Assembly: GCF_947648125.1 (NCBI RefSeq)
Contig: NZ_CANSMR010000015.1
Coordinates: forward strand, 124,001-188,000
Reading direction: 5' to 3'
Origin: an uncultured Bradyrhizobium sp.
Lineage (GTDB): Bacteria; Pseudomonadota; Alphaproteobacteria; Rhizobiales; Xanthobacteraceae
Length of the DNA stretch: 64,000 nucleotides
The position numbers and the translations under genes were made by a program. Under the pieces are notes generated by a model. That model had not been told where the DNA came from. It made no database searches and saw nothing but the letters and a program-made list of their open reading frames with translations. Position 1 is the first letter of the stretch, and each line of letters starts with the position of its first letter. Shown here piece after piece: positions 1 through 64,000 of this stretch.

Positions 1-47
1 CGAAGCAATCCATGCTTCAGCGGAAGCGGTGCAATGGATTGCTTCGC
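1..47. repeat. Dispersed palindromic repeat, partial at window edge
   Basis: CGAAGCAATCCAT at 1-13 is mirrored by ATGGATTGCTTCG ending near 47, giving a long imperfect hairpin. The flank continues with CGCTCGCAATGACG, the same outer arm seen in the repeat at 32337-32423, so both belong to one family of intergenic palindromes. The left part of this copy lies outside the window. Confidence 0.7.
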
Positions 48-77
48 TACGCTCGCAATGACGACGCGGTAGCAGCG

Positions 78-1319
<1,242 letters not shown>

Positions 1320-1361
1320 TGGCTCTGTTCTTTCTTGCTGTTCATTATGACCGGTGTTTGA

Positions 1362-1476
1362 CCCGTCACCCTGAGGAGGCCGCAAAGCGGCCGTCTCGAA
1401 GGGCGACAGGCCCCGTTGCTCGTTCCGGGCCGTACATCCTTCGAGGCTCGCTCTGCTCGCACCTCAGGATGACGGG
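1362..1476. repeat. Palindromic intergenic repeat (CCCTGAGG / CCTCAGG type)
   Basis: CCCGTCACCCTGAGG at 1362-1376 is mirrored by CCTCAGGATGACGGG ending at 1476. Between them are CGTCTCGAAGG and CCTTCGAGGC arms. It fills the gap between the threonine synthase and lpdA genes and forms a long imperfect hairpin. The outer arms differ from those of the repeat at 32337, so it is a second family. Confidence 0.65.
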
Positions 1477-1502
1477 ACTTCTGTTGGCGACGTCTCCGAA
1501 CG

Positions 1503-2924
1503 TCAGATATTCAGCACGCGCCCGTACGCGTCGAGCACCGCCTCCTTCATCATTTCCGACAAGGTCGGATGCGGGAATACGGTGTGCATCAGTTCCTCTT
1601 CCGTGGTCTCCAGATTCATCGCCACCACATAGCCCTGGATCAGCTCGGTGACTTCGGCGCCGATCATGTGCGCGCCGAGCAACTGCCCGGTCTTCTTGTC
1701 GAACACCACTTTGACAAGACCCTGGTCCTCGCCGAGCGCGATTGCCTTGCCGTTGCCGACGAACGGGAAGCGGCCGACGCGGATCTCGCGACCGCCTTCC
1801 TTGGCCATGGCTTCGGTGAGGCCGACGGAGGCGACCTGCGGGTTGCAGTAAGTACAGCCCGGGATCAGCAGCTTGTCCATCGGATGCGGATGCAGGCCCT
1901 TGATCGCCTCGATGCAGATCACGCCCTCATGCTCGGCCTTGTGCGCGAGCATCGGCGGTCCCGCGACGTCGCCGATCGCGTAGATGCCGGGGACGTTGGT
2001 CTTGCCGAGGCCGTCGATCACGATGCAGCCGCGGTCGGTTTTGACGCCGAGCTTCTCCAGCCCGAGATTCTCGATGTTGCCGACCACGCCGACCGCCGAG
2101 ATCACGCGCTCGAACTCCTTGGTCTGCGGCTGGCCCTTGCCGTCGTCGATGGTCGCGACCACGCTGTCGGCCTTCTTCTCCAGCTTTGTGACCTTGGTCG
2201 AGGACATGATCTTGATGCCCATCTTCTCGAACCGCTTGCGCGCCAGCCCCGCGATCTCGGCGTCCTCGACCGGCAAGATCTGCGGCAGCACCTCGACCAC
2301 GGTGACGTCAGAGCCCATGGTGTGGAAGAACGAGGCGAACTCGATGCCGATCGCGCCCGAGCCGACCACGAGCAGCGATTTCGGCATCCGCTCCGGCACC
2401 ATCGCCTCGAAATAGGTCCAAATCAGCTTCTTGTCGGGCTCGAGCCCGGGCAGCACACGCGGCCGCGCGCCGGTCGCGACGATGATGTGCTTGGCCTGGT
2501 AGGAGCCCTCGCCGCTCGCGCCCTTCGGCGCCTCGACCGCCGACTTCTTCACCGTGATCTTGCCGGGTGCGTCGATCGTGGCATCGCCCCAGATCACCGT
2601 GACCTTGTTCTTCTTCATCAGGAAGCCGACGCCGTCGTTGAGGCGCTTCGAGACCCCGCGCGAGCGCTGCACCACCGCCTTCGGATCGAACGAGACGTTG
2701 TCGGCCGACAGCCCGTAATCCTTGGCGTGCTGCATGTAGTGATAGATCTCGGCGGAGCGCAGCAGCGCTTTGGTCGGGATGCAGCCCCAGTTCAGGCAGA
2801 TGCCGCCGAGATAGGATTTCTCCACGATCGCGGTCTTGAAGCCGAGCTGCGCGGCGCGGATCGCGGTCACGTAGCCGCCGGGCCCGGAGCCGATGATGAT
2901 GACGTCAAAGGATGTATCGGCCAT
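1503..2924 (-). CDS. lpdA: Dihydrolipoyl dehydrogenase, E3 of pyruvate dehydrogenase
   Basis: A 473-residue flavoprotein that reoxidises dihydrolipoyl groups on E2 using NAD+. Visible: FAD dinucleotide fold GSGPGGY near residue 12, redox disulfide C43-LNWG-C48, NAD-binding GSGAIGIEF in the middle, AIGDVAG motif, and the C-terminal His-Glu pair in HPTLSE. Length is normal for the family. It is the last gene of the pdh operon, 17 bases after the 80-residue membrane protein gene, so it is probably the E3 dedicated to this complex; rhizobia often carry a second copy with the 2-oxoglutarate dehydrogenase genes. Confidence 0.95.
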   Translation of the reverse strand: MADTSFDVIIIGSGPGGYVTAIRAAQLGFKTAIVEKSYLGGICLNWGCIPTKALLRSAEIYHYMQHAKDYGLSADNVSFDPKAVVQRSRGVSKRLNDGVGFLMKKNKVTVIWGDATIDAPGKITVKKSAVEAPKGASGEGSYQAKHIIVATGARPRVLPGLEPDKKLIWTYFEAMVPERMPKSLLVVGSGAIGIEFASFFHTMGSDVTVVEVLPQILPVEDAEIAGLARKRFEKMGIKIMSSTKVTKLEKKADSVVATIDDGKGQPQTKEFERVISAVGVVGNIENLGLEKLGVKTDRGCIVIDGLGKTNVPGIYAIGDVAGPPMLAHKAEHEGVICIEAIKGLHPHPMDKLLIPGCTYCNPQVASVGLTEAMAKEGGREIRVGRFPFVGNGKAIALGEDQGLVKVVFDKKTGQLLGAHMIGAEVTELIQGYVVAMNLETTEEELMHTVFPHPTLSEMMKEAVLDAYGRVLNI

Positions 2925-2941
2925 GGCGGCTCCCGTTCAAC

Positions 2942-3184
2942 TCAACGTGTAACGCCGCGCGCGCGGCTTCTTGCGATCAACGACCTGACCAGCCATTCGA
3001 GCCCGACCACCACGGCCATGATGGCCAGGGCCGTCAGCACGATCGGCTGGGCGATGTTCCGCGCCAGCTGTTCGCCGGCGAAGAACGCGGAGTGCAGAAA
3101 ATCCAATCCGACCGGATTGCACACCAGGGCGGCCGACAGCAGCAGCGAGATCCAGGGCCAGCGCGTGCGAGCCGTGCCGGCCAT
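2942..3184 (-). CDS. Small membrane protein in the pdh operon (80 aa)
   Basis: An 80-residue protein with two hydrophobic stretches (about residues 11-24 and 44-62) and a very basic C-terminal end (SLIARSRARGVTR). It has no domain I recognise. Its ATG at 3184 directly abuts the TAG of the preceding 58-residue gene, and lpdA starts 17 bases after its stop, so it is co-transcribed between E2 and E3 of pyruvate dehydrogenase and is probably translationally coupled to its neighbour. The coding status rests on this tight packing and on the hydrophobic pattern. Function unknown. Confidence 0.7.
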   Translation of the reverse strand: MAGTARTRWPWISLLLSAALVCNPVGLDFLHSAFFAGEQLARNIAQPIVLTALAIMAVVVGLEWLVRSLIARSRARGVTR

Positions 3185-3361
3185 CTATCCGTACTCCTGC
3201 CATACCGCACCGAGGAACACGGTCCATGCCAGCGCCAGCACGGCGGCGGCGATCATCATGATCCTGAACTGGATCGTCGAAATCAGGTCGCGGTTGACCG
3301 CAACCAGCAACGCGACGGCAACGGCGGCGAGCAGGACGTACGGACCGTAGATCGCGTACAT
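3185..3361 (-). CDS. Small membrane protein in the pdh operon (58 aa)
   Basis: A 58-residue frame starting MYAIYGPYVLLAAVAVALL and ending WQEYG, with two predicted membrane helices (about residues 5-21 and 34-52). It starts 12 bases after the pdhC stop, and its TAG touches the ATG of the next small gene. No family is recognised. Together with the 80-residue neighbour it forms a pair of tiny membrane proteins lodged between the E2 and E3 genes. Its shortness makes it easy to miss in automatic annotation. Confidence 0.6.
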   Translation of the reverse strand: MYAIYGPYVLLAAVAVALLVAVNRDLISTIQFRIMMIAAAVLALAWTVFLGAVWQEYG

Positions 3362-3373
3362 GGCGGATGCCCG

Positions 3374-4741
3374 TCACACCATCATCATCACGGGGTTTTC
3401 GATCAGCTGCTTGAAGGCGCCGATCAGCTCGGCGCCGAGCGCGCCGTCGATCGCGCGGTGATCGCACGACAGTGTCACGCTCATCATGTTGGCGATCTCG
3501 ATCTTGCCGCCGCGCACCACCGCACGCTCCTCCGAGGTGCCGACCGCGAGGATCGAGGCGTGCGGCGGGTTGATCACGGCGGTGAAGTGGTTGATGCCGT
3601 ACATGCCGAGGTTCGAGACCGCAGTGGTGCCGCCCTGGTATTCCTCAGGCTTCAGCTTGCGGGCACGGGCGCGCGCGGCAAAATCCTTCATCTCGTTGGA
3701 GATGGTCGAGAGCGTCTTGGTCTCGGCCTTGCGGATGATCGGCGTGATCAGGCCGCCCGGCATCGCCACCGCGACGCCGACATCGGAATGCTTGTGCTTG
3801 AGCATGCCGCCTTCGGTCCAGCTGACGTTGCAGTTCGGGATCTTCTGCAGCGCGACCGCCATCGCCTTGATGACGAAATCGTTGACCGAGATCTTGTAGA
3901 GCGGCTTCTTCTCCTTGTCCTTCGGCGCAGCGGCGTTGATCTCCTCGCGCGCCGCGAGCAGCTTGCCGATGTCGCAGTCGATCGTGAGGTAGAAGTGCGG
4001 GACGTTCTGCACCGAGGCGGTGAGACGCTGCGCGATGGTGCGGCGCATGCCGTCATGCGGCACGACCTCGTAGGAGCCCGGCTCGAATAGCGCCAGGATC
4101 TGCTTGTCGGACATCGACGGCGCGATGCTGGGACCTGTGGCAGCGGGCGCAGCCGCCGGCGCCTTCAGGCCCTTGCCGGACTTGGCGCCGTCGACGTCGC
4201 GCGCGATAACGCGGCCGTGCGGACCGGTGCCGGTGATGCGGCCGAGATCGATGCCGGCTTCCTTGGCAAGCCGGCGCGCCAGCGGCGAGGAGAACACGCG
4301 GGCGTGGCCATTGGCTTGCGCGGCCGGCGCAGCAGCCTGCGGCGCGGCGGCGGGCGCTGCGGCAGGCTGCGGTGCGGGCGCAGCCGCCGGTGCGGGAGCC
4401 GCGGCAGGCGCGGCCTGGGCGGCGGGCTTCGGGGCCTCGGCGGGTTTCGCGGCCGGTGCGGCGCCCGCTCCGGCGCTGGCTGCCGCCTTCACGTCCTCGC
4501 CGTCACCGGCCATGACGGCGATGACGTCGTTGACCGGCACGTCCTGCGTGCCTTCGGGCACCAGGATCTTGGCGATCGTACCTTCGTCGACCGCCTCGAC
4601 TTCCATCGTCGCCTTGTCGGTCTCGATCTCCGCGATCACGTCGCCGGACTTGACCTTGTCGCCCTCTTTCTTGAGCCACTTGGCGAGGTTGCCCTTTTCC
4701 ATCGTCGGCGACAGCGCGGGCATGAGAATATTGATCGGCAT
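3374..4741 (-). CDS. pdhC: Dihydrolipoamide acetyltransferase, E2 of pyruvate dehydrogenase
   Basis: A 455-residue E2 core that transfers acetyl from lipoate to CoA. Domain order: lipoyl domain 1-80 with lipoyl-lysine K43 in [10 protein letters not shown]; an Ala/Pro-rich flexible linker; a peripheral-subunit-binding domain ([16 protein letters not shown]...TGPHGRV); the acyltransferase domain ending with the catalytic [17 protein letters not shown] chose the ATG at 4741 ([12 protein letters not shown]) because the canonical lipoyl domain begins there; the frame upstream is a shadow over the DUF5076 gene. It lies 2 bases after that gene. One lipoyl domain is usual in alphaproteobacteria. Confidence 0.95.
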
Positions 4742-4743
4742 TG

Positions 4744-5049
4744 TCAGTGACCTTGTTGCGACCGCGGTTTGGTTTGGCCCATGTCGGTCGGCCGGGCGAT
4801 TTCGGCTTCGAACATCTCGACGATGCGCGCGAGCGCCTCGTCTTCGGTGTATTCGCTCTCGCGTGAATAGGCGCGTGCAGCGTGGCGGGCGATGTCGACG
4901 AGCATCAGCCCCCACATGTCCGGTTCCTCGAAGGCGCGCTGGAACGCGATCGACAGGCCGCCGTCGACGACGAAGGCGCGCAGCACCTCGACGGCGTCGT
5001 CGCGGCCCATCACATCAGGCGGCAGCGGCTGCTCCTTGGGACCGGCCAT
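4744..5049 (-). CDS. DUF5076 family protein in the pdh operon
   Basis: A 101-residue soluble, acidic protein. I recognise it as the short family (DUF5076) that accompanies alphaproteobacterial pyruvate dehydrogenase genes: it begins [13 protein letters not shown] and holds a [21 protein letters not shown] core followed by an acidic helix. It is wedged between pdhB (5 bases) and pdhC (2 bases), so it is very likely translationally coupled to both. A helper role with the complex is inferred from position only; no catalytic motif is visible. Confidence 0.8.
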
Positions 5050-5054
5050 CGGCG

Positions 5055-6449
5055 TTACCGGTACGACACGGCCTTGGCGGCTGCGACCACCTCGGCGACG
5101 GAGGGCAGAGCGAGCTTTTCGAGGTTCGCGGCATAGGGCATCGGCACGTCCTTGCCCGAGACGCGCGCGACCGGCGCATCGAGATAGTCGAAGGCATGCT
5201 CCATGATGCGCGAAGCGACCTCGGAACCGACGCCGCTCTGCTGCCAGCCCTCCTCCACCGTGACCGCACGGCCGGTCTTCTTCACCGAATTGATGATCGT
5301 CTCGGTGTCCATCGGACGGATGGTGCGGAGATCGATCACCTCGGCCTCGATGCCTTCCTTGGCGAGTTCATCGGCGGCCTTCAGCGCATAGGACATGCCC
5401 ATCGCCCACGAGACGATGGTGACGTCCTTGCCGGCGCGCGCAATCCGCGCCTTGCCGATCGGCACCACGAAATCGGGCAGCTTCGGCACCTCGCCGGTGT
5501 GGCCGTACAGCATCTCGTTCTCGAGGAAGACCACCGGATTGGGATCGCGGATCGCGGCCTTGAGCAGGCCCTTGTAATCGGCGGCCGAGTACGGCGCGAT
5601 CACCTTGAGGCCCGGGATCTGCGAGTACCAGGCGGCGTAGTCCTGGCTGTGCTGGGCGGCGACGCGCGCGGCGGCGCCGTTCGGGCCGCGGAACACGATC
5701 GAGCATCCCATCTGGCCGCCGGACATATACAGCGTCTTGGCGGCGGAGTTGATGATCTGGTCGATGGCCTGCATCGCGAAGTTCCAGGTCATGAACTCGA
5801 CGATCGGCTTCAGCCCGGCCATCGCTGCGCCGACGCCGACGCCGGCAAAGCCGTGCTCGGTGATCGGCGTGTCGATCACGCGCCGGGCGCCGAATTCCTG
5901 CAACAGGCCCTGCGTCACCTTGTAGGCGCCCTGATACTCGGCAACCTCCTCGCCCATGATGAAGACGTCGCCGTCGCGCCGCATCTCCTCGGCCATCGCA
6001 TCGCGCAGCGCCTCGCGAATGGTCTGGGTGACCATCTCGGTACCCGCTGGAATTTCCGGGTCGGGCAACGCTTCGCTGACCGGCGCGGCCGGCACCTTCG
6101 CCGCGGGCTGCGGCGCTTCCGCCTTGGCTTCTGCGGCAGGAGCCTCCGCGGCCTTCGGCTGCGGCACTGGTGCGACAGGCGCCTTGGCAAGGTCGGCGGC
6201 GCTTTCGCCATCGGCCAGGATGGTGGCGATCGGCGTGTTCACCGCAACGTCGGCGGTGCCTTCCGGAATCAGGATCTTGCCGAGCGTGCCCTCGTCGGTC
6301 GCCTCGACCTCCATCGTCGCCTTGTCGGTCTCGATCTCGGCGATGACGTCACCGGACTTGATGGTCTCGCCTTCCTTTTTCAGCCATTTGGCGAGGTTGC
6401 CCTTCTCCATGGTGGGCGACAGCGCAGGCATCAGCACTTGAATGGGCAT
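5055..6449 (-). CDS. pdhB: Pyruvate dehydrogenase E1 beta subunit with N-terminal lipoyl domain
   Basis: A 464-residue protein; ordinary E1-beta is about 330. The extra N-terminus is a complete lipoyl domain (residues 1-80, K43 in [10 protein letters not shown]) joined by an Ala/Pro-rich linker to the transketolase-like E1-beta domain (from about residue 140: [18 protein letters not shown], then [17 protein letters not shown]). With PdhA it decarboxylates pyruvate using thiamine diphosphate. A lipoyl-bearing E1-beta is known in rhizobia and other alphaproteobacteria. The lipoyl domain is very close to that of the E2 encoded just downstream, also at the DNA level. Confidence 0.95.
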
Positions 6450-6494
6450 ATCAGCTCCCGAAATCGGTCTTGAGATTCTTCTGCGCGGGTGGGG

Positions 6495-7514
6495 TCAGCG
6501 GTAGATGTCGGTATAGAGCTCGGACGGATCGGGCTCGGGATCGTGCTGCGCGAAGTCGGCGGCTTCGTTAACGATCTCGCGCACCTCGGCATCGATCGCC
6601 TTCAAGTCCTGCTCACTCACGCCTGCCGCCAGCAAGCGATTGCGCACCTGCTCGATCGGGTCCTGATCATGTCGAACCTTCTCAACCTCTTCGCGCGTCC
6701 GGTACTTCGCGGGATCGGACATCGAGTGGCCGCGGTAACGATAGGTCTGCATTTCCAGAATAATCGGACCATTGCCGCCGCGGCACCAGCTCGTGGCCTC
6801 GTCGGCGGCCGCCTTGACCGCGCGCACGTCCATGCCGTCGACCTGCTTGCCGGGAATGTTGAACGAAACGCCGCGCTTGGAGAAATCCTGCTGGGCTGAA
6901 GCGCGCGACACCGCGGTACCCATCGCATAGCGATTGTTCTCGATGACGTAGATCACCGGCAGCTTCCACAGCTCCGCCATGTTGAAGCTTTCGTAGACCT
7001 GGCCCTGGTTGGCCGCGCCGTCGCCGAAATAGGTCACGCTGACGTTATCATTGCCGCGATAGCGGTTGGCGAACGCAAGGCCGGTGCCGAGCGACACCTG
7101 CGCGCCCACGATTCCGTGACCGCCGTAAAAATGCTTCTCCTTGCTGAACATGTGCATGGAGCCGCCCTTGCCGCGGGAATAGCCACCGCGGCGTCCGGTC
7201 AATTCCGCCATCACGCCCTTGGCTTCCATGTCGCAAGCCAGCATGTGGCCGTGGTCGCGGTAGCCCGTTATGACCTCGTCACCCGGCTTCAGCGCCATCT
7301 GCATGCCGACCACGACCGCTTCCTGGCCGATATAGAGATGGCAGAAGCCGCCGATCGCACCCATGCCGTAGAGCTGACCGGCCTTCTCCTCGAAGCGCCG
7401 GATCAGGAGCATGTCCCGCAGAGCCTTGAGCTCCTGGTCCCTGGAGAATTCGGGCGGAGAGCCAGCCTTCTCCTGCCCTGATTCTTTTGCGACGGTTTTC
7501 TTGGGTGTGGCCAT
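6495..7514 (-). CDS. pdhA: Pyruvate dehydrogenase E1 alpha subunit
   Basis: A 339-residue thiamine-diphosphate-binding subunit. The ThDP/Mg motif reads FGDGAANQGQVYESFNMA, and the active-site loops YRGHSMSDPAKYRTREE and GHGIVGAQVSLG are intact. It is the first gene of the minus-strand operon, 45 bases before pdhB, so the operon promoter must lie in the AT-rich stretch 7515-7680. The start at 7514 (MATPKKTVAKESG) gives a polar, lysine-rich N-terminal extension before the conserved region, as is common in rhizobia. Confidence 0.95.
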   Translation of the reverse strand: MATPKKTVAKESGQEKAGSPPEFSRDQELKALRDMLLIRRFEEKAGQLYGMGAIGGFCHLYIGQEAVVVGMQMALKPGDEVITGYRDHGHMLACDMEAKGVMAELTGRRGGYSRGKGGSMHMFSKEKHFYGGHGIVGAQVSLGTGLAFANRYRGNDNVSVTYFGDGAANQGQVYESFNMAELWKLPVIYVIENNRYAMGTAVSRASAQQDFSKRGVSFNIPGKQVDGMDVRAVKAAADEATSWCRGGNGPIILEMQTYRYRGHSMSDPAKYRTREEVEKVRHDQDPIEQVRNRLLAAGVSEQDLKAIDAEVREIVNEAADFAQHDPEPDPSELYTDIYR

Positions 7515-7682
7515 GGCAATTCCGGGTGAGAGAAGTCGAAGAACCCTCTCTAACCCAACTCAAATCACCTTGGAAGGATTGCATTCGCCCGGTGGAATTT
7601 TGCTATGCCGCACTGCAACGCGGCGCGACATTTTTGTGATGTTGATTGATCAATTTTGAAATTTGAAGAACAGGCGCGAGTT

Positions 7683-7709
7683 ATTTTCGGACAAGCCCTG
7701 TCCGAAAAT
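7683..7709. terminator. Perfect 11-bp inverted repeat after divIC
   Basis: ATTTTCGGACA (7683-7693) and TGTCCGAAAAT (7699-7709) are perfect complements around a 5-base loop. The hairpin sits just after the divIC stop on the minus strand and ends in an A/T-rich arm, fitting a terminator between divIC and the pdh operon. It is symmetric and could act in either direction. Confidence 0.6.
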
Positions 7710-7720
7710 CACTGCCGGTG

Positions 7721-8038
7721 TCAGTTCGCCTTGTTGATCCGAACGAGATCCCGCGGATTGGCGTAGTCGAGCTGGAAGCGCGCACGCTCGTCGAGCATGT
7801 CGGGATCGACGCGATCCGAGCGCAGCAGCGACACCCGCTGTTCGCCCTCGGCCCGCTCCTTCTTCAGCCGCGCCAGCTCCGAGGTCAGCGCGATGATCTC
7901 CTGGTCGAGCTCCTGCCGCGCGTTCAGGCCGTATTTGCCTGTGTAGGCGTTGACGCCGAAATAGCCGACCATCAACGCCGCCAGCGTGTAGAGGGCGAGC
8001 CCGGTCAGAATCGATTTGAGGCGTGTGCGGGAAACCAT
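7721..8038 (-). CDS. Septum formation initiator, FtsB/DivIC family
   Basis: A 105-residue bitopic protein: short cytoplasmic N-terminus, one membrane helix (about residues 11-30, LTGLALYTLAALMVGYFGV) and a periplasmic coiled coil (QELDQEIIALTSELARLKKERAE), ending in the conserved DPDMLDERARFQLDYANP segment. FtsB/DivIC joins FtsL and FtsQ in the divisome. In many alphaproteobacteria it is found between enolase and pdhA, and that neighbourhood is kept here. Start at 8038 places the helix correctly. Confidence 0.88.
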   Translation of the reverse strand: MVSRTRLKSILTGLALYTLAALMVGYFGVNAYTGKYGLNARQELDQEIIALTSELARLKKERAEGEQRVSLLRSDRVDPDMLDERARFQLDYANPRDLVRINKAN

Positions 8039-8084
8039 GGCCGCGAAGATGCGGCCATGGGGTTAATGGAAAGCTAAATTTTGA

Positions 8085-8636
8085 TCAGCGGTTCTGCTTT
8101 TCAATGAAGACGGCGAACGCGTCGAGATACTGCTGCAACACCGTCTTCAGCGACTCCTTGGTCAGTTCGCCCTTGTCGTCGAAGGCATCGCCGACGCCGT
8201 TGAGATAGGCTTCCGGCTGACCGAGGATCGGGCCGGAAATGCCCGGCAGGATGTTCTGCAGGTGCTTCGCCGCGTTCACGCCGCCGAGCGGGCCCGGCGA
8301 GTTGGAGACGATGCCGACCGGCTTGCCCAGGAACGAACTCTTGCCGTAGGGCCGCGAGGCGACGTCGATCGCGTTCTTCAGCACGCCCGGGACCGAGCGG
8401 TTGTATTCGGGGGTCACGAACAGCACGCCGTTCGACTTCTGCAGCTTCTCGCGGAAGGCCAGCCAGTCCGCAGGCGGCGCCGCCTCGAGGTCCTGGTTGA
8501 AGAAGGAAATGCCGTCGAGGGTCGTCACATCGAGCTTCAGCGAGGCCGGTGCGAGCTTGGCGAGCGCATTGGCGATCTTGAGCGAGAAGCTCTGCTTGCG
8601 GATGCTGCCGACGATGGTGACGATGTTATAGGCCAT
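8085..8636 (-). CDS. NADPH-dependent FMN reductase family protein
   Basis: A 183-residue flavodoxin-fold reductase. The phosphate-binding motif VGSIRKQSFS lies at the N-terminus, and PEYNRSVPGVLKNAIDVAS is the family signature for FMN contact and dimerisation. I chose the ATG at 8636, preceded by GAGGGG about 8 bases upstream; the longer frame has no support. Likely a quinone/azo/chromate-type reductase, but the substrate cannot be read from sequence. It is transcribed divergently from ddl. Confidence 0.85.
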   Translation of the reverse strand: MAYNIVTIVGSIRKQSFSLKIANALAKLAPASLKLDVTTLDGISFFNQDLEAAPPADWLAFREKLQKSNGVLFVTPEYNRSVPGVLKNAIDVASRPYGKSSFLGKPVGIVSNSPGPLGGVNAAKHLQNILPGISGPILGQPEAYLNGVGDAFDDKGELTKESLKTVLQQYLDAFAVFIEKQNR

Positions 8637-8918
8637 TGCAAATTCCCCTCGGGTTGCGCGTGAGACTGTGCACTTCACCTACCGGCACGCCAAGAAAGAT
8701 GCAAGTGCATGGATCATCCAATTCCGGAAACGCAGCGTTCGCGAATCTTGGACGAACGGCCCTGAGGCTCCGCCGCTCAAGCGCCGCCTGCTCGCCGCCG
8801 GACAACGCCATTCCGCCCGAAAGCCGCGTCGGGCGCAACCGGCGGCAAATTGTCGACACGTTCCTCGCAACATACTGTAACGATTCAATGCAGCATCGAG
8901 CCGACCGAAGAGCAGTTG

Positions 8919-10034
8919 ATGGCAGAGCGTAAGATACGGGTTGCAATCCTGTTCGGCGGGCGATCGGCGGAACACGACGTTTCGCGGGCGTCGGCCGCCA
9001 ACGTGCTTCGCTCACTCGACCCGGATCGTTACGACGCCACGGCGATCGGCATCACCCGCGATGGCCGCTGGGTTGTGACCGATGCGGGAAACGGCGCCGG
9101 CACCGGGAGCGGCGCGCTGACCATTCCGGACCAGGCGCCGCAACTCGCCTTGCTGCCGGGCGGACAGGGCCGCGTCGTGGTGCTTCAGGGACCGGCGGCG
9201 GGGCCGGCGGAATTGCCGGCGTTCGACGTCGTCTTCCCGGTGCTGCATGGCCCGAACGGCGAGGATGGCACGGTGCAGGGTGCGCTGGAATTGTCCGATG
9301 TCGCCTATGTCGGCTCGCGCGTGATGGGTTCGGCGGCCGGCATGGACAAGGACATCGCCAAGCGCCTGATGCGCGAGGCGGGATTGCCGATCGTCCCCTT
9401 TGTCGCGATGTCGGCCGCGGCTCCCATCAGCTACGACGACGCCGTCAGCGCGCTCGGGTCGCAGGAGGTCTTCGTCAAGCCCGCCAACATGGGATCATCG
9501 GTCGGCGTGTCGAAGGCGCGCACCGCGGAGGAGTTCGAGGCAGGCTGCAGACTGGCGTTCCGCTTCGACAGCAAGATCCTGATCGAGCGCGGTGTCGCGC
9601 CGATCCGCGAGGTCGAGTGCTCCGTGCTCGAGGATGCCGAGGGCCGCATCCGTGCCTCCCAGCTCGGCGAGATCGTTCCGTCCGACAAGCACGGCTTCTA
9701 TTCTTACGATGCGAAGTATCTCGATGCGGACGGCGCGTTGCTGCAGGTGCCGGCCAACGTGCCGCCTGCCGTCGCCGACACCATCAGGGAGCTCGCGATC
9801 AAGACGTTCGGCGTGCTCGGCTGCGAAGGCATGGCGCGGATCGACTTCTTCCTGCACGGCGAGCAGGCATTCGTGAACGAGGCGAACACCCTACCCGGCT
9901 TCACCAATATCAGCATGTATCCGCGGCTGTGGGAGGCCAGCGGCCTGCCGCAATCCGAGCTGATGGATGTCCTGATTGGCCACGCCCTGGAGCGTCACAA
10001 ACGCTCCAGGAAGCTGGCATTCGAGCGCGAGTAG
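8919..10034 (+). CDS. ddl: D-alanine--D-alanine ligase
   Basis: A 371-residue ATP-grasp enzyme that makes the D-Ala-D-Ala dipeptide of peptidoglycan. N-terminal LFGGRSAEHDVSRASA is the Ddl signature; VFVKPANMGSSVGVSKA and VNEANTLPGFTNISMYPRLW hold ATP- and Mg-binding residues. The ATG at 8919 is the first that gives a normal N-terminus; the ribosome site is weak. It stands alone, not in the usual mur-fts cluster, so it may be a second Ddl beside one in dcw; this cannot be judged here. Confidence 0.92.
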   Translation: MAERKIRVAILFGGRSAEHDVSRASAANVLRSLDPDRYDATAIGITRDGRWVVTDAGNGAGTGSGALTIPDQAPQLALLPGGQGRVVVLQGPAAGPAELPAFDVVFPVLHGPNGEDGTVQGALELSDVAYVGSRVMGSAAGMDKDIAKRLMREAGLPIVPFVAMSAAAPISYDDAVSALGSQEVFVKPANMGSSVGVSKARTAEEFEAGCRLAFRFDSKILIERGVAPIREVECSVLEDAEGRIRASQLGEIVPSDKHGFYSYDAKYLDADGALLQVPANVPPAVADTIRELAIKTFGVLGCEGMARIDFFLHGEQAFVNEANTLPGFTNISMYPRLWEASGLPQSELMDVLIGHALERHKRSRKLAFERE

Positions 10035-10043
10035 CGAGCTGCG

Positions 10044-11183
10044 TTACGCGCCCTTGTTCGGATTGATCAGGAATTTCTCGCCGGTGGCGCGCTTGCCGTA
10101 GACCGCGATGTTGTCGAGTTGCAGGGTCTCCTGCAACGACACCACCTTGGTGTAGTGGCTGGCGAAGGTCGACTTCAACTCGGCCACCACGCGCTGGCGC
10201 AGCTTGTTGCCGGCCTCCGGACCGATCTTCATCAGGAACGGGAACAGCAGCCAGCCGCCGATGCCCCAGGCCATGCCGAAGCCGCGCGGGAGCTCGATCT
10301 CGCGAGTATCGAGGCTGCCATAGACGTAGACCTGCTTGTGCACATTCGAGCCGTAGCGGCTGTAGACCTTGGCGGTCTTGTTGATCGCGGTCTCCATCGC
10401 GACCAGGATCTGGCCAGCGAGCTTGCCGCCGCCGATCGCATCGAAAGCGATGGTCGCGCCGGTCTCGACCAGCGCGCTGGTGAGCTTGTCCATGAAATCG
10501 GGCGCGCTGGAATCGACGATGTGCCTGGCGCCGATCTTGTGCAGGATGTCGGCCTGCTCCTTGTTGCGCACGATGTTGACGAGGCCGATGCCGTCCTTGA
10601 GACAGATCCTGTTGAGCATCTGGCCGAGGTTCGACGCCGCCGCCGTGTGCACCAGCGCCTTGTGGCCCTCGCGCCGCATCGTTTCGGTCATGCCGAGCGC
10701 GGTCAGCGGATTGACGAAGCAGGACGCGCCTTCCGCCGGCGTGATGCCGTCGGGGAGCGGCAGGCATTCGTTGACGCGCAGCGTGCGGTACTGCGCATAC
10801 ATCGCGCCGCCGATCATCGCCACCGTGCGGCCCATCAGCGCTTTCGCCGCGTCCGACGAGCCGGTCCTGATCACGACGCCGGCACCTTCATTGCCGACCG
10901 GCATCGACTCGTCGAGCCGCGCGGCGAGGCCAGGCAATGCCGCTTCCGGCACGCGGGCGGTCACCACGGGCAATTCCTTGCTGCCGGAGACCTTTGCCGC
11001 CGCCATGTTGGCCGGGCCGATCAGGAGCCCGAGATCGGACGGATTGATCGGGGTCGCCTCGACCCGGACCACGACCTCGTCAGGGCCGGGCTCGGGGGTC
11101 GGGACATTGACCAGCGACAATTCCAGTTCGCCATCCTTCTTGAGCAGCGAACGCAGCTGCAGACCGCTCTTGCCGTCACTCAT
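10044..11183 (-). CDS. MDR-family alcohol dehydrogenase / quinone reductase-like protein
   Basis: A 379-residue medium-chain dehydrogenase/reductase. It shows TPINPSDLGLLIG, the GroES-like VGNEGAGVVI segment, a nucleotide-binding domain (HTAAASNLGQMLNRICLKDGIGLVNIV) and a C-terminal catalytic tail. The structural-zinc Cys cluster is absent, so it belongs to the zinc-independent quinone oxidoreductase side of the family. A GGGAGG ribosome site precedes the ATG at 11183. It follows enolase on the same strand after 48 bases and may be co-transcribed. Its substrate is unknown. Confidence 0.8.
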   Translation of the reverse strand: MSDGKSGLQLRSLLKKDGELELSLVNVPTPEPGPDEVVVRVEATPINPSDLGLLIGPANMAAAKVSGSKELPVVTARVPEAALPGLAARLDESMPVGNEGAGVVIRTGSSDAAKALMGRTVAMIGGAMYAQYRTLRVNECLPLPDGITPAEGASCFVNPLTALGMTETMRREGHKALVHTAAASNLGQMLNRICLKDGIGLVNIVRNKEQADILHKIGARHIVDSSAPDFMDKLTSALVETGATIAFDAIGGGKLAGQILVAMETAINKTAKVYSRYGSNVHKQVYVYGSLDTREIELPRGFGMAWGIGGWLLFPFLMKIGPEAGNKLRQRVVAELKSTFASHYTKVVSLQETLQLDNIAVYGKRATGEKFLINPNKGA

Positions 11184-11231
11184 CCCGACCTCCCTTTTTT
11201 GCGTTTTGTGCAGTCCCGATCAGTTGGGGCG

Positions 11232-12557
<1,326 letters not shown>

Positions 12558-12637
12558 CTAGCGCAATGCATCGAGGGGGAAAAGGCCGCGTGACGGCCCC
12601 CCCGGCATTGGCTAAGAGAGCGCCACGGAGACCCCGA

Positions 12638-13114
12638 ATGGCGAAGAAATCCAGCAAATCAACGACCTCCCCCGGCCTGCAACTCGGCCGTGCGGTGGAA
12701 TGGCCCGACACGCCGGAAAAGGCGCAACTCGACCGCGTGCCCAATCCGCAGGCTGGTACCGATTATCTGGTACGCTTCACGGTGCCGGAGTTCACCTCGA
12801 TCTGCCCGGTGACGGGCCAACCGGATTTCGCGCATCTGGTGATCGACTATGTGCCGGGCCGCTGGCTGCTCGAATCCAAATCGCTGAAACTGTTCGCCGC
12901 GAGCTTCCGCAACCACGGCGCATTCCATGAGGACTGCACGGTCATGATCGGCCGGCGGATATCAGACGAGATCAAGCCGAAATGGCTGCGCATCGGCGGC
13001 TACTGGTATCCGCGCGGCGGCATCCCGATCGACGTGTTCTTCCAGACCGGCCGGCTGCCGAAGGGCGTCTGGGTTCCCGATCAGGGCGTCGCGACTTATC
13101 GCGGGCGGGGTTAG
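12638..13114 (+). CDS. queF: NADPH-dependent 7-cyano-7-deazaguanine reductase (short QueF)
   Basis: A 158-residue unimodular QueF that reduces preQ0 to preQ1 in queuosine biosynthesis. The nucleophilic Cys lies in [14 protein letters not shown], the NADPH motif is [10 protein letters not shown], and the substrate residues include HEDC. The ATG at 12638 has GGAG 7 bases upstream; the frame further 5' is not supported. The short form belongs to the same superfamily as GTP cyclohydrolase I but lacks the zinc site. Confidence 0.93.
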
Positions 13115-13438
13115 GTCGGGCCTCCTTCCGTTCGCCACGCCCGCCGAGCCTCGGAAACCGGCGCAGAAGCCGACATGCATGTCGGCCTTTGGCCAGGAAC
13201 TGACATCGCGCTCCCTTCGATGTATGATATGTTCGAGCATGCCTGCTCCGGTGTGGTTGAAGCGACCACGATCGACGACGATTGACACGCTCGTTGTAGG
13301 CGGCGCGTAAGCTGGCCGGTCATGGGCCATCATTTGAATAAGTCAGGCATAGTGAGCTGACGCGGGCATTATCGTGAGTGGGAGTAGTTCAGCACGGCGA
13401 ATAGTATACTCGTATTGACGGAGGCAGATTTGGGTAGA
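13115..13438. other. Intergenic region with degraded dispersed-repeat remnant
   Basis: No convincing gene. Around 13137-13215 is a stretch recalling the degenerate repeat that produces many spurious short ORFs in bradyrhizobia, with a small ACATGCATGT palindrome inside. The last 60 bases contain AATAGTATACT, possibly promoter-like for the DUF1059 gene, but no clear -35 element can be assigned. Confidence 0.4.
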
Positions 13439-13612
13439 ATGTTTTTGGATTGCCGAGATTACCCAAGTGAGATGAACTGCACGATCGCGATTTCAGCTGA
13501 TACTCAAAAGGAACTTCTGGACGCGGCGGTACAACACGCTGTCGCGGTGCATGGGCATCACGATAGCCCGGAATTGCGCCATGAATTGGCGAAGATGATA
13601 AAGTCCCAGTAG
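13439..13612 (+). CDS. DUF1059 family small protein
   Basis: A 57-residue protein with MFLDCRDYPSEMNCTIAISADTQKELLDAAVQHAVAVHGH followed by a short helix. This is the DUF1059 pattern: two conserved Cys near the N-terminus (CRDYPSEMNC) and HAVAVHGH. I chose the ATG at 13439, with GGAGG 14 bases upstream and GGGTAG closer; a TTG at 13415 is possible but would be longer than the family. Function unknown. Confidence 0.75.
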   Translation: MFLDCRDYPSEMNCTIAISADTQKELLDAAVQHAVAVHGHHDSPELRHELAKMIKSQ

Positions 13613-13726
13613 GCAGGCCAATCGGTCTGTAACCGCCACGAAGCGGAAGTGAATGGATGCGCTCTCAACTTGCGCGATCCACGTAAGCGCGCTTCCTCTA
13701 GCGTCTCAGTGCTTTGGGAGAAGACG

Positions 13727-14023
13727 GTGACCGCTTTCAATGCTGTGCGTTTTCGAGTGAAGCCGGGGCGCGATCAAGAGTTCTTGGACGCTCACAAGAC
13801 AATTGGAGCAACCTGGCCGGGTCTATTGCATGCCAGCATCGTCAAAACCGGGGACCGTTCCTACTGCATTATCGCCGAGTGGCAAGACATGGACGCGTGC
13901 ATCGAGGCACGACCAGCCATGATTTCCACTCTAAATTCTTTTCGCGACACGCTCGAAGACCTCGGCAACGGTCTCGGCGTTACCGATCCGGTTGCGGGTC
14001 CAGTCATCTTATCTTTGAAATAG
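13727..14023 (+). CDS. ABM-domain (antibiotic biosynthesis monooxygenase-like) protein
   Basis: A 98-residue dimeric ferredoxin-like fold is suggested by the pattern FNAVRFRVKPGRDQEFLDAHK...GLLHASIVKTGDRSYCIIAEWQDMDACIEARPAMISTL, typical of ABM/EthD-type small proteins. I chose the GTG at 13727, with GGGAG 6 bases upstream; the longer ORF start lacks this. Members range from heme-degrading enzymes to quinol monooxygenases, so no reaction is assigned. It may share a transcript with the DUF1059 gene 114 bases before it. Confidence 0.65.
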   Translation: MTAFNAVRFRVKPGRDQEFLDAHKTIGATWPGLLHASIVKTGDRSYCIIAEWQDMDACIEARPAMISTLNSFRDTLEDLGNGLGVTDPVAGPVILSLK

Positions 14024-14378
14024 CGATTTTGGGAATGGGCGGGCCGAGATGACCTGAGGGATCGCCAGGGCTCGACGTCTGGCCGCGCGTCGGCATCGGC
14101 CGGATGCCGCTGCTTGAGGAATCTCGCTCAGCTGAAGCCGAGCACGACCATCGCGGCGGCCGAGACCAGCGTCGCGGCCCGCCGCGCTGATTTTCACAGC
14201 AACACTTTCGTGATGCACGCGGAACACGCGCGAAAGCGCTTGAGCTATCGGGACGATTCGCAATCGCGAAAAGGTTCCGCCATCGTTGCAAAAATTCGCG
14301 CGGCCAATCGTCACACACACGTCGTCCACCTCGCGTTTCCTCCGGTTTCCAAACATTGCAAATCCATGGAGGATCGAC
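14024..14378. other. Intergenic stretch before the three-module protein
   Basis: No gene of its own. It contains the MFS 3'-end remnant (14126-14177, listed separately) and, just before the next start, a GGAGGAT ribosome site at 14368-14374. The stretch 14180-14360 is less GC-rich than the flanking genes and probably carries the promoter of the three-module gene. Confidence 0.5.
14126..14177 (-). pseudogene. Remnant of an MFS transporter 3' end
   Basis: The minus strand reads TLVSAAAMVVLGFS then stop, matching TLVSAAAVMVVLGFICA at the C-terminus of the MFS transporter encoded at 17558-18760 (DNA 17613-17667). The two DNA stretches are nearly identical apart from a few substitutions and one missing codon. 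The copy flanks the three-module gene on the far side, in the same orientation as the intact gene, so it is a leftover of the duplication or insertion that placed the 3.1-kb gene here. Confidence 0.7.
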
Positions 14379-17300
14379 ATGGTTACGATCAGCGGGATGA
14401 AGACGTTCGCGTCGGGGACTTCGATTGGCGCGACGGCTCCGGATTCCATCACGACGGCACACGGAACGTTCTTCGTCGAATACGGCAATGGCGCGGATTC
14501 GACCGGTGCCGGCGGCTCGAGCACGATCGTGCAATACGACAGCAGCGGCAAAGTCGAACGCACCTACACGATCGCCGGGTCCGTCGACGGTCTGAAATAC
14601 AACCCTTACACCGGGCAGATCTGGGCGCTGCAGAACCAGGATGGAAACTCCACACTGACGCTGATCGATCCCGTCACGCACAAGGTGACGGGTCCGCTGA
14701 GTTTTGCCAATCCCTTCGCGACCAGCGGCTACGATGACGTCGTGTTCGATGGCAACAGGGTCTTCCTGAGCTACACCAATCCGAACGGCGCCGGCGATCC
14801 GACGCTTGTGGAGTTGCTGAACGGCGACCATCCGAGCGGCACGCTGCTGACGACGACGATCCTGACCGACGGCGCCACCGGCCTCGACACGGTGACCGGC
14901 AAGACCGAGGTCGTTCCGCAGTCCGATCCGGATTCGCTGAAGCTCGCCGCCAATGGCGATCTGATCTTCTCCAGCGCAGCCGACGGCGCGATCATCGATA
15001 TCCAACACCCCGGAACGGCCAGCCAGGCGATTTCGTTCACGCCGATCGCCGGAATCCCGGCGGCCTCCGTCGGCAATGCCGGCCTCGATGATGTGATCAA
15101 GCCCAGTGCAACCGCGGGCACGTTCTACATGACCGACACGAAATCGGGGAACGTCTACTCATTCCACGCCAGCGGCCTCAACACCAACGACTACTACGCC
15201 GCGGTTGCCAGTCTCGGCGGCTTTGGCCAGGTCGATCCGACCACCGGTGCCTTCACGCCGATCGTTACCGGGCCAAATTTTTCCGCCGCGCACGGCCTGC
15301 TCTTCATCCCCGACAAGAATGCGCCGCAGGTGGCGCATGTCGATTCGATCCATACCTTCGCCAGTGCCCCAAACGGGGTGACCGGGCTCGACTCCATCAC
15401 GATCGCCGGCAAGTACGTGTTCGTGGAGTATGGCAACGGCGTCGACTCGACTGGAGCGGTGCCCGGCGACAGCACGATCATCCAGTATGATCACGCCGGT
15501 CATTTCGTGCACGCCTATTCGATCGAGGGATCGGTCGACGGACTGAAGTACAATCCCGAAACCGGACTGGTGTGGGCGTTGCAAAACCAGGACGGCCGTT
15601 CCTCGCTGTCGCTGATCGATCCCAACACCCAAACAGTGACGGCTCACTTCAACTACGCCAATCCGTCCACCTCGCGCGGCTATGACGACGTCGTGTTCAA
15701 GGGCAACGAGGTGTTCCTGAGCTACACCAACCCGACCGGCAACGGCGATCCGACCATCGTCAAATTGCTGAACGGCACCAGCCCGAAGCCCGGCGACCTG
15801 CTCACCACCGCTCCCGTGCTGCTCGACGGTGCGCTCGGCTATGACACCGTTACCGGCAAGATGGAGCTGGTGCCGCAGACCGATCCGGATTCGCTGAAGC
15901 TCGCCGCCAACGGCGATCTGATCTTCTCCAGCAACGCCGACGGCGCGATCATCGACATCCAGAATCCCGGCACGTCCAAACAGGCGATTGCCTTCACCCC
16001 GATCCAGGGAATTCCCGCAGGCTCGATCGGCAATGCCGGCCTCGACGACGTCATCAAGCCGAACGCGACGTCGGGCACGTTCTACATCTCTGACGCGAAG
16101 GACGGCCACGTCCTGTCGGTGCATGTCAGCGACCTCGACCCCAACGCCTACTATGCATCGGTCGGCGCGCTCGGTGCCTTCGGTCAGGTCGACGAGAACA
16201 CCGGTGCCTTCACCGCGCTGGTCTCGCAGGATAATGCACCGGGCTTCAGCTTCGGCTCGCCCCATGGCGTGGTGTTCGTCCCCGACAAGAACGCGGCGCC
16301 GTTTCCGCATATCGACACCGTCAAGACCTTCCAGGCTCCCACCGACGGATCGACCCAGCCGGATTCCGTCACCACCGCGCACGGCTCGACCTTTGTCGAG
16401 TACGGCAATGGCGCGGATTCGACCGGCGCCGGCGGATCGAGCACGATCGTCCAGTATGACAAGCACGGCGATATCGAGTTCAGCTACTCGCTGTCAGGAT
16501 CCGTCGACGGCCTGAAATACAACCCGGTGACGGGCGATATCTGGGCGTTGCAAAACCAGGACGGCAATCCCACCCTGACGCTGATCAACCCGGAGACGCA
16601 CGCGGTCTCGGCGCCGCTCAGCTATGCCGATTCGTCGGCCAGCCGCGGCTATGACGACGTCGTGTTCAAGGGCGACCAAGTGTTCCTGAGCTTCACCAAC
16701 CCGGTCAATTCAGGCGATGCGACCGTGGTGCAGCTCCTCAACGGCGATCATCCAACCGGCACGCTGACCACCAAGCCGATCCTCGAATTTGGCGCGACCG
16801 GGCTCGACACTGTGACCGGCAAGATGGAGGTCGTCCCGCAAAACGATCCCGACTCGCTGAAGCTCGCGCCAAATGGCGACCTGCTGCTTTCGAGCGGCGA
16901 CGACGGCACCATCATCGACATCAAGGCCCCCGGAACCACCCATCAATCGGTGTCATTCACGCCGATAGCCGGAGTCGGCGCCAAGGCCGGCCTCGACGAC
17001 GTCATCGAGCCGGGCGCCAAATCCGGTACCTTCACCCTAACCGATACGGCGACCAACAAAGTCTTTTCGTTCCACGCAACAGGGCTGAACCCCGACGATT
17101 TCTATGCCTCGGTTGGGAGCCTGAAGGCGTTCGGTCAGGTTGATCCGCACACCGGCACCTTCACGCCGCTGCTGTCCGCCGACAACGCGCCGGGATTCAA
17201 CTTCAGTTCGCCGCATGGCGTCAGCTTCACGCCCGATCCGGCCCCGGCGGTTGCGACCGTCGACCATGGCGGCCCATGGGTCAGCGCCGCTGGCGATGGC

Positions 17301-17501
17301 TTCGCATTTGCTAGCGGCGGCCACACCGACAATGCGGCCAACAACGCCCCGCATGGCTTCTTCGGAGGTCCCTCAACCGCGGATACGCTTGCGCAGCTTG
17401 CGTCCGATGCCTCCCAAACGACGCATACCGGCCCTGAGGTGGAGCACGACGTTTCGGCGGTCTATGCCGCGATGGGCATGCACACCTTCCATCTGATCTA
17501 G
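14379..17501 (+). CDS. Large protein of three tandem ~320-residue modules
   Basis: A 1040-residue protein made of three homologous modules starting near residues 7, 324 and 648, followed by a Gly/His/Ala-rich tail ending HTFHLI. Each module repeats blocks such as EYGNGADSTGAGGSSTI, GSVDGLKYNP, WALQNQDG, YDDVVF, DPDSLKLAANGDL and AGLDDVI; these recurrent beta-rich blocks suggest a propeller-like fold in each module. No Sec signal peptide is visible; a C-terminal type I secretion signal is possible but unproven. The start at 14379 has a good GGAGGAT site. No family is recognised with confidence; NHL/SMP-30-like propellers are the nearest structural idea. Confidence 0.7.
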   Translation: MVTISGMKTFASGTSIGATAPDSITTAHGTFFVEYGNGADSTGAGGSSTIVQYDSSGKVERTYTIAGSVDGLKYNPYTGQIWALQNQDGNSTLTLIDPVTHKVTGPLSFANPFATSGYDDVVFDGNRVFLSYTNPNGAGDPTLVELLNGDHPSGTLLTTTILTDGATGLDTVTGKTEVVPQSDPDSLKLAANGDLIFSSAADGAIIDIQHPGTASQAISFTPIAGIPAASVGNAGLDDVIKPSATAGTFYMTDTKSGNVYSFHASGLNTNDYYAAVASLGGFGQVDPTTGAFTPIVTGPNFSAAHGLLFIPDKNAPQVAHVDSIHTFASAPNGVTGLDSITIAGKYVFVEYGNGVDSTGAVPGDSTIIQYDHAGHFVHAYSIEGSVDGLKYNPETGLVWALQNQDGRSSLSLIDPNTQTVTAHFNYANPSTSRGYDDVVFKGNEVFLSYTNPTGNGDPTIVKLLNGTSPKPGDLLTTAPVLLDGALGYDTVTGKMELVPQTDPDSLKLAANGDLIFSSNADGAIIDIQNPGTSKQAIAFTPIQGIPAGSIGNAGLDDVIKPNATSGTFYISDAKDGHVLSVHVSDLDPNAYYASVGALGAFGQVDENTGAFTALVSQDNAPGFSFGSPHGVVFVPDKNAAPFPHIDTVKTFQAPTDGSTQPDSVTTAHGSTFVEYGNGADSTGAGGSSTIVQYDKHGDIEFSYSLSGSVDGLKYNPVTGDIWALQNQDGNPTLTLINPETHAVSAPLSYADSSASRGYDDVVFKGDQVFLSFTNPVNSGDATVVQLLNGDHPTGTLTTKPILEFGATGLDTVTGKMEVVPQNDPDSLKLAPNGDLLLSSGDDGTIIDIKAPGTTHQSVSFTPIAGVGAKAGLDDVIEPGAKSGTFTLTDTATNKVFSFHATGLNPDDFYASVGSLKAFGQVDPHTGTFTPLLSADNAPGFNFSSPHGVSFTPDPAPAVATVDHGGPWVSAAGDGFAFASGGHTDNAANNAPHGFFGGPSTADTLAQLASDASQTTHTGPEVEHDVSAVYAAMGMHTFHLI
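14397..17270 (+). repeat. Three direct DNA repeats of about 950-970 bp inside the gene
   Basis: Homologous module starts fall at 14397, 15348 and 16320, so unit lengths are 951 and 972 bases, with a third unit to about 17270. Long stretches are almost identical: the block around 14480-14530 matches 16401-16451 closely, and GATTCGCTGAAGCTCGCCGC occurs at both about 14930 and 15888. Such similarity implies recent duplication or ongoing gene conversion. Confidence 0.85.
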
Positions 17502-17518
17502 CAGTCGGAAACCTATAA

Positions 17519-17556
17519 CGGGCTGCGAGGGGATGTCACGATCCTCTCGCAGCCCG
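17519..17556. terminator. Convergent bidirectional terminator hairpin
   Basis: CGGGCTGCGAGGGGAT (17519-17534) pairs with ATCCTCTCGCAGCCCG (17541-17556), with one G-T pair in a 16-bp stem and a 6-base loop. It lies between the stop of the three-module gene and the stop of the convergent MFS gene. It has no long T run, but position and stem strength fit a shared terminator. Confidence 0.75.
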
Positions 17557-17557
17557 C

Positions 17558-18760
17558 TCACTCTGAACGGCTTCCGAGCGCGTCCGCCGGGCGCGTCTGC
17601 CGCAAGAACCTCGCGCAGATGAAGCCGAGCACCACCATCACGGCGGCGGCGGAGACCAGCGTCGCGGTCTTGCCGGCGTGTTGCAGGCCGAAGCCATAGG
17701 CGATCGGGCCGACGGTCTGGCCCATGAAGAAGAAGAACGAGTGCAGCGACAGCGCGGTGGCGCGCGCCTCGACCGACAGCTCGCTGGCGAACACCTGCAG
17801 GCAGCCGTGGATCATGTAGAAGCCAAGACCCATCACCAAGAGGCCAGCCATCTGCAGCTTCCAGTGCGGGCCGAAGGCGACGCCGACGAGTTGGATGCCG
17901 ACCAGCGTGGCGCCAACGATCATCATGCCCCTCACCCCGATCAACGGCAGCAGGCGCGCCACCGTCAGCGTGTAGAGCAAACCGCCGATCGCAAAGCCCG
18001 CGATGACGATGCCCGCGATCGACAGCGAGGTCTCGCCGAGCTCGAACAGGAATGAAGCGATGAAGGGAAACAGCCCGAGCACGCAGCAGCCTTCGATGAA
18101 CACCGCCGAATAACAGATCCGCGCATTCGGATTGGTGAAGATGGTGCGATAGCCATGGCGAAGCGCCCTCAGGCTGGTGCGCGGCGGTCGGTTCAGCGCG
18201 GCGCCGCGGAAGCCGGCCGCAACCGCAAGTGCGACGATGATCACGAGGCCGCCGAGCACTGCGAGCACGCCGCGCCAGCCGAGAAAATCGCCGATCAGGC
18301 CGGAGGCCGTGGCGCCGAGCAGATTTCCGGTCATCGAGCCCGCGAGCGTTCGCCCGATCGCCAGCTGCCGCTTGTCAGGGCCGACGAGATCGCTGGTCAG
18401 CGACAACGCCACCGGAAACACGCCGCCCGAGCCGATGCCGGCGAGGATGCGGGTCACGAACAGCATCGGAAACGAGGTCGAGAGCGCGCCGAGGATGTTG
18501 GCGACGCCGAGCAGGCCGAGGCAGATCGTCATCAGCCGCGCCTTGCCGAACAAATCGGCGGCGGCGCCGATCGCCGGCTGGACCGCGGCAAAGGTGAAGG
18601 CGAACACCGCGGCAAAGCTCGCTGCGGTCGCGATGCTGACGCCAAAATCCTCCGCGACATGCGGCAACACCGGATCGAGCGCGCGCACCGACAGGCTCGC
18701 CGCGAAGGTCGCCAGTGTGATGACGTTGAGGGCCGGCGGCATGCCGCTCGTTGCGGTCAC
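17558..18760 (-). CDS. MFS transporter
   Basis: A 400-residue polytopic protein with about 12 predicted helices. It begins NVITLATFAASLSVRALDPVLPHVAEDFGV, contains the loop GKARLMTICLGLLG, and has a central basic loop RGAALNRPPRTSLRALRHGY between the two six-helix halves. It resembles drug or sugar efflux MFS proteins; the substrate is not predictable. It lies 15 bases downstream of kdsA on the same strand and could be co-transcribed. Part of its 3' end is duplicated at 14126-14177. Confidence 0.88.
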   Translation of the reverse strand: MTATSGMPPALNVITLATFAASLSVRALDPVLPHVAEDFGVSIATAASFAAVFAFTFAAVQPAIGAAADLFGKARLMTICLGLLGVANILGALSTSFPMLFVTRILAGIGSGGVFPVALSLTSDLVGPDKRQLAIGRTLAGSMTGNLLGATASGLIGDFLGWRGVLAVLGGLVIIVALAVAAGFRGAALNRPPRTSLRALRHGYRTIFTNPNARICYSAVFIEGCCVLGLFPFIASFLFELGETSLSIAGIVIAGFAIGGLLYTLTVARLLPLIGVRGMMIVGATLVGIQLVGVAFGPHWKLQMAGLLVMGLGFYMIHGCLQVFASELSVEARATALSLHSFFFFMGQTVGPIAYGFGLQHAGKTATLVSAAAVMVVLGFICARFLRQTRPADALGSRSE

Positions 18761-18775
18761 GTCGCTATCCGCCGG

Positions 18776-19642
18776 TCAGGCTGCCGTCTTGGCGAGCGCG
18801 TCGAACTGCATCAGCCGCTTGACGAGGGATTCGAAGTCGCGGAGCGGCACCATGTTGGGGCCATCGGACGGCGCGTGATCCGGATCAGGATGGGTCTCGA
18901 TGAACACGCCGGCAACGCCGACCGCGACCGCGGCGCGCGCCAGCACCGGCACGAATTCGCGTTCGCCGCCCGACGAGGTCCCCTTACCGCCCGGCTGCTG
19001 CACGGAATGGGTGGCATCGAAGATCACAGGCGCGCCGGTGGTGCGCGAAAGGATCGGGAGCGCGCGCATGTCCGACACCAGCGTGTTGTAGCCGAACGAC
19101 GCGCCGCGCTCGGTGACCAGCACGTTGGCATTGCCCGCGCCGGTGATCTTGCTGACCACATTGGCCATGTCCCATGGCGCCAGGAACTGGCCCTTCTTGA
19201 CGTTGACGACCTTGCCGGTCGAAGCAGCCGCAACCAGCAGATCAGTCTGCCGACACAGGAAGGCCGGAATCTGCAGCACGTCGACCGCTTGCGCCGCTTC
19301 AGCGCACTGGTCGGGTTCATGCACGTCGGTCAGCACCGGCAGCCCGAGCGAAGAACGGATTTCGGCGAAGATCGGCAGCGCCTGCTTCAGCCCGATGCCG
19401 CGCGCGGCCGACGCGCTGGTGCGGTTCGCCTTGTCGAACGAGGTCTTGTACACCAGACCGATCTTGAGCCGGGCCGCGATCTCCTTCAGCGCGGACGCCA
19501 CTTCAAGCGCATGCGCGCGGCTCTCGAGCTGGCAGGGACCGGCGATGATCGAGATGGGCAAGGCATTGCCGAATTTGGCCGATCCGACGGCAACGATCGG
19601 CGCGGCGGCGGCCGCGGAAACCTGATTGGTCAAATGATGCAT
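18776..19642 (-). CDS. kdsA: 3-deoxy-8-phosphooctulonate synthase (KDO-8-P synthase)
   Basis: Condenses phosphoenolpyruvate with arabinose-5-phosphate in lipopolysaccharide core synthesis. Visible: [61 protein letters not shown] and [16 protein letters not shown]. The start is uncertain: ATG 19642 (288 residues, AAAAGG directly before it) or ATG 19660 (294 residues); both leave the catalytic core intact, and the longer reading frame to 19753 is unlikely. Followed by an MFS transporter gene after 15 bases. Confidence 0.92.
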
Positions 19643-19786
19643 CCTTTTGCCGGCGACCATGCAATCCCGCGCCGGATGGATCAAGCCATCCGGCACGATG
19701 AGGGGGTTGCGCTGACGCCGTGGGTGCGCCGTGCTATCACAATCCTGCCCCAACCGCCCCTATAAGTTGCCGCGGAACGGATTCCC

Positions 19787-20134
19787 ATGAGGAACGAAAT
19801 GCGCATTTCGCTGATGATTGGAGCTGTGGCCGCCTTGTCGGCGATGTCGAGCCTGGCACACGGCCAGACCAGCAGCCAGCCCGGCGTCGTCACCGGCGGC
19901 GCCGCCGGCGTCACGGTCAACGGCAAGCCGGCCGCGCGCAGCGGCGACACCACCAGCAATGGCGGCCCGCTGGTCGAGGGCGTGCCCAACGTGCTGATCA
20001 ACGGCAAGCCGGCGGTGGTGATGGGCGATCGCACGCATTGCGGCGGCAAGACAACCTCTGGCAGCCACGGCGTCTTCATCAACGGCAAGCCGATGGTCCG
20101 CGAGGGCGATCAGACGTCGGGCTGCCCGCAATAG
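19787..20134 (+). CDS. Exported single-PAAR-domain protein
   Basis: A 115-residue protein. Residues 1-27 form a Sec signal peptide (MRISLMIGAVAALSAMSSLAHG-Q after a short polar head). The rest is one PAAR repeat unit with pseudo-threefold pattern: VNGKPAARSGD, INGKPAVVMGD and INGKPMVREGD, plus THCGG and SGCPQ as possible metal ligands. PAAR proteins usually cap type VI secretion spikes and are made in the cytoplasm without signal peptide; no T6SS gene is nearby. ATG 19799 is an alternative start with GAGGAA just before it. The function in the periplasm is unknown. Confidence 0.75.
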   Translation: MRNEMRISLMIGAVAALSAMSSLAHGQTSSQPGVVTGGAAGVTVNGKPAARSGDTTSNGGPLVEGVPNVLINGKPAVVMGDRTHCGGKTTSGSHGVFINGKPMVREGDQTSGCPQ

Positions 20135-20185
20135 CGCGCATTCGGCCAGCGCGGCAGATCAGCGAGGTTCGCCCGCAGTGCCCGA

Positions 20186-21130
20186 TCAAGCGCGCCGGCT
20201 TGCGGCAGCCGGCGTTATCTCATGCGAGCACTCGCCGTCCCGGCAGTTCTTGAAGAATTCGATCATCCATCGTGCCGCGGGTCCCGGCGGCTCGGCAGCC
20301 CGGTAGGCCGCGAACATCGGTAGCGGCAGTCCGCCGGGTGGCGCTTCCTCGATCGCGAGTTCGACCAGCCGCCCCGCGGCGATGTCGTTTGCCACGGTGT
20401 GATAGGGCATGCCTCCCCATCCGAGGCCATTGAGGAGAAACGCATGCTTGGCGAAGAGATCCGCCAGGCGCCACGTCGACGGGGACATCACGCCGATCTC
20501 GCGGCCCTGCGAAAGGGTCGAGCGATCGGTCAGGACGAGTTGCACATGCCGCGCCAGCTCCTCTTTCGGAATGGCTCCCCGATAGGAAGCCAGCGGGTGG
20601 TTCGCAGCAGCCACGAACATGAACTTGATGCTGGCCACGCGCTCCTTGACAAGGTCGGGCGGAAGCGACGGCAGCGACCCCACGATCCCGACGCTCACGC
20701 GTCCGTCGATCACCGGTTGCACGGCGCCTCCGAGCGCCTCGACATAGAGCCGCAGCGGCGTCGCCGGAAACTGGGCGCGAAATTGCCGGGCAAATTCGGC
20801 GACGGCCTCGATCGGCAGAAAGACGTCCACGACCGCGGTCAACTCGGCCTCGAGCCCGCCGGCTATGCCCTTCGCGCGCGCCTTCATGGCGTCGACGCCG
20901 CTCATGACCGTCCGCGCGTCCGCCAGCAGGATGACGCCTTCCGTCGTCAGCTTCGGATAACGGCCAGCGCGGTCGAACAAGACGACCCCGAGATGGGCCT
21001 CCAGGTTCAGGATTGCCTCACTGACCGCCGATTGGGTCCGGTGCACACGGCGCGCGGCGGCCGAGAAGCTGCCTTCATCGGTGGCGGCCAGGAACATTCG
21101 CAGCTGATCGAACGATACGCTTTCAAGCAT
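20186..21130 (-). CDS. LysR-family transcriptional regulator
   Basis: A 314-residue LysR regulator: N-terminal winged HTH (FDQLRMFLAATDEGSFSAAARRVHRTQSAVSEAI) and a C-terminal effector domain. It is divergent from the ene-reductase gene at 21272, with a 141-base shared control region containing GTATCAGTATATAG, so it most likely regulates that gene, as LysR proteins commonly do. The inducer is unknown; electrophiles such as quinones or enals would fit the neighbour. Confidence 0.88.
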   Translation of the reverse strand: MLESVSFDQLRMFLAATDEGSFSAAARRVHRTQSAVSEAILNLEAHLGVVLFDRAGRYPKLTTEGVILLADARTVMSGVDAMKARAKGIAGGLEAELTAVVDVFLPIEAVAEFARQFRAQFPATPLRLYVEALGGAVQPVIDGRVSVGIVGSLPSLPPDLVKERVASIKFMFVAAANHPLASYRGAIPKEELARHVQLVLTDRSTLSQGREIGVMSPSTWRLADLFAKHAFLLNGLGWGGMPYHTVANDIAAGRLVELAIEEAPPGGLPLPMFAAYRAAEPPGPAARWMIEFFKNCRDGECSHEITPAAASRRA

Positions 21131-21271
21131 CGCGCCCTCATATCGGCTGATCCGATGGATAGTATCAGTATATAGTGGCTACCGCCGATATGACCAAATC
21201 CTACTTCTGCCCTTGAAAGGCACCTCCTCCTCGCAGCGAGGCGTCTGGAGCAAAGATAGGGAACCTACAAA

Positions 21272-22354
21272 ATGGCACTCGGCACACAAAGATTTCTGCC
21301 CGTCCGTGTCGGACGCAACACCCTCGCCAACCGGTTGGTCATGTCACCGATGACCCGAAGCCGCGCGGGACTCGATGGCACGCCGGGCGACCTCGCGGCC
21401 GAATACTACGCCCAGCGCGCCAGCGTCGGCCTGATCGTCACCGAAGGCACGCAGCCCTCGGATGACGGCCAGGGCTATCTCGCCACGCCCGGCATCTACA
21501 CCGCCGCGCACGTCGCCGGCTGGAAGAAGGTGACGAAAGCCGTGCACGACAAAGGTGGCCATATCTACATCCAGCTGATGCATGCAGGACGGATGTCGCA
21601 CCCCGACAATACGCCGCATCATCGTCAGGGCGTTGCACCGTCCGCCATCGCCCCCGGAGCGCCGATGTTCACGGCGACCGGCATGAAGGACATTCCGGTG
21701 CCGCGCGCGCTGTCGATCGAAGAGATCCGCCAGACAGTCGCTGATTTCCGTCATGCGGCGCGCGCCGCCCTCGAGGCTGGTGCTGATGGCGTCGAGATCC
21801 ACGGCGCGAATGGTTATCTCGTGCAGCAGTTCCTCGCGCCAAGCGCCAACACGCGCACCGACCAATATGGCGGCTCGATCGAGAACCGCGCGCGCTTTGC
21901 CATCGAAGTCGCGACCGCGATCGCTGCGGAGATCGGCGCGGACAGGACGGCGATCCGCTTGTCGCCCGGCTCGGAGCTCGGCGGCATCGACGAAGGTCCT
22001 GACGGCCCTGCCCTGTATCGCCACCTGGTCGCGGAACTCGACAAGCTTGGCCTTGCCTACCTTCATGTCCTCTACAACGGCGACGAGCGCCTGATGGCCG
22101 ACCTACGGGCGCTGTGGCAGCGGCCGCTGATCCTGAACCGTCCCGGTCATCCCGCCGCGCAGATCGGCGCCGATCTCGCGTCGGGCCTGGCGGATCTTGA
22201 AGCCTATGGACGGTTGGTCCTCGCCAACCCGGATTTCGTCGCGCGGCTGAAGACCGGCGCGCCGATGAACGAAGCCGATCACACCACCTTCTTCGGCGGT
22301 ACGGCGCGCGGCTATACCGATTATCCGGTGCTGGAGGCAGCCGCGGCGCTTTGA
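21272..22354 (+). CDS. Old-yellow-enzyme family alkene reductase (NemA-like)
   Basis: A 360-residue FMN-dependent TIM barrel that reduces activated C=C bonds with NADPH. Visible: N-terminal VMSPMTRSRAGLDG, IVTEGTQPSDDGQGY, the substrate-binding pair in HGANGYLVQQFL (His-x-x-Asn, classical OYE type), and RTDQYGGSIENRARF. An AGGGAA ribosome site precedes the ATG. The gene is divergent from its probable LysR regulator and followed by a strong terminator. Confidence 0.92.
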   Translation: MALGTQRFLPVRVGRNTLANRLVMSPMTRSRAGLDGTPGDLAAEYYAQRASVGLIVTEGTQPSDDGQGYLATPGIYTAAHVAGWKKVTKAVHDKGGHIYIQLMHAGRMSHPDNTPHHRQGVAPSAIAPGAPMFTATGMKDIPVPRALSIEEIRQTVADFRHAARAALEAGADGVEIHGANGYLVQQFLAPSANTRTDQYGGSIENRARFAIEVATAIAAEIGADRTAIRLSPGSELGGIDEGPDGPALYRHLVAELDKLGLAYLHVLYNGDERLMADLRALWQRPLILNRPGHPAAQIGADLASGLADLEAYGRLVLANPDFVARLKTGAPMNEADHTTFFGGTARGYTDYPVLEAAAAL

Positions 22355-22385
22355 TGTCGATCCGTTAGAAAAGGCCTAAGGAAAA

Positions 22386-22416
22386 GAAAACCTCCGGCAG
22401 ACCGCCGGAGGTTTTC
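22386..22416. terminator. 13-bp perfect hairpin with A/T flanks
   Basis: GAAAACCTCCGGC (22386-22398) pairs perfectly with GCCGGAGGTTTTC (22404-22416) around a 5-base loop. It lies between the convergent ene-reductase and NIPSNAP genes, with an A run on one side and a T run on the other, so it should terminate both. Confidence 0.85.
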
Positions 22417-22445
22417 TCAATTGCACGGGCCGTGGTTCAACCGCG

Positions 22446-22772
22446 TCACTTCACCGACGAGAACGCGGTCGGCACCAGAAGCTGGTTTTCGATGGTGAGA
22501 ACGATCTGGCCGTCCTCCTCGGTCTTGGCGCGTGCGGCGATCCATTCCGGATCGGTCGCGAACGCAGTCCACTTCTTCTCGCGCTCGGCGAGCGATTCCC
22601 AGGCCAGCAGATAGGTCAGGTCCTGGTTGGATTCGCCGACCAGCGTCGTGAAGAAGCCGGCCTGCCTGATGCCATGCTTGTCCCAGAGCTTCAGCGTGAT
22701 GGTCTCGAAGCGCTTGAGCAGCGCCGGCAGGCGGCCCGGCAGGCAGCGATAGACGCGGGTCTCGTAGATCAT
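22446..22772 (-). CDS. NIPSNAP family protein
   Basis: A 108-residue protein with the NIPSNAP pattern: MIYETRVYRCLPGRLPALLKRFE at the start, GFFTTLVGESNQDLTYLLAWESLAEREKKWTAFATDPEW in the middle, and a C-terminal strand. It has a dimeric alpha-beta barrel fold by family. Biochemical role unknown. The start at 22772 is the natural beginning of the domain. Confidence 0.85.
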   Translation of the reverse strand: MIYETRVYRCLPGRLPALLKRFETITLKLWDKHGIRQAGFFTTLVGESNQDLTYLLAWESLAEREKKWTAFATDPEWIAARAKTEEDGQIVLTIENQLLVPTAFSSVK

Positions 22773-23008
22773 TGGCGATACTCCCAGATCGTGTTCGCGA
22801 AAGGCGCGAGTTCTGACAACAAACCCGGGTCAAGTCAAAATCGCCAAGTCAAATTGACGTGGTTCAGCCCCTCGCCGCGAGCATGGCCCGTCCGCAGGCG
22901 CCGCACACCTTCACATCAGCTTCACCTCGCCGACAAACTTGGGCGCTTGCAATAATTGCCCGCCCGTCCGCCATCATCTATACAACCCTTAAGTGAAAGA
23001 GGTGGCGA

Positions 23009-25846
23009 ATGTATCTCATGAGATCGTTGCGCGCTGGCTTGTTGCTGGTGGCTGCACTCGGATGTCTTTTGGGATGTCATGGCGCCGCGGCCCAACAGGC
23101 GACCGATAACGGGCTCAAGGAAGTCCAACTCGGCAAAGATGCGTTTACCCTGGGCGATCCGGTGCCGGCCTGGGTCGAGCAACTACCGATCCCGGAGGTC
23201 CCCAAGACCGCATCATTGCCGGTGGTCATCCGTCTTGCTGACAGTCAATACCGGCTTGGAAAAACTTCCGAGCTCTACTTCCGGCGCGCGATGCAGATCA
23301 ACGATGCCGCAGCGCTGACAGCGGCCGGACGCCTTTCGATCGCATTCGCCCCCGAATATGAGCATGTCCAGCTTCACACGATCCGCATCTATCGCGGACA
23401 GGAACAGTTCGATCGGACGCTGACATCCAACATCCGCTTCCTGCAGCGCGAGCAGGATCTCGAGCGCGGCGTCTATAGCGGCCGGGTGACCGCCTCCATC
23501 CTGATCGACGATTTGCGCGTCGGCGACACGCTCGAGATCGCCTATACGAGCTCGGGTCAAAATCCGGTGTTCGGCGGCAAGGCCTTCGGCGCGGCGCCGT
23601 GGGACCAGAACGCACCAACGTTGCGGCGGCGGGTCATTCTGAACTATCCAACCGACCGATCGATCGCCTGGCGCGTGGTCGGCGACCGGCCGCTGCCTCC
23701 TCTCATTCCAGCCGAGTCCGTGCGCAACGGATTTCGGCGCGTCAGCTTCGAGCAGCAGCCATTGCCTGGATTTCCCGGAGAGACGATGGCTCCGCCCGAT
23801 TTCTTCGGGCTCCGCTTCGTGCAATTCACCGAGTTTGCGAGCTGGAGCGATGTCGCGGCCTGGGCGAGCAACCTGTTCGAGGCAAGCGCGCCAAAGGACG
23901 GTGAGTTTCAGGATGTCGTGAAGCGGATCAAGGCGCTGCCGTCCGAGCCGGTCCGAGCCATGGCCGCGCTCGAGTTCGTGCAATCGCAGATCCGGTATTT
24001 CTCGGTCGCGCTCGGCGAAAGCTCGCACCGGCCAACCCAACCCGACGAGGTGCTGCGCCGCCGCTACGGCGACTGCAAGGACAAGTCGCTGTTGCTGGTC
24101 ACCCTGCTCCGCGAGCTCGGCATCACGAGCCGACCCGTGCTGCTGCAGGCCGGACGCCATGGCGGACTGGAGAAAATGCTGCCCAGCCCGCAGTTCTTCG
24201 ATCATGCCATCGTCGAGGCCACGGTCGGCGGCAAGCCCTATTTCCTCGACCCGACGCGGCTGGGCCAGCATGGCGAGCTCGACCGGGCGGGCCAAGCGCA
24301 TAGCGGGGTCCAGGTCCTCGTCGCGGCGCGCGAGACCGATGCCGTCTCGCGCGTTCCCGTCGACACCGGCGATGTCGTCGGCAATGAAATCACCGAACGC
24401 GCAACGCTGGCCAAGTTCGGCGAAGAGGGTCAACTCGACGTCCGGCGCGTCTGGCGCGGGCTTGGCGCCGAGCAACTCCGTGTCGTGCTTGAACGGGCAT
24501 CGCGCGAGCAGACCGCCAGGTTCGTCCGGGATGCCCTGGAACGCCGCTATCCCGGCGCGACGCTGGTCGGCGAACCGGTCGTGCAGAACGACACCGTGAA
24601 GAACGAGCTCTCGATCACGGCGCATTACCGGATTCCGAAGCTCGCCACGGAGGTGGAAGCGAACTGGGTCGTCAGCTACGCGCTGGATAACATGCAGAAT
24701 GTCCTGATCGCCTCGCAATCGGCAAACCGCACCATGCCGCTGCGGATTCCAGGCTTCCCGTTCCACGGCAAATACAGTTTCGAGATGAGCTTTCCCGAGC
24801 AGGTCAGCGCCAGCATCGACCCGCGCGAGCACACCATCTCCAACAAGTATTTCAACGCCACGGTCACCGAATATTTTCGCGGCAGCAATGCCAGGAAGAC
24901 CGTCGAGCTGAAAACGCTGCAGCCGTCGGTCGAGCCGGCGGATTACCCTGGCTATGCCGAGGACCTCCGTTCGCTCAACAAGGCGATCGGCGGCGCCTTT
25001 GCGGTCAACAAGGCGATGCTCAACAACAATGCCGCCGAGGCGGATATCGCGCACCGTCTGCACGAGCAGCACGAGGAGATCATCAAGAAGACCACCGAGA
25101 GCATCGATGGCGGCAAGCTCACCGGCAGCGATCTGGCCAACAGTTATTGCCTGCGCGGCCATGCCAGGGCCGACCTCGACCGCGTTGACGAGGCTCTGCA
25201 GGATACCAACACGGCCGTGCGCCTCGCGCCGACCGCCCCGAACATCCTGACGTGCCGCGCCAGCGTCTATTTTCAGTCGGGACAGTTCGACAAGAGCATA
25301 ACCGACTACTCCAACGCGATCGCGCTGGGCGGTGGCGTCGACGGCCTCGCGTTCCGCTGGCGCGGCGTGTCGCGGGTCTATGCCGGGCGGATGCAGGAGG
25401 CCATCGAGGATTTCGCCAAGGCGAGCGAACTCGGCGACCGCGAGGCCCGGCTCTACAGCGACATGTGGCTGGTTGCGACCTACGGCCGCCTCGGCAAGCC
25501 GGTCCCCGCCGATATGGTCAAGCGCGCCGCGACTGAGGTTCAAGGTGAATGGCCGCGTGCCGGCCTCGCCATGCTGGCGGGACTGATATCGCCGGACGAC
25601 GTGCTCAAATCGCTCGAGAAAAAGGCCGGCGACGAGCGCCAGATGGCGCTGGCGGAAGCCTATTTCTATATCGGCCTGCGCAACCTCGCGCTCGGCGACA
25701 CCACGCAGGCGCAGGTGTTCTTCCAGAAGACGCGCGATATCGGCGTAATCGAGTATGTCGAAAATGACTGCGCTGCGTTCGAGCTCGACCGTCTGAAGAA
25801 GCTGGGCGCGACGACGTCAGCCAAGCCAGGTGCGGTCGCCCACTGA
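23009..25846 (+). CDS. DUF3857 / transglutaminase-like lipoprotein with TPR region
   Basis: A 945-residue exported protein. The N-terminus has a hydrophobic signal ending in a lipobox LLGC (Cys23). A DUF3857 beta-domain (about residues 60-290) is followed by a transglutaminase-like cysteine-protease fold with the full triad C356 (YGDCKDKS), H399 (FDHAIVEA) and D414 (YFLDPTR). A DUF3858-like region follows, then TPR-like helical repeats from about residue 690. Members of this architecture occur widely but their substrates are unknown. GAGGTGG precedes the ATG. Not in an evident operon. Confidence 0.85.
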   Translation: MYLMRSLRAGLLLVAALGCLLGCHGAAAQQATDNGLKEVQLGKDAFTLGDPVPAWVEQLPIPEVPKTASLPVVIRLADSQYRLGKTSELYFRRAMQINDAAALTAAGRLSIAFAPEYEHVQLHTIRIYRGQEQFDRTLTSNIRFLQREQDLERGVYSGRVTASILIDDLRVGDTLEIAYTSSGQNPVFGGKAFGAAPWDQNAPTLRRRVILNYPTDRSIAWRVVGDRPLPPLIPAESVRNGFRRVSFEQQPLPGFPGETMAPPDFFGLRFVQFTEFASWSDVAAWASNLFEASAPKDGEFQDVVKRIKALPSEPVRAMAALEFVQSQIRYFSVALGESSHRPTQPDEVLRRRYGDCKDKSLLLVTLLRELGITSRPVLLQAGRHGGLEKMLPSPQFFDHAIVEATVGGKPYFLDPTRLGQHGELDRAGQAHSGVQVLVAARETDAVSRVPVDTGDVVGNEITERATLAKFGEEGQLDVRRVWRGLGAEQLRVVLERASREQTARFVRDALERRYPGATLVGEPVVQNDTVKNELSITAHYRIPKLATEVEANWVVSYALDNMQNVLIASQSANRTMPLRIPGFPFHGKYSFEMSFPEQVSASIDPREHTISNKYFNATVTEYFRGSNARKTVELKTLQPSVEPADYPGYAEDLRSLNKAIGGAFAVNKAMLNNNAAEADIAHRLHEQHEEIIKKTTESIDGGKLTGSDLANSYCLRGHARADLDRVDEALQDTNTAVRLAPTAPNILTCRASVYFQSGQFDKSITDYSNAIALGGGVDGLAFRWRGVSRVYAGRMQEAIEDFAKASELGDREARLYSDMWLVATYGRLGKPVPADMVKRAATEVQGEWPRAGLAMLAGLISPDDVLKSLEKKAGDERQMALAEAYFYIGLRNLALGDTTQAQVFFQKTRDIGVIEYVENDCAAFELDRLKKLGATTSAKPGAVAH

Positions 25847-25967
25847 TCTCGGGACCGAAGAGCGTCCCCAACCATACCCCGATACTGCAGGCTGTGGCGC
25901 GGCACCCGCAATGTTGCTGCAATGTTGCTGCCCCTAGAACCAGCGCTTGAAACCCGGATTTGGCGAC

Positions 25968-26642
25968 ATGCGGATACTGCTGGTTGAAGACGAGGCCGAA
26001 ATGGCGGCGGCGCTGTCACAGGCGCTAAAGGGCTACGACATGGTCGTCGATCATGTGCCGACCCTTGCCGAGGCCGAGGAAGCGATTTCCGCCGATGTGC
26101 ATGGCGCCGTTCTGCTCGACCGCCAGCTCCCCGACGGCGACGGCCTCACGCTGATCCCGAAGCTGCGTGCCAAGGCCGACGGCGTTCCGATCATCGTGCT
26201 GACCGCGCGCGGCGACCTCGCCGACCGCATCACCGGCCTCGACAGCGGCGCCGACGATTATCTCGCCAAGCCGTTCGCGGTCGAGGAGCTGTTGGCGCGG
26301 CTGCGCGCCGTGCTGCGCCGTCCCGCCGGCGTGCAGTTCGAAATCATCAAGGCCGGCCGCATGGCGTTCGATTGCAGCCATCGCGAGGCCAGCGTCAATG
26401 GCCGGCCGCTCGACCTGCCGCGGCGCGAGCTGCTGGTGCTGGAGACGCTGCTGCGCCGGATGGGCCGCACCGTACTGCGCGGGACGCTCGAGGAAGCCGT
26501 CTACAATTTCGAGGACGAGATTCAGTCGAACGCGCTCGATGCTCACGTCTCGCGATTGCGGCGCAAGCTCGCCGACTCCGATGCCGGTGTCGAAATCCAC
26601 AGCATCCGGGGCGTGGGCTACCTGCTGAAGCAGGTGTCATGA
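25968..26642 (+). CDS. OmpR-family response regulator
   Basis: A 224-residue regulator: receiver domain with phospho-acceptor D51 (VLLDRQLPDGDG), acidic pair E7-D8, Thr in VLTARG and Lys in LAKPF, then a winged-helix DNA-binding domain (LPRRELLVLETLLRRMGRTV...VSRLRRKL). The ATG at 25968 is chosen because the receiver starts there. Its TGA overlaps the kinase ATG by 4 bases (ATGA), so the pair is translationally coupled. Confidence 0.92.
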   Translation: MRILLVEDEAEMAAALSQALKGYDMVVDHVPTLAEAEEAISADVHGAVLLDRQLPDGDGLTLIPKLRAKADGVPIIVLTARGDLADRITGLDSGADDYLAKPFAVEELLARLRAVLRRPAGVQFEIIKAGRMAFDCSHREASVNGRPLDLPRRELLVLETLLRRMGRTVLRGTLEEAVYNFEDEIQSNALDAHVSRLRRKLADSDAGVEIHSIRGVGYLLKQVS

Positions 26643-28018
26643 GTGACCCCGCCGATCACTACTGCCTGCGCTCGCAACTGAGCTGGCGGCTGGTGACGCT
26701 CCAGGCGCTGCTGCTTGCCATGCTGATCGTCTGCTTGATCAGTGCGTTGTGCGCCACCGGTTTCCTGATCGTTCCGCGCGACGAAGATCACGTCATCTCC
26801 ATCGTGCAGAACGCGATTGCGCGCGATGCGCAGGGCAATCTGGTGTTGCGCTCGACCGCCGACCTCGAGCAGCTTCGCGAGAACACGCCGGACCTCTGGT
26901 TCCTGGTGCGCGACCGGCAAGGCCATTCGCTGTCGGAAGGCGCGGTGCCGCCCGAATTCACGAGAATCGGCGATGCGCTCGACCAGATCAGCCAGGCGAG
27001 GCTCGGCTGGCAGATGTTCGAGGATGATCCGCGCAAGCCGCCGGCGCGACTGAAGCGCGTCAATTCCGACGCTGGCCCGGTGCAGGTGCTCACAGCCACG
27101 CAAGGGCCGACGTCGAGCGTCAAGACAGCCCTCGCCACGACCCTGGCATTCCTTGCCATTGCCCTGCCCGGCCTGTTGCTGATGGCGTGCGCCACTTTCA
27201 TCGCGACGCCGATGGTGGTGAAGCGCGCGTTCGCCGGCCTCGACACCGCGGCCGACCAGGCGCGCCGGATCGATTTCCGCCAGCGCGGAAGCCGGCTGTC
27301 GGCCGACCATTTGCCGCTCGAAGTCGCCCCGCTGGTGAACGCCGTCAACGATGCGCTGACGCGGCTCGACGACGGCTATTCGCGCCATCAGCGCTTCGTC
27401 GCGGATGCCGCGCATGAATTGCGCACGCCGATCGCGATCCTCAACACGCGGCTGGAGTCGCTGCCGCCGGGGCCGGAGAAAACCCGGCTGCTCGAGGATT
27501 CCGCGCGGCTTGCGACGCTCGCCGAGCAGTTGCTCGACATCCAGCGCTTCGACCAGTGCCGCAACCCGTTCGGGCGCGTCGATCTCGTCGCCGTCGCGCG
27601 CAGCGTCGCCGCCGACCTCGCGCCGCTCGCGATCGCGGCCGGATACGAATTGTCGCTCGATACCGCAACCGACCGGGTCGAAACGCTGGGCGACCGCGCT
27701 GCGCTCGAGCGCGCGCTGACCAATCTCGTGCAGAACGCCATCCAGCATGGCGGCCGCCGCGGCACCATCACCATCCATGTCGGCAGCGCCGCCACCGTCG
27801 ACGTCACCGATGAAGGCGACGGCATTCCGAAGGATGAGCGCACCCGGATCTTCGATCCGTTCTATCGGCTTGCGCCGCTCGACCGCGGCGCCGGTCTCGG
27901 ACTCAACATGGTGCGCGAGATCGCAAGACTGCATGGCGGTCACGTCTCCGTGCTGGACGGCCCGAAGGGCGGCGCGAGCTTCCGTCTCACGTTACCGCCG
28001 GCGCCGTTCGCGTCGTAA
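26639..28018 (+). CDS. Sensor histidine kinase partner of the OmpR-type regulator
   Basis: A 459-residue membrane kinase: TM1 at about 19-45, periplasmic sensor loop of about 125 residues, TM2 near 165-190, a HAMP-like linker, the H-box ADAAHELRTPIAI with H259, the N-box LTNLVQNAIQHGG, and G boxes DEGDGIPKDE and GAGLGLNMVREI. The sensor loop has no family I recognise. The gene overlaps the regulator and is followed 103 bases later by a phospholipid methyltransferase-like gene. Confidence 0.92.
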   Translation: MSDPADHYCLRSQLSWRLVTLQALLLAMLIVCLISALCATGFLIVPRDEDHVISIVQNAIARDAQGNLVLRSTADLEQLRENTPDLWFLVRDRQGHSLSEGAVPPEFTRIGDALDQISQARLGWQMFEDDPRKPPARLKRVNSDAGPVQVLTATQGPTSSVKTALATTLAFLAIALPGLLLMACATFIATPMVVKRAFAGLDTAADQARRIDFRQRGSRLSADHLPLEVAPLVNAVNDALTRLDDGYSRHQRFVADAAHELRTPIAILNTRLESLPPGPEKTRLLEDSARLATLAEQLLDIQRFDQCRNPFGRVDLVAVARSVAADLAPLAIAAGYELSLDTATDRVETLGDRAALERALTNLVQNAIQHGGRRGTITIHVGSAATVDVTDEGDGIPKDERTRIFDPFYRLAPLDRGAGLGLNMVREIARLHGGHVSVLDGPKGGASFRLTLPPAPFAS

Positions 28019-28121
28019 CACACGCAACATCGCGCAATGTTGTCGCAATGCAGGCCCCGCAAAGAAGAGATCGCGCCGCGCTATCGAGTCGAGGCGCTGC
28101 GACACCTTGCTGGGAATCCCA

Positions 28122-28787
28122 ATGGCACATGATCTCCTGTCTTTCTTCACGGCGTGGATGGCGGCCCCCGGCCGCGTCGGCGCCATCGCGCCCTCGGGCA
28201 CAGCGCTCGCCGAACTGATCACGCGCGACATCAGCGCCAAGACCGGCCCGGTGCTGGAGCTCGGTCCTGGAACGGGCGCCTTCACCTATCAGCTGCTGAA
28301 GCGCGGCGTGCGCCAGCAGGATCTCACGCTGATCGAATACGGCTCGGATTTCATGCGGCTGTTGCAGCTCCGCTTTCCCGGCGCGCGCGTGCTGTGGATG
28401 GACGCCGCACGGCTGGCCTCGGAACGGCTGTACGAGGGCGCGCCGGTCGGCGCTGTCGTCAGCGGACTGCCGCTGCTCAACATGTCGCCGCGCAAGGTGA
28501 TCTCGATCGTCAACGGCGCATTCAGCTACATGCGTCCCGGCGGCGCGTTCTATCAATTCACCTATGGGATGCGCTGCCCGGTGCCGCGGCCGATCCTCGA
28601 CCGGCTCAGTCTGCGCGCCACGCTGGTCGATCGCGCCATCCTCAACGTGCCGCCCGCCGCGGTTTACCGGCTGACGCGACGCCCGCAATACAAGCTGATC
28701 ACGCGCGACGTCACCCCCGCGACCGATGCAGGTGTCTCGCCGATCAAGAAGGAACGCCGGGCCAGCGAGGACTGCGCCGTCGTGTAA
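28122..28787 (+). CDS. Phospholipid N-methyltransferase-like protein (PmtA type)
   Basis: A 221-residue class I SAM methyltransferase. The SAM motif I is LELGPGTGAFTYQLLKRG, followed by LIEYGSDF and AVVSGLPLLNMSPRK, which match the Sinorhizobium-type phosphatidylethanolamine N-methyltransferase as I know it (LELGPGTG, IEYS.DF, VVSG.PLLN). Such enzymes convert PE to phosphatidylcholine at the membrane. The extra C-terminal 30 residues are polar. Bradyrhizobia have several Pmt paralogs, so this could be a partial-specificity member; a divergent KsgA-like enzyme is less likely. Confidence 0.75.
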   Translation: MAHDLLSFFTAWMAAPGRVGAIAPSGTALAELITRDISAKTGPVLELGPGTGAFTYQLLKRGVRQQDLTLIEYGSDFMRLLQLRFPGARVLWMDAARLASERLYEGAPVGAVVSGLPLLNMSPRKVISIVNGAFSYMRPGGAFYQFTYGMRCPVPRPILDRLSLRATLVDRAILNVPPAAVYRLTRRPQYKLITRDVTPATDAGVSPIKKERRASEDCAVV

Positions 28788-28806
28788 CGGCGCAGCTGAC
28801 GGCCGC

Positions 28807-30444
<1,638 letters not shown>

Positions 30445-30564
30445 TTACCTTTAATCCGCTTCCTGCGATTCGCAAAACGAATCGGCCGTTCCCGGCAAAC
30501 AAACCACCGGGCTGTGGGTTACGTTAAACTGAGAGCGATTTCAGAGCATTAATGAGGGTTTCTG

Positions 30565-30593
30565 ATGCAGGATGCCAGCGCTGCATCCTGCAT
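30565..30593. terminator. 11-bp perfect hairpin between secG and pyrG
   Basis: ATGCAGGATGC (30565-30575) and GCATCCTGCAT (30583-30593) are perfect complements around a 7-base loop. It follows the secG stop on the minus strand and precedes pyrG. No T run follows, so it may be a weak terminator, a processing hairpin or a pyrG leader structure. Confidence 0.5.
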
Positions 30594-30605
30594 GGCCACC
30601 CTGCT

Positions 30606-30995
30606 TTATTGCGACCGTGGTGCCTGCGGGCCGCTCGGAGCCTGCTGCCCCTGCTGCTCGTCGGTCTTCTTCAGCGAATCGAGGATGCCGCCGGAGGTCG
30701 GTGCATTCATCGGCGTGCCGCCGGCCGGCTGGGTCTGCGCCGGTGCGCCGGTGCCGATGATCGAGCTCGGCTTGCGGTCGTAGCCTGCGTACCAGGACAG
30801 GAACAGGCTGGTGAGGAAGAAGCCGGCCGCGAGGATCGCGGTGGTCCGCGACAACAGATTCGCGGTGCCGCGGCTGGACATGAAGCCGGCGCCGCCGCCC
30901 ATACCAAGGCCGCCGCCTTCGGATTTTTGCAACAGCACGGCGCCGATCATGACGGCGACGATCATGAGATGAATAATGATAACGACAGTCTGCAT
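30606..30995 (-). CDS. secG: Preprotein translocase subunit SecG
   Basis: A 129-residue inner-membrane protein with two helices (MQTVVIIIHLMIVAVMIGAVLL, then AAGFFLTSLFLSWYAG) joined by the conserved LLQKSEGGGLGMGGG...SRGTANLLSRTTAIL loop. The C-terminal tail is Gln/Pro-rich and longer than in E. coli, common in rhizobia. I chose ATG 30995, with GGAAGG 6 bases upstream, over the longer frame. SecG stimulates SecYE-dependent export. Confidence 0.92.
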   Translation of the reverse strand: MQTVVIIIHLMIVAVMIGAVLLQKSEGGGLGMGGGAGFMSSRGTANLLSRTTAILAAGFFLTSLFLSWYAGYDRKPSSIIGTGAPAQTQPAGGTPMNAPTSGGILDSLKKTDEQQGQQAPSGPQAPRSQ

Positions 30996-31163
30996 CGCAA
31001 GCCTTCCGTCACAAGCCGCCAAGCGGCCAGACAAACGGCGCTATCGGCTTTGCGGTTTTTCGTGAAGTCGCGCCCTGTTACACGATTGGACCGGGCATTG
31101 TCACCCCCGAGATAGTCGCAATGGCTGACATCTCAAGCGGCGGCGATTGCGTCGGTTCGCGCC

Positions 31164-31193
31164 TTGATCGGAACCGGCCTTTTCCATTATAAT
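31164..31193 (+). promoter_or_regulatory. Promoter giving a probable leaderless XRE-cupin mRNA
   Basis: TTGATC at 31164-31169 and a perfect TATAAT at 31188-31193 are separated by 18 bases. Transcription starting about 7 bases after the -10 element would begin at or next to the ATG at 31200. There is no Shine-Dalgarno sequence before that ATG, in keeping with a leaderless transcript. Confidence 0.65.
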
Positions 31194-31199
31194 AGACAT

Positions 31200-31766
31200 A
31201 TGGATACTTTGGTAGACGACCTCAGCCAGCGCCTGGCGCAGCGGATCAGGCTCGAGCGGGACGGCCGGGGCTGGTCGCTGGCCGAGCTTGCCGAACGCTC
31301 CGGCGTCTCGAAGGCGACGATCAGCAAGATCGAGCGCGCCGAGGTCAGCCCCACCGCGGTGGTGCTGGTGCGCCTCGCCTCGGCCTTCGACCTCACGCTG
31401 GCCGGGCTGATGTTGCGCGCCGAGGGCCAGGGCGAGCGGCTGTCGCGCGCCGCCACCCAGCCGATCTGGAGCGATCCGGAAACCGGCTATCTGCGCCGCC
31501 AAGTGTTCAGCCGCCCCGATCATCCTGTCGAGCTGGTGCGGGTGGAAATGCCGCCGAAGCAATCCGTGACCTTGCCCGCCTCGTCCTACGCCCATATCCG
31601 CCAACTGGTCTGGGTGCTGAGCGGCAGCCTCGTCATCACCGAGGGCGGCGCGCGCTACGTGCTCGCGAGCGGCGATTGCCTCGGCTTCGGCCCGCCCGCT
31701 GAGACCACCTTCGCCAACGAAACCAACGCCGGCTGCACCTATGTGGTCGCCCTGGCCCGGAGCTGA
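31200..31766 (+). CDS. XRE-family regulator with C-terminal cupin domain
   Basis: A 188-residue protein: N-terminal HTH_3 (LAQRIRLERDGRGWSLAELAERSGVSKATISKIER) and a cupin effector domain (SYAHIRQLVWVLSGSLVITEGGARYVLASGDCLGFGPP). Such regulators usually sense small molecules and repress an adjacent gene. The GNAT gene follows after 3 bases and is surely co-transcribed. The start is set by the promoter geometry and by the HTH position. Confidence 0.85.
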   Translation: MDTLVDDLSQRLAQRIRLERDGRGWSLAELAERSGVSKATISKIERAEVSPTAVVLVRLASAFDLTLAGLMLRAEGQGERLSRAATQPIWSDPETGYLRRQVFSRPDHPVELVRVEMPPKQSVTLPASSYAHIRQLVWVLSGSLVITEGGARYVLASGDCLGFGPPAETTFANETNAGCTYVVALARS

Positions 31767-31769
31767 TGC

Positions 31770-32303
31770 ATGTCGCAGTTCGCCATCAAGCCGCTCGCCG
31801 ACGAACCTCAGATTCGCAGCGCGCTCGGCGATCTGTTGATTGAGACCGTCGCCAGCGGCGGCTCCGTGAGCTTCATGCATCCACTGTCGCCGGATGACGC
31901 CGATGCATTCTGGCAGGATTCGCTCGGTGCCGCCGCGCGCGGCGAGCGAGTGGTGCTCGGCGCGTTCGACGGCGACAAGCTGATCAGCACCGTGACGCTG
32001 CAGCTCAAGCTGCCGCCGAACCAGCCGCATCGGGCGGAGATCGCCAAGATGATGACGCGCCTCAGCCACCGCAACCGCGGGGTGGCGACCGCATTGCTAC
32101 GCGCCGCCGAAGCACTCGCGATCGGGCACGGACGCACGCTGCTGGTGCTCGACACCGCCGTCGATGACGGCGCCGCGCCGCTGTACGAGAAGCAGGGCTT
32201 TCGGCTCAGCGGCATCATCCCGGACTACGCACTGAAGCCGCATGGCGGCCTCACCGGGACGATGATTTATTGGAAACGGATCGGGACGGCTGCGGCCGCG
32301 TGA
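31770..32303 (+). CDS. GNAT-family N-acetyltransferase
   Basis: A 177-residue acetyltransferase. The acetyl-CoA-binding motif A reads LSHRNRGVATALLRAAEALAI, preceded by the strand AEIAKMMT, and motif B is PLYEKQGFRLSGIIPDYAL. The gene follows the XRE-cupin regulator by 3 bases in one operon, so it may act on the ligand sensed by the cupin. The acceptor substrate is unknown; amino-acid or antibiotic acetylation are both possible. Confidence 0.85.
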   Translation: MSQFAIKPLADEPQIRSALGDLLIETVASGGSVSFMHPLSPDDADAFWQDSLGAAARGERVVLGAFDGDKLISTVTLQLKLPPNQPHRAEIAKMMTRLSHRNRGVATALLRAAEALAIGHGRTLLVLDTAVDDGAAPLYEKQGFRLSGIIPDYALKPHGGLTGTMIYWKRIGTAAAA

Positions 32304-32336
32304 TTCTGCCTCTCATGACCGGCTGCGGTCTATACC

Positions 32337-32423
32337 CGTCATTGCGAGGAGCGACAGCGACGAAGCAATCCATCGATCCGCATATGCGGTGGAATGGATT
32401 GCTTCGCTTCGCTCGCAATGACG
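32337..32423. repeat. Complete dispersed palindromic repeat (CATTGCGAG family)
   Basis: CGTCATTGCGAG at 32337-32348 is mirrored by CTCGCAATGACG ending 32423. Inner arms CGAAGCAATCCAT and ATGGATTGCTTCG pair as well, with a small loop containing CCGCATATGCGG. It lies between the convergent GNAT and tpiA genes. Same family as the partial copy at 1-47. Confidence 0.8.
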
Positions 32424-32442
32424 CGGTTTGGGCCGAGGCCGC

Positions 32443-33195
32443 CTAACAGCCCGCGGCGATCGCCAGGAAATCCGATGCCTTCAGGCTCGCGCCGCCGACC
32501 AGCGCGCCGTTGACATTGGCGACGGCCATCAGCTCGGCGGCGTTCGACGGCTTCACCGAGCCGCCATAGAGGATCCTGATCCGGTTTCCCTCGCCCTTGA
32601 AGCGATCGGTGAGCTGACCTCGGATAAACCTGTGAACTTCCTCGACATCCTTGGCGGTCGGGGTCAGGCCGGTGCCGATCGCCCAGACCGGCTCATAGGC
32701 CACCACCAGATTGGCCGCGGTCGAGCCGTCGGGCAGCGAGCCGGCAAGCTGGGTGCCGCAGACATTGAGCGTCTTGCCGGCGTCGCGCTGCTCGCGCGTC
32801 TCGCCGATGCAGACGATCGCGGTCAGCCCGGCGCGCCACACGGCCTCCGCCTTCTGCCGAATCAGAGCGTCGGTCTCACCATGATCGGCGCGCCGCTCGG
32901 AGTGGCCGACGATGATGGCGACCGCGCCGAGATCCCTGAACATTTCCGCCGAGAGGTCGCCGGTGTGCGCGCCCGAAGCCTTCGGGTGGCAATCCTGGGC
33001 GCCGACGGCGACCTTCGAGCCGCGCGCCTTGTCGGCAAAAGCCCCGACCAATGTCGCCGGCGGACAGACCAGGAGATCGGCCTTCCCGGCGACATCGCCG
33101 GCGCCGGCCAGCATCGCCTCGAACTCGGCAAAAGAGGATTTCAGGCCGTTCATTTTCCAGTTGCCGGCGATCAGCGGCCGGATGGCGTCGGTCAT
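32443..33195 (-). CDS. tpiA: Triosephosphate isomerase
   Basis: A 250-residue TIM barrel that interconverts dihydroxyacetone phosphate and glyceraldehyde-3-phosphate. Visible: AGNWKMNG (catalytic Lys), VGHSERR (catalytic His), [10 protein letters not shown] (catalytic Glu) and the phosphate loop YGGSV. Length normal. Divergent from the PpiD-like gene across a 240-base region. Confidence 0.96.
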
Positions 33196-33435
33196 GTCGG
33201 ATTTCCCATCATACTAGCGTGCCCCTGCGCTATCAGAGCCGGGCGGCGACTTCCAGAGCGCGGCTTCGCGCTTGCCGTGCGACGCTTCCGCCCGCGCGCC
33301 CGAGGTTGCGGGGGGACACGAGCCACTTTATAAGCGTTTTCAATTCGGTGACGCCCTGCTGCCGGACAAAAAGTCCCGACTTTTGGTCCCACTTGGGCAC
33401 GATCCGGTTCCCCTCCTGTAAAACAAGTTGGACCC

Positions 33436-35337
33436 ATGCTTCGAGGAATGCGGAAAGCCTCATCAAATTGGCTCGGCAAGACGATTATGGCCGTGGTGAT
33501 GGGCGTTTTGATCGTCAGTTTCGGAATTTGGGGCATTGCCGACATCTTCAAGGGGTTTGGCCAGTCGACCTTCGCCAAGGTGGGCGGGACCGAGATTTCG
33601 GCCGAGCAGTTCCGCCAGATCTACACCGACCGCCTGCAGCAGCTCGGCCGCCAGTTCGGCCGTCCGCTGACCCCGGACCAGGCGCGCGCCTTCGGGATTG
33701 ACCGCCAGGTGCTGCAGCAGACGCTCGCGGAAGCCGCACTGGACGAGGAAGCGCGCCGCATGGGCCTCAACCAGTCCGATGCCGAGGTGCTGCGCACGAT
33801 CTACAACGATCCGAACTTCAAGGGCCTCAACGGCCAGTTCGATCCGCAGCGCTTCCAGTCCGTGATCCGCAACTTCGGCTACACCGAGGGCCGCTACATC
33901 GCCGAGCAGCGCCGCGTCGGCCTGCGGCGGCAGATCGCCGGCACCATCTCGTCCGGAATCGAGCCGACCAAATCGATAGTCGAGGCGCTGACCCGTTTCC
34001 AGAACGAGCAACGCTCGATCGACTTCGTCACGCTCGGCGCCGCGCAAGCCGGCACCATCGATCCGCCCTCGCCCGAGGCGCTCGCCGCCTATTTCGAGGA
34101 CCACAAGGTCCAGTTCCGCGCGCCCGAGTACCGCAAGATCGCCTTCGTCGCGATCACGCCGGAAGAAATCGGCAAGTGGGAAACCGTGTCCGACGAGGAT
34201 GCCAAGAAGATCTTCGAGGAGCGCAAGGACCGGCTCAGCACGCCGGAGAAGCGCGAGGTCTCGCAGATCGTGTTTCCGGACGCCGGTGAGGCGCAGGCCG
34301 CCCGCGCCCGCATCACTTCGGGCGCCTCGTTCGACGACATCGCCAAGGAGCGCAAGCTCAATCCCGCCGACGTCAATCTCGGTCTGGTCGCGAAGTCTGC
34401 GATCCTCGATCCGGCCGTCGGCGACGCCGCCTTCTCCCTGCCCGCAGGCGAAGTCAGCCAGCCGGTCCAGGGCCGCTTCGGCGTGGCGCTGGTCAAGGTC
34501 GGCAAGATCGAGCCCGGCGTGACCCCGAACTATGAGAGCCTTGCGCAGCAGGTGAAGAACGAGATCGCGACCGAGCGCGCCCGCGCCAAGGTCGCCGAGC
34601 TCCGCGACAAGATGGAAGACGAGCGCGGCGGCGGCTCCAGCGTCGTCGACGCGGCGCAGAAGCTGAAATTGACCGCCGTCACCATCGACGCCGTCGATCG
34701 CTCGGGGCGTCTGCCGAATGGCCAGGTCGCGTCGAACATCCCGCGCGGCCTCGACGTGGTGTCGCAGGCCTTCAACAGCGACGTCGGCGTCGACAACGAC
34801 CCGATCCAGTTCAACAACGGCTATGTCTGGTACGACGTAACAGGCATCACGCCATCGCGCGAGCGCACCCTCGACGAGGTCCGCGACCAGGTCGAGGCCA
34901 AGTGGCGCGAGGACCAGATCTCCGCCAAGCTGCGCGCCAAGGCGACCGAGATCGTCCAGAAGCTCGACGGCGGCGCCAAGCTCGCCGACGAGGCCACCGC
35001 GGCCGGCGTCAAGGTCGAGACCGCTGCGAACTTCCGCCGCGAGGCCACGCTGCCCAACGTGCCGGCCGGCGTGATCGCGGCCGCATTCCGCACCGCCAAG
35101 GACGGCGACGGACAGACCTCGGCGGCCGGCGGCAGCCAGTGGGTGGTGTTCCGCGTCACCGATGTGACGGTGCCCCCGGTCGACTTCGCCTCCAACGAGG
35201 TCAAGCAGCTCTCCGAGGCGCTGCGGCGCTCGCTCAGCGACGAGCAGGTCGCGCAATACGTCGCGAAGATCGAGACCGACATCGGTGTGACCGTCAACCA
35301 GGCAGCCTTCGCACAGGTGACAGGCGCGAATAATTGA
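33436..35337 (+). CDS. PpiD-like periplasmic peptidyl-prolyl isomerase/foldase
   Basis: A 633-residue membrane-anchored chaperone. A short cytoplasmic start, one TM helix ([21 protein letters not shown], about 14-34), a SurA_N-like helical domain (about 40-190), a parvulin-type domain (about 240-365, with [21 protein letters not shown]) and a C-terminal region. PpiD helps proteins leaving the Sec channel to fold. ATG 33448 is an alternative start. It lies just upstream of trpD, as in other rhizobia, though the two are functionally unrelated. Confidence 0.87.
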
Positions 35338-35407
35338 GCATGATCGGGACAGCGCGACGACGCGCTGCGCGGCGATCAAGCTCCAACAACAGACCCTGAG
35401 CCAGCGA

Positions 35408-36421
35408 ATGGACGACCTGAAATCGATCATCGGAAAAGTCGCCACCGGCGCCACGCTGACGCGTGAAGAAGCGGCGTCCGCCTTCGACAGCATGATGTCG
35501 GGCGAGGCCACGCCCTCGCAGATGGGGGGGCTGTTGATGGCGCTGCGGGTGCGCGGCGAGACCGTCGATGAGATCACCGGCGCGGTGACCGCGATGCGCG
35601 GCAAGATGCTGCCGGTCACCGCACCGGCGGAGGCCGTCGACATCGTCGGCACCGGCGGCGACGGCTCGGGCTCGGTCAACGTCTCGACCTGCGCCGCCTT
35701 CATCGTGGCCGGCGCCGGCGTACCCGTTGCCAAGCATGGCAACCGCGCGCTGTCATCGCGCTCGGGCGCCGCCGATGTGCTGGCCGCGCTCGGCGTCAAA
35801 CTCGACCTGACGCCTGCGCAGGTCGGGCGCTGCGTCAAGGAAGCCGGCATCGGCTTCATGTTCGCGCCTTCGCATCATCCGGCCATGAAGAATGTCGGCC
35901 CGACCCGGGTCGAACTCGCCACCCGCACCATCTTCAACCTGCTCGGGCCGCTGTCGAACCCGGCCGGCGTCAAGCGGCAGATGGTCGGCGTGTTCTCGCG
36001 GCAATGGGTGCAGCCGCTGGCGCAGGTGTTGAAGAACCTCGGCTCCGACAAGGTCTGGGTCGTGCACGGCTCCGACGGCCTCGACGAGATCACCCTCACC
36101 GGCCCGACCTTCGTTGCAACCCTTGAGAACGGCGAGATCAGGACGTCAGAGGTGACGCCGGAAGATGCGGGCCTCGGCCGCGTCGGCGGCGAGGCGCTGA
36201 AGGGCGGCGATGCCGATGCCAATGCGATCGCGCTGTCCGGCGTGCTTGCCGGCAAGCCGAGCGCCTATCGTGACGTCGCCCTGCTCAACGCGGCCGCCGC
36301 GCTGATCGTGGCCGGCCGTGCCAAGGATTTGAAGGAAGGCGTGGCGATCGGCACCCAGTCGCTCGACAGCGGCGCGGCCGCTGCGCGGCTGAAGCATCTG
36401 GTCGCGGTTTCCAACGGTTGA
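35408..36421 (+). CDS. trpD: Anthranilate phosphoribosyltransferase
   Basis: A 337-residue enzyme that couples anthranilate to PRPP in tryptophan synthesis. Visible: [24 protein letters not shown] (PRPP-binding glycine motif), [39 protein letters not shown] and [11 protein letters not shown]. It lies 10 bases before trpC. trpE/trpG are not in the window. Confidence 0.96.
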
Positions 36422-36431
36422 GAATTAAGCG

Positions 36432-37253
36432 ATGTCCGACATCCTGACCAAGATCGAGGCTTACAAGCGCGAGGAGATCGCCGCCGCGAAGCGTGCGCGT
36501 CCGCTCGCCGACGTCGAGGCGCGGGCGAAGGCGGGCCCAGCCCCGCGCGGCTTCGTCCGTGCGCTGAAGGACAAGCATGCTCGCGGCGACTACGCTCTGA
36601 TCGCAGAGGTCAAGAAGGCCTCGCCCTCGAAGGGGCTGATCCGGGCCGACTTCGATCCGCCCGTGCTCGCGAAAGCCTATGAGGCCGGCGGCGCGGCGTG
36701 CCTGTCGGTGCTGACGGATGCGCCCTCGTTCCAGGGCCATCTCGATTTCATGGTCGCCGCGCGCGCGGCGACCAATCTGCCGGTGCTGCGCAAGGATTTC
36801 ATGTTCGACACCTACCAGGTGGCGGAGGCGCGCGCCCATGGCGCCGACTGCATCCTGATCATCATGGCCGCACTCGACGACACCGCGGCCGGCGAGATCG
36901 AGGACGCCGCGCTTGGCTACGGCATGGACGTGCTGGTCGAGATCCACGACCGCGCCGAGCTCGACCGTGCCCTAAAACTTCGCTCGCCGATGATCGGCGT
37001 CAACAACCGCAATCTGCGCACCTTCGAGACCACGCTTGCGACCAGCGAGGCGCTGGCGCCGCTGATCCCCGGCGACCACCTGATGGTCGGCGAGAGCGGC
37101 ATCTTCACGCCGGAGGATCTCGCCCGCCTCGAGCGCGTCGGAATGTCGACCTTCCTGGTGGGCGAGAGCCTGATGCGCCAGCAGGACGTCACCGCGGCGA
37201 CCCGTGCCTTGCTGACGCGGCAAGCCACACCGCGCGCTACCGGCACGCGCTGA
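36432..37253 (+). CDS. trpC: Indole-3-glycerol phosphate synthase
   Basis: A 273-residue TIM barrel enzyme converting CdRP to indole-3-glycerol phosphate. Visible: [14 protein letters not shown] with the catalytic lysines, [40 protein letters not shown] and [13 protein letters not shown]. It is monofunctional (no TrpF domain). Stop is 4 bases before moaC, so trpD-trpC-moaC form one operon. Confidence 0.96.
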
Positions 37254-37257
37254 CGCG

Positions 37258-37797
37258 ATGGCGCGGAAGACCAAAGCCAAGGGCAAGGCTAACACCAAGG
37301 CCGAACCGTCGGGCTCGGGCACCGCCCTCACCCATATCGACGCCAAGGGCGATGCGCGGATGGTCGACGTCTCGGCCAAGCCTGCGACCGAACGGACCGC
37401 GGTCGCCGAAGGCCGCGTCCTGATGAGCAAGGCAACGCTTGCGCTGATCGAGCAAGGCCAGGCAAAGAAAGGCGACGTGCTGGCGACCGCGCGGATATCA
37501 GGCATCATGGCGGCGAAGCGAACCTCGGAATTGATCCCGCTTTGCCATCCGCTGGCGCTGACCAAGGTCACGATCGATATCGCAACCGACGACAAGCTGC
37601 CCGGCTGCATCGTCCGCGCCAGCGTCAAGGTGACGGGGCCGACCGGCGTCGAGATGGAGGCGCTGACCGCGGTTTCGGTCGCTTGCCTGACGATCTACGA
37701 CATGGTCAAGGCGGTCGACCGTGGCATCCGGATCGAAGGCATTCACCTCGTCGAGAAGATCGGCGGCAAGTCCGGGCACTATCGCGCGGGCGAGTGA
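37258..37797 (+). CDS. moaC: Cyclic pyranopterin monophosphate synthase
   Basis: A 179-residue MoaC that, with MoaA, forms cPMP in molybdenum cofactor synthesis. Visible: [39 protein letters not shown] and the catalytic-loop region [19 protein letters not shown] Lys/Ala-rich 24-residue N-terminal extension precedes the conserved start. In related genomes moaC is usually followed by moeA; here moeA lies 16 kb away. Confidence 0.95.
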
Positions 37798-37806
37798 TTG
37801 CGACCG

Positions 37807-38598
37807 ATGCGCAGCCGACGCCTGATTTGGCTCGTTCCGATCCTGGCGGCGTTTGCCTGGCTGGCATGGATCGCGTGGCGGTGGCAGGCCGAGCGGCAAA
37901 TCTATGCCGATTCGGAGAGTCCTGCCCTGACGATCACGGCGAAGCATGTCGAAGCGTTGCGCAAACTGCAGTTCGCCTGGAATACGCGGATCGAGAGCGG
38001 CGGTCCGGTCGTGGATCCGCTGGCGCCCTATGGCAGCGCGGATATCGTCGCCGACCTCGGCCCGATCATCGGCACGCGCGATCGCATGGCGGTTGCGCGG
38101 TTTCATCGCGAGGTCTCGGCGCTGCTGATCCGGGCGCTGCACAATTGCGACCTCGCCGACGGACAGTACAAGCTCGGTCATCTGGACAATGCGACGATGC
38201 AACGGCGCCTCCGGCAGGAGCTCGTCGGATTGCCCGACGCGCGCGTTGCAGCCGTCGTAGCCGAACTGCCTCGGCTCGAGCCGGACGGCAGTTTCCACTT
38301 CACGAGCCAGCACCTGCGGCTGCTGCACCAATTGAGGTTCGAGTGGCCGGATGGCGATATCATGGGGATCATCGCCGGATCGGGCTATCCCGCGCCGGCG
38401 GTCCACTTCAAGCGCCCATTCGGTGACATGACAGCGTTCGAGATCGATATGGCAGCCGTCCTGGGACTGCCACGCCCCGGCAACGATCACGTCGATCCCG
38501 TCCTCAATCGTCTCTATTGGGACATGTGGCCGGCGCTCGAGACCTTCGTGGAGCACGTCGAGATCGACCCCGACGCGTCGTCCTGCGCCAGTAGGTAG
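37807..38598 (+). CDS. Membrane-anchored protein of unknown function
   Basis: A 263-residue protein with an N-terminal signal anchor (RRLIWLVPILAAFAWLAWIAWRW) and a soluble domain of about 235 residues with no motif I recognise; it holds many short charged helices and ends CASR. The ATG 37807 lies 9 bases after the moaC stop, so it may be read through from trpDC-moaC. It is the first gene of the accessory block that separates moaC from moeA. Confidence 0.65.
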   Translation: MRSRRLIWLVPILAAFAWLAWIAWRWQAERQIYADSESPALTITAKHVEALRKLQFAWNTRIESGGPVVDPLAPYGSADIVADLGPIIGTRDRMAVARFHREVSALLIRALHNCDLADGQYKLGHLDNATMQRRLRQELVGLPDARVAAVVAELPRLEPDGSFHFTSQHLRLLHQLRFEWPDGDIMGIIAGSGYPAPAVHFKRPFGDMTAFEIDMAAVLGLPRPGNDHVDPVLNRLYWDMWPALETFVEHVEIDPDASSCASR

Positions 38599-38756
38599 GT
38601 CGCAGACCGTTGCGCGGCAGCGGCTTTCGCGAAGACGCACAACCTTTCGTTAACCAATCTCGCTAACCGCCGCTCCATCTCGTTTGGATACGACTTTCGC
38701 GGGCCGGAGGTGCACGAAACCTACTTCCGGGTGAAACGCCTGGGCGATAGCGACAC

Positions 38757-41489
38757 ATGAATCCAAACGGCAGCACCTCGTTCAACATCAACTCGGTGAT
38801 CGGCACCGGTCCGATCCGCTGGTTGATCCTTGGCGGTGCCGCGCTAATGGCCGCGATCGCGATCGGCGCCACCCTGATGGCCGGGAATTTCCGCGAGCGC
38901 GCCTTGCACAACAGCGAGCGTGAGCTCGAAAACACCGTGCTGCTGCTGGCGCGGCATTTCGACCAGCAGCTCGACGATCTCGAGGTCGTCCAGCGCGACC
39001 TGATCGCGTTCATGCGTGACAACGGGATCGCGACGCCGGAGAACTACAAGCGCCGGATGTCGGCCGCCGACATCCATGCGATGCTCAAGTCCAAGATGGA
39101 CGCGCTGTCCAATGTCGGCAGCCTCAACGTGTTCGACGCCGACGGCGTGCTGATCAACAGCTCGGGCGCCTGGCCGCTGCCGCAGGTCAGCATCGCCGAC
39201 CGCAGCTACTTCCAGATCTTCAAATCGAGCCCCTACTCGCCCGAGATGCTGGTCGCGCCGGTGGTCAGCCGCGTCAACGGTGGCTGGACCACCGTCATCG
39301 TCCGCAAGGTCACCGGCGCGCATGGCGAATTCCTCGGCGTGGTCGGCCGTGGCATCGAGCCGGCGACCTTCGAGAAATTCCTCTCGACCGTTGCGCTCGG
39401 CGAAGGCGCCGCGATCTCGATGCACCATCGCGACGGCACCCTGCTGGCGCGCTATCCCCATGTCGAGGAGATGATCGGGAAGAACTTCCGCACCGGCCCC
39501 GCCAATCAGCAGCAGGTGTTCGAGCTGCCGCAGAGCACCTCGCGATTGACCAGCCCGGTCGACGGCAGGGACCGTCTGGTGTCGTCGCGGGCGCTCACCA
39601 AATTCCCGATCGTCGTCGTCGCCACGACCACCACGGAAGCGGCGCTCGCCAACTGGCGCGAGCAGATCGGCATGCTGATCGCAGTGACCGCAGCATCGGT
39701 GCTGGCGATCGCGATCCTGCTGACGCTCGTGGTGCGCAAGCTGTTGCAGCAGCACCGCACCCAACAGCAGCGCCTGACGCTGGAGAAGCTCCGGCTCGAC
39801 ACCGCCGTCAACAACATGACGCAGGGGCTGTTGCTGTTCGATGCCGCGCAGCGGCTGGTGATCTGCAACAAGCGCTATATCGAGATGTACGGATTATCCG
39901 CCGACGTCATCCGGCCCGGCTGCAGCTTCCGCGACGTCATCGTGCATCGCCACCTGACCGGTTCGTTCCAGGGCGACGTCGAGCGCTACGTCAACCTCGT
40001 GCTGCGCGACGTCGGCATCCGCAACACCATGGTGATCGCGACGCCCGACGGGCGCTCGATCCAGGTCGTCAACGAGCCGCTGGCCGACGGCGGCTGGCTT
40101 GCGACCCACGAGGACGTCACCGAGCGCCGCCGCGCCGAGGAGCGCATCACGCACCTTGCCCACTACGATGCGCTCACCGACCTCCCGAACCGCGCACTGT
40201 TCCACGAGGAGATCAAGCGCGAGCTGCCGCATGTCACCCCCGACAGCCAGCTCGCGGTGCTCTATATCGACATCGACGAATTCAAGGGCGTCAACGACTC
40301 GCTCGGCCACATGGTCGGCGACGAGCTGCTCAAGTCCGTTGCGCGGACGCTATCCGGCGTGATCGGCGACGGCGATTTCGTCGCGCGGCTCGGCGGCGAC
40401 GAATTTGCGATCGTGCAGACCGGCGTGAAGAACGAGGTCGAGGTCACCGACCTCGTCGCGCGCATCTACGAGGTGATCCGCTCGCCCTATCAATGCCTCG
40501 GCCACCAGGTCACGACCGACGCCAGCATCGGCATTGCGCTGGCGCCGAGGGACGGCACCGATCTCGACCAGATCATGAAGAACGCCGACCTTGCGATGTA
40601 TGCGGCGAAGTCGGCCGGCCGGCGCGTCTCGCGCTTCTTCGAACCGGCGATGGATGCCGACGCGCGCGCCCGCCGCGAGCTCGAGATGGAGCTGCGGCAG
40701 ACCATCGCCGCGGGCAGCGGGCTCGAAGTGTATTACCAGCCCTGCGTCGACCTACGCAGCAACGAGATCACCGGCTGCGAGGCGCTGGTGCGCTGGCGCC
40801 ATCCGGTGCGCGGCATGATTTCGCCGGCCGACTTCGTGCCGATCGCCGAGGAGACCGGCCTGATCAACCAGCTCGGCGAATGGGTGCTGATGACGGCCTG
40901 CAAGGAAGCCGTGAACTGGCCCGACCACGTCAAGCTCGCAGTCAACGTCTCACCGGTGCAGTTCCGGACCGGCACGCTGGCGCTCAAGGTGATCGCCGCG
41001 CTGGCGGCATCGGGCCTGTCGGCGGGCCGGCTGGAGCTCGAGATCACCGAGGCCGTGCTGATCCGCGATGACGAGACGGCCTTGGCCGCGCTGCACCAGC
41101 TCCGCGCCATCGGCATCAGGATCGCGCTCGACGATTTCGGCACCGGCTATTCGTCGCTGAGCTATTTGAAGCGCTTCCCGTTCGACAAGATCAAGATCGA
41201 CCGCTGCTTCGTCACCGACATCGCCGATCCGCAAGGTTCGGCCGGCATCGTCGAGGCCGTCGTCAACATCGCCGCCGAGCGCAGCATGACCACGACGGCG
41301 GAAGGCGTCGAGACCGCACAGCAGCAGCAATTGCTACGCGAGCTCGGCTGCTCGGAGATGCAGGGCTATCTGTTCAGCCCACCGAAGCCGGCCGCCCAGA
41401 TCCGCGAGCTCTTGGCCGGGCATCGCCGCGGCCCCGCTGCAGGTCCGACCGCCACGCGCCGGCGGAGGCCTGTCGCCGGCGCGGCGTAA
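38757..41489 (+). CDS. Sensor diguanylate cyclase/phosphodiesterase (dCache-PAS-GGDEF-EAL)
   Basis: A 910-residue membrane protein: TM1 about 21-43, a periplasmic dCache-type sensor domain (about 45-300), TM2 near 305-330, a PAS domain (NMTQGLLLFDAAQRLVICNKRY), a GGDEF domain with motif at residues 546-550 (RLGGDEFAIVQ) and an EAL domain starting with the EAL motif at 675-677, followed by DDFGTGYSSLSYLKR and TAEGVET. Both catalytic signatures are intact, but the RxxD inhibitory site usually found just before GGDEF is not present (GDGDFVARLGG). It makes and/or breaks cyclic di-GMP. Confidence 0.92.
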   Translation: MNPNGSTSFNINSVIGTGPIRWLILGGAALMAAIAIGATLMAGNFRERALHNSERELENTVLLLARHFDQQLDDLEVVQRDLIAFMRDNGIATPENYKRRMSAADIHAMLKSKMDALSNVGSLNVFDADGVLINSSGAWPLPQVSIADRSYFQIFKSSPYSPEMLVAPVVSRVNGGWTTVIVRKVTGAHGEFLGVVGRGIEPATFEKFLSTVALGEGAAISMHHRDGTLLARYPHVEEMIGKNFRTGPANQQQVFELPQSTSRLTSPVDGRDRLVSSRALTKFPIVVVATTTTEAALANWREQIGMLIAVTAASVLAIAILLTLVVRKLLQQHRTQQQRLTLEKLRLDTAVNNMTQGLLLFDAAQRLVICNKRYIEMYGLSADVIRPGCSFRDVIVHRHLTGSFQGDVERYVNLVLRDVGIRNTMVIATPDGRSIQVVNEPLADGGWLATHEDVTERRRAEERITHLAHYDALTDLPNRALFHEEIKRELPHVTPDSQLAVLYIDIDEFKGVNDSLGHMVGDELLKSVARTLSGVIGDGDFVARLGGDEFAIVQTGVKNEVEVTDLVARIYEVIRSPYQCLGHQVTTDASIGIALAPRDGTDLDQIMKNADLAMYAAKSAGRRVSRFFEPAMDADARARRELEMELRQTIAAGSGLEVYYQPCVDLRSNEITGCEALVRWRHPVRGMISPADFVPIAEETGLINQLGEWVLMTACKEAVNWPDHVKLAVNVSPVQFRTGTLALKVIAALAASGLSAGRLELEITEAVLIRDDETALAALHQLRAIGIRIALDDFGTGYSSLSYLKRFPFDKIKIDRCFVTDIADPQGSAGIVEAVVNIAAERSMTTTAEGVETAQQQQLLRELGCSEMQGYLFSPPKPAAQIRELLAGHRRGPAAGPTATRRRRPVAGAA

Positions 41490-41645
41490 GGCTTCTCAGA
41501 CGTCGGAAGCCTGAAGCGGGCGCCTGTACAATTTCGGAATATTGGAAGAATACCCTGAAATTGCCCGACGTGTCAAATTGCCTGGTCGAGCGCCAGCCAC
41601 CGCCGGCTACTTTGCATGGGGTTGTTTTCGATATTTTGACGGCGG

Positions 41646-41673
41646 CGTAGCCCGGATGGCTCCATCCGGGCTA
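41646..41673. repeat. Perfect 13-bp palindrome (GTAGCCCGGAT family)
   Basis: GTAGCCCGGATGG (41646-41658) pairs perfectly with CCATCCGGGCTAC (41661-41673) around a 2-base centre. It lies between the convergent GGDEF-EAL and ctpA genes and could serve both as a terminator. Similar outer arms occur at 46260-46375, so it is a member of a dispersed repeat family. Confidence 0.75.
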
Positions 41674-41686
41674 CATGGCTCAGGTT

Positions 41687-43036
41687 CTAGTTCGGCACCG
41701 GCCGCTTCTGCGCGGCCTTGTCCGCGTTCTTGGCGTCGGCGTTCACAGTGACGCCACGCAGCTGATTGAACGCCGCGGCCAGCGCCTTGTCGTTCTTCTC
41801 GTCCGGCGGCACGTAGGATTGCGAGCCGGTCTGCTCGGCGCCCTCGGCGGAGAGGTGGCCGCGCATCGAGGCCTCGCCCTTGATCTCGGAGCGGGTCTTG
41901 AATTCGTCCGGTACGTCCTGCAGCACCTCGATGTCGGGCTTGATGCCAAGCGCCTGGATCGAATGCCCTGACGGGGTGAAATAGCGCGCCGTGGTCAGCG
42001 CCAGCGCGCCATTGCCGGCGCCGAGCGGAATGATGGTCTGCACCGAGCCCTTACCGAACGAGCGGGTGCCGATCAGGGTCGCGCGCTTGTGGTCGTGCAG
42101 CGCGCCGGCGACGATCTCGGAGGCCGAGGCCGAGCCGCCATTGATCAGCACCACGAGCGGCTTGCCCTTGGTCATGTCGCCGCCATGGGCGGTGAAGCGC
42201 TGGGTTTCTTCCGGATTGCGGCCGCGGGTCGAGACCACCTCGCCGCGCTGCATCAGCGTCGAGGTCACCGAGACCGCCTGGTCGAGCAGGCCGCCCGGAT
42301 TGTTGCGGAGATCGACGACGTAGCCGGCGAGCTTGTCCTGCGGGACTTCCTTCTGGATCTCGCCGATCGCCTTGCGCAGGCCCTCGGTGGTCTGCTCGTT
42401 GAACGAGGTGATGCGGATATAACCGATGTCGCCGCCCTCGACGTGATACTTCACCGGGCGGACGCGGATGATCTCTCTGACAATCGAGACCTCGATCGGC
42501 TTGTCGGCGTCCTTGCGGACGATCTTCAGCCGGATCGAGCTGTTGGGCGCGCCCTTCATCTTGTTGACGGCCTGGTCGAGCGTCAGGCCCTGGATCTGCT
42601 CATCGTCGATCGAGGTGATCACGTCGCCCGACATGATGCCGGCGCGTGAAGCCGGCGTGTCGTCGATCGGCGCCACCACCTTGACGAAGCCGTCCTCCAT
42701 CGTGACCTCGATGCCGAGCCCGCCGAACTCGCCATGCGTGGTCTCTTGCATCTCCGCCCAGCCCTTCTCGTTCATGTAGCGGGAGTGCGGATCGAGCGAG
42801 GAGATCATGCCGTTGATCGCCCCTTCGACGAGCTTGGAGTCCTCGGGCTTCTCGACGTAGTCGGTCTTGATCTTCTCGAACACCTCGCCGAACAGATTGA
42901 GCTGCGAATAGGTGTTGTCGGCATGCGCGGCGGCATTGGCGACGGCGAACAAATGCGCCCCCTGCGGCGAGGCCACGAGCAGGGTGAGACACGCTCCCGC
43001 AACCGTCCCGAGGAAGAAGCCAACATGTTTGCGCAT
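41687..43036 (-). CDS. ctpA: Carboxy-terminal processing protease (S41 family)
   Basis: A 449-residue exported serine protease. Signal/anchor sequence MRKHVGFFLGTVAGACLTLLVASPQ, an N-terminal helical domain (FGEVFEKIKTDYVEKPEDSKLVEGAINGM), a PDZ domain (about 90-180), and the catalytic core with Ser in INGGSASASEIVAGAL and Lys in RSFGKGSVQTI. I chose the ATG 43036, since the longer frame lacks a signal peptide. CtpA trims or degrades periplasmic proteins such as cell-wall hydrolases. The C-terminal tail is charged. Confidence 0.92.
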   Translation of the reverse strand: MRKHVGFFLGTVAGACLTLLVASPQGAHLFAVANAAAHADNTYSQLNLFGEVFEKIKTDYVEKPEDSKLVEGAINGMISSLDPHSRYMNEKGWAEMQETTHGEFGGLGIEVTMEDGFVKVVAPIDDTPASRAGIMSGDVITSIDDEQIQGLTLDQAVNKMKGAPNSSIRLKIVRKDADKPIEVSIVREIIRVRPVKYHVEGGDIGYIRITSFNEQTTEGLRKAIGEIQKEVPQDKLAGYVVDLRNNPGGLLDQAVSVTSTLMQRGEVVSTRGRNPEETQRFTAHGGDMTKGKPLVVLINGGSASASEIVAGALHDHKRATLIGTRSFGKGSVQTIIPLGAGNGALALTTARYFTPSGHSIQALGIKPDIEVLQDVPDEFKTRSEIKGEASMRGHLSAEGAEQTGSQSYVPPDEKNDKALAAAFNQLRGVTVNADAKNADKAAQKRPVPN

Positions 43037-43221
43037 TATCCGCGATCCTTTTTCGCTATCGGCCGGCAACGTTCCGCAACGTTCGCCTGCCCCACCCCGA
43101 CGGGGGCACCACACAACGGCTTTTTGGTCGGATCAAGGCCGCCTTGTCACCGGACCATTACGGTCCTGTCACGATGCCCTGGTCAGCTCCAAATCAGCAT
43201 TTAGTCAGCACCACGTCAGGC

Positions 43222-44409
43222 TCAAGTCAGCTCCCGGTCGGCCTCTGGCCCAGCCTCCCGCAACCCGTTCTGCCAGGTCGACGGCTGGGTCCCGAATCCG
43301 CGCTTGGCCCGCGTGCCCAACCAATAGCCAAACTGTGGAGGAACATGGCGAAATGGCCCTTCAACCCCGAGTTTCAGCGCGGCATCCATCGGCCAGTTGG
43401 GGTTATTGAGGATCTCCCGGCCGACCGCGATCAAATCTGCTTGTTTGTCACGCAGGATTTGCTCGGCTTGGTCACCATGGATGATCAGGCCGACCGCCAT
43501 GGTCATGATATCGGCATTCCGGCGGACATATTCCGCCAGCGGCACCTGATAGTTGTATTTGATCTCCTTGCCGAGGATCGGCGCCATCTCGCTGATTCCC
43601 CCCGACGAGCAGTCGATCACATCGACGCCCTTCCCCTTCAGGATCGCCGCCAGCCGCGCGCTCTGCTCCGGACCCCAGCCGGCATTGTCCTCGACCGACA
43701 GCCGCACGAACAGTGGCTTGTGATCCGGCCAGTGCGCGCGCACCGCCTCCGTCACCTCGATCAGGAAGCGCATCCGGTTGGCTTCCGAGCCGCCATATTC
43801 GTCGCTGCGCTGGTTCGCGCGCGCGGAGAGGAATTCGTGCACGAGATAGCCATGGGCGCCGTGCAGCTCGAGCACCTCGAACCCGGCCTCATGCGCGCGC
43901 CGCGCCGCCTGCCCCCAGGCCGCGACGAGGTCCTTCACCTCATGCGTTTCCAGCGCGCGCGGCACCGGCCAGCGCTCGCTATGGGCGATCGCGCTCGGCG
44001 CCACCGGCGTCCAGGCATCCCAATCCTCGATCGCGGCGCTGCGTTCGAGCGGACGGTCGCCCTCCCAGGGACGGCTCGCGCGCGCCTTGCGGCCGGAATG
44101 GCCGAGCTGGATACCGGCGACTGCGTTCTGCTGCTTGATGAAGCCGACCAGCCGGCTGAGCGGCGCGATGAACTTGTCGTCCCAGATGCCGAGATCGCCG
44201 ATCGTCCCGCAGCCGCGCCGCTCGACCTTGGTCGATTCGACGATCACGAGGCCCGCGCCGCCGGCTGCGAACTTGCCGGCGTTCATCAGATGCCAGTCGG
44301 TCGGAAAGCCCTTCTCGGCTGAATACTGATGCATCGGCGGCACCACGATGCGGTTCTTCAACGTGACGCCGCGGATGGTCATCGGCGAAAACAGCAGCGT
44401 GTCGGACAT
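43222..44409 (-). CDS. YqjM-like NADH:flavin oxidoreductase with Cys-to-His change
   Basis: A 395-residue OYE-superfamily flavoprotein of the YqjM (thermophilic-like) class: FSPMTIRGVTLKNRIVVPPMHQYSAEKG, IQLGHSGRKA, HGAHGYLVHEFLSARANQRSDEYGG (His-x-x-His substrate pair) and GREILNNPNW. In YqjM enzymes the N-terminal motif is usually PMCxYS with a Cys that tunes the flavin; here it is PMHQYS. ATG 44409 has GAGGAAGC before it. The physiological substrate is unknown. Confidence 0.87.
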   Translation of the reverse strand: MSDTLLFSPMTIRGVTLKNRIVVPPMHQYSAEKGFPTDWHLMNAGKFAAGGAGLVIVESTKVERRGCGTIGDLGIWDDKFIAPLSRLVGFIKQQNAVAGIQLGHSGRKARASRPWEGDRPLERSAAIEDWDAWTPVAPSAIAHSERWPVPRALETHEVKDLVAAWGQAARRAHEAGFEVLELHGAHGYLVHEFLSARANQRSDEYGGSEANRMRFLIEVTEAVRAHWPDHKPLFVRLSVEDNAGWGPEQSARLAAILKGKGVDVIDCSSGGISEMAPILGKEIKYNYQVPLAEYVRRNADIMTMAVGLIIHGDQAEQILRDKQADLIAVGREILNNPNWPMDAALKLGVEGPFRHVPPQFGYWLGTRAKRGFGTQPSTWQNGLREAGPEADRELT

Positions 44410-44538
44410 CGCTTCCTCATAGAGGTCGTTACCCGGCGCGCGGGATCGATCTTGTATTTGGTGTCGACGATATACGCATCGCGCGACGGCCGATAGAGGC
44501 ACGCGGCGCGCGACATCGATCGACGAGCTGCTCTGATC

Positions 44539-44688
44539 TTATTGCGCCGGCTTCCGGTTCGCCGACACGTCCGTCGGGCAGTCTGCCCCGCATGCGATCG
44601 CTTTTTTCTGGTCGGCAACGCGCCAGACCAGCAGCGCGACCAGGACAATGATGGTGACGGTGAGCTTGGCCAACGTGTCGTGATTCAA
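44539..44688 (-). CDS. Small single-TM protein (TTG start)
   Basis: From a TTG at 44688, with GGAG 6 bases upstream, the frame gives 49 residues: LNHDTLAKLTVTIIVLVALLVWRVADQKKAIACGADCPTD..., one membrane helix and a C-terminal region with two Cys (CGADC). An in-frame ATG at 44757 would lengthen it by 23 residues but has no evident ribosome site. No family is recognised. Confidence 0.4.
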   Translation of the reverse strand: MNHDTLAKLTVTIIVLVALLVWRVADQKKAIACGADCPTDVSANRKPAQ

Positions 44689-44757
44689 TTTCAGCTCCGA
44701 GCAACAATCCGCATAAGCGACAATCACCAACTGCAAACAAAAAGTGGTCCAGCCCAT

Positions 44758-45098
44758 CGGAGGCCGTGCCCGGCCCGTCTACCAGACCCCGCATTCGATC
44801 TGGTCACCATCATCGTACGGACCTGGCGCGACCTGCAAGCATTCCGCTCTGCATGGCAGCACGGCACAGCCGGCCGCGGCCATGCTGGAACTTTCTCGTC
44901 TGTGTGCCGTTCGGTGGCTGTGCTCTGATCATTGCCCCAGAGGCACACAACACCTTCCGCGGCCCCAGCCGTCACGCTGGGGTCGTAAATCTCTGCAGTT
45001 CCAAGCGGTCTGGAATTTTATCGCGAAGAATGCCGCGATCTCCGGGAATCTGTCCGTCCATCGCCTAGCCCATATGGGCTACGTCCTCACGGCGACCG
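44758..45098. other. Intergenic region without recognised features
   Basis: About 340 bases between the small TM gene and the TAT-type substrate-binding protein gene, both on the minus strand. Several short frames cross it in all directions, none with a ribosome site or recognisable protein. I see no strong hairpin followed by a T run. Confidence 0.4.
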
Positions 45099-46112
45099 TC
45101 AACTCCGCGCGAGCCTTGCTGCGCCGGCGGCGATTGCGTCGTTGAAGCTCCTGTCCCAGAATTTTCCGACCTCGGCGCGCGCGTCAAGCACGCCGAGCTT
45201 GAGGAAGGTGTCGGCGACCTTCTGGTGGGTCTCCGGCACGTCAGGGCTCACGCCGGCGAGCGAGAAGTCGTCGCTGCGGCGGGCGAACTGGTCGAGAATG
45301 TCCTGCAACGGCAGATGGGTCTCAGCGACCTGCGCAGCCGCATAGAGAGGAAAACTCTTGTTGGCGAACGCATAGGCGCGCTGGATGCGTAGCAAGAGAT
45401 CGGTCAACGCCGCGTGGCGCAGCGGATCGTCGACCACCTTCGGATTGGCGTAGATCGGGAAATTGCCCGAGAGATAGCCGACGCCGGTCTTGAGCAGCCG
45501 GGCGCCCTGCTTTGCGATGGCGAGCTGCCCGTTGTAGCCATAGATCGCCCAGGCATCGAGCTTGCCGGAGGCGAACGCCGAGTAGCCGTCCGACGGCGTC
45601 AGATTGATCGCCTCGATATCGCTGAACGCGAGTCCGGCTTCCTCGAGCTGCTTGGCGAGGAAGTAATGTGCCGTGGTCGCGCGCACATAGCCGACGCGCT
45701 TTCCCTTGAGATCGACGATCGAATGGATCGGCGCATCCTTCGCCGCCACCGTGACCTGGATGTTGAGATCCTCATGGGTGACGGCGATGAAGCGCACCTT
45801 GGCGTTCTGGCGCGCGGCAAACATCGCCGGAATCTCGCTGCCCGAACCGACGTCGAGCGCATCGCCGTTCAATGCCTCGATGTGGAGCACGCCATTGTTG
45901 AGCTCCTTCCATTCGATCCTGTAGGGCGTCTTGTCCTCGCCGGCCGCCTGCAGCAGCGGACGCCAGCCGCCCTTGTAATAGGCGACGCGCAGCGTGACAC
46001 CGCCGAGATCGGCGCCCCCACCCGCCCCGGTTTCTGCGCGCGCGCGGCCCGCAACCAGACCTCCGGCGAGAACGCCGAGCGCAGAACGTCGAGAGAGGAA
46101 TGGCGTGGTCAC
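45099..46112 (-). CDS. SsuA-like substrate-binding protein with twin-arginine signal
   Basis: A 337-residue periplasmic binding protein of the aliphatic-sulfonate/nitrate/taurine type: LRVAYYKGGWRPLLQAAGEDKTPYRIEWKE at the start, DVGSGSEIPAMFAARQ, LKGKRVGYVRATTAHYFLAKQL. The N-terminus has SRRSALGVLAGGLVAGRARA, a twin-arginine signal ending in an AxA site. I chose GTG 46112, with AGGAG 9 bases upstream. No permease or ATPase gene is adjacent, so it is a solitary binding protein. Confidence 0.82.
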   Translation of the reverse strand: MTTPFLSRRSALGVLAGGLVAGRARAETGAGGGADLGGVTLRVAYYKGGWRPLLQAAGEDKTPYRIEWKELNNGVLHIEALNGDALDVGSGSEIPAMFAARQNAKVRFIAVTHEDLNIQVTVAAKDAPIHSIVDLKGKRVGYVRATTAHYFLAKQLEEAGLAFSDIEAINLTPSDGYSAFASGKLDAWAIYGYNGQLAIAKQGARLLKTGVGYLSGNFPIYANPKVVDDPLRHAALTDLLLRIQRAYAFANKSFPLYAAAQVAETHLPLQDILDQFARRSDDFSLAGVSPDVPETHQKVADTFLKLGVLDARAEVGKFWDRSFNDAIAAGAARLARS

Positions 46113-46259
46113 CGGCGCAGGCTCCTGATCAGCTGTCACAACTGCCGCAAGCTTAACTGCCGATGTATATGAGACGCTATTTCGTTTTTGGCCGCGCGCG
46201 CGAAAAGCCGTTCCAAGGATTGACGGCTTGGCGCGGAAAACCATATCCGACGACGAAAC

Positions 46260-46375
46260 GTAGCCCGGATGAGCGCCGCGACGGCTGTTCTCTCAGTTCA
46301 CGGTGACGTCCCCGCATGTCGCGGAGCCTGTGATCGGGCGCGTGTTCGCGCGACCCGTTGGCTCATGCGGGCTAC
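46260..46375. repeat. Palindromic intergenic repeat (GTAGCCCGGATGAGC family)
   Basis: GTAGCCCGGATGAGC at 46260-46274 is mirrored by GCTCATGCGGGCTAC ending 46375. The 85-base centre contains further paired segments (CGCATGTCGCGGAGCC, GGGCGCGTGTTCGCGCGACCC). It fills the gap between the two substrate-binding protein genes. Outer arms resemble the shorter palindrome at 41646. Confidence 0.7.
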
Positions 46376-46385
46376 TACAGCCGCG

Positions 46386-47297
46386 CTACTTCGCAACCTC
46401 GTACACATCCGGATCGAAGCTCGAGCTCGGATGAGCGAACGCATTGCGCAGCGCCGGCGAGATCGGGACGTTGTAGTTGATGCCGTTCGGCGGAGTCGGC
46501 TGCTCCAGCCACTTCTTGTACATGACATCGATCTCCGGGCTCCGGTAGAGCTCGGCCGTGGCGCGGTCGGCGAGCGCCTTGAACGGCGCGTCCTCCCTGC
46601 GCAGCATGATTCCGAAGGGCTCGGCCTTCGAGAAGGCCTCCTCGCTGATCATGTAGAGCGCGGGCTGCTTGGATCGTGCGATCGCCACCGCAAGCTGGAC
46701 ATCGTCGAGCGCGTAGGCCTCGGCGCGATCGGTCTCCAGCATCAAAAACGCCTCGGCCTGATCCTTGGCCGGCTGAACGTTGATGCCGAGCTTGCGTTCG
46801 GCGTTGACCTTGATGAGCTGCGTGAGGTTCACCGAGCCCGCAACGGCGGTGACCGATTTGCCCTTGAGGTCGTCGATGGTGTTGATGCCGGACGATTTCT
46901 TGGCAGCAAAGCGCGTCGCGCTCAGGAAGTGCGAGTTGGTGAAGGTCACCTGCTTCTGGCGCTCGGCGCTGTTGGTGGTCGCCGAGCAATGCAGGTCGAT
47001 CGTGCCGTTGACCATCAGCGGGATGCGGTTCGACGAGGTCACCGGCAGATAGTCGACCGCGATGTCGGGCATACCCAGCTCCTTCTTCACGGCATCGACG
47101 ATCTTGAGGCAGATATCGAGCGCGAAGCCGATCGGCCGCTGGTTGTCGTCGAGATAGCTGAAGGGAACGGAGGCCTCCTGAAAGCCCAGCGTGACCTTCC
47201 TGGTCTCCTTGATCTTCTGCAGCGTGCCCGACAGCTCTTCGGCTGCCACGGGGCTTGCGGCGAGCGTGAGAGCGAAGAGGACGGCGGGCAAACGCAT
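46386..47297 (-). CDS. Amino-acid-type substrate-binding protein (SBP_bac_3)
   Basis: A 303-residue periplasmic binding protein of the glutamate/aspartate GltI type: Sec signal MRLPAVLFALTLAASPVAA-EE, then VTLGFQEASVPFSYLDDNQRPIGFALDIC, DLHCSATTNSAERQKQVTFTNSHF and a C-terminal MYKKWL motif. I chose ATG 47297, with AGGAGCC upstream. The ligand is unproven. No transporter permease gene is adjacent, so it is either recruited by a distant ABC permease or has a sensory role. Confidence 0.85.
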   Translation of the reverse strand: MRLPAVLFALTLAASPVAAEELSGTLQKIKETRKVTLGFQEASVPFSYLDDNQRPIGFALDICLKIVDAVKKELGMPDIAVDYLPVTSSNRIPLMVNGTIDLHCSATTNSAERQKQVTFTNSHFLSATRFAAKKSSGINTIDDLKGKSVTAVAGSVNLTQLIKVNAERKLGINVQPAKDQAEAFLMLETDRAEAYALDDVQLAVAIARSKQPALYMISEEAFSKAEPFGIMLRREDAPFKALADRATAELYRSPEIDVMYKKWLEQPTPPNGINYNVPISPALRNAFAHPSSSFDPDVYEVAK

Positions 47298-47404
47298 CGG
47301 CGGCTCCTGTGCGGTGATCGGATGGCGGTGATAGCCCACACACAAGCCCGGCGATAGAAGATGATGTGTCTATCAGCTATCGCGCTTTGCGATGGTCCGG
47401 ATCG

Positions 47405-48340
47405 CTACTGCTGCGCCGCGCCCGCGAGCAGGCGGTCGCCGACCAGGTGAACCGCGCCGCGGGTCCATGAATAATCTGCGCCCATCCGCAAGCCGCTGTC
47501 GCCGCGTGAGACGACCGCACCGCTGCGGGCGTCGCGCACCTGGAAGCCGACCGTATATTCGGTCCGGCTGACCCGCCTGATCACGCCGATCAGCGATTGA
47601 TCGGCGCCGAGCTGTTGCGCGATCGCCGCTTCGCAGCCGTCACAGTCGCGCAGCGCCCGCGCCTTGACGAGCTCGGCCGTTGCGCCGGCGGTATCGACCA
47701 GGCGGTAGCGGCCCGATTGCGCGAGCCGGTCGCGGACACCCCGGGTGACGTCGGCCAGAGTGGCGGCATCCGAGCCGGCAAGGCCGGACGACGGTGCCGC
47801 GGAATTATCCTCGAGCTCGAACTCGAACACGGCGAGCCCGATCGCCGCCACGGCGGCGGTCTGCGCCGTCGGCAGCGCCGCGGCGAGCGCGGCGCGCACC
47901 TCGCGCGACACGAACATCCGCGCATGGTCCCATGCCTCGTCATTGTCGCCGCGGAACGTGTAGAGCTTTTCGTACAGCACACGGCTCGCGCCGACATCGA
48001 TGACGGCCACCTTGGCCCACTGCACCAGCGTGCTCATCTTCTGCACGCCGCCGACCACCTTGATTTGGGCTTCGCCTGCGGGCGCCGCTGACGGCACCAA
48101 GCGATAGCGCGGCTCGGCGGCGACATCGGCGCGCAGTGCAGCCATGAACGCATCCAGCCGCTTCTGATGCACGGCGGTCTGATCGATCACCTCGCCCGAG
48201 GTGTCGATATAGCTGAAATCATCGATGCTGACGCCAAGCGAGGATGCCACGGCGGCGCCCGTTTCGGCGCGCAGCGGACAAGGTCCGGCCAGAAGGCCGA
48301 TCAACGCGAGGGCGTACACGACGAGGCGGGACTGGCGCAT
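47405..48340 (-). CDS. Exported protein with two DUF2380/DUF3280-like halves
   Basis: A 311-residue secreted protein: signal MRQSRLVVYALALIGLLAGPCPLRA, then two related halves, one starting SIDDFSYIDTSGE and the other AVFEFELEDNSAA, each followed by an R-x-x-L-x-x-S/AxRYRLV segment (RADVAAEPRYRLV and RLAQSGRYRLVDT). I recall this pattern from DUF2380/DUF3280 proteins, often found near quinoprotein dehydrogenase genes, but no such gene is here. It is transcribed divergently from the adjacent two-component system. Confidence 0.6.
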   Translation of the reverse strand: MRQSRLVVYALALIGLLAGPCPLRAETGAAVASSLGVSIDDFSYIDTSGEVIDQTAVHQKRLDAFMAALRADVAAEPRYRLVPSAAPAGEAQIKVVGGVQKMSTLVQWAKVAVIDVGASRVLYEKLYTFRGDNDEAWDHARMFVSREVRAALAAALPTAQTAAVAAIGLAVFEFELEDNSAAPSSGLAGSDAATLADVTRGVRDRLAQSGRYRLVDTAGATAELVKARALRDCDGCEAAIAQQLGADQSLIGVIRRVSRTEYTVGFQVRDARSGAVVSRGDSGLRMGADYSWTRGAVHLVGDRLLAGAAQQ

Positions 48341-48568
48341 AATCGAGGCCTTTCAGGTGCTGCTGCGGTCGGTTGGGTCGCAGCCTAGGCCGGCTGGCCT
48401 CCGCGCCGCAGCGGAGCGCCTCCCGGCCGGTGCCGGGAAAATTTCACGACCGTGGTCCGCCCCCAAAGGCGGCGCTTCTCGATGCTTCCGTTCTGCCGTT
48501 TAATGGGCATGACGGCCCTGCCCGCAACCACGCGCCCAAGGTCGTCTGCAGCCTCTGAGGATACGCCG

Positions 48569-49990
48569 ATGTGGAATTGGTCCGGAAGCGATCTGAAGCT
48601 GCGGTTGACATTGCGTGTGGCGGCCGTGTCGATGCTCTGCTTTGCAGCGATCTCCGGCTACTTCCTGATCGAGGCCGACCGTTCAGTGCGCGCCAGGATC
48701 GCTGCCGTTGCCGATGTCGCCGCCAGGACGCTGGAGTTGCAGCAGAGCAAGATCCAGTGGCTGAACAATCCACGCTCCGATTTCCCCGATCTCGACAGCG
48801 TTGCCGCCTCGGTCATGGCGCCCGGCCTGTGCCTCGCGTTTCGCAACAATAACGGCGAGATCAGCCAGCGCTTCTGCGGCGGCACGCAGACCGATACGGC
48901 CGCGCCGCCGCAGGCTTTCGCGGCGCTCTATCGCCGCCTGTTCGATCCCGGCCGGGAGACTGTGCGCCCTGTGATTGCGCGCGGCCAGGCGATCGGCGAG
49001 GCCGTGGTCTGGGTCGATCCGGCGGTGCTGACGACCGAGGCCTGGCACGACGCCGGCCGGCTGATGGCGGTGCTCATGATCGCGCTGCCGCTGCTCTGCG
49101 CCCTGGTCTATGCGGCGCTGTCGCGTGCGCTGCGTCCGACGCGGCTGATCCGCGACGGGCTCGAGCGGATCGCTGCAGGCGACCTCGCCGCGCGCCTGCC
49201 GCCGTTCGATCTCGCCGAATTGTCGGCGATCGGCGACGTCTTCAATCAGCTCGCCGAGCGCCTCGCTACTGCGCTTGCCGACCGCAACGCGCTGACGCAG
49301 AAACTGATCGTGGTGCAGGACGAGGAACGCCGACATCTGGCGCGCGAGCTGCATGACGAGTTCGGGCAATCGCTGGCCGCGATCCGCGCGCTGGCCGCCT
49401 CGGCGCGCCTCACCGCGGCGCAAGATTGCCCGCCTTTGCTCGCCGAATGCGACGGCATCGCACGGACCGCGACCGACATGATGGAGACGTTGCGCGGCGC
49501 CCTCTTCAGGTTGCGGCCGCCCGATGTCGACGAACTCGGACTCGCCGCCAGTTTGGAGGGCCTGGTCGCCGGCTGGAACGGCCGCAGCCGGGGGCAGCCG
49601 CGGTTCGAGATCGCCATATCGGGATCGTTCGAACGCATCCCCGCCTCCACCGGCGCCAATCTCTATCGCATCGTGCAGGAGGCGCTCACCAACGCAGCCA
49701 AGCACGCCGGCGCCACGCGCGTCATGCTGCGGCTTGAGATGCGCGAGGCGGCTTCGACCGGCGGCGACAGCGAAATCGTGCTCGCGATCGACGATGATGG
49801 CAGGCCCGGCGATCCCCAGGGCGATCCTCAAGTGAAGTCCGGCATGGGCCTGCTCGGCATGCGCGAGCGGGTCGCCGCGCTCGGCGGGCAGCTGAGCTTC
49901 GAGGCGGGGCAGTCCAGCGGCTCATCGCTCCGCGTCAGTGTTCCCGCCGCGGCCGGCCGAGAGGCCGCATTTGTGGAACGCGCGGCATGA
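48569..49990 (+). CDS. NarL-type sensor histidine kinase (HisKA_3)
   Basis: A 473-residue membrane kinase: TM1 about 14-34, periplasmic domain of about 120 residues with a Cys pair (APGLCLAF...SQRFCGGTQ), TM2 near 165-190, HAMP (RALRPTRLIRDGLERIAAGDLAARL), HisKA_3 dimerisation domain with H262 (HLARELHDEFGQSLAAI) and a HATPase domain (NLYRIVQEALTNAAKHAGA). ATG 48569 follows GAGGAT. The two Cys could form a redox-sensitive disulfide; this is a guess. Its stop overlaps the regulator start by 4 bases. Confidence 0.9.
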   Translation: MWNWSGSDLKLRLTLRVAAVSMLCFAAISGYFLIEADRSVRARIAAVADVAARTLELQQSKIQWLNNPRSDFPDLDSVAASVMAPGLCLAFRNNNGEISQRFCGGTQTDTAAPPQAFAALYRRLFDPGRETVRPVIARGQAIGEAVVWVDPAVLTTEAWHDAGRLMAVLMIALPLLCALVYAALSRALRPTRLIRDGLERIAAGDLAARLPPFDLAELSAIGDVFNQLAERLATALADRNALTQKLIVVQDEERRHLARELHDEFGQSLAAIRALAASARLTAAQDCPPLLAECDGIARTATDMMETLRGALFRLRPPDVDELGLAASLEGLVAGWNGRSRGQPRFEIAISGSFERIPASTGANLYRIVQEALTNAAKHAGATRVMLRLEMREAASTGGDSEIVLAIDDDGRPGDPQGDPQVKSGMGLLGMRERVAALGGQLSFEAGQSSGSSLRVSVPAAAGREAAFVERAA

Positions 49991-50649
49991 GCAATACGGC
50001 GCGAACCATCATGCTGGTCGACGACCACGCCGTCGTTCGGGAAGGCTACCGGGCGATGCTGCAGAAGCAGCCGGGCCTCGCCGTCGTGGCCGAGGCCTCC
50101 GACGGCGTCGAGGCCTACCGCCTTTACAAGGAGACCGGGCCCGACCTCGTCATCATGGACCTGTCGATGCCCGGCATCGGCGGCATCGAGGCCATCCGGC
50201 GCCTCAGGCAGTGGGACAAGCGCGCAAAGATCCTGGTGTTCACCATGCACCAGAACGCGGCGTTTGCCGTGCAAGCGATCCGCGCCGGCGCGAGCGGCTA
50301 TGTCACCAAGACCAGCCCGCCGGAGACGCTGGTGCATGCCGTGATGGATGCGCTGTCCGGCAAGATCGCGATCAGTCCGGATATCGACCACGAACTCGCG
50401 CTCAGCCACCTCGCCGGCGAGCGCGCAGCCGCCGACCTCCTGACTGCGCGGGAATTCGAGGTGCTGCGCATGCTGCTCGCGGAGAAGACCACCGACGAGA
50501 TCGCCGAGACGCTGCACCTCAGCCCCAAGACGGTCGCGAACTTGCATTCCCTGATCAAGGACAAGCTCGGCGTTGGCACGGACATCGAGTTGGTCCGCCT
50601 CGCGCTGCGGCAGGGCATCCTCACGCAGATCGATCTGGGCGAACGGTGA
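49987..50649 (+). CDS. NarL/FixJ-family response regulator
   Basis: A 220-residue regulator: receiver with D58 (VIMDLSMPGIGG), acidic pair D12-D13, Thr in FTMHQ and Lys in YVTKTSPPE; then a LuxR-type HTH (LTAREFEVLRMLLAEKTTDEIAETLHLSPKTVANLHSLIKDKL). Overlaps the kinase gene through ATGA. Its target genes are not known; the divergent DUF2380-like gene at 47405-48340 is a candidate because of position. A weak 5-bp hairpin follows at 50690-50702. Confidence 0.92.
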   Translation: MSNTARTIMLVDDHAVVREGYRAMLQKQPGLAVVAEASDGVEAYRLYKETGPDLVIMDLSMPGIGGIEAIRRLRQWDKRAKILVFTMHQNAAFAVQAIRAGASGYVTKTSPPETLVHAVMDALSGKIAISPDIDHELALSHLAGERAAADLLTAREFEVLRMLLAEKTTDEIAETLHLSPKTVANLHSLIKDKLGVGTDIELVRLALRQGILTQIDLGER

Positions 50650-50706
50650 GCCCGCATCGCCGAACGACTGAGGCTGCGCCACGACCGTTCCCGCCTTGCG
50701 GGCAGG

Positions 50707-50735
50707 TTGACGAGACCGGACAGACAATCCAGAAT
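50707..50735 (+). promoter_or_regulatory. Promoter of the threonine leader / thrS2 transcript
   Basis: TTGACG at 50707-50712 and CAGAAT at 50730-50735 are separated by 17 bases. A start 7 bases after the -10 element falls on 50742, the A of the leader ATG, so the leader peptide would be translated from a leaderless mRNA. No Shine-Dalgarno sequence is visible before that ATG, in agreement. Confidence 0.65.
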
Positions 50736-50741
50736 AGCAAC

Positions 50742-50819
50742 ATGCGCAACATCTGTTCCATGTCTTTGACCACCGCGACGACCAGCCTTGGCGGGTCGTC
50801 TCCTGGTCGCATGCGGTAA
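50742..50819 (+). CDS. Threonine-rich leader peptide (25 aa)
   Basis: ATG 50742 to TAA 50817-50819 encodes MRNICSMSLTTATTSLGGSS followed by PGRMR. Codons 10, 11, 13 and 14 are Thr (ACC, ACC, ACG, ACC at 50769-50774 and 50778-50783). The position, 96 bases ahead of a ThrRS-type gene and just before mutually exclusive hairpins, is that of a classical attenuation leader: slow decoding of Thr codons when charged tRNA-Thr is scarce would keep the terminator open. The product itself probably has no other role, though some rhizobial leader peptides act in trans. Confidence 0.75.
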   Translation: MRNICSMSLTTATTSLGGSSPGRMR

Positions 50820-50869
50820 CAGACTGCACAACCAGACAAGGCCCCGCCGGCGACGGACGGGGCTTTTTT
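50777..50869 (+). promoter_or_regulatory. Threonine-responsive transcription attenuator
   Basis: Three competing pairings can be drawn. 1:2 pairs GACGACC (50777-50783, over Thr codons 13-14) with GGTCGTC (50794-50800). 2:3 (antiterminator) pairs GGCGGG (50790-50795) with CCCGCC (50843-50848), extended by two G-U pairs. 3:4 (terminator) pairs GCCCCG (50841-50846) with CGGGGC (50858-50863), then six T. A ribosome stalled on the Thr codons would mask segment 1, free segment 2 and prevent the terminator. Free energies were not computed. Confidence 0.75.
50841..50869 (+). terminator. Intrinsic terminator of the thrS2 attenuator
   Basis: GCCCCG (50841-50846) pairs with CGGGGC (50858-50863); the inner CCG/CGG can extend the stem past one bulged A. 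Six T follow at 50864-50869. It lies between the leader stop and the ribosome site of the ThrRS-like gene, so it would cut transcription before that gene. Confidence 0.85.
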
Positions 50870-50915
50870 CATGCGCAAAACTCGTCCGCGCTGCTTCCAA
50901 TCAGGAGAGCATGCT

Positions 50916-52118
50916 ATGGACGATCTCGATCACAGAAGCCTCGGAACGCGTCTCGATCTTTGGCACATCCAGGAGGATGCGCCAGGGATGGTGTTCTGGC
51001 ATCCGCGTGGCAACACGCTTTATCGTGTCCTGGAGGACTACATCCGCCGCAAAATGCGCCGGTTGGGCTATGCAGAGGTGCGAACGCCCCAGCTGCTGCC
51101 CCGCGAGGTTTGGATTCAAAGCGGCCATTGGGAGAAATTCGGCGCGCACATGTTCGGCTTTGCCGACGGCGAGCGCGCAATGGCACTCAAGCCGATGTCC
51201 TGTCCCTGCCACGTCCAGATCTTCAACAAGCGCCTGCGCTCCTGGCGCGACCTGCCGCTGCGCTACGCCGAGTTCGGCATCTGCCACCGCGATGAGCCGT
51301 CAGGCTCCCTGCACGGGCTGATGCGCACGCGCGGCTTCGAGCAGGACGACGCCCATGTGTTCTGCCGCGAGCAGGACGTGCCCAATGAAGTCGCCCGCTT
51401 CGTTGCGCTGCTGTCGGAAGTCTATGCCGAGTTCGGCTTCCCGGCGCCTGAGGTGTCGCTCTCCACCCGGCCGGCTGCGCGCGCAGGTTCAGACGAATTA
51501 TGGGATTGGGCGGAAACGACCCTTGCCGCGGCCGCGCGCCCATGCGGCCTGTCGTACACGATCCAGCCCGGCGAAGGCGCCTTCTACGGGCCCAAGCTGG
51601 AGTTTGCGCTGCGCGATCGGCTGGGCCGATCCTGGCAATGCGGAACGGTTCAGCTCGACAGCGTTCTGCCGGGCTGTCTCGACGCGTCGTATGTCGGACC
51701 GGACGGCAATCGCGCGATCCCGGTAATGATCCACCATGCAGTGTTCGGTTCGATCGGTCGCTTCATCGCGATGCTGCTTGAACATCACGCCGGCGCGCTG
51801 CCGTTCTGGCTGTCGCCCGACCAGGTTGCGGTCGCGCCGATCTCGCGTGATCATTACGATTACGCGGTCAAGGTTCTCGATGCACTCGAAGCTCAAGGCA
51901 TCAGAGGCGTTCTGTTCGCCGGCGCCGACACGCTGTCGCGACGGATCGTTGCCGCGCATGAGGCGAGTATTCCTGTGGTGGCCGTCGTCGGGCAGCGTGA
52001 AGCGCAACAGGGCACCGTGAGCCTCCGCGAGCGCGTCGGGGCCGTTTCTGTTTTGCCGTTGGCTGACGCGGTCCGGGCGCTTCGACGGCGTGCTCGTCCG
52101 GGCCAGAACGCCGAGTGA
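50916..52118 (+). CDS. Short threonyl-tRNA synthetase lacking TGS and editing domains
   Basis: A 400-residue class II synthetase; bacterial ThrRS is usually about 640. It starts directly at the catalytic domain (DHRSLGTRLDLWHIQEDAPGMVFWHPRG), so the TGS and N2 editing domains are absent. The core keeps the zinc ligands C96 (KPMSCPCH), H147 (DDAHVF) and H273 (PVMIHHAV), motif 2 (EFGICHRDEPSGSLHGLMR) and a C-terminal anticodon-binding domain ending VVGQREAQQGTVSLRER. ATG 50916 has AGGAG 8 bases upstream. Expected activity: Thr-tRNA formation without serine proofreading. It is preceded by a threonine attenuator and is probably a second copy beside a full-length thrS elsewhere. Confidence 0.88.
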   Translation: MDDLDHRSLGTRLDLWHIQEDAPGMVFWHPRGNTLYRVLEDYIRRKMRRLGYAEVRTPQLLPREVWIQSGHWEKFGAHMFGFADGERAMALKPMSCPCHVQIFNKRLRSWRDLPLRYAEFGICHRDEPSGSLHGLMRTRGFEQDDAHVFCREQDVPNEVARFVALLSEVYAEFGFPAPEVSLSTRPAARAGSDELWDWAETTLAAAARPCGLSYTIQPGEGAFYGPKLEFALRDRLGRSWQCGTVQLDSVLPGCLDASYVGPDGNRAIPVMIHHAVFGSIGRFIAMLLEHHAGALPFWLSPDQVAVAPISRDHYDYAVKVLDALEAQGIRGVLFAGADTLSRRIVAAHEASIPVVAVVGQREAQQGTVSLRERVGAVSVLPLADAVRALRRRARPGQNAE

Positions 52119-52354
52119 ACTCGCTGCGCGTTGTCCGCTGTGCCGGGAGCTCCGCGGCCCAAACAAAGGGCCCCAGCGAGGGGGTACACGCTGAGGCCAG
52201 AGCAACTTGGTCACGCGATCCTAGACCTCGCCACGGCACTTTGCTTTGCTCCTTCGGAGTACCGGACTCATACGGAGCCGAAGACTGAACCTTATTGCTC
52301 TCTCGCGCGTATCCATGACGTCAGGATTTTGCCATTCTTCCTGGGGCTAGAACC

Positions 52355-52389
52355 AACGCCGCCCGTCGTATTTCAATGCGGGCGGCGTT
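52355..52389. terminator. 11-bp GC-rich hairpin downstream of thrS2
   Basis: AACGCCGCCCG (52355-52365) pairs perfectly with CGGGCGGCGTT (52379-52389) around a 13-base loop. It lies 237 bases after the ThrRS stop. There is no T run, so termination is only a possibility; it may also be a 3'-end stabilising structure. Confidence 0.45.
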
Positions 52390-52531
52390 GTGCGTTTCCG
52401 GCCTGCAACGAGACGCGACCCTGGCGTGCCGACGCAGCTGGATATTGATGAGAGTTCCCGACAGGAACCGGAACGGATATCAGCCGACGTGAGTTGGACA
52501 GCATGATCTTGAAGGATGGAGCGTCATCACA

Positions 52532-52639
52532 GTGAGCCGAAAAACCCTGCAGGCACGTTCAGAGCAGGCGCTCGTCGTCGTCATCCTCAGCACCGGCGCG
52601 CTGATCGCCTACCTCGGCCTAGCGCTTTCCAGGATATGA
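52532..52639 (+). CDS. Possible small single-TM protein (35 aa)
   Basis: A GTG at 52532 opens VSRKTLQARSEQALVVVILS... and ends ...LGLALSRI at a TGA (52637-52639). The middle is a good membrane helix (ALVVVILSTGALIAYLGLAL). GGATGGAG lies 11 bases upstream, slightly far. It has no recognised relatives; coding status is uncertain. Confidence 0.3.
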   Translation: MSRKTLQARSEQALVVVILSTGALIAYLGLALSRI

Positions 52640-52831
52640 GAGGTCTGCCCGGCGGCCAAGTCGCTGCGCATCGAAAGCCCGTAAGGCCCAATCACTGATT
52701 TGCCCGCCGGTGCAAACCTCCACCGCAAAAATATTTCGCTTTATCGGAAGTCAAACTCATCGCTCAGGGCCCATGGGCGATGACACCACGCAGTGACGGC
52801 GCGTCGCATCGCGCGAGAACCGTCCTCATCG

Positions 52832-52950
52832 TCGTCCTGGCGAAAGCCAGGACCCATTACCCCAAGTGCCCATTGTTGCGCGACGCTGGGGCCGCGATCC
52901 CGTTCATCACCGAACGCGGTGGTTATGGGTCCTGGCTTTCGCCAGGACGA
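52832..52950. repeat. Palindromic repeat (CGTCCTGGCGAAAGCCAGGAC family)
   Basis: TCGTCCTGGCGAAAGCCAGG starting at 52832 is mirrored by CCTGGCTTTCGCCAGGACGA ending at 52950. Each arm is itself a short hairpin, and the CCCATTACC/GGTTATGGG segments extend the pairing. This is a third family of dispersed intergenic palindromes in the window. Confidence 0.75.
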
Positions 52951-53133
52951 CTATTGGGGAGATCTCGAGTTCGTCTCTATCACCGTCACCCGGAGGAGCG
53001 CGGAATTGAAAGTTTGGCCGTGGCCGTGAGCCTGCTTTCGCAGGGACGACACCCCGCCGCCATCGTCGCATGCCTGCCGCACAAATCGAGGACATTGCCG
53101 CCCGCCCGCAATTCTCGTACACGGTTTCACGCA

Positions 53134-53760
53134 ATGACCTCGCAACTCTCTCCCGATTCCGTCGACGTGCTGCTGTTCGATATCGGCCGCGTCGTGCTCG
53201 ACATCAACTTCGAGAAGGTGATGGCGCACTGGGCGCAGCATGCCGGCTGCGCTCCGGCCGACCTCGCCACGCGCTTTGTCGTCGACGACAGCTTCAAGCA
53301 TCACGAGATCGGCCGGATCGACGACGCGGCGTTCTTCGCAAACCTGCGCCGGACGCTCGGCATCGACATCACCGATGCGCAGTTCCTCGAAGGCTGGAAT
53401 GCGATCTTCACCGGCGAGATGCCGGGGATCGCCCCCCTGCTCGCGACCGCCGCGAAGCGGATGCCGCTCTACGCCTTCTCCAACACCAATCCGGCCCATG
53501 TCGCGCATTTCTCGGTCATCCATGCCGAGCTGCTGAGCCATTTCCGCAACGTCTTCCTGTCCTCGACGATCGGCTTTCGGAAACCCGACGCCGAAGCCTA
53601 CGATCATGTGGTAAAAGCCATCGGCGTGCCGGCGTCGCGGATCCTGTTCTTCGACGACCTGGCCGCTAATATCGAAGGCGCGCGGGCGCGCGGCCTTCAT
53701 GCCATCCACGTGACATCGACGGATGACGTGGCGAGGGCTCTGACCGCACTTGGTATGTGA
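53134..53760 (+). CDS. HAD-superfamily phosphatase (YihX-like)
   Basis: A 208-residue HAD hydrolase: motif I LLFDIGRVVLDINFEK (nucleophile Asp, with Gly in place of the second Asp, as in YihX-type sugar phosphatases), motif II FSNTNPAHVAHF, motif III Lys in GFRKPDAEAYDH and motif IV FFDDLAANIEGARARG. I chose ATG 53134 because the HAD fold begins there; the upstream frame runs through the repeat. Substrate unknown; glucose-1-phosphate is one family example. moeA follows after 23 bases. Confidence 0.85.
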   Translation: MTSQLSPDSVDVLLFDIGRVVLDINFEKVMAHWAQHAGCAPADLATRFVVDDSFKHHEIGRIDDAAFFANLRRTLGIDITDAQFLEGWNAIFTGEMPGIAPLLATAAKRMPLYAFSNTNPAHVAHFSVIHAELLSHFRNVFLSSTIGFRKPDAEAYDHVVKAIGVPASRILFFDDLAANIEGARARGLHAIHVTSTDDVARALTALGM

Positions 53761-53783
53761 TTAGGAATTGAGGAGCTCTGAGC

Positions 53784-54995
53784 GTGGCCCTGATGCCGGT
53801 TGCCGATGCCCTGTCCGCCGTCCTCGCCGATGCCGACCCGCTGCCGGAGGAGATGGTCGCGCTCGATGCCGCCTACCACCGCACCCTGGCGCGCGACCTC
53901 GCCGCCCGGCGCACCCAGCCGCCGCAGCCGATGTCGGCGATGGACGGCTACGCCGTGCGCGCGGCCGACGCTGGTGATCTGAAGGCCCGGCTCAAAGTGA
54001 TCGGCGAAGTCGCCGCCGGCCGGCCGTTCGAGCGCCCGGTCGGCGCCGGCGAAGCGGTGCGGATCTTCACCGGCGGTGTGATCCCCCACGGCGCCGACGC
54101 CGTCATCATCCAGGAAGACACCGCGGTCGACGGCGACCACATCACGATCACCGAGCCAGCTGCCGCCGGACGGCACATCCGCCCCGCCGGCGTCGATTTC
54201 CGTGAGGGCGACGTGCTGCTCGCCGCCGGCAGCCGCCTCTCCGACCGCGCGCTGTCGCTGGCGGCCGCCATGAACTATCCGGACCTCGCGGTGCACCGCC
54301 GCCCGAAGGTCGCGGTGCTGGCGACTGGCGACGAGCTGGTGATGCCGGGCTCGCAGCCCGGCCCGGGCCAGATCGTCTATTCCAACGGCTACGCGCTGGG
54401 GGCGCTGGTGCGCGCCGAGGGCGCCGAGACCGTCGATCTCGGGGTTGCCGCCGACACGGTGGAAGCGACCACCGCCGGCATCCGCCGGGCCCGCGAGACC
54501 GGCGCCGACATCCTGATCACGACCGGCGGCGCCTCGGTCGGCGACCACGACCTGGTCAAGCAGTCGCTGGAGGCCGAGGGCGTCGAGATGACGTTCTGGC
54601 GGATCGCGATGCGGCCCGGCAAGCCGATGATGCATGGCCGGCTCGGCGCGATGCGGGTGATCGGCCTGCCCGGTAATCCGGTATCCTCCTATATCTGCGC
54701 CTTCCTGTTTCTGGTGCCGTTGATTCGGGCGCTGAGCGGCCGAAAAGCCGTCCATCATGTCCGCGCGAGCGCCCTGCTCGGCCGCGACCTCGCCGCCAAC
54801 GACCAGCGCGAGGACTATCTGCGCGCACGCCTCGAAGAGCGCGAGGACGGCACGCTGATCGCAACGCCTGTCATGCAGCAGGACTCGTCGTTGCTCGGGA
54901 ATCTCGCTGCGGCACGGGCACTTCTCGTGCGTCCGCCGTTTGCGCCTGCCGCCGTCAAAGGCAGCGAATGCGAGATCCTGACGCTGCCCGAGTGA
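53784..54995 (+). CDS. moeA: Molybdopterin molybdenumtransferase
   Basis: A 403-residue MoeA that inserts molybdate into adenylylated molybdopterin. Visible: PMSAMDGYAVRAAD, GEAVRIFTGGVIPHGADAVIIQED, VLATGDELVMPG, SNGYALGALV, TTGGASVGDHDLVK and GLPGNPVSS. GTG 53784 has GAGGAG 10 bases upstream; ATG 53793 is the alternative. In relatives it follows moaC directly; here a 16-kb block intervenes. Confidence 0.95.
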   Translation: MALMPVADALSAVLADADPLPEEMVALDAAYHRTLARDLAARRTQPPQPMSAMDGYAVRAADAGDLKARLKVIGEVAAGRPFERPVGAGEAVRIFTGGVIPHGADAVIIQEDTAVDGDHITITEPAAAGRHIRPAGVDFREGDVLLAAGSRLSDRALSLAAAMNYPDLAVHRRPKVAVLATGDELVMPGSQPGPGQIVYSNGYALGALVRAEGAETVDLGVAADTVEATTAGIRRARETGADILITTGGASVGDHDLVKQSLEAEGVEMTFWRIAMRPGKPMMHGRLGAMRVIGLPGNPVSSYICAFLFLVPLIRALSGRKAVHHVRASALLGRDLAANDQREDYLRARLEEREDGTLIATPVMQQDSSLLGNLAAARALLVRPPFAPAAVKGSECEILTLPE

Positions 54996-55057
54996 GGCTC
55001 TCACGGCCCGCCGACTGCGCGTTGCCGGTTACATTCACCGGAAATTAAGTGGTTGCG

Positions 55058-55072
55058 GAACACATATCGAAC
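55058..55072 (+). promoter_or_regulatory. LexA operator (alphaproteobacterial SOS box)
   Basis: GAAC-ACATATC-GAAC at 55058-55072 is an exact GAAC-N7-GAAC direct repeat, the inverse complement of the GTTC-N7-GTTC box recognised by alphaproteobacterial LexA. It lies about 155 bases before the lexA ATG. A weaker GTTC-N7-GTTT occurs just after it from 55084. Autorepression of lexA is the expected role. Confidence 0.8.
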
Positions 55073-55225
55073 ATATAGTGTCCGTTCATGATTTGTTTCG
55101 AGTACTGGTGTCTACAATTGGGAGGCCGCGAGGGAGCGCTCGTCATGAGCACCGTGCTCCTGAGGTCAGGCCCCGCCTGAAAGTCTCGGAATCGAACGAC
55201 GCTATCAACCGGGGGAATACTCGAG

Positions 55226-55930
55226 ATGCTCACGCGCAAACAGTACGAACTTCTGCGTTTCATCAATGAACGCCTGAAAGAGGCCGGCGTACCGCCCTCC
55301 TTCGACGAGATGAAGGATGCGCTCGACCTGCGCTCGAAGTCCGGTATCCACCGCCTGATCACTGCGCTGGAGGAGCGCGGCTTCATCCGCCGCCTGCCCA
55401 ACCGCGCCCGCGCCATCGAGGTCATCAAGCTGCCCGAGCTCTCGGCCGGCGGCGGCAACGGCCGCCGCGGCTTCACGCCGAGCGTCATCGAAGGCACCCT
55501 CGGCAAGCGCACCAGCACACCGCCGATCGCCGAGGACGACGGCAACCGTCCGGTCGCGGTCCCCGTGATGGGCCGGATCGCCGCCGGTACGCCGATCGAG
55601 GCGCTCCAGACCCGCAGCCACACCATCAGCGTGCCGCCCGACATGCTCGGCGCCGGCGAGCACTATGCGCTGGAAGTGCGCGGCGACTCGATGGTCGACG
55701 CCGGCATCCTCGACGGCGACATGGCGCTGATCCAGCGCAACGACGTCGCCAACACCGGCGACATCGTGGTGGCGCTGATCGACGAGGAGGAAGCCACCCT
55801 GAAGCGCTTCCGCCGCCGCGGCGCGTCGATCGCGCTGGAGCCGGCCAACACCGCCTATGAAGTGCGCATCCTGCCGCCGAACCGGGTCCGCATCCAGGGC
55901 AAGCTGATCGGCCTCTACCGCAAATACTGA
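55226..55930 (+). CDS. lexA: LexA repressor
   Basis: A 234-residue SOS repressor: N-terminal winged HTH ([44 protein letters not shown]), a linker, the Ala-Gly autocleavage site in [12 protein letters not shown], catalytic Ser in [14 protein letters not shown] and Lys in [12 protein letters not shown]. RecA filaments trigger self-cleavage. The alphaproteobacterial-length linker is present. Preceded by its own SOS box, and in the conserved moeA-lexA-comEC order. Confidence 0.97.
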
Positions 55931-56186
55931 ATTTCAAATACTTGCGGCGGCAGGGAACGAGCAACACATCGGATCGTTCCTTGAATGATAGCGTAACGTG
56001 CTGTTTGCCCGATGCGCTCCGATACCTCTCACGCAGCGTCGCGTGTTTGTGATTGGGGCGTTCGGCCGCCAGTCGTACAATCGCCCAGAAACGAGGAGAC
56101 ACTCGTTCGCTATCGTCCACTCTGGTAGAGGCCCTATGCCTCAAGGAGAGGCACGGGTCGCTACCCTCGAACAGAGGAGCCATCCG

Positions 56187-56615
56187 ATGTGTGACTATAG
56201 TCTGCACGCCGTGGCGTCGCGCCCCGCCATTGTTGGAGAGACGCTGATCACCACGACTTTCCGCGGCACGTCGACCCGCGGCTTTGCTTCGGAGAACGAT
56301 CCCACTGTCGCGGTCTGCATGCTGCCGGGCACCGAGCTCGCCTTCACCGAGAACGTTCGCTACGACAGCCGCTGGATCTGGACCAAGACGATGAACTTCC
56401 GCGTCGGCGTGTTCAACGAAGTCGAGCCCGACGTTCCCGATCGCCATCATGACGCGGTCGAATTCCCCGACGGCAGCCATGTGCTGGTGACCCAGCTCGT
56501 CGAGGGACAACGCGTCAGCGTGCTGCAATTGCCGGCACTACATCCGCCGGTCGAGCAGAAGCCGAAGGTTGTGGAGCGGCGGCCATCCGCATTTGCGTCG
56601 CTGTTTTTGGGTTGA
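56187..56615 (+). CDS. Conserved rhizobial protein of unknown function
   Basis: A 142-residue soluble protein beginning MCDYSLHAVASRPAIVGETL, followed by TTFRGTSTRGFASENDPTVAVCMLPGTELAF and a proline-rich C-terminus. I recall short proteins of this pattern (MCDYSLH...GTELAF) from many rhizobia, without function. ATG 56187 has AGAGGAGC immediately upstream at good spacing; the longer frame has none. It stands alone between lexA and a small conserved gene. Confidence 0.75.
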   Translation: MCDYSLHAVASRPAIVGETLITTTFRGTSTRGFASENDPTVAVCMLPGTELAFTENVRYDSRWIWTKTMNFRVGVFNEVEPDVPDRHHDAVEFPDGSHVLVTQLVEGQRVSVLQLPALHPPVEQKPKVVERRPSAFASLFLG

Positions 56616-56757
56616 ACGCATCGTCGCCGCGGAATGAGCTGTCCGGCGGCGAGTGACCTAAGCGATTTCGAGCGACCCCGGACGCAGGGTTCCGGGGCGC
56701 AGCTGGAGAATTGCGTCGGCGCGCGCCTTGGCGCATCATCGGGCACGGAGGACGTGC

Positions 56758-56988
56758 GTGGTGGTCGACAAGGTCACATGGCAAAAGGCTGGACGCGTCA
56801 CGGAGCCGGGCCGCTACATGTTCCGGTTCGGCTGGCTGACGGTGACGGCTGACGACCTGAAGGTCTGGGAGCAGTTTCCCGAGGCTTCCTTCACCCTCGT
56901 CAAGAAGCCCGACGCCGGCCCCGACTCCGACGAATACCATCTCGGCCTGTTTGAATTGCCGACCGGCCCCTCGCCCGACAACCGCTAA
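56758..56988 (+). CDS. Small conserved protein of unknown function (76 aa)
   Basis: From GTG 56758, with GGAGG 6 bases upstream, the frame gives VVVDKVTWQKAGRVTEPGRY followed by MFRFGWLTVTADDLKVWEQF and ends LPTGPSPDNR. The aromatic-rich first half looks like a small beta-sheet domain; no family name is certain. It converges on comEC and overlaps its stop by 4 bases (56985-56988). Confidence 0.65.
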   Translation: MVVDKVTWQKAGRVTEPGRYMFRFGWLTVTADDLKVWEQFPEASFTLVKKPDAGPDSDEYHLGLFELPTGPSPDNR

Positions 56989-58073
56989 TCCTCGCCCTGC
57001 AGATCGGTCTCGGCCGGCGTCGCGTCGACCGCGGGCCGCTGCGCCGTCGCGGGCGTGCGTAGCGTGGTCTCGCTCTCGCGATCGCCGGGAACCGCCGGCG
57101 ACCACGGCCGGTCGATCCCGCCGGGCTTGACCGCATCGATGGCGTAGCCGTCCCTGATGCGCCGCAGCACCAGCGCGCCGTGGCGCCGCAACCGCTCCGC
57201 ATCGATCACCGAGGCCGCGCAGCCCCGCGGCGCCGGCCGCGCGGTCACGATCAGCGCCGCCCGCTCGCAATCATCAGTCAGCGCCTCGGGCCTTGTCGCC
57301 AGCGCGACGAAGGCGCCGCCGGGACCTTGCGTCACGCAGCCGCTCGGATCGCAGGAGACGCCCTCGCCGAGCGACGCGTCCGTGGCGGTCCGCGCATCGG
57401 CGTCGGCCGCCAGCCACTCCTTGACGAGGAAGGCGTCCTTCGCACTGTGCATCAGATGCAGCCGCCCGTCGCCGCCCCGTACCGCGACGTTGCGGCCGTC
57501 GGCGGAGACCAGCACGTCCGGCTGCGGCACTAGGATCGCCCAGACCGAGGCGACCACCAGTAGCACCGCACCCGACCAGCGCAGCGGCGTGCGCAACAGC
57601 CCGAGCAGGATGAGGCCGGCGCTTGCCACGATCATCGGCCCGACCCCGAACGCCGCCATCCGGCCGACCGCGCCGGGTAGCGCCGCGACCCATTGTGTCA
57701 CCAGGATCATCCAGTCGATGCCAAACCCCATGATCGCCCAGAACACGCCGTCGAAGCCGAACGGCATGGCGAGGAGCCCGAGCAGGCCGGCCGGCATCAC
57801 GACCGCCGACACCACGGGCATCGCCGCGAGGTTCGCCAGCAGCCCGTAGGGCGTGACGCGGTGGAAATGGAACGCGGCGTAGGGCGTCGTCGCGAGCCCC
57901 GCCACCAGCGAGGCCAACATCAGCATCGTGAGCTCACGCCCGCCCCACAGCGCGACCCGCGCGGTCGCCGAATGATCGGGCGACGCCAGCAGGTTCGGCA
58001 GCCCGATCTGCACCAGCGCCACCAGCCCGAGCGTCGCCGCAAACGACATCTGGAAGCTCGTTTTCGAAGTCAA
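56985..58073 (-). pseudogene. comEC: 3' half of comEC, cut off by the integrated element
   Basis: The readable part (362 codons to a TTG at 58073) begins TSKTSFQMSFAATLGLVALV. SFQMSFAA is a mid-protein motif of the ComEC membrane channel, so roughly the first half (N-terminal domain and first helices) is missing. Six or more helices and the C-terminal region to LQGED remain. Upstream of 58073 the frame hits a stop at about 58090 and then the integrase gene. ComEC moves DNA across the inner membrane in transformation; the gene should be inactive unless the element excises. Confidence 0.85.
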
Positions 58074-58096
58074 ATATCGTTCGTTAATTCAACAGC
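58058..58096. other. Junction of comEC with the integrated element (attachment site side)
   Basis: Between the last recognisable comEC codons (SFQMS, 58040-58058) and the stop of the integrase gene (58097) lie about 40 bases, AT-richer than comEC. The recombination core must lie at or just inside this stretch. The partner site is beyond the window, so the exact core cannot be read off. Confidence 0.6.
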
Positions 58097-59230
58097 TTAG
58101 ATAGCTTTCTTAATACCACTCCGGGACTTCCTCCGGGACTTTGCAAGCCGCTCGACGGCTACAGCAACATCCTCATCCAGCACATGCGCATAGCGCAGCG
58201 TGCTTTTGATGTCCCGGTGATTGAGCGCCTTTTGAACCAGCTTGAGGTTTCCGCTGTCGCGTAGAAGCTTACTGCCGAAATCGTGCCTGAAGTCATGGAA
58301 GCGGAAGTTTGCGAGCCCAGAGAGCGCCCGCATCCGCTGCCAAGCTGATTTGGCTCCGTTATAAGACAGAGCGTAGCGCTGCCCCCTCACCCGACCCAGC
58401 TTCTTATTGCCGTAAACTGCCACGTAGGTGAAGCAGAACTCCGGGTGTTGTCCCTGCAACGGGTACAGGATCTCACGCACCGCCGCCGTGATCGGAAACA
58501 CCACCCGCCTGCGGCCCTTGCCGAGGCGCACAATCTGCTTAGCGCCGAAGTCCACTTCCTCCCAACGCAGGGTGACGCACTCCTTCAGCCGCATGCCGCT
58601 AGCCCGCACGAAGTCGAAGAACGGGCCGTAATCGTCGCGCATGGCCTGGTCGAGTGCGTCGGCTTCCTCGAGCTTTAGTTCGCGTACACGCTCCTCTGGC
58701 TCGTCCAGCAACAGGTCTTCCCAATCCGGCTCGTTCTCGAATACCGCCTTCTCGGACTTAGCGAAGGCGAACAGTCGCTGTAGCACCTTAGTAGCCGACC
58801 GGTTCACGGTGGCGTTGGAGACCAGTGGTAATGCCCGCTCCGCTTCCTTGGTCCGCTTGCCGCGCCGCTTGACGCGCTGCCCGCGCCGCCACGCCACCAT
58901 GTCTTTGGCGGCCTGGTTGTCGATCTCGGTCAGCGGCTTCGATGGCCCGAAGTATTCGACCAGACGCGCCAGGTTGGTCTCAGTGGCCTTCGGCTCCGAA
59001 TCGTATTGAGCGCTATGGTTCCAGAGACGGGCGGCGACGTCGTCGATAGCCAACGACGCCTTGGCGCGCGCCGTTGCCTTCATCAGCGCCTTGGCCTTCT
59101 CTAGTTCTGCAGCTTCGAACCTTTCAGCATCGCGTCGCGTCGTGCATTTCGTGCTGCCAGAAAACCGATTGCCGGCGTGTTGGAAGTCGTACTGATAGTA
59201 CGGCGAACGCTTGTCCCGGTATACTGACAC
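58097..59230 (-). CDS. Tyrosine-type site-specific integrase
   Basis: A 377-residue phage-type integrase. Catalytic residues: R214 (ASGMRLKECV), H312 and R315 (FHDFRHDFGS), H338 (ALNHRDIKST) and nucleophile Y347 (LRYAHV). The N-terminal part holds an arm-binding-like segment (YYQYDFQHAGNRFSGST) and a core-binding helical domain. GTG 59230 has AGGAGAG 9 bases upstream. Its first 130 bases overlap the HTH gene in another frame, so the two are coupled. It reads toward the broken comEC gene. Confidence 0.93.
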   Translation of the reverse strand: MSVYRDKRSPYYQYDFQHAGNRFSGSTKCTTRRDAERFEAAELEKAKALMKATARAKASLAIDDVAARLWNHSAQYDSEPKATETNLARLVEYFGPSKPLTEIDNQAAKDMVAWRRGQRVKRRGKRTKEAERALPLVSNATVNRSATKVLQRLFAFAKSEKAVFENEPDWEDLLLDEPEERVRELKLEEADALDQAMRDDYGPFFDFVRASGMRLKECVTLRWEEVDFGAKQIVRLGKGRRRVVFPITAAVREILYPLQGQHPEFCFTYVAVYGNKKLGRVRGQRYALSYNGAKSAWQRMRALSGLANFRFHDFRHDFGSKLLRDSGNLKLVQKALNHRDIKSTLRYAHVLDEDVAVAVERLAKSRRKSRSGIKKAI

Positions 59231-59442
59231 GGTACTTCTCTCCTGGTGCGACGCGCTTCAAACTCGTTGATAAATTCTTCCTTGTAGCGGCGTCGCGGAC
59301 GCTTCTTGCCTCGGCCGACGTTGATGTAAGCGATCTCACCATCCTTGGTGAGCGCGCTCAATTGGTCGTTGGTGATGTTGAGCCTCAAAGCCGCCTGCTC
59401 GGGCGTGAGCAAGCGGCTGTTGTCGTTGGCGGGATCGGGCAA
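59101..59442 (-). CDS. HTH protein, probable excisionase/directionality factor
   Basis: A 113-residue protein with an N-terminal MerR-like winged HTH of the excisionase (HTH_17) type: LLTPEQAALRLNITNDQLSALTKDGEIAYINVGRGKKRPRRRY, followed by EEFINEFEARR and a basic C-terminal tail. It lies just before the integrase gene on the same strand, with a 130-base overlap in a different frame. A TATAAT on the minus strand at 59550-59545 may be its -10 element. Confidence 0.8.
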   Translation of the reverse strand: MPDPANDNSRLLTPEQAALRLNITNDQLSALTKDGEIAYINVGRGKKRPRRRYKEEFINEFEARRTRREVPCQYTGTSVRRTISTTSNTPAIGFLAARNARRDAMLKGSKLQN

Positions 59443-59573
59443 GAGCGTGCCCCTAAGAAAATTGCTCTTCGTACCTCGCCGGCTGGCAGCCGACGCTCCG
59501 AGGCGGATGGTTGGTCGCTGAGGCGACTCAAATCACCGTAGCGAATTATACCGTACCCGCTCGGGCCAACCCG

Positions 59574-59840
59574 CTAGCCGGCGCCCAGCAGGATGATCTC
59601 GTCATTCGAAGTCCGCGCGGCCCATGCGGCGCGTGCGTATTCGAGTCGTGCCGAGCCGTCAGGGTCGTGGAGCGCGGCCCACGCGCCAAACTCGGAGGCC
59701 CCATTGAGAAGCATGTGGAGGCCGCCGTCACGGATAACCGGGTCGCAGCCCTCGGCACGCAGGCCGGTATAGTAGGTGCCCGCGAAAAAAGGCGTGGATG
59801 GATCAACGCCCGCGCTAGCATTAAGATTCAGATGAGACAT
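59574..59840 (-). CDS. Small protein of unknown function (88 aa)
   Basis: From ATG 59840, with AGGGG 8 bases upstream, the frame gives MSHLNLNASAGVDPSTPFFAG through HDPDGSARLEYARAAWAARTSNDEIILLGAG. It is soluble, with no recognised motif. It is divergent from the RHH gene at 59903 with 62 bases between, so both may share control sites. Unlike the longer frame, this start gives a compact protein. Confidence 0.45.
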   Translation of the reverse strand: MSHLNLNASAGVDPSTPFFAGTYYTGLRAEGCDPVIRDGGLHMLLNGASEFGAWAALHDPDGSARLEYARAAWAARTSNDEIILLGAG

Positions 59841-59886
59841 TGCTATTCCCCTGTCGAACCGGCTCATTTGACCGGCCCCAAAACTG

Positions 59887-59926
59887 TGGTACCAGAGATT
59901 CCATGAAACGTCAAACCTTGGTACCA
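59887..59926. promoter_or_regulatory. Paired TGGTACCA palindromes around the RHH start codon
   Basis: The 8-bp palindrome TGGTACCA occurs at 59887-59894 and again at 59919-59926, 32 bases apart start to start (about three helical turns). They flank the ATG of a ribbon-helix-helix protein at 59903. RHH proteins often bind such paired palindromes cooperatively to repress themselves. This is inferred from layout. Confidence 0.4.
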
Positions 59927-60103
59927 AAGAAAAAACGCGGGCCACCGGCCACCGGCCAAGGCACCCAGATTCAGGTGCGTCTGCAGCCCGACGATCTGAC
60001 GGCGGTCGATGACTGGATAGCAAAGCAAGACACCGCTCAAACGAGGCCGGAAGCAATCCGGACGCTGATGCGGCAGGCGCTGCGCAGCAAGACCAAAGGT
60101 TGA
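59903..60103 (+). CDS. Ribbon-helix-helix (CopG-like) DNA-binding protein
   Basis: A 66-residue basic protein. The core QIQVRLQPDDLTAVDDWIAKQDTAQTRPEAIRTLMRQAL fits the RHH fold: a beta strand (QIQVRLQ), then two helices with the conserved RPEAIR turn. The N-terminus is Lys-rich and flexible. Likely a small repressor in the element; it could also be the antitoxin of a TA pair, but the next gene does not look like a known toxin. ATG 59903 is set by the domain. Confidence 0.72.
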   Translation: MKRQTLVPKKKRGPPATGQGTQIQVRLQPDDLTAVDDWIAKQDTAQTRPEAIRTLMRQALRSKTKG

Positions 60104-60115
60104 GGTTATGAAAGG

Positions 60116-60541
60116 ATGGCAGCAGCGAAACGCGTCATCGTCGGCGAGAAAATTAATCACCTCATTCAGATAGAAGACTGGGATTGGAATTACAGTCTAT
60201 CGGTCGAGGCAGGTGATCACCACGAGTACCGCCCTATAGAGATCAAAGGAAAGCTCATGCTCCCCGCCAACATCAAGGCGACTTCGGTGCGGGCTCTTCT
60301 CCATCCAGTGATCAGGCCCAGTTGGAAGAAGAGGGTCAAGAACGTTGGTGGCGTTCTCTATCGCGGCAAGGACTATACGGCCTATCTTGACGTGGCGCCC
60401 GACGCTATCTCGCCGTTACTCCAAATGCTGATCGCGGGAAAATATAGATATCTAACAATGCGGGTTCTGAAGAGTGGTACTGGAAGGGCACAAGTTGAAA
60501 ACTACAGACTTTCCTCCACCGTGGACGACGATGCGCTATGA
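60116..60541 (+). CDS. Element-encoded protein of unknown function (141 aa)
   Basis: A 141-residue soluble protein: MAAAKRVIVGEKINHLIQIE..., a beta-rich first half, and YRGKDYTAYLDVAPDAISPLLQMLIAGKYRYLTMRV. It has no recognised family. It starts 12 bases after the RHH gene, and its stop overlaps the ATG of the following 40-codon frame by 4 bases (ATGA), so these genes form an operon. Confidence 0.6.
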   Translation: MAAAKRVIVGEKINHLIQIEDWDWNYSLSVEAGDHHEYRPIEIKGKLMLPANIKATSVRALLHPVIRPSWKKRVKNVGGVLYRGKDYTAYLDVAPDAISPLLQMLIAGKYRYLTMRVLKSGTGRAQVENYRLSSTVDDDAL

Positions 60542-60660
60542 CGGTGCAGGTGCTTGATACAGACGGCATCCGCGATTTCGCCGCTCAATTTCGGGCAGCG
60601 TTAGACCAGCTAGACCGTGGCGATTTCCGTGAACAAGAGAAGCGAACGATACCTCTCTAA
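60538..60660 (+). CDS. Short overlapping frame (40 aa)
   Basis: ATG 60538, overlapping the previous stop as ATGA, opens MTVQVLDTDGIRDFAAQFRA followed by ALDQLDRGDFREQEKRTIPL. The sequence looks like a normal amphipathic acidic/basic helical peptide. Its last 44 bases overlap the GTG start of the next gene, so either this frame or that early start is used; both remain possible. Confidence 0.4.
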   Translation: MTVQVLDTDGIRDFAAQFRAALDQLDRGDFREQEKRTIPL

Positions 60661-61246
60661 AAGAGCTGAGAGGCGTAAAGCAGCTCAAGCAAAACGCGCA
60701 CAATTGCCAGCCTCGTCAGAAAGCATGGCAAAAGAACGCGCGCCCTGGAGACGGCGGGCAATCAAGTTTATTGTCGGGACAGCAATCGTTGGAACGATCG
60801 GATTTGTTGCGTCTGTGTACCAGATCGCAGGTGGACCACCGTGGCCCGTCGCCCCGACTTTCGTCCCCGGCTTCCCTTCTTCCGGCAATGCGTTTGACGT
60901 GCCTTTCTCCGTAACCAACAAGAGCGCGCTCTTTTCACTCGATCATTTGAAAATCACCTGCAGACTGGAGAATGTCAGCACCGATACCAATGTCAAAATT
61001 GCGCAACTTCCGATAACAGCATCGGACGGCGAAGCTTCGCTACGGCCCCTGCAGTCGGCGAGCTACGGCTGCCCCTTTCCAAATATGTTCAAGTTCCCCG
61101 AAGGGAGCAAACTGACGGCAGCGACAATCATCTTCATCACGAACTACGACACTCTCTGGGTGCATACCCAATCAGAATCCGATCCATTCTCACTGAATAC
61201 AAAAACTAATCCGCCACAATGGACGACCGGAAAGACAATTCAGTAA
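60617..61246 (+). CDS. Single-TM protein of unknown function (209 aa)
   Basis: A protein with a basic cytoplasmic N-terminus (KRSERYLSKRAERRKAAQAKR...WRRRAIKF), one membrane helix (FIVGTAIVGTIGFVASVYQIAG, about 51-72) and an extracytoplasmic beta-rich domain with a Cys pair (KITCRLENV and SYGCPFPN). The start is unsure: GTG 60617, GTG 60629 or ATG 60725, none with a good ribosome site. No family is recognised. It is read in the same direction as its neighbours. Confidence 0.55.
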   Translation: MAISVNKRSERYLSKRAERRKAAQAKRAQLPASSESMAKERAPWRRRAIKFIVGTAIVGTIGFVASVYQIAGGPPWPVAPTFVPGFPSSGNAFDVPFSVTNKSALFSLDHLKITCRLENVSTDTNVKIAQLPITASDGEASLRPLQSASYGCPFPNMFKFPEGSKLTAATIIFITNYDTLWVHTQSESDPFSLNTKTNPPQWTTGKTIQ

Positions 61247-61334
61247 TCCCGTTAATAGCCCCCGATCCACTCCAAAGACTAGTTGCTCCACCCAATCCCA
61301 TCGATCTACAGTTGCGACTGGCTTGGGGGATTTA

Positions 61335-61646
61335 ATGAAACTGTTTAAACGCAAAGATGCGTGGGAACGAACTTTTCGGCTCAGAAGCAACCACGGCGCT
61401 TCAAAAGGATTTCTTGCCGTACTGTTTTGGCTCTGGGGCGTCATCGGACTGCTGTTCAACGCGGGCACGCTGTTCGGTCTCACCGGCAATATTGGCGTCG
61501 GAACGTCAGCCTATCTGACAGCAACGTGTCTCGTCTGGATTGGCGGAATGGTGCTGTTTGGTATAGGCGCCCTGCTCGCTCATACCGATTTTGACGGTGA
61601 GCGGCCGATGGAAGCAGATTACGGCGACGTTCGGGTGGCGAGGTAG
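61335..61646 (+). CDS. Small membrane protein with two helices (103 aa)
   Basis: From ATG 61335, with GGGGGA 5 bases upstream: MKLFKRKDAWERTFRLRSNHG, then two helices (FLAVLFWLWGVIGLLFNAGTL and LTATCLVWIGGMVLFGIGALL) and an acidic tail. No family is recognised. Next to it, 23 bases downstream, is the HNH-type gene. Confidence 0.6.
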   Translation: MKLFKRKDAWERTFRLRSNHGASKGFLAVLFWLWGVIGLLFNAGTLFGLTGNIGVGTSAYLTATCLVWIGGMVLFGIGALLAHTDFDGERPMEADYGDVRVAR

Positions 61647-61669
61647 TCAATCGATTCGCGGAAGAGGCT

Positions 61670-62437
61670 ATGGCGAAACTGAGGCGTTACGGACAATGTC
61701 ACCTGTGCGGGTGCAGCGGTCCGCTCAGCTTTGAGCATATCCCGCCTGAGGCCGCATTTAATGATCAGAAGGTTCTGCTGTCGGACATCGAAAAAGTTCT
61801 AGCTGGAGACATGCTCGAGCATCTCGACAATCCGAAGGGCAGGACACAGCAACGCGGGGCTGGCGCGTATACTCTTTGCGAGCAGTGCAATAGCAAAACA
61901 GGTGGCTGGTACGGCAAACCTTATGTGGCATTCGCCCGACAGCTGTTTCCTTATTGCTGGATGCCGCCCGACCGTGTCGGGATTATCCCGTGCACGATAA
62001 AGCCGCTCAACGTTTATAAGCAGATATTGGTGATGTTCTGCAGCGCTTCCCCGCCAGCTGTTACGCAGAAGAATCCCGAATTAGTGCGCTATCTTCTGAA
62101 CCCGGAATCGCGAGATTCCGGACAAGAGCGGATATATCTAGGGCTCTACGATCTGAGGAATTCCAAAGCCACTCGGCAATCTGGCTTGACCGGCAGAATC
62201 AATGGTCATGGCATTCAACTTTTTTCAGAGATATCATTTCCGCCCTTCAATCTGGTTTGTTCGACCTCTGGGGACAACCCGGATCCGGGTCTCACCGAAA
62301 TTACCTGGTTCAAGGAATTCGCATATGGCGAGTCGGCAGACATATCGTTGACACTTCGAAATCTGGCGGTGAATAGCGTTTTTCCTGCGGACTATCGGAG
62401 CGTGGACGAGATAAAGCGGCAGGCCGGAACCAACTAA
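61670..62437 (+). CDS. HNH-type (treble-clef zinc) protein, possible nuclease
   Basis: A 255-residue protein. The first 80 residues show the HNH/treble-clef pattern: C10-HL-C13, the EHIPPE motif with H23, then C70-EQ-C73-N74 followed by SKTGGWYG. The remaining 175 residues have no recognised domain. Proteins of this pattern are often annotated as HNH endonucleases and occur in mobile elements, sometimes in defence cargo. Catalysis is not proven: the second catalytic position may be occupied by N74. GAGG lies close to the ATG. Confidence 0.65.
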   Translation: MAKLRRYGQCHLCGCSGPLSFEHIPPEAAFNDQKVLLSDIEKVLAGDMLEHLDNPKGRTQQRGAGAYTLCEQCNSKTGGWYGKPYVAFARQLFPYCWMPPDRVGIIPCTIKPLNVYKQILVMFCSASPPAVTQKNPELVRYLLNPESRDSGQERIYLGLYDLRNSKATRQSGLTGRINGHGIQLFSEISFPPFNLVCSTSGDNPDPGLTEITWFKEFAYGESADISLTLRNLAVNSVFPADYRSVDEIKRQAGTN

Positions 62438-62531
62438 GGATCAACTGCTAAATCTTTATGCGGCGACGATTTTCAATTCGGCTGGAACCTTTCAGCCTGT
62501 TCGCTACTTATGAAACACCCGCCAGCGGCGC

Positions 62532-62587
62532 GGTGCGCGGTCCGTGATGGTTCATCCGCCAGCCCCGGAGATCACGGACCGCGCACC
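62532..62587. repeat. 17-bp perfect inverted repeat with 22-base loop
   Basis: GGTGCGCGGTCCGTGAT (62532-62548) is the exact complement of ATCACGGACCGCGCACC (62571-62587). A third partial copy, GGTGCGCGG, follows at about 62594. No T run follows on the plus strand. It lies between the convergent HNH gene and the coiled-coil membrane protein gene. Terminator, structured RNA, origin or transfer site are all open. Confidence 0.8.
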
Positions 62588-62635
62588 TTCCTTGGTGCGC
62601 GGCGTGCCCTTCTCGCGCCGATTACCTAAAAGCAA

Positions 62636-63070
62636 CTATCGCTTGGTGCGCTTGGCCCTTGGCGCGTCTGGAGCGACCTGGGGCGCCGCAGCGGGGCTCT
62701 CAGCCCTCGCAGATTCCAACGAATTGACTCGCGCGCTGAGCGTGCCGAGCTGATCAGATACTAGCTTTTGTTCGCTATGCTGTGTAGATGACTTTTGCTG
62801 GACGTCATTCAATTGGGCGGCGAGCTTCTGCTGATCCGACTGAATCCCCTGCACGGCCTGCTGGACGGACGCTAAAGTTTCCTTGATCTGGGCAATGGCA
62901 GGGTCCTGCTGTGGAGTCGCCGCAGCATGTTCCCGTGGGGCAGGCCTTGCTGTGTTACTGTAGCTCGCCCAAAGCGCAGCGCCAGCGACGACGAGAGCGA
63001 GTAGAGCGACTAGCAGCAGCAGCGCCGATCGCGGCCGTGCATCCGCAGACGTTGGATGGGCGTCAGTCAT
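62636..63070 (-). CDS. Single-TM coiled-coil protein of unknown function (144 aa)
   Basis: From ATG 63070, with GGGGA 9 bases upstream: MTDAHPTSADARPRS, a membrane helix (ALLLLVALLALVVAGAALWA), then a predicted coiled coil (QIKETLASVQQAVQGIQSDQQKLAAQLNDVQQKSS...LVSDQLGTLSARVNSLE) and a basic Ala/Pro tail (APRAKRTKR). I recall similar short anchor-plus-coil proteins in bradyrhizobial accessory DNA. Function unknown. Confidence 0.65.
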   Translation of the reverse strand: MTDAHPTSADARPRSALLLLVALLALVVAGAALWASYSNTARPAPREHAAATPQQDPAIAQIKETLASVQQAVQGIQSDQQKLAAQLNDVQQKSSTQHSEQKLVSDQLGTLSARVNSLESARAESPAAAPQVAPDAPRAKRTKR

Positions 63071-63151
63071 GATGGATTTCCCCGGTTGTGGATGACCTGA
63101 TAAACTACCCACCGGACGGTTGGTTCCATGATTTTTCGCCGCTCCTGTACT

Positions 63152-63260
63152 AAGCAAGAACCCGACGCGCCTCGGCGTCCTTCACGGCGACGACAACGTG
63201 GCTAGGCGGTCGGAAGCAATCCGCCGCCTCGTCGAACTCGGACTTAAGGCGAAGAAATAA
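63152..63260 (+). pseudogene. Truncated ribbon-helix-helix protein remnant
   Basis: The frame ending at TAA 63258-63260 reads ...VLHGDDNVARRSEAIRRLVE then LGLKAKK, the typical C-terminal helix of an RHH/CopG protein (RRSEAIRRLVELGL). Upstream it runs to a stop without any ATG and lacks the N-terminal strand, so the gene is decayed or truncated. Its stop directly touches the GTG of the next gene at 63261. Confidence 0.55.
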
Positions 63261-63488
63261 GTGGATTTCATCAACACAGCGATAGGCTCAATGCAATTGC
63301 CGCACTGGCTCATTGCGGCAGGCTCGTTGCTAGTTGTCGTCGGGGTAATCGGACGTGTGATCAGTCGGAGGCAATCGGATGATGAGGCCGAGGACGATCT
63401 GGAAAGCGCGCCACGTCCAAGGATGGCACCGCTGCCCGATCTACTCGATTCAAGGCCACGGAAAGGTCGGCCCCCAAAGCCAGACTAG
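63261..63488 (+). CDS. Small single-TM protein (75 aa)
   Basis: GTG 63261 gives VDFINTAIGSMQLPHWLIAAGSLL..., one helix (WLIAAGSLLVVVGVIGRVI) and a charged C-terminal tail (QSDDEAEDDLESAPRPRM...PRKGRPPKPD). The start touches the stop of the RHH remnant, so it was probably coupled to it before that gene decayed. No family is recognised. Confidence 0.5.
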   Translation: MDFINTAIGSMQLPHWLIAAGSLLVVVGVIGRVISRRQSDDEAEDDLESAPRPRMAPLPDLLDSRPRKGRPPKPD

Positions 63489-63710
63489 CCTGCCCGACAA
63501 TCGCTGCGCGATCTCAAGATTTCCCAAATCCTAGTTGCCCTCCCCGGTTCACTCGCCTTATGGCGGAGGCCAGGAGTCGGGGGCTATATGCGGCAATCGG
63601 CCATCCGAAAGTATGAAAAGAAATCTGCACAAAACAATAACGCGAGTGATTTCTTTCTATTCGTAAAGACTGTACGGTTGCCCGACGATTGGGCGACAAT
63701 TTAAAGTATT

Positions 63711-64000
63711 GTGGCGGTGCTGATTTCCATTCTTGTTCCGCTTGCTTGTGCGGCGCTCCTTTGCGCCTGCGCCTACATCGCCTATCGGCTTGGCCTTGAA
63801 GAAGGTCGGCAACGGGGCATGTCGGAGGCCTACAACCTCTATGTGTCGGCCGGCGCCATCAAGGACAACGCTCGATCGAAGATCACGCGAGATGTCTCTA
63901 GCACGCATGTCGCGATTGGCTCGACGCTCCTTGCTCTAGCGTCGAGCGCATTCCTTTACATGATACCTGCAAAGCCGGTCGATCACAGCCTGCACGGTGT
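63711..64000 (+). CDS. Two-helix membrane protein, cut off by the window end
   Basis: GTG 63711 opens VAVLISILVPLACAALLCACAYIAYRL..., a signal or first helix, then a charged segment (GLEEGRQRGMSEAYNLYVSAGAIKDNARSKITRD) and a second hydrophobic stretch (HVAIGSTLLALASSAFLYMI). It stays open to 64000 (96 codons). No family is recognised; it could be continued by a periplasmic domain. No clear ribosome site precedes the GTG. Confidence 0.5.
   Translation, partial: MAVLISILVPLACAALLCACAYIAYRLGLEEGRQRGMSEAYNLYVSAGAIKDNARSKITRDVSSTHVAIGSTLLALASSAFLYMIPAKPVDHSLHG

Follow-up and report, generated by a model that had tools for sequence, protein, structure and literature searches.

The region at 50707-50915 is very probably a Thr-tRNA-sensing, ribosome-mediated transcription attenuator of an auxiliary, editing-less threonyl-tRNA synthetase (ThrRS2, encoded by thrS2). 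It lies in what we call the window, the whole 64,000-nt stretch of DNA analyzed here (uncultured Bradyrhizobium sp., GCF_947648125.1, contig NZ_CANSMR010000015.1, positions 124,001-188,000 of the forward strand), and the assignment is based on its sequence, its conservation, base pairing, and a computed shift in folding. The initial annotation had read this region as a Thr-sensing transcription attenuator, and the conservation of the Thr codons, the conservation of the pairing, and the computed folding shift now support that reading. The accompanying suggestion that the regulatory system might be undescribed did not hold, since the kind is on record in an attenuated auxiliary TrpRS gene, in ThrRS antitermination in Bacillus subtilis, and in a leader of Streptomyces lividans. 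The system also goes beyond what was first seen, with a probable leaderless mRNA, a probable Shine-Dalgarno layer outside Bradyrhizobium, and probable sister leaders elsewhere.

Anatomy of the thrS2 leader region

The features of the region are listed in Table 1. A leader of 25 codons with Thr codons 10, 11, 13, and 14, a 7-bp hairpin over these codons, a competing 6-bp antiterminator, and a terminator followed by six T had been described before, and in the sequence each was found exactly where it had been placed, with every coordinate of the leader exact. Segment 1 (GACGACC) and the 3′ arm of the Thr-codon hairpin (GGTCGTC) are perfectly complementary over 7 bp, and the antiterminator arm GGCGGG is complementary to CCCGCC, with a T-G wobble as a seventh pair. 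As determined with a promoter scan, TTGACG-17-CAGAAT was the sole promoter-like site listed within 50400-51200. The leader (129 nt) folds at -56.3 kcal/mol (z, -4.2) and the terminator part at -22.2 (z, -4.2), and in both cases 0/200 shuffles were as low. The 23-letter terminator word has one occurrence in the 8.57-Mb genome at ≤2 mismatches, compared to 0 for the reversed control. A simple terminator scan did not list the window terminator, the stem of which contains a bulge, and a tRNA scan of the 64-kb window returned none. Directly 5′ of the leader, on the same strand, are genes for a histidine kinase and a LuxR-type response regulator (48452-50649).

Table 1. Features of the thrS2 leader region, with positions in the window
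Feature	Position	Strand	Basis or remark
-35 box TTGACG, predicted leader promoter	50707-50712	+	Promoter scan; TTGAC at matching place in 53/54 ThrRS2 loci
-10 box CAGAAT, 17-nt spacer	50730-50735	+	Promoter scan; ends 6 nt 5′ of leader ATG
Leader ORF, 25 codons, MRNICSMSLTTATTSLGGSSPGRMR	50742-50819 (stop, 50817-50819)	+	Thr-rich leader at 54/54 ThrRS2 loci
Thr codons 10, 11, 13, 14 (putative sensor)	50769-50783	+	Conserved
Segment 1 of switch	50777-50783	+	Overlaps Thr codons
3′ arm of Thr-codon hairpin (1:2 helix)	50794-50800	+	Partner, 50777-50783; compensatory changes in alignment A4
Segment 2, antiterminator arm GGCGGG	50790-50795	+	Partner, 50843-50848
Intrinsic terminator stem (segments 3 and 4)	50841-50863	+	Folding, alignment; single genome occurrence
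Terminator T tract, six T	50864-50869	+	Sequence
Segment 5, CTCGTCCG	50881-50888	+	Could form 4:5 helix with terminator 3′ arm 50854-50861; putative role
thrS2 Shine-Dalgarno AGGAG	50903-50907	+	Sequence
thrS2, 400-aa threonyl-tRNA synthetase	50916-52118	+	Catalytic and anticodon-binding domains; without TGS or editing domain

The Thr-rich leader and its probable leaderless start

We compared the window with its relatives, 54 distinct ThrRS2 loci being retained after removal of eight duplicates (L090-L093 and L125-L128). The initial annotation had named Thr codons and pairing at orthologous loci as checks, and the Thr codons are kept: the upstream ORF has at least 3 Thr in 8 residues at 54/54 loci, at least 4 at 53/54, and at least 5 at 42/54. 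The lowest count, 3 Thr in 8, belongs to L013; the window has four Thr codons. Examples of such leaders are MNKLRSAALTTTATAYGGSPAGCAR (L004, same genus), MSALFVTTTTTTTTTANGGPGGGCTS (L096, Burkholderia-type family), and VSFVITTTTTGTTTRFGGRGAVRVTW (L156, Myxococcota sample). For the control, full-length thrS genes, the first ATG or GTG in the open frame served as the start (2/140 genes were dropped because of too little upstream sequence), and at least 5 Thr in 8 were found in 0/138 and 4 in 4/138. Full-length thrS genes in five ThrRS2-carrying genomes, including that of the window, had 1-2 Thr in 8 at best. When the ThrRS2 upstream regions were shuffled (540 shuffles), 2.8% reached 4 Thr in 8, and the share for at least 5 was 0.0. 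By themselves, the four Thr of the window are weak evidence, and the weight is carried by conservation.

A TTGAC -35 sequence together with a leader start codon in frame and 4-10 nt past the -10 box was recognized at 53/54 loci by a promoter search that gave a bonus to TTGAC; at the exception, L014, there was no recognized promoter at the right place. Because the start codon stands 4-10 nt past the -10 box, the leader mRNA is probably leaderless, and the 5′ end of the window transcript probably lies at the leader AUG or close to it.

Pairing and computed folding of the switch

Pairing was analyzed in an alignment of 17 alpha and beta leaders (A4) and was kept, with some compensatory changes. 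In the 1:2 helix, 78.7% of the cells were paired and covariation was 0.138 compared to 0.074 in shuffled alignments (0/500 as high), while both-side changes occurred in 2 pairs against a shuffle mean of 2.3 and were thus not above shuffles. The antiterminator was 92.2% paired, compared to 33-63% when slid; this percentage was equalled by 88/500 shuffles because the antiterminator hardly varies. The terminator was 95.6% paired, a level reached by 0/500 shuffles, and one basal pair was GC in 10 leaders, AU in 5, and GU in 2. Directly past the inner stem, an 8-nt stretch with at least four T was present at 22/22 proteobacterial loci examined.

Folding was computed with segment 4 not yet made, for 53 loci; L011, at which the terminator pattern was unmatched, was left out of the folding and Shine-Dalgarno tests. 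In the window, a stalled ribosome lifted the probability of the 2:3 helix from 0.01 to 1.00. The mean rose from 0.06 to 0.89 at 11 Bradyrhizobium-group loci (L014 included), from 0.14 to 0.97 at 11 other proteobacterial loci, and from 0.20 to 0.56 at 31 Myxococcota loci, all stalled values being the best over several Thr codons. Without a stall, 2:3 was already at least 0.65 at 7/53 loci (L017, L024, L095, L134, L136, L148, and L160). It stayed at 0.00 despite the stall at five Myxococcota loci (L145, L147, L149, L152, and L158), perhaps due to a misplaced segment 2, and reached merely 0.17-0.36 at 11 other Myxococcota loci. In these computations, then, a stall shifts mutually exclusive antiterminator and terminator structures, as expected of an attenuator, and not every relative switches. 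When the whole terminator was present, the equilibrium fold of the stalled window had 0.80 terminator and 0.16 antiterminator; since the terminator keeps 0.80 in this fold, the switch needs co-transcriptional order. Classic attenuators likewise depend on co-transcriptional order.

We infer the transcription start, stalling, termination, induction, and purpose of ThrRS2 as follows. RNA polymerase would begin at or beside the leader AUG, and a ribosome would load on the leaderless end and read the Thr-rich leader. With ample Thr-tRNA, the ribosome would pass, the 1:2 hairpin and then the 3:4 terminator would form, and transcription would halt near 50869. With Thr-tRNA in short supply, either from starvation or from a housekeeping ThrRS that is failing or inhibited, the ribosome would stall on the Thr codons and hide segment 1; segment 2 would then capture segment 3 upon its emergence, no terminator would form, and thrS2 would be made. 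The product would restore charging, closing a negative feedback loop that switches on a backup synthetase.

ThrRS2 lacks editing and TGS domains

The conserved start of thrS2 is at 50916, and at ThrRS2 loci the open frame 5′ of the ThrRS2 match extends merely 1-120 codons. ThrRS2 passes the cut-off of TIGR00418 (bacterial ThrRS) with 447.5 bits compared to 383.65, over positions 172-558 of the 565-position profile. Pfam identified PF00587 and PF03129 and neither a TGS nor a tRNA_SAD (editing) domain, and ThrRS2 falls outside the full-length ThrRS. The target had been annotated as a second ThrRS gene, and this was borne out by a full-length ThrRS, 48% identical to ThrRS2, in the same genome. 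The equivalents of Cys334, His385, and His511, which we take to be the Zn ligands, and of Tyr462, Arg363, and Gln484 are invariant in 10/10 aligned ThrRS2 (numbering of Escherichia coli ThrRS, via an offset to 1qf6). Because these six positions are invariant, ThrRS2 should still charge tRNA(Thr), as judged from its sequence. The missing editing domain suggests that it would release Ser-tRNA(Thr), given the role of that domain as presented in the text on editing in PMC4787780.

We also considered an inhibitor-resistance enzyme of the ObaO type. In the account of ObaO in PMC11252418, this obafluorin-resistant ThrRS has Ser at the Gly463 position and Met at Leu489. The candidate was rejected: the equivalents of Gly463 and Leu489 are still Gly and Leu in 10/10 aligned ThrRS2, and the known obafluorin and borrelidin resistance substitutions are absent from the same 10 proteins. 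ThrRS2 could still be resistant by means other than the known residues.

Distribution and phylogeny of ThrRS2

The window protein is matched at E ≤ 1e-140 in 7/296 genomes of its own family, its own genome counted. Profile A3 leaves a gap between ThrRS2 (≥622 bits) and full-length ThrRS (<600), and by this gap ThrRS2 is present in 9/398 genomes of the phylum sample (own genome counted), 8/150 genomes of the Burkholderia-type family (three of them also within the phylum sample), and 64/193 genomes of the phylum of L016 (Citreicoccus, Myxococcota). A quick tree (LG+G4) was made of 99 rows, comprising 41 of the 53 ThrRS2 prepared, 35 of 100 full-length and 23 of 26 viral proteins, with L150 dropped. 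The 41 ThrRS2 rows formed one side of a branch (SH-aLRT, 99), which divides into a Pseudomonadota part and a Myxococcota part, and the full-length L002, L129, L130, and L132, from ThrRS2-carrying genomes, stand apart from ThrRS2. L150, from the Myxococcota sample, has one in-frame TAG within its ThrRS2 match.

Among 12 loci, neighbor genes were common only to the window and the closely related L010, to L016 and L024, and, for one ORF pair, to L011 and L017; the histidine kinase and response regulator neighbors recur only in L010. Since the flanking genes otherwise differ at these 12 loci, the leader and thrS2 form a shared unit. In plasmid records with ThrRS2 (Caballeronia and B. arboris), the stretch is without annotation and the leader is present. 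At L265 and L266, eight-Thr leaders have no recognizable ThrRS2 after them; the next ORF of L266 begins ThrRS2-like and continues transporter-like, possibly by decay of thrS2.

Sister leaders and viral loci

A covariance model (R1) built from 14 alpha/beta leaders gave matches at E ≤ 0.01 in 44/289 genomes of the class and in 59/150 of the Burkholderia-type family. ThrRS2 was found at 15 of the 40 loci L240-L279, which were taken from the best R1 matches, and other target genes were named by Pfam on nine proteins. The window's own genome has one such match, L280 (G000:C2:53797-53904; R1, 41.7 bits), with a Thr/Lys-rich leader, MITATKRTTKTTKPSGASGGVRA, a terminator with a T tract and then an aspartate-semialdehyde dehydrogenase gene (asd), and with TTGACG upstream. 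The asd leader was also found at L258 (Pfam) and, by eye, at L245, L247, L249, L259, and L281. At L270 and L289, hosted by a Burkholderia-type genome and a genome of the window's class, the Thr-rich leader is followed by a full-length ThrRS gene, TGS and editing domains included. Further matches precede a DHDPS-family gene (L290, Pfam) and an ABM gene (L278, Pfam); an aminoglycoside 3-N-acetyltransferase-like gene (L248, Pfam) lies at a greater distance from its match and is a doubtful target. Because the matches precede varied genes, R1 represents a wider leader class, of which weak matches need not be attenuators.

Two other groups of matches were observed. In the Burkholderia-type family, Thr-rich leaders stand before an isochorismatase-like hydrolase gene at L271, L272, L273, and L292 (Pfam for L292, the rest by eye). 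At L276, L279, L286, L287, L293, and L294, R1 matches precede DUF2917 genes (Pfam for L294, the rest by eye), and these leaders share a similar A-I-rich sequence, several with N-H-P, instead of the codon run.

On a 437-kb IMG/VR contig (L226:1813-1985; L239 is the same place), a short ThrRS follows the leader MHIVKNTTTTTTTQIEAGLVRYCR and a CCCAGC/GCTGGG terminator with seven T, with which a GCTGGG arm of the leader can pair. Judged from these letters, L226 is apparently an independent Thr attenuator. Such a clear Thr attenuator was seen in 1/26 short viral ThrRS, and the L226 ThrRS, when its relatives were searched for, matched nothing but itself. The viral L163 and L166 were not counted as attenuators: their short ThrRS is preceded by a longer small ORF of ∼60 aa with a Thr-rich C terminus, and no clear terminator was seen by eye.

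Translational control and other explanations

A conserved C(T/C)CCG-type segment 5, located 3′ of the terminator, is complementary both to the terminator 3′ arm and to the thrS2 Shine-Dalgarno sequence. One alternative is a mainly translational switch, in which the leader ribosome would direct segment 5 either to segment 4 or to the thrS2 Shine-Dalgarno sequence, masking the latter; such a switch would hold for Myxococcota and supplement transcription attenuation in Burkholderiaceae, and the chances of its being correct are about even. The T tract is missing at 31/31 Myxococcota loci, with ≤2 T in any 8 nt directly past the inner stem, and by eye it was not seen past the outer stem either. The Shine-Dalgarno helix beats shuffles (p ≤ 0.05) at 24/53 loci, yet at 0/11 of the Bradyrhizobium group, and 18/42 loci outside that group miss p 0.05; for the window itself, where the helix has p 0.52, a Shine-Dalgarno layer was rejected. 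With fixed anchors, the sixth pair of this helix was TA in 23, AT in 5, and TC in 2 of 30 distinct arm pairs, and 0/2000 shuffles were as high, although the anchor pattern limits one side of the informative pair to T or A, and rows that are related do not count as independent. This test covered 41/54 loci (12 Bradyrhizobium/Azospirillaceae loci and L097 were left out), and the AT rows come from two separate branches on the Myxococcota side of the tree. For 24 Myxococcota leaders, RNAalifold gave a consensus with 2:3 plus 4:5 (1/32 pairs covarying), and one pair of the opposite, terminator-like hairpin in Myxococcota leaders was CG in 7, TA in 11, TT in 3, CA in 1, and a gap in 2. In A4, the 4:5 helix was 93.3% paired compared to 35-61% when slid, but it had no both-side changes, and 500/500 shuffles reached its pairing. 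Against the translational switch also stands the small mean Shine-Dalgarno release between a ribosome at the stop and the best stall, from 0.05 to 0.20 in the beta group and from 0.15 to 0.29 in Myxococcota, in equilibrium folds. Most simply read, control is translational in Myxococcota, exerted at both layers in Burkholderiaceae, and exclusively transcriptional in the window.

Could the hairpin instead be a mere terminator of the upstream two-component operon, with accidental Thr codons? The response-regulator gene, which ends at 50649, is indeed the immediate upstream neighbor on this strand, and 4 Thr in 8 occur in shuffled ORFs at the rate given above; however, among the 12 loci compared, the leader and terminator travel with thrS2 despite unrelated upstream genes, and a conserved promoter stands between, so we regard this explanation as extremely improbable. 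Nearly as improbable is a leader ORF product that would be a small protein acting in trans. A role in trans is reported for the Sinorhizobium meliloti trp leader peptide in the account given by PMC7298713, but by eye the peptide here varies between groups except for the Thr run and the residues encoded by the GGCGGG arm. A T-box or other Rfam element was rejected after Rfam searches. The window had 0 matches at gathering score, the best in a permissive search having 20.2 bits (E 0.043) where the gathering score is 50. For six relatives, the searches returned three matches and no more, all to miRNA models, below threshold, and outside the leader of L098, and nine sister loci gave none at E 0.05.

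Returning to attenuation by a leader ribosome, a broader proposal, on which we are evenly divided, is that of a “charging emergency” cassette. A leaderless Thr-codon leader would drive a five-segment relay (1:2, 2:3, 3:4, 4:5, and 5:Shine-Dalgarno) able to shut an editing-less backup ThrRS at transcription, translation, or both, with the terminator in Bradyrhizobium, both layers in Burkholderiaceae, and Shine-Dalgarno masking alone in Myxococcota; the viral L226 would have evolved the same Thr-leader logic with a different sequence. The attenuator of the window would open regulated loss of proofreading to a direct test, with a non-editing ThrRS on exactly when Thr-tRNA is scarce. The related loci offer one attenuator in seemingly transcriptional and translational forms, and with the covariance model, sister leaders of asd, full-length thrS, and other genes come to light in alpha- and betaproteobacteria; Rfam gave no match at the nine such loci searched.

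Comparison with known systems

The kind of attenuator is already known, as ribosome-mediated attenuation of synthetase genes. ThrRS antitermination in B. subtilis, where the second gene is named thrZ, is a T-box system, and a T-box reads tRNA directly. In contrast to this reading of tRNA itself, the window uses a translated leader and matches no Rfam family at gathering score. A title listed in PMC4787780 (Putzer 1992) places two ThrRS genes of B. subtilis under transcriptional antitermination, so that, as far as the title goes, antitermination switches a second ThrRS gene there as in the window. Two further titles in the same list concern an auxiliary, antibiotic-resistant TrpRS gene under ribosome-mediated attenuation (Vecchione and Sello 2010) and name Streptomyces coelicolor and indolmycin for the auxiliary TrpRS. 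To the extent of these titles, that gene resembles thrS2 as an auxiliary synthetase gene under ribosome-mediated transcription attenuation; it differs in concerning Trp, Actinobacteria, and a resistance enzyme, whereas ThrRS2 keeps the Gly463 and Leu489 equivalents.

The passages on thrL of S. lividans TK24 in PMC8079986 describe a two-Thr-codon, leaderless leader ahead of thrS, for which an attenuator was proposed from RNA-seq. It resembles the window in that a ThrRS gene is preceded by a leader peptide with Thr codons and a leaderless start (probable in the window), and the Myxococcota loci in its single hairpin without a U-rich stretch. Unlike the window, it is actinobacterial and has only two Thr codons, and these passages show no terminator/antiterminator and make no mention of a second or truncated ThrRS. 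In Anabaena, as covered in the T2 account of PMC4787780, T2 (thrS2) is likewise an inducible second ThrRS with impaired editing; it is under the zinc-responsive repressor Zur and keeps its N2 domain, in both of which it differs from the window's system.

Among alphaproteobacteria, the S. meliloti trpLE(G) transcript starts at the leader AUG and is leaderless (trp passages of PMC7298713 and PMC10117765), like the probable window transcript, with Trp codons before trpE instead. Caulobacter crescentus trpS is preceded by a leader ORF in the description of PMC4117421, and thus, as in the window, a leader peptide stands before a synthetase gene, here a different one. The section on S. meliloti SEP5 in PMC10117765 reports a translated Thr/Lys-rich ORF before an “aspartate dehydrogenase” gene and proposes a leader peptide; it resembles the window as a Thr-rich translated ORF in a rhizobium, differs in its target gene, and may correspond to the asd leaders L280 and L258.

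The ThrRS2-linked form with long Thr runs, its spread over Pseudomonadota and Myxococcota, and the probable translational variant were not found in searches of a library of open-licence papers, although an earlier mention is possible; “thrS” and “threonyl” are absent from the main text of PMC1262725 and PMC4833913. Compared to the systems above, the new elements are the length of the Thr runs, a clear switch, a target without editing, and the distribution.
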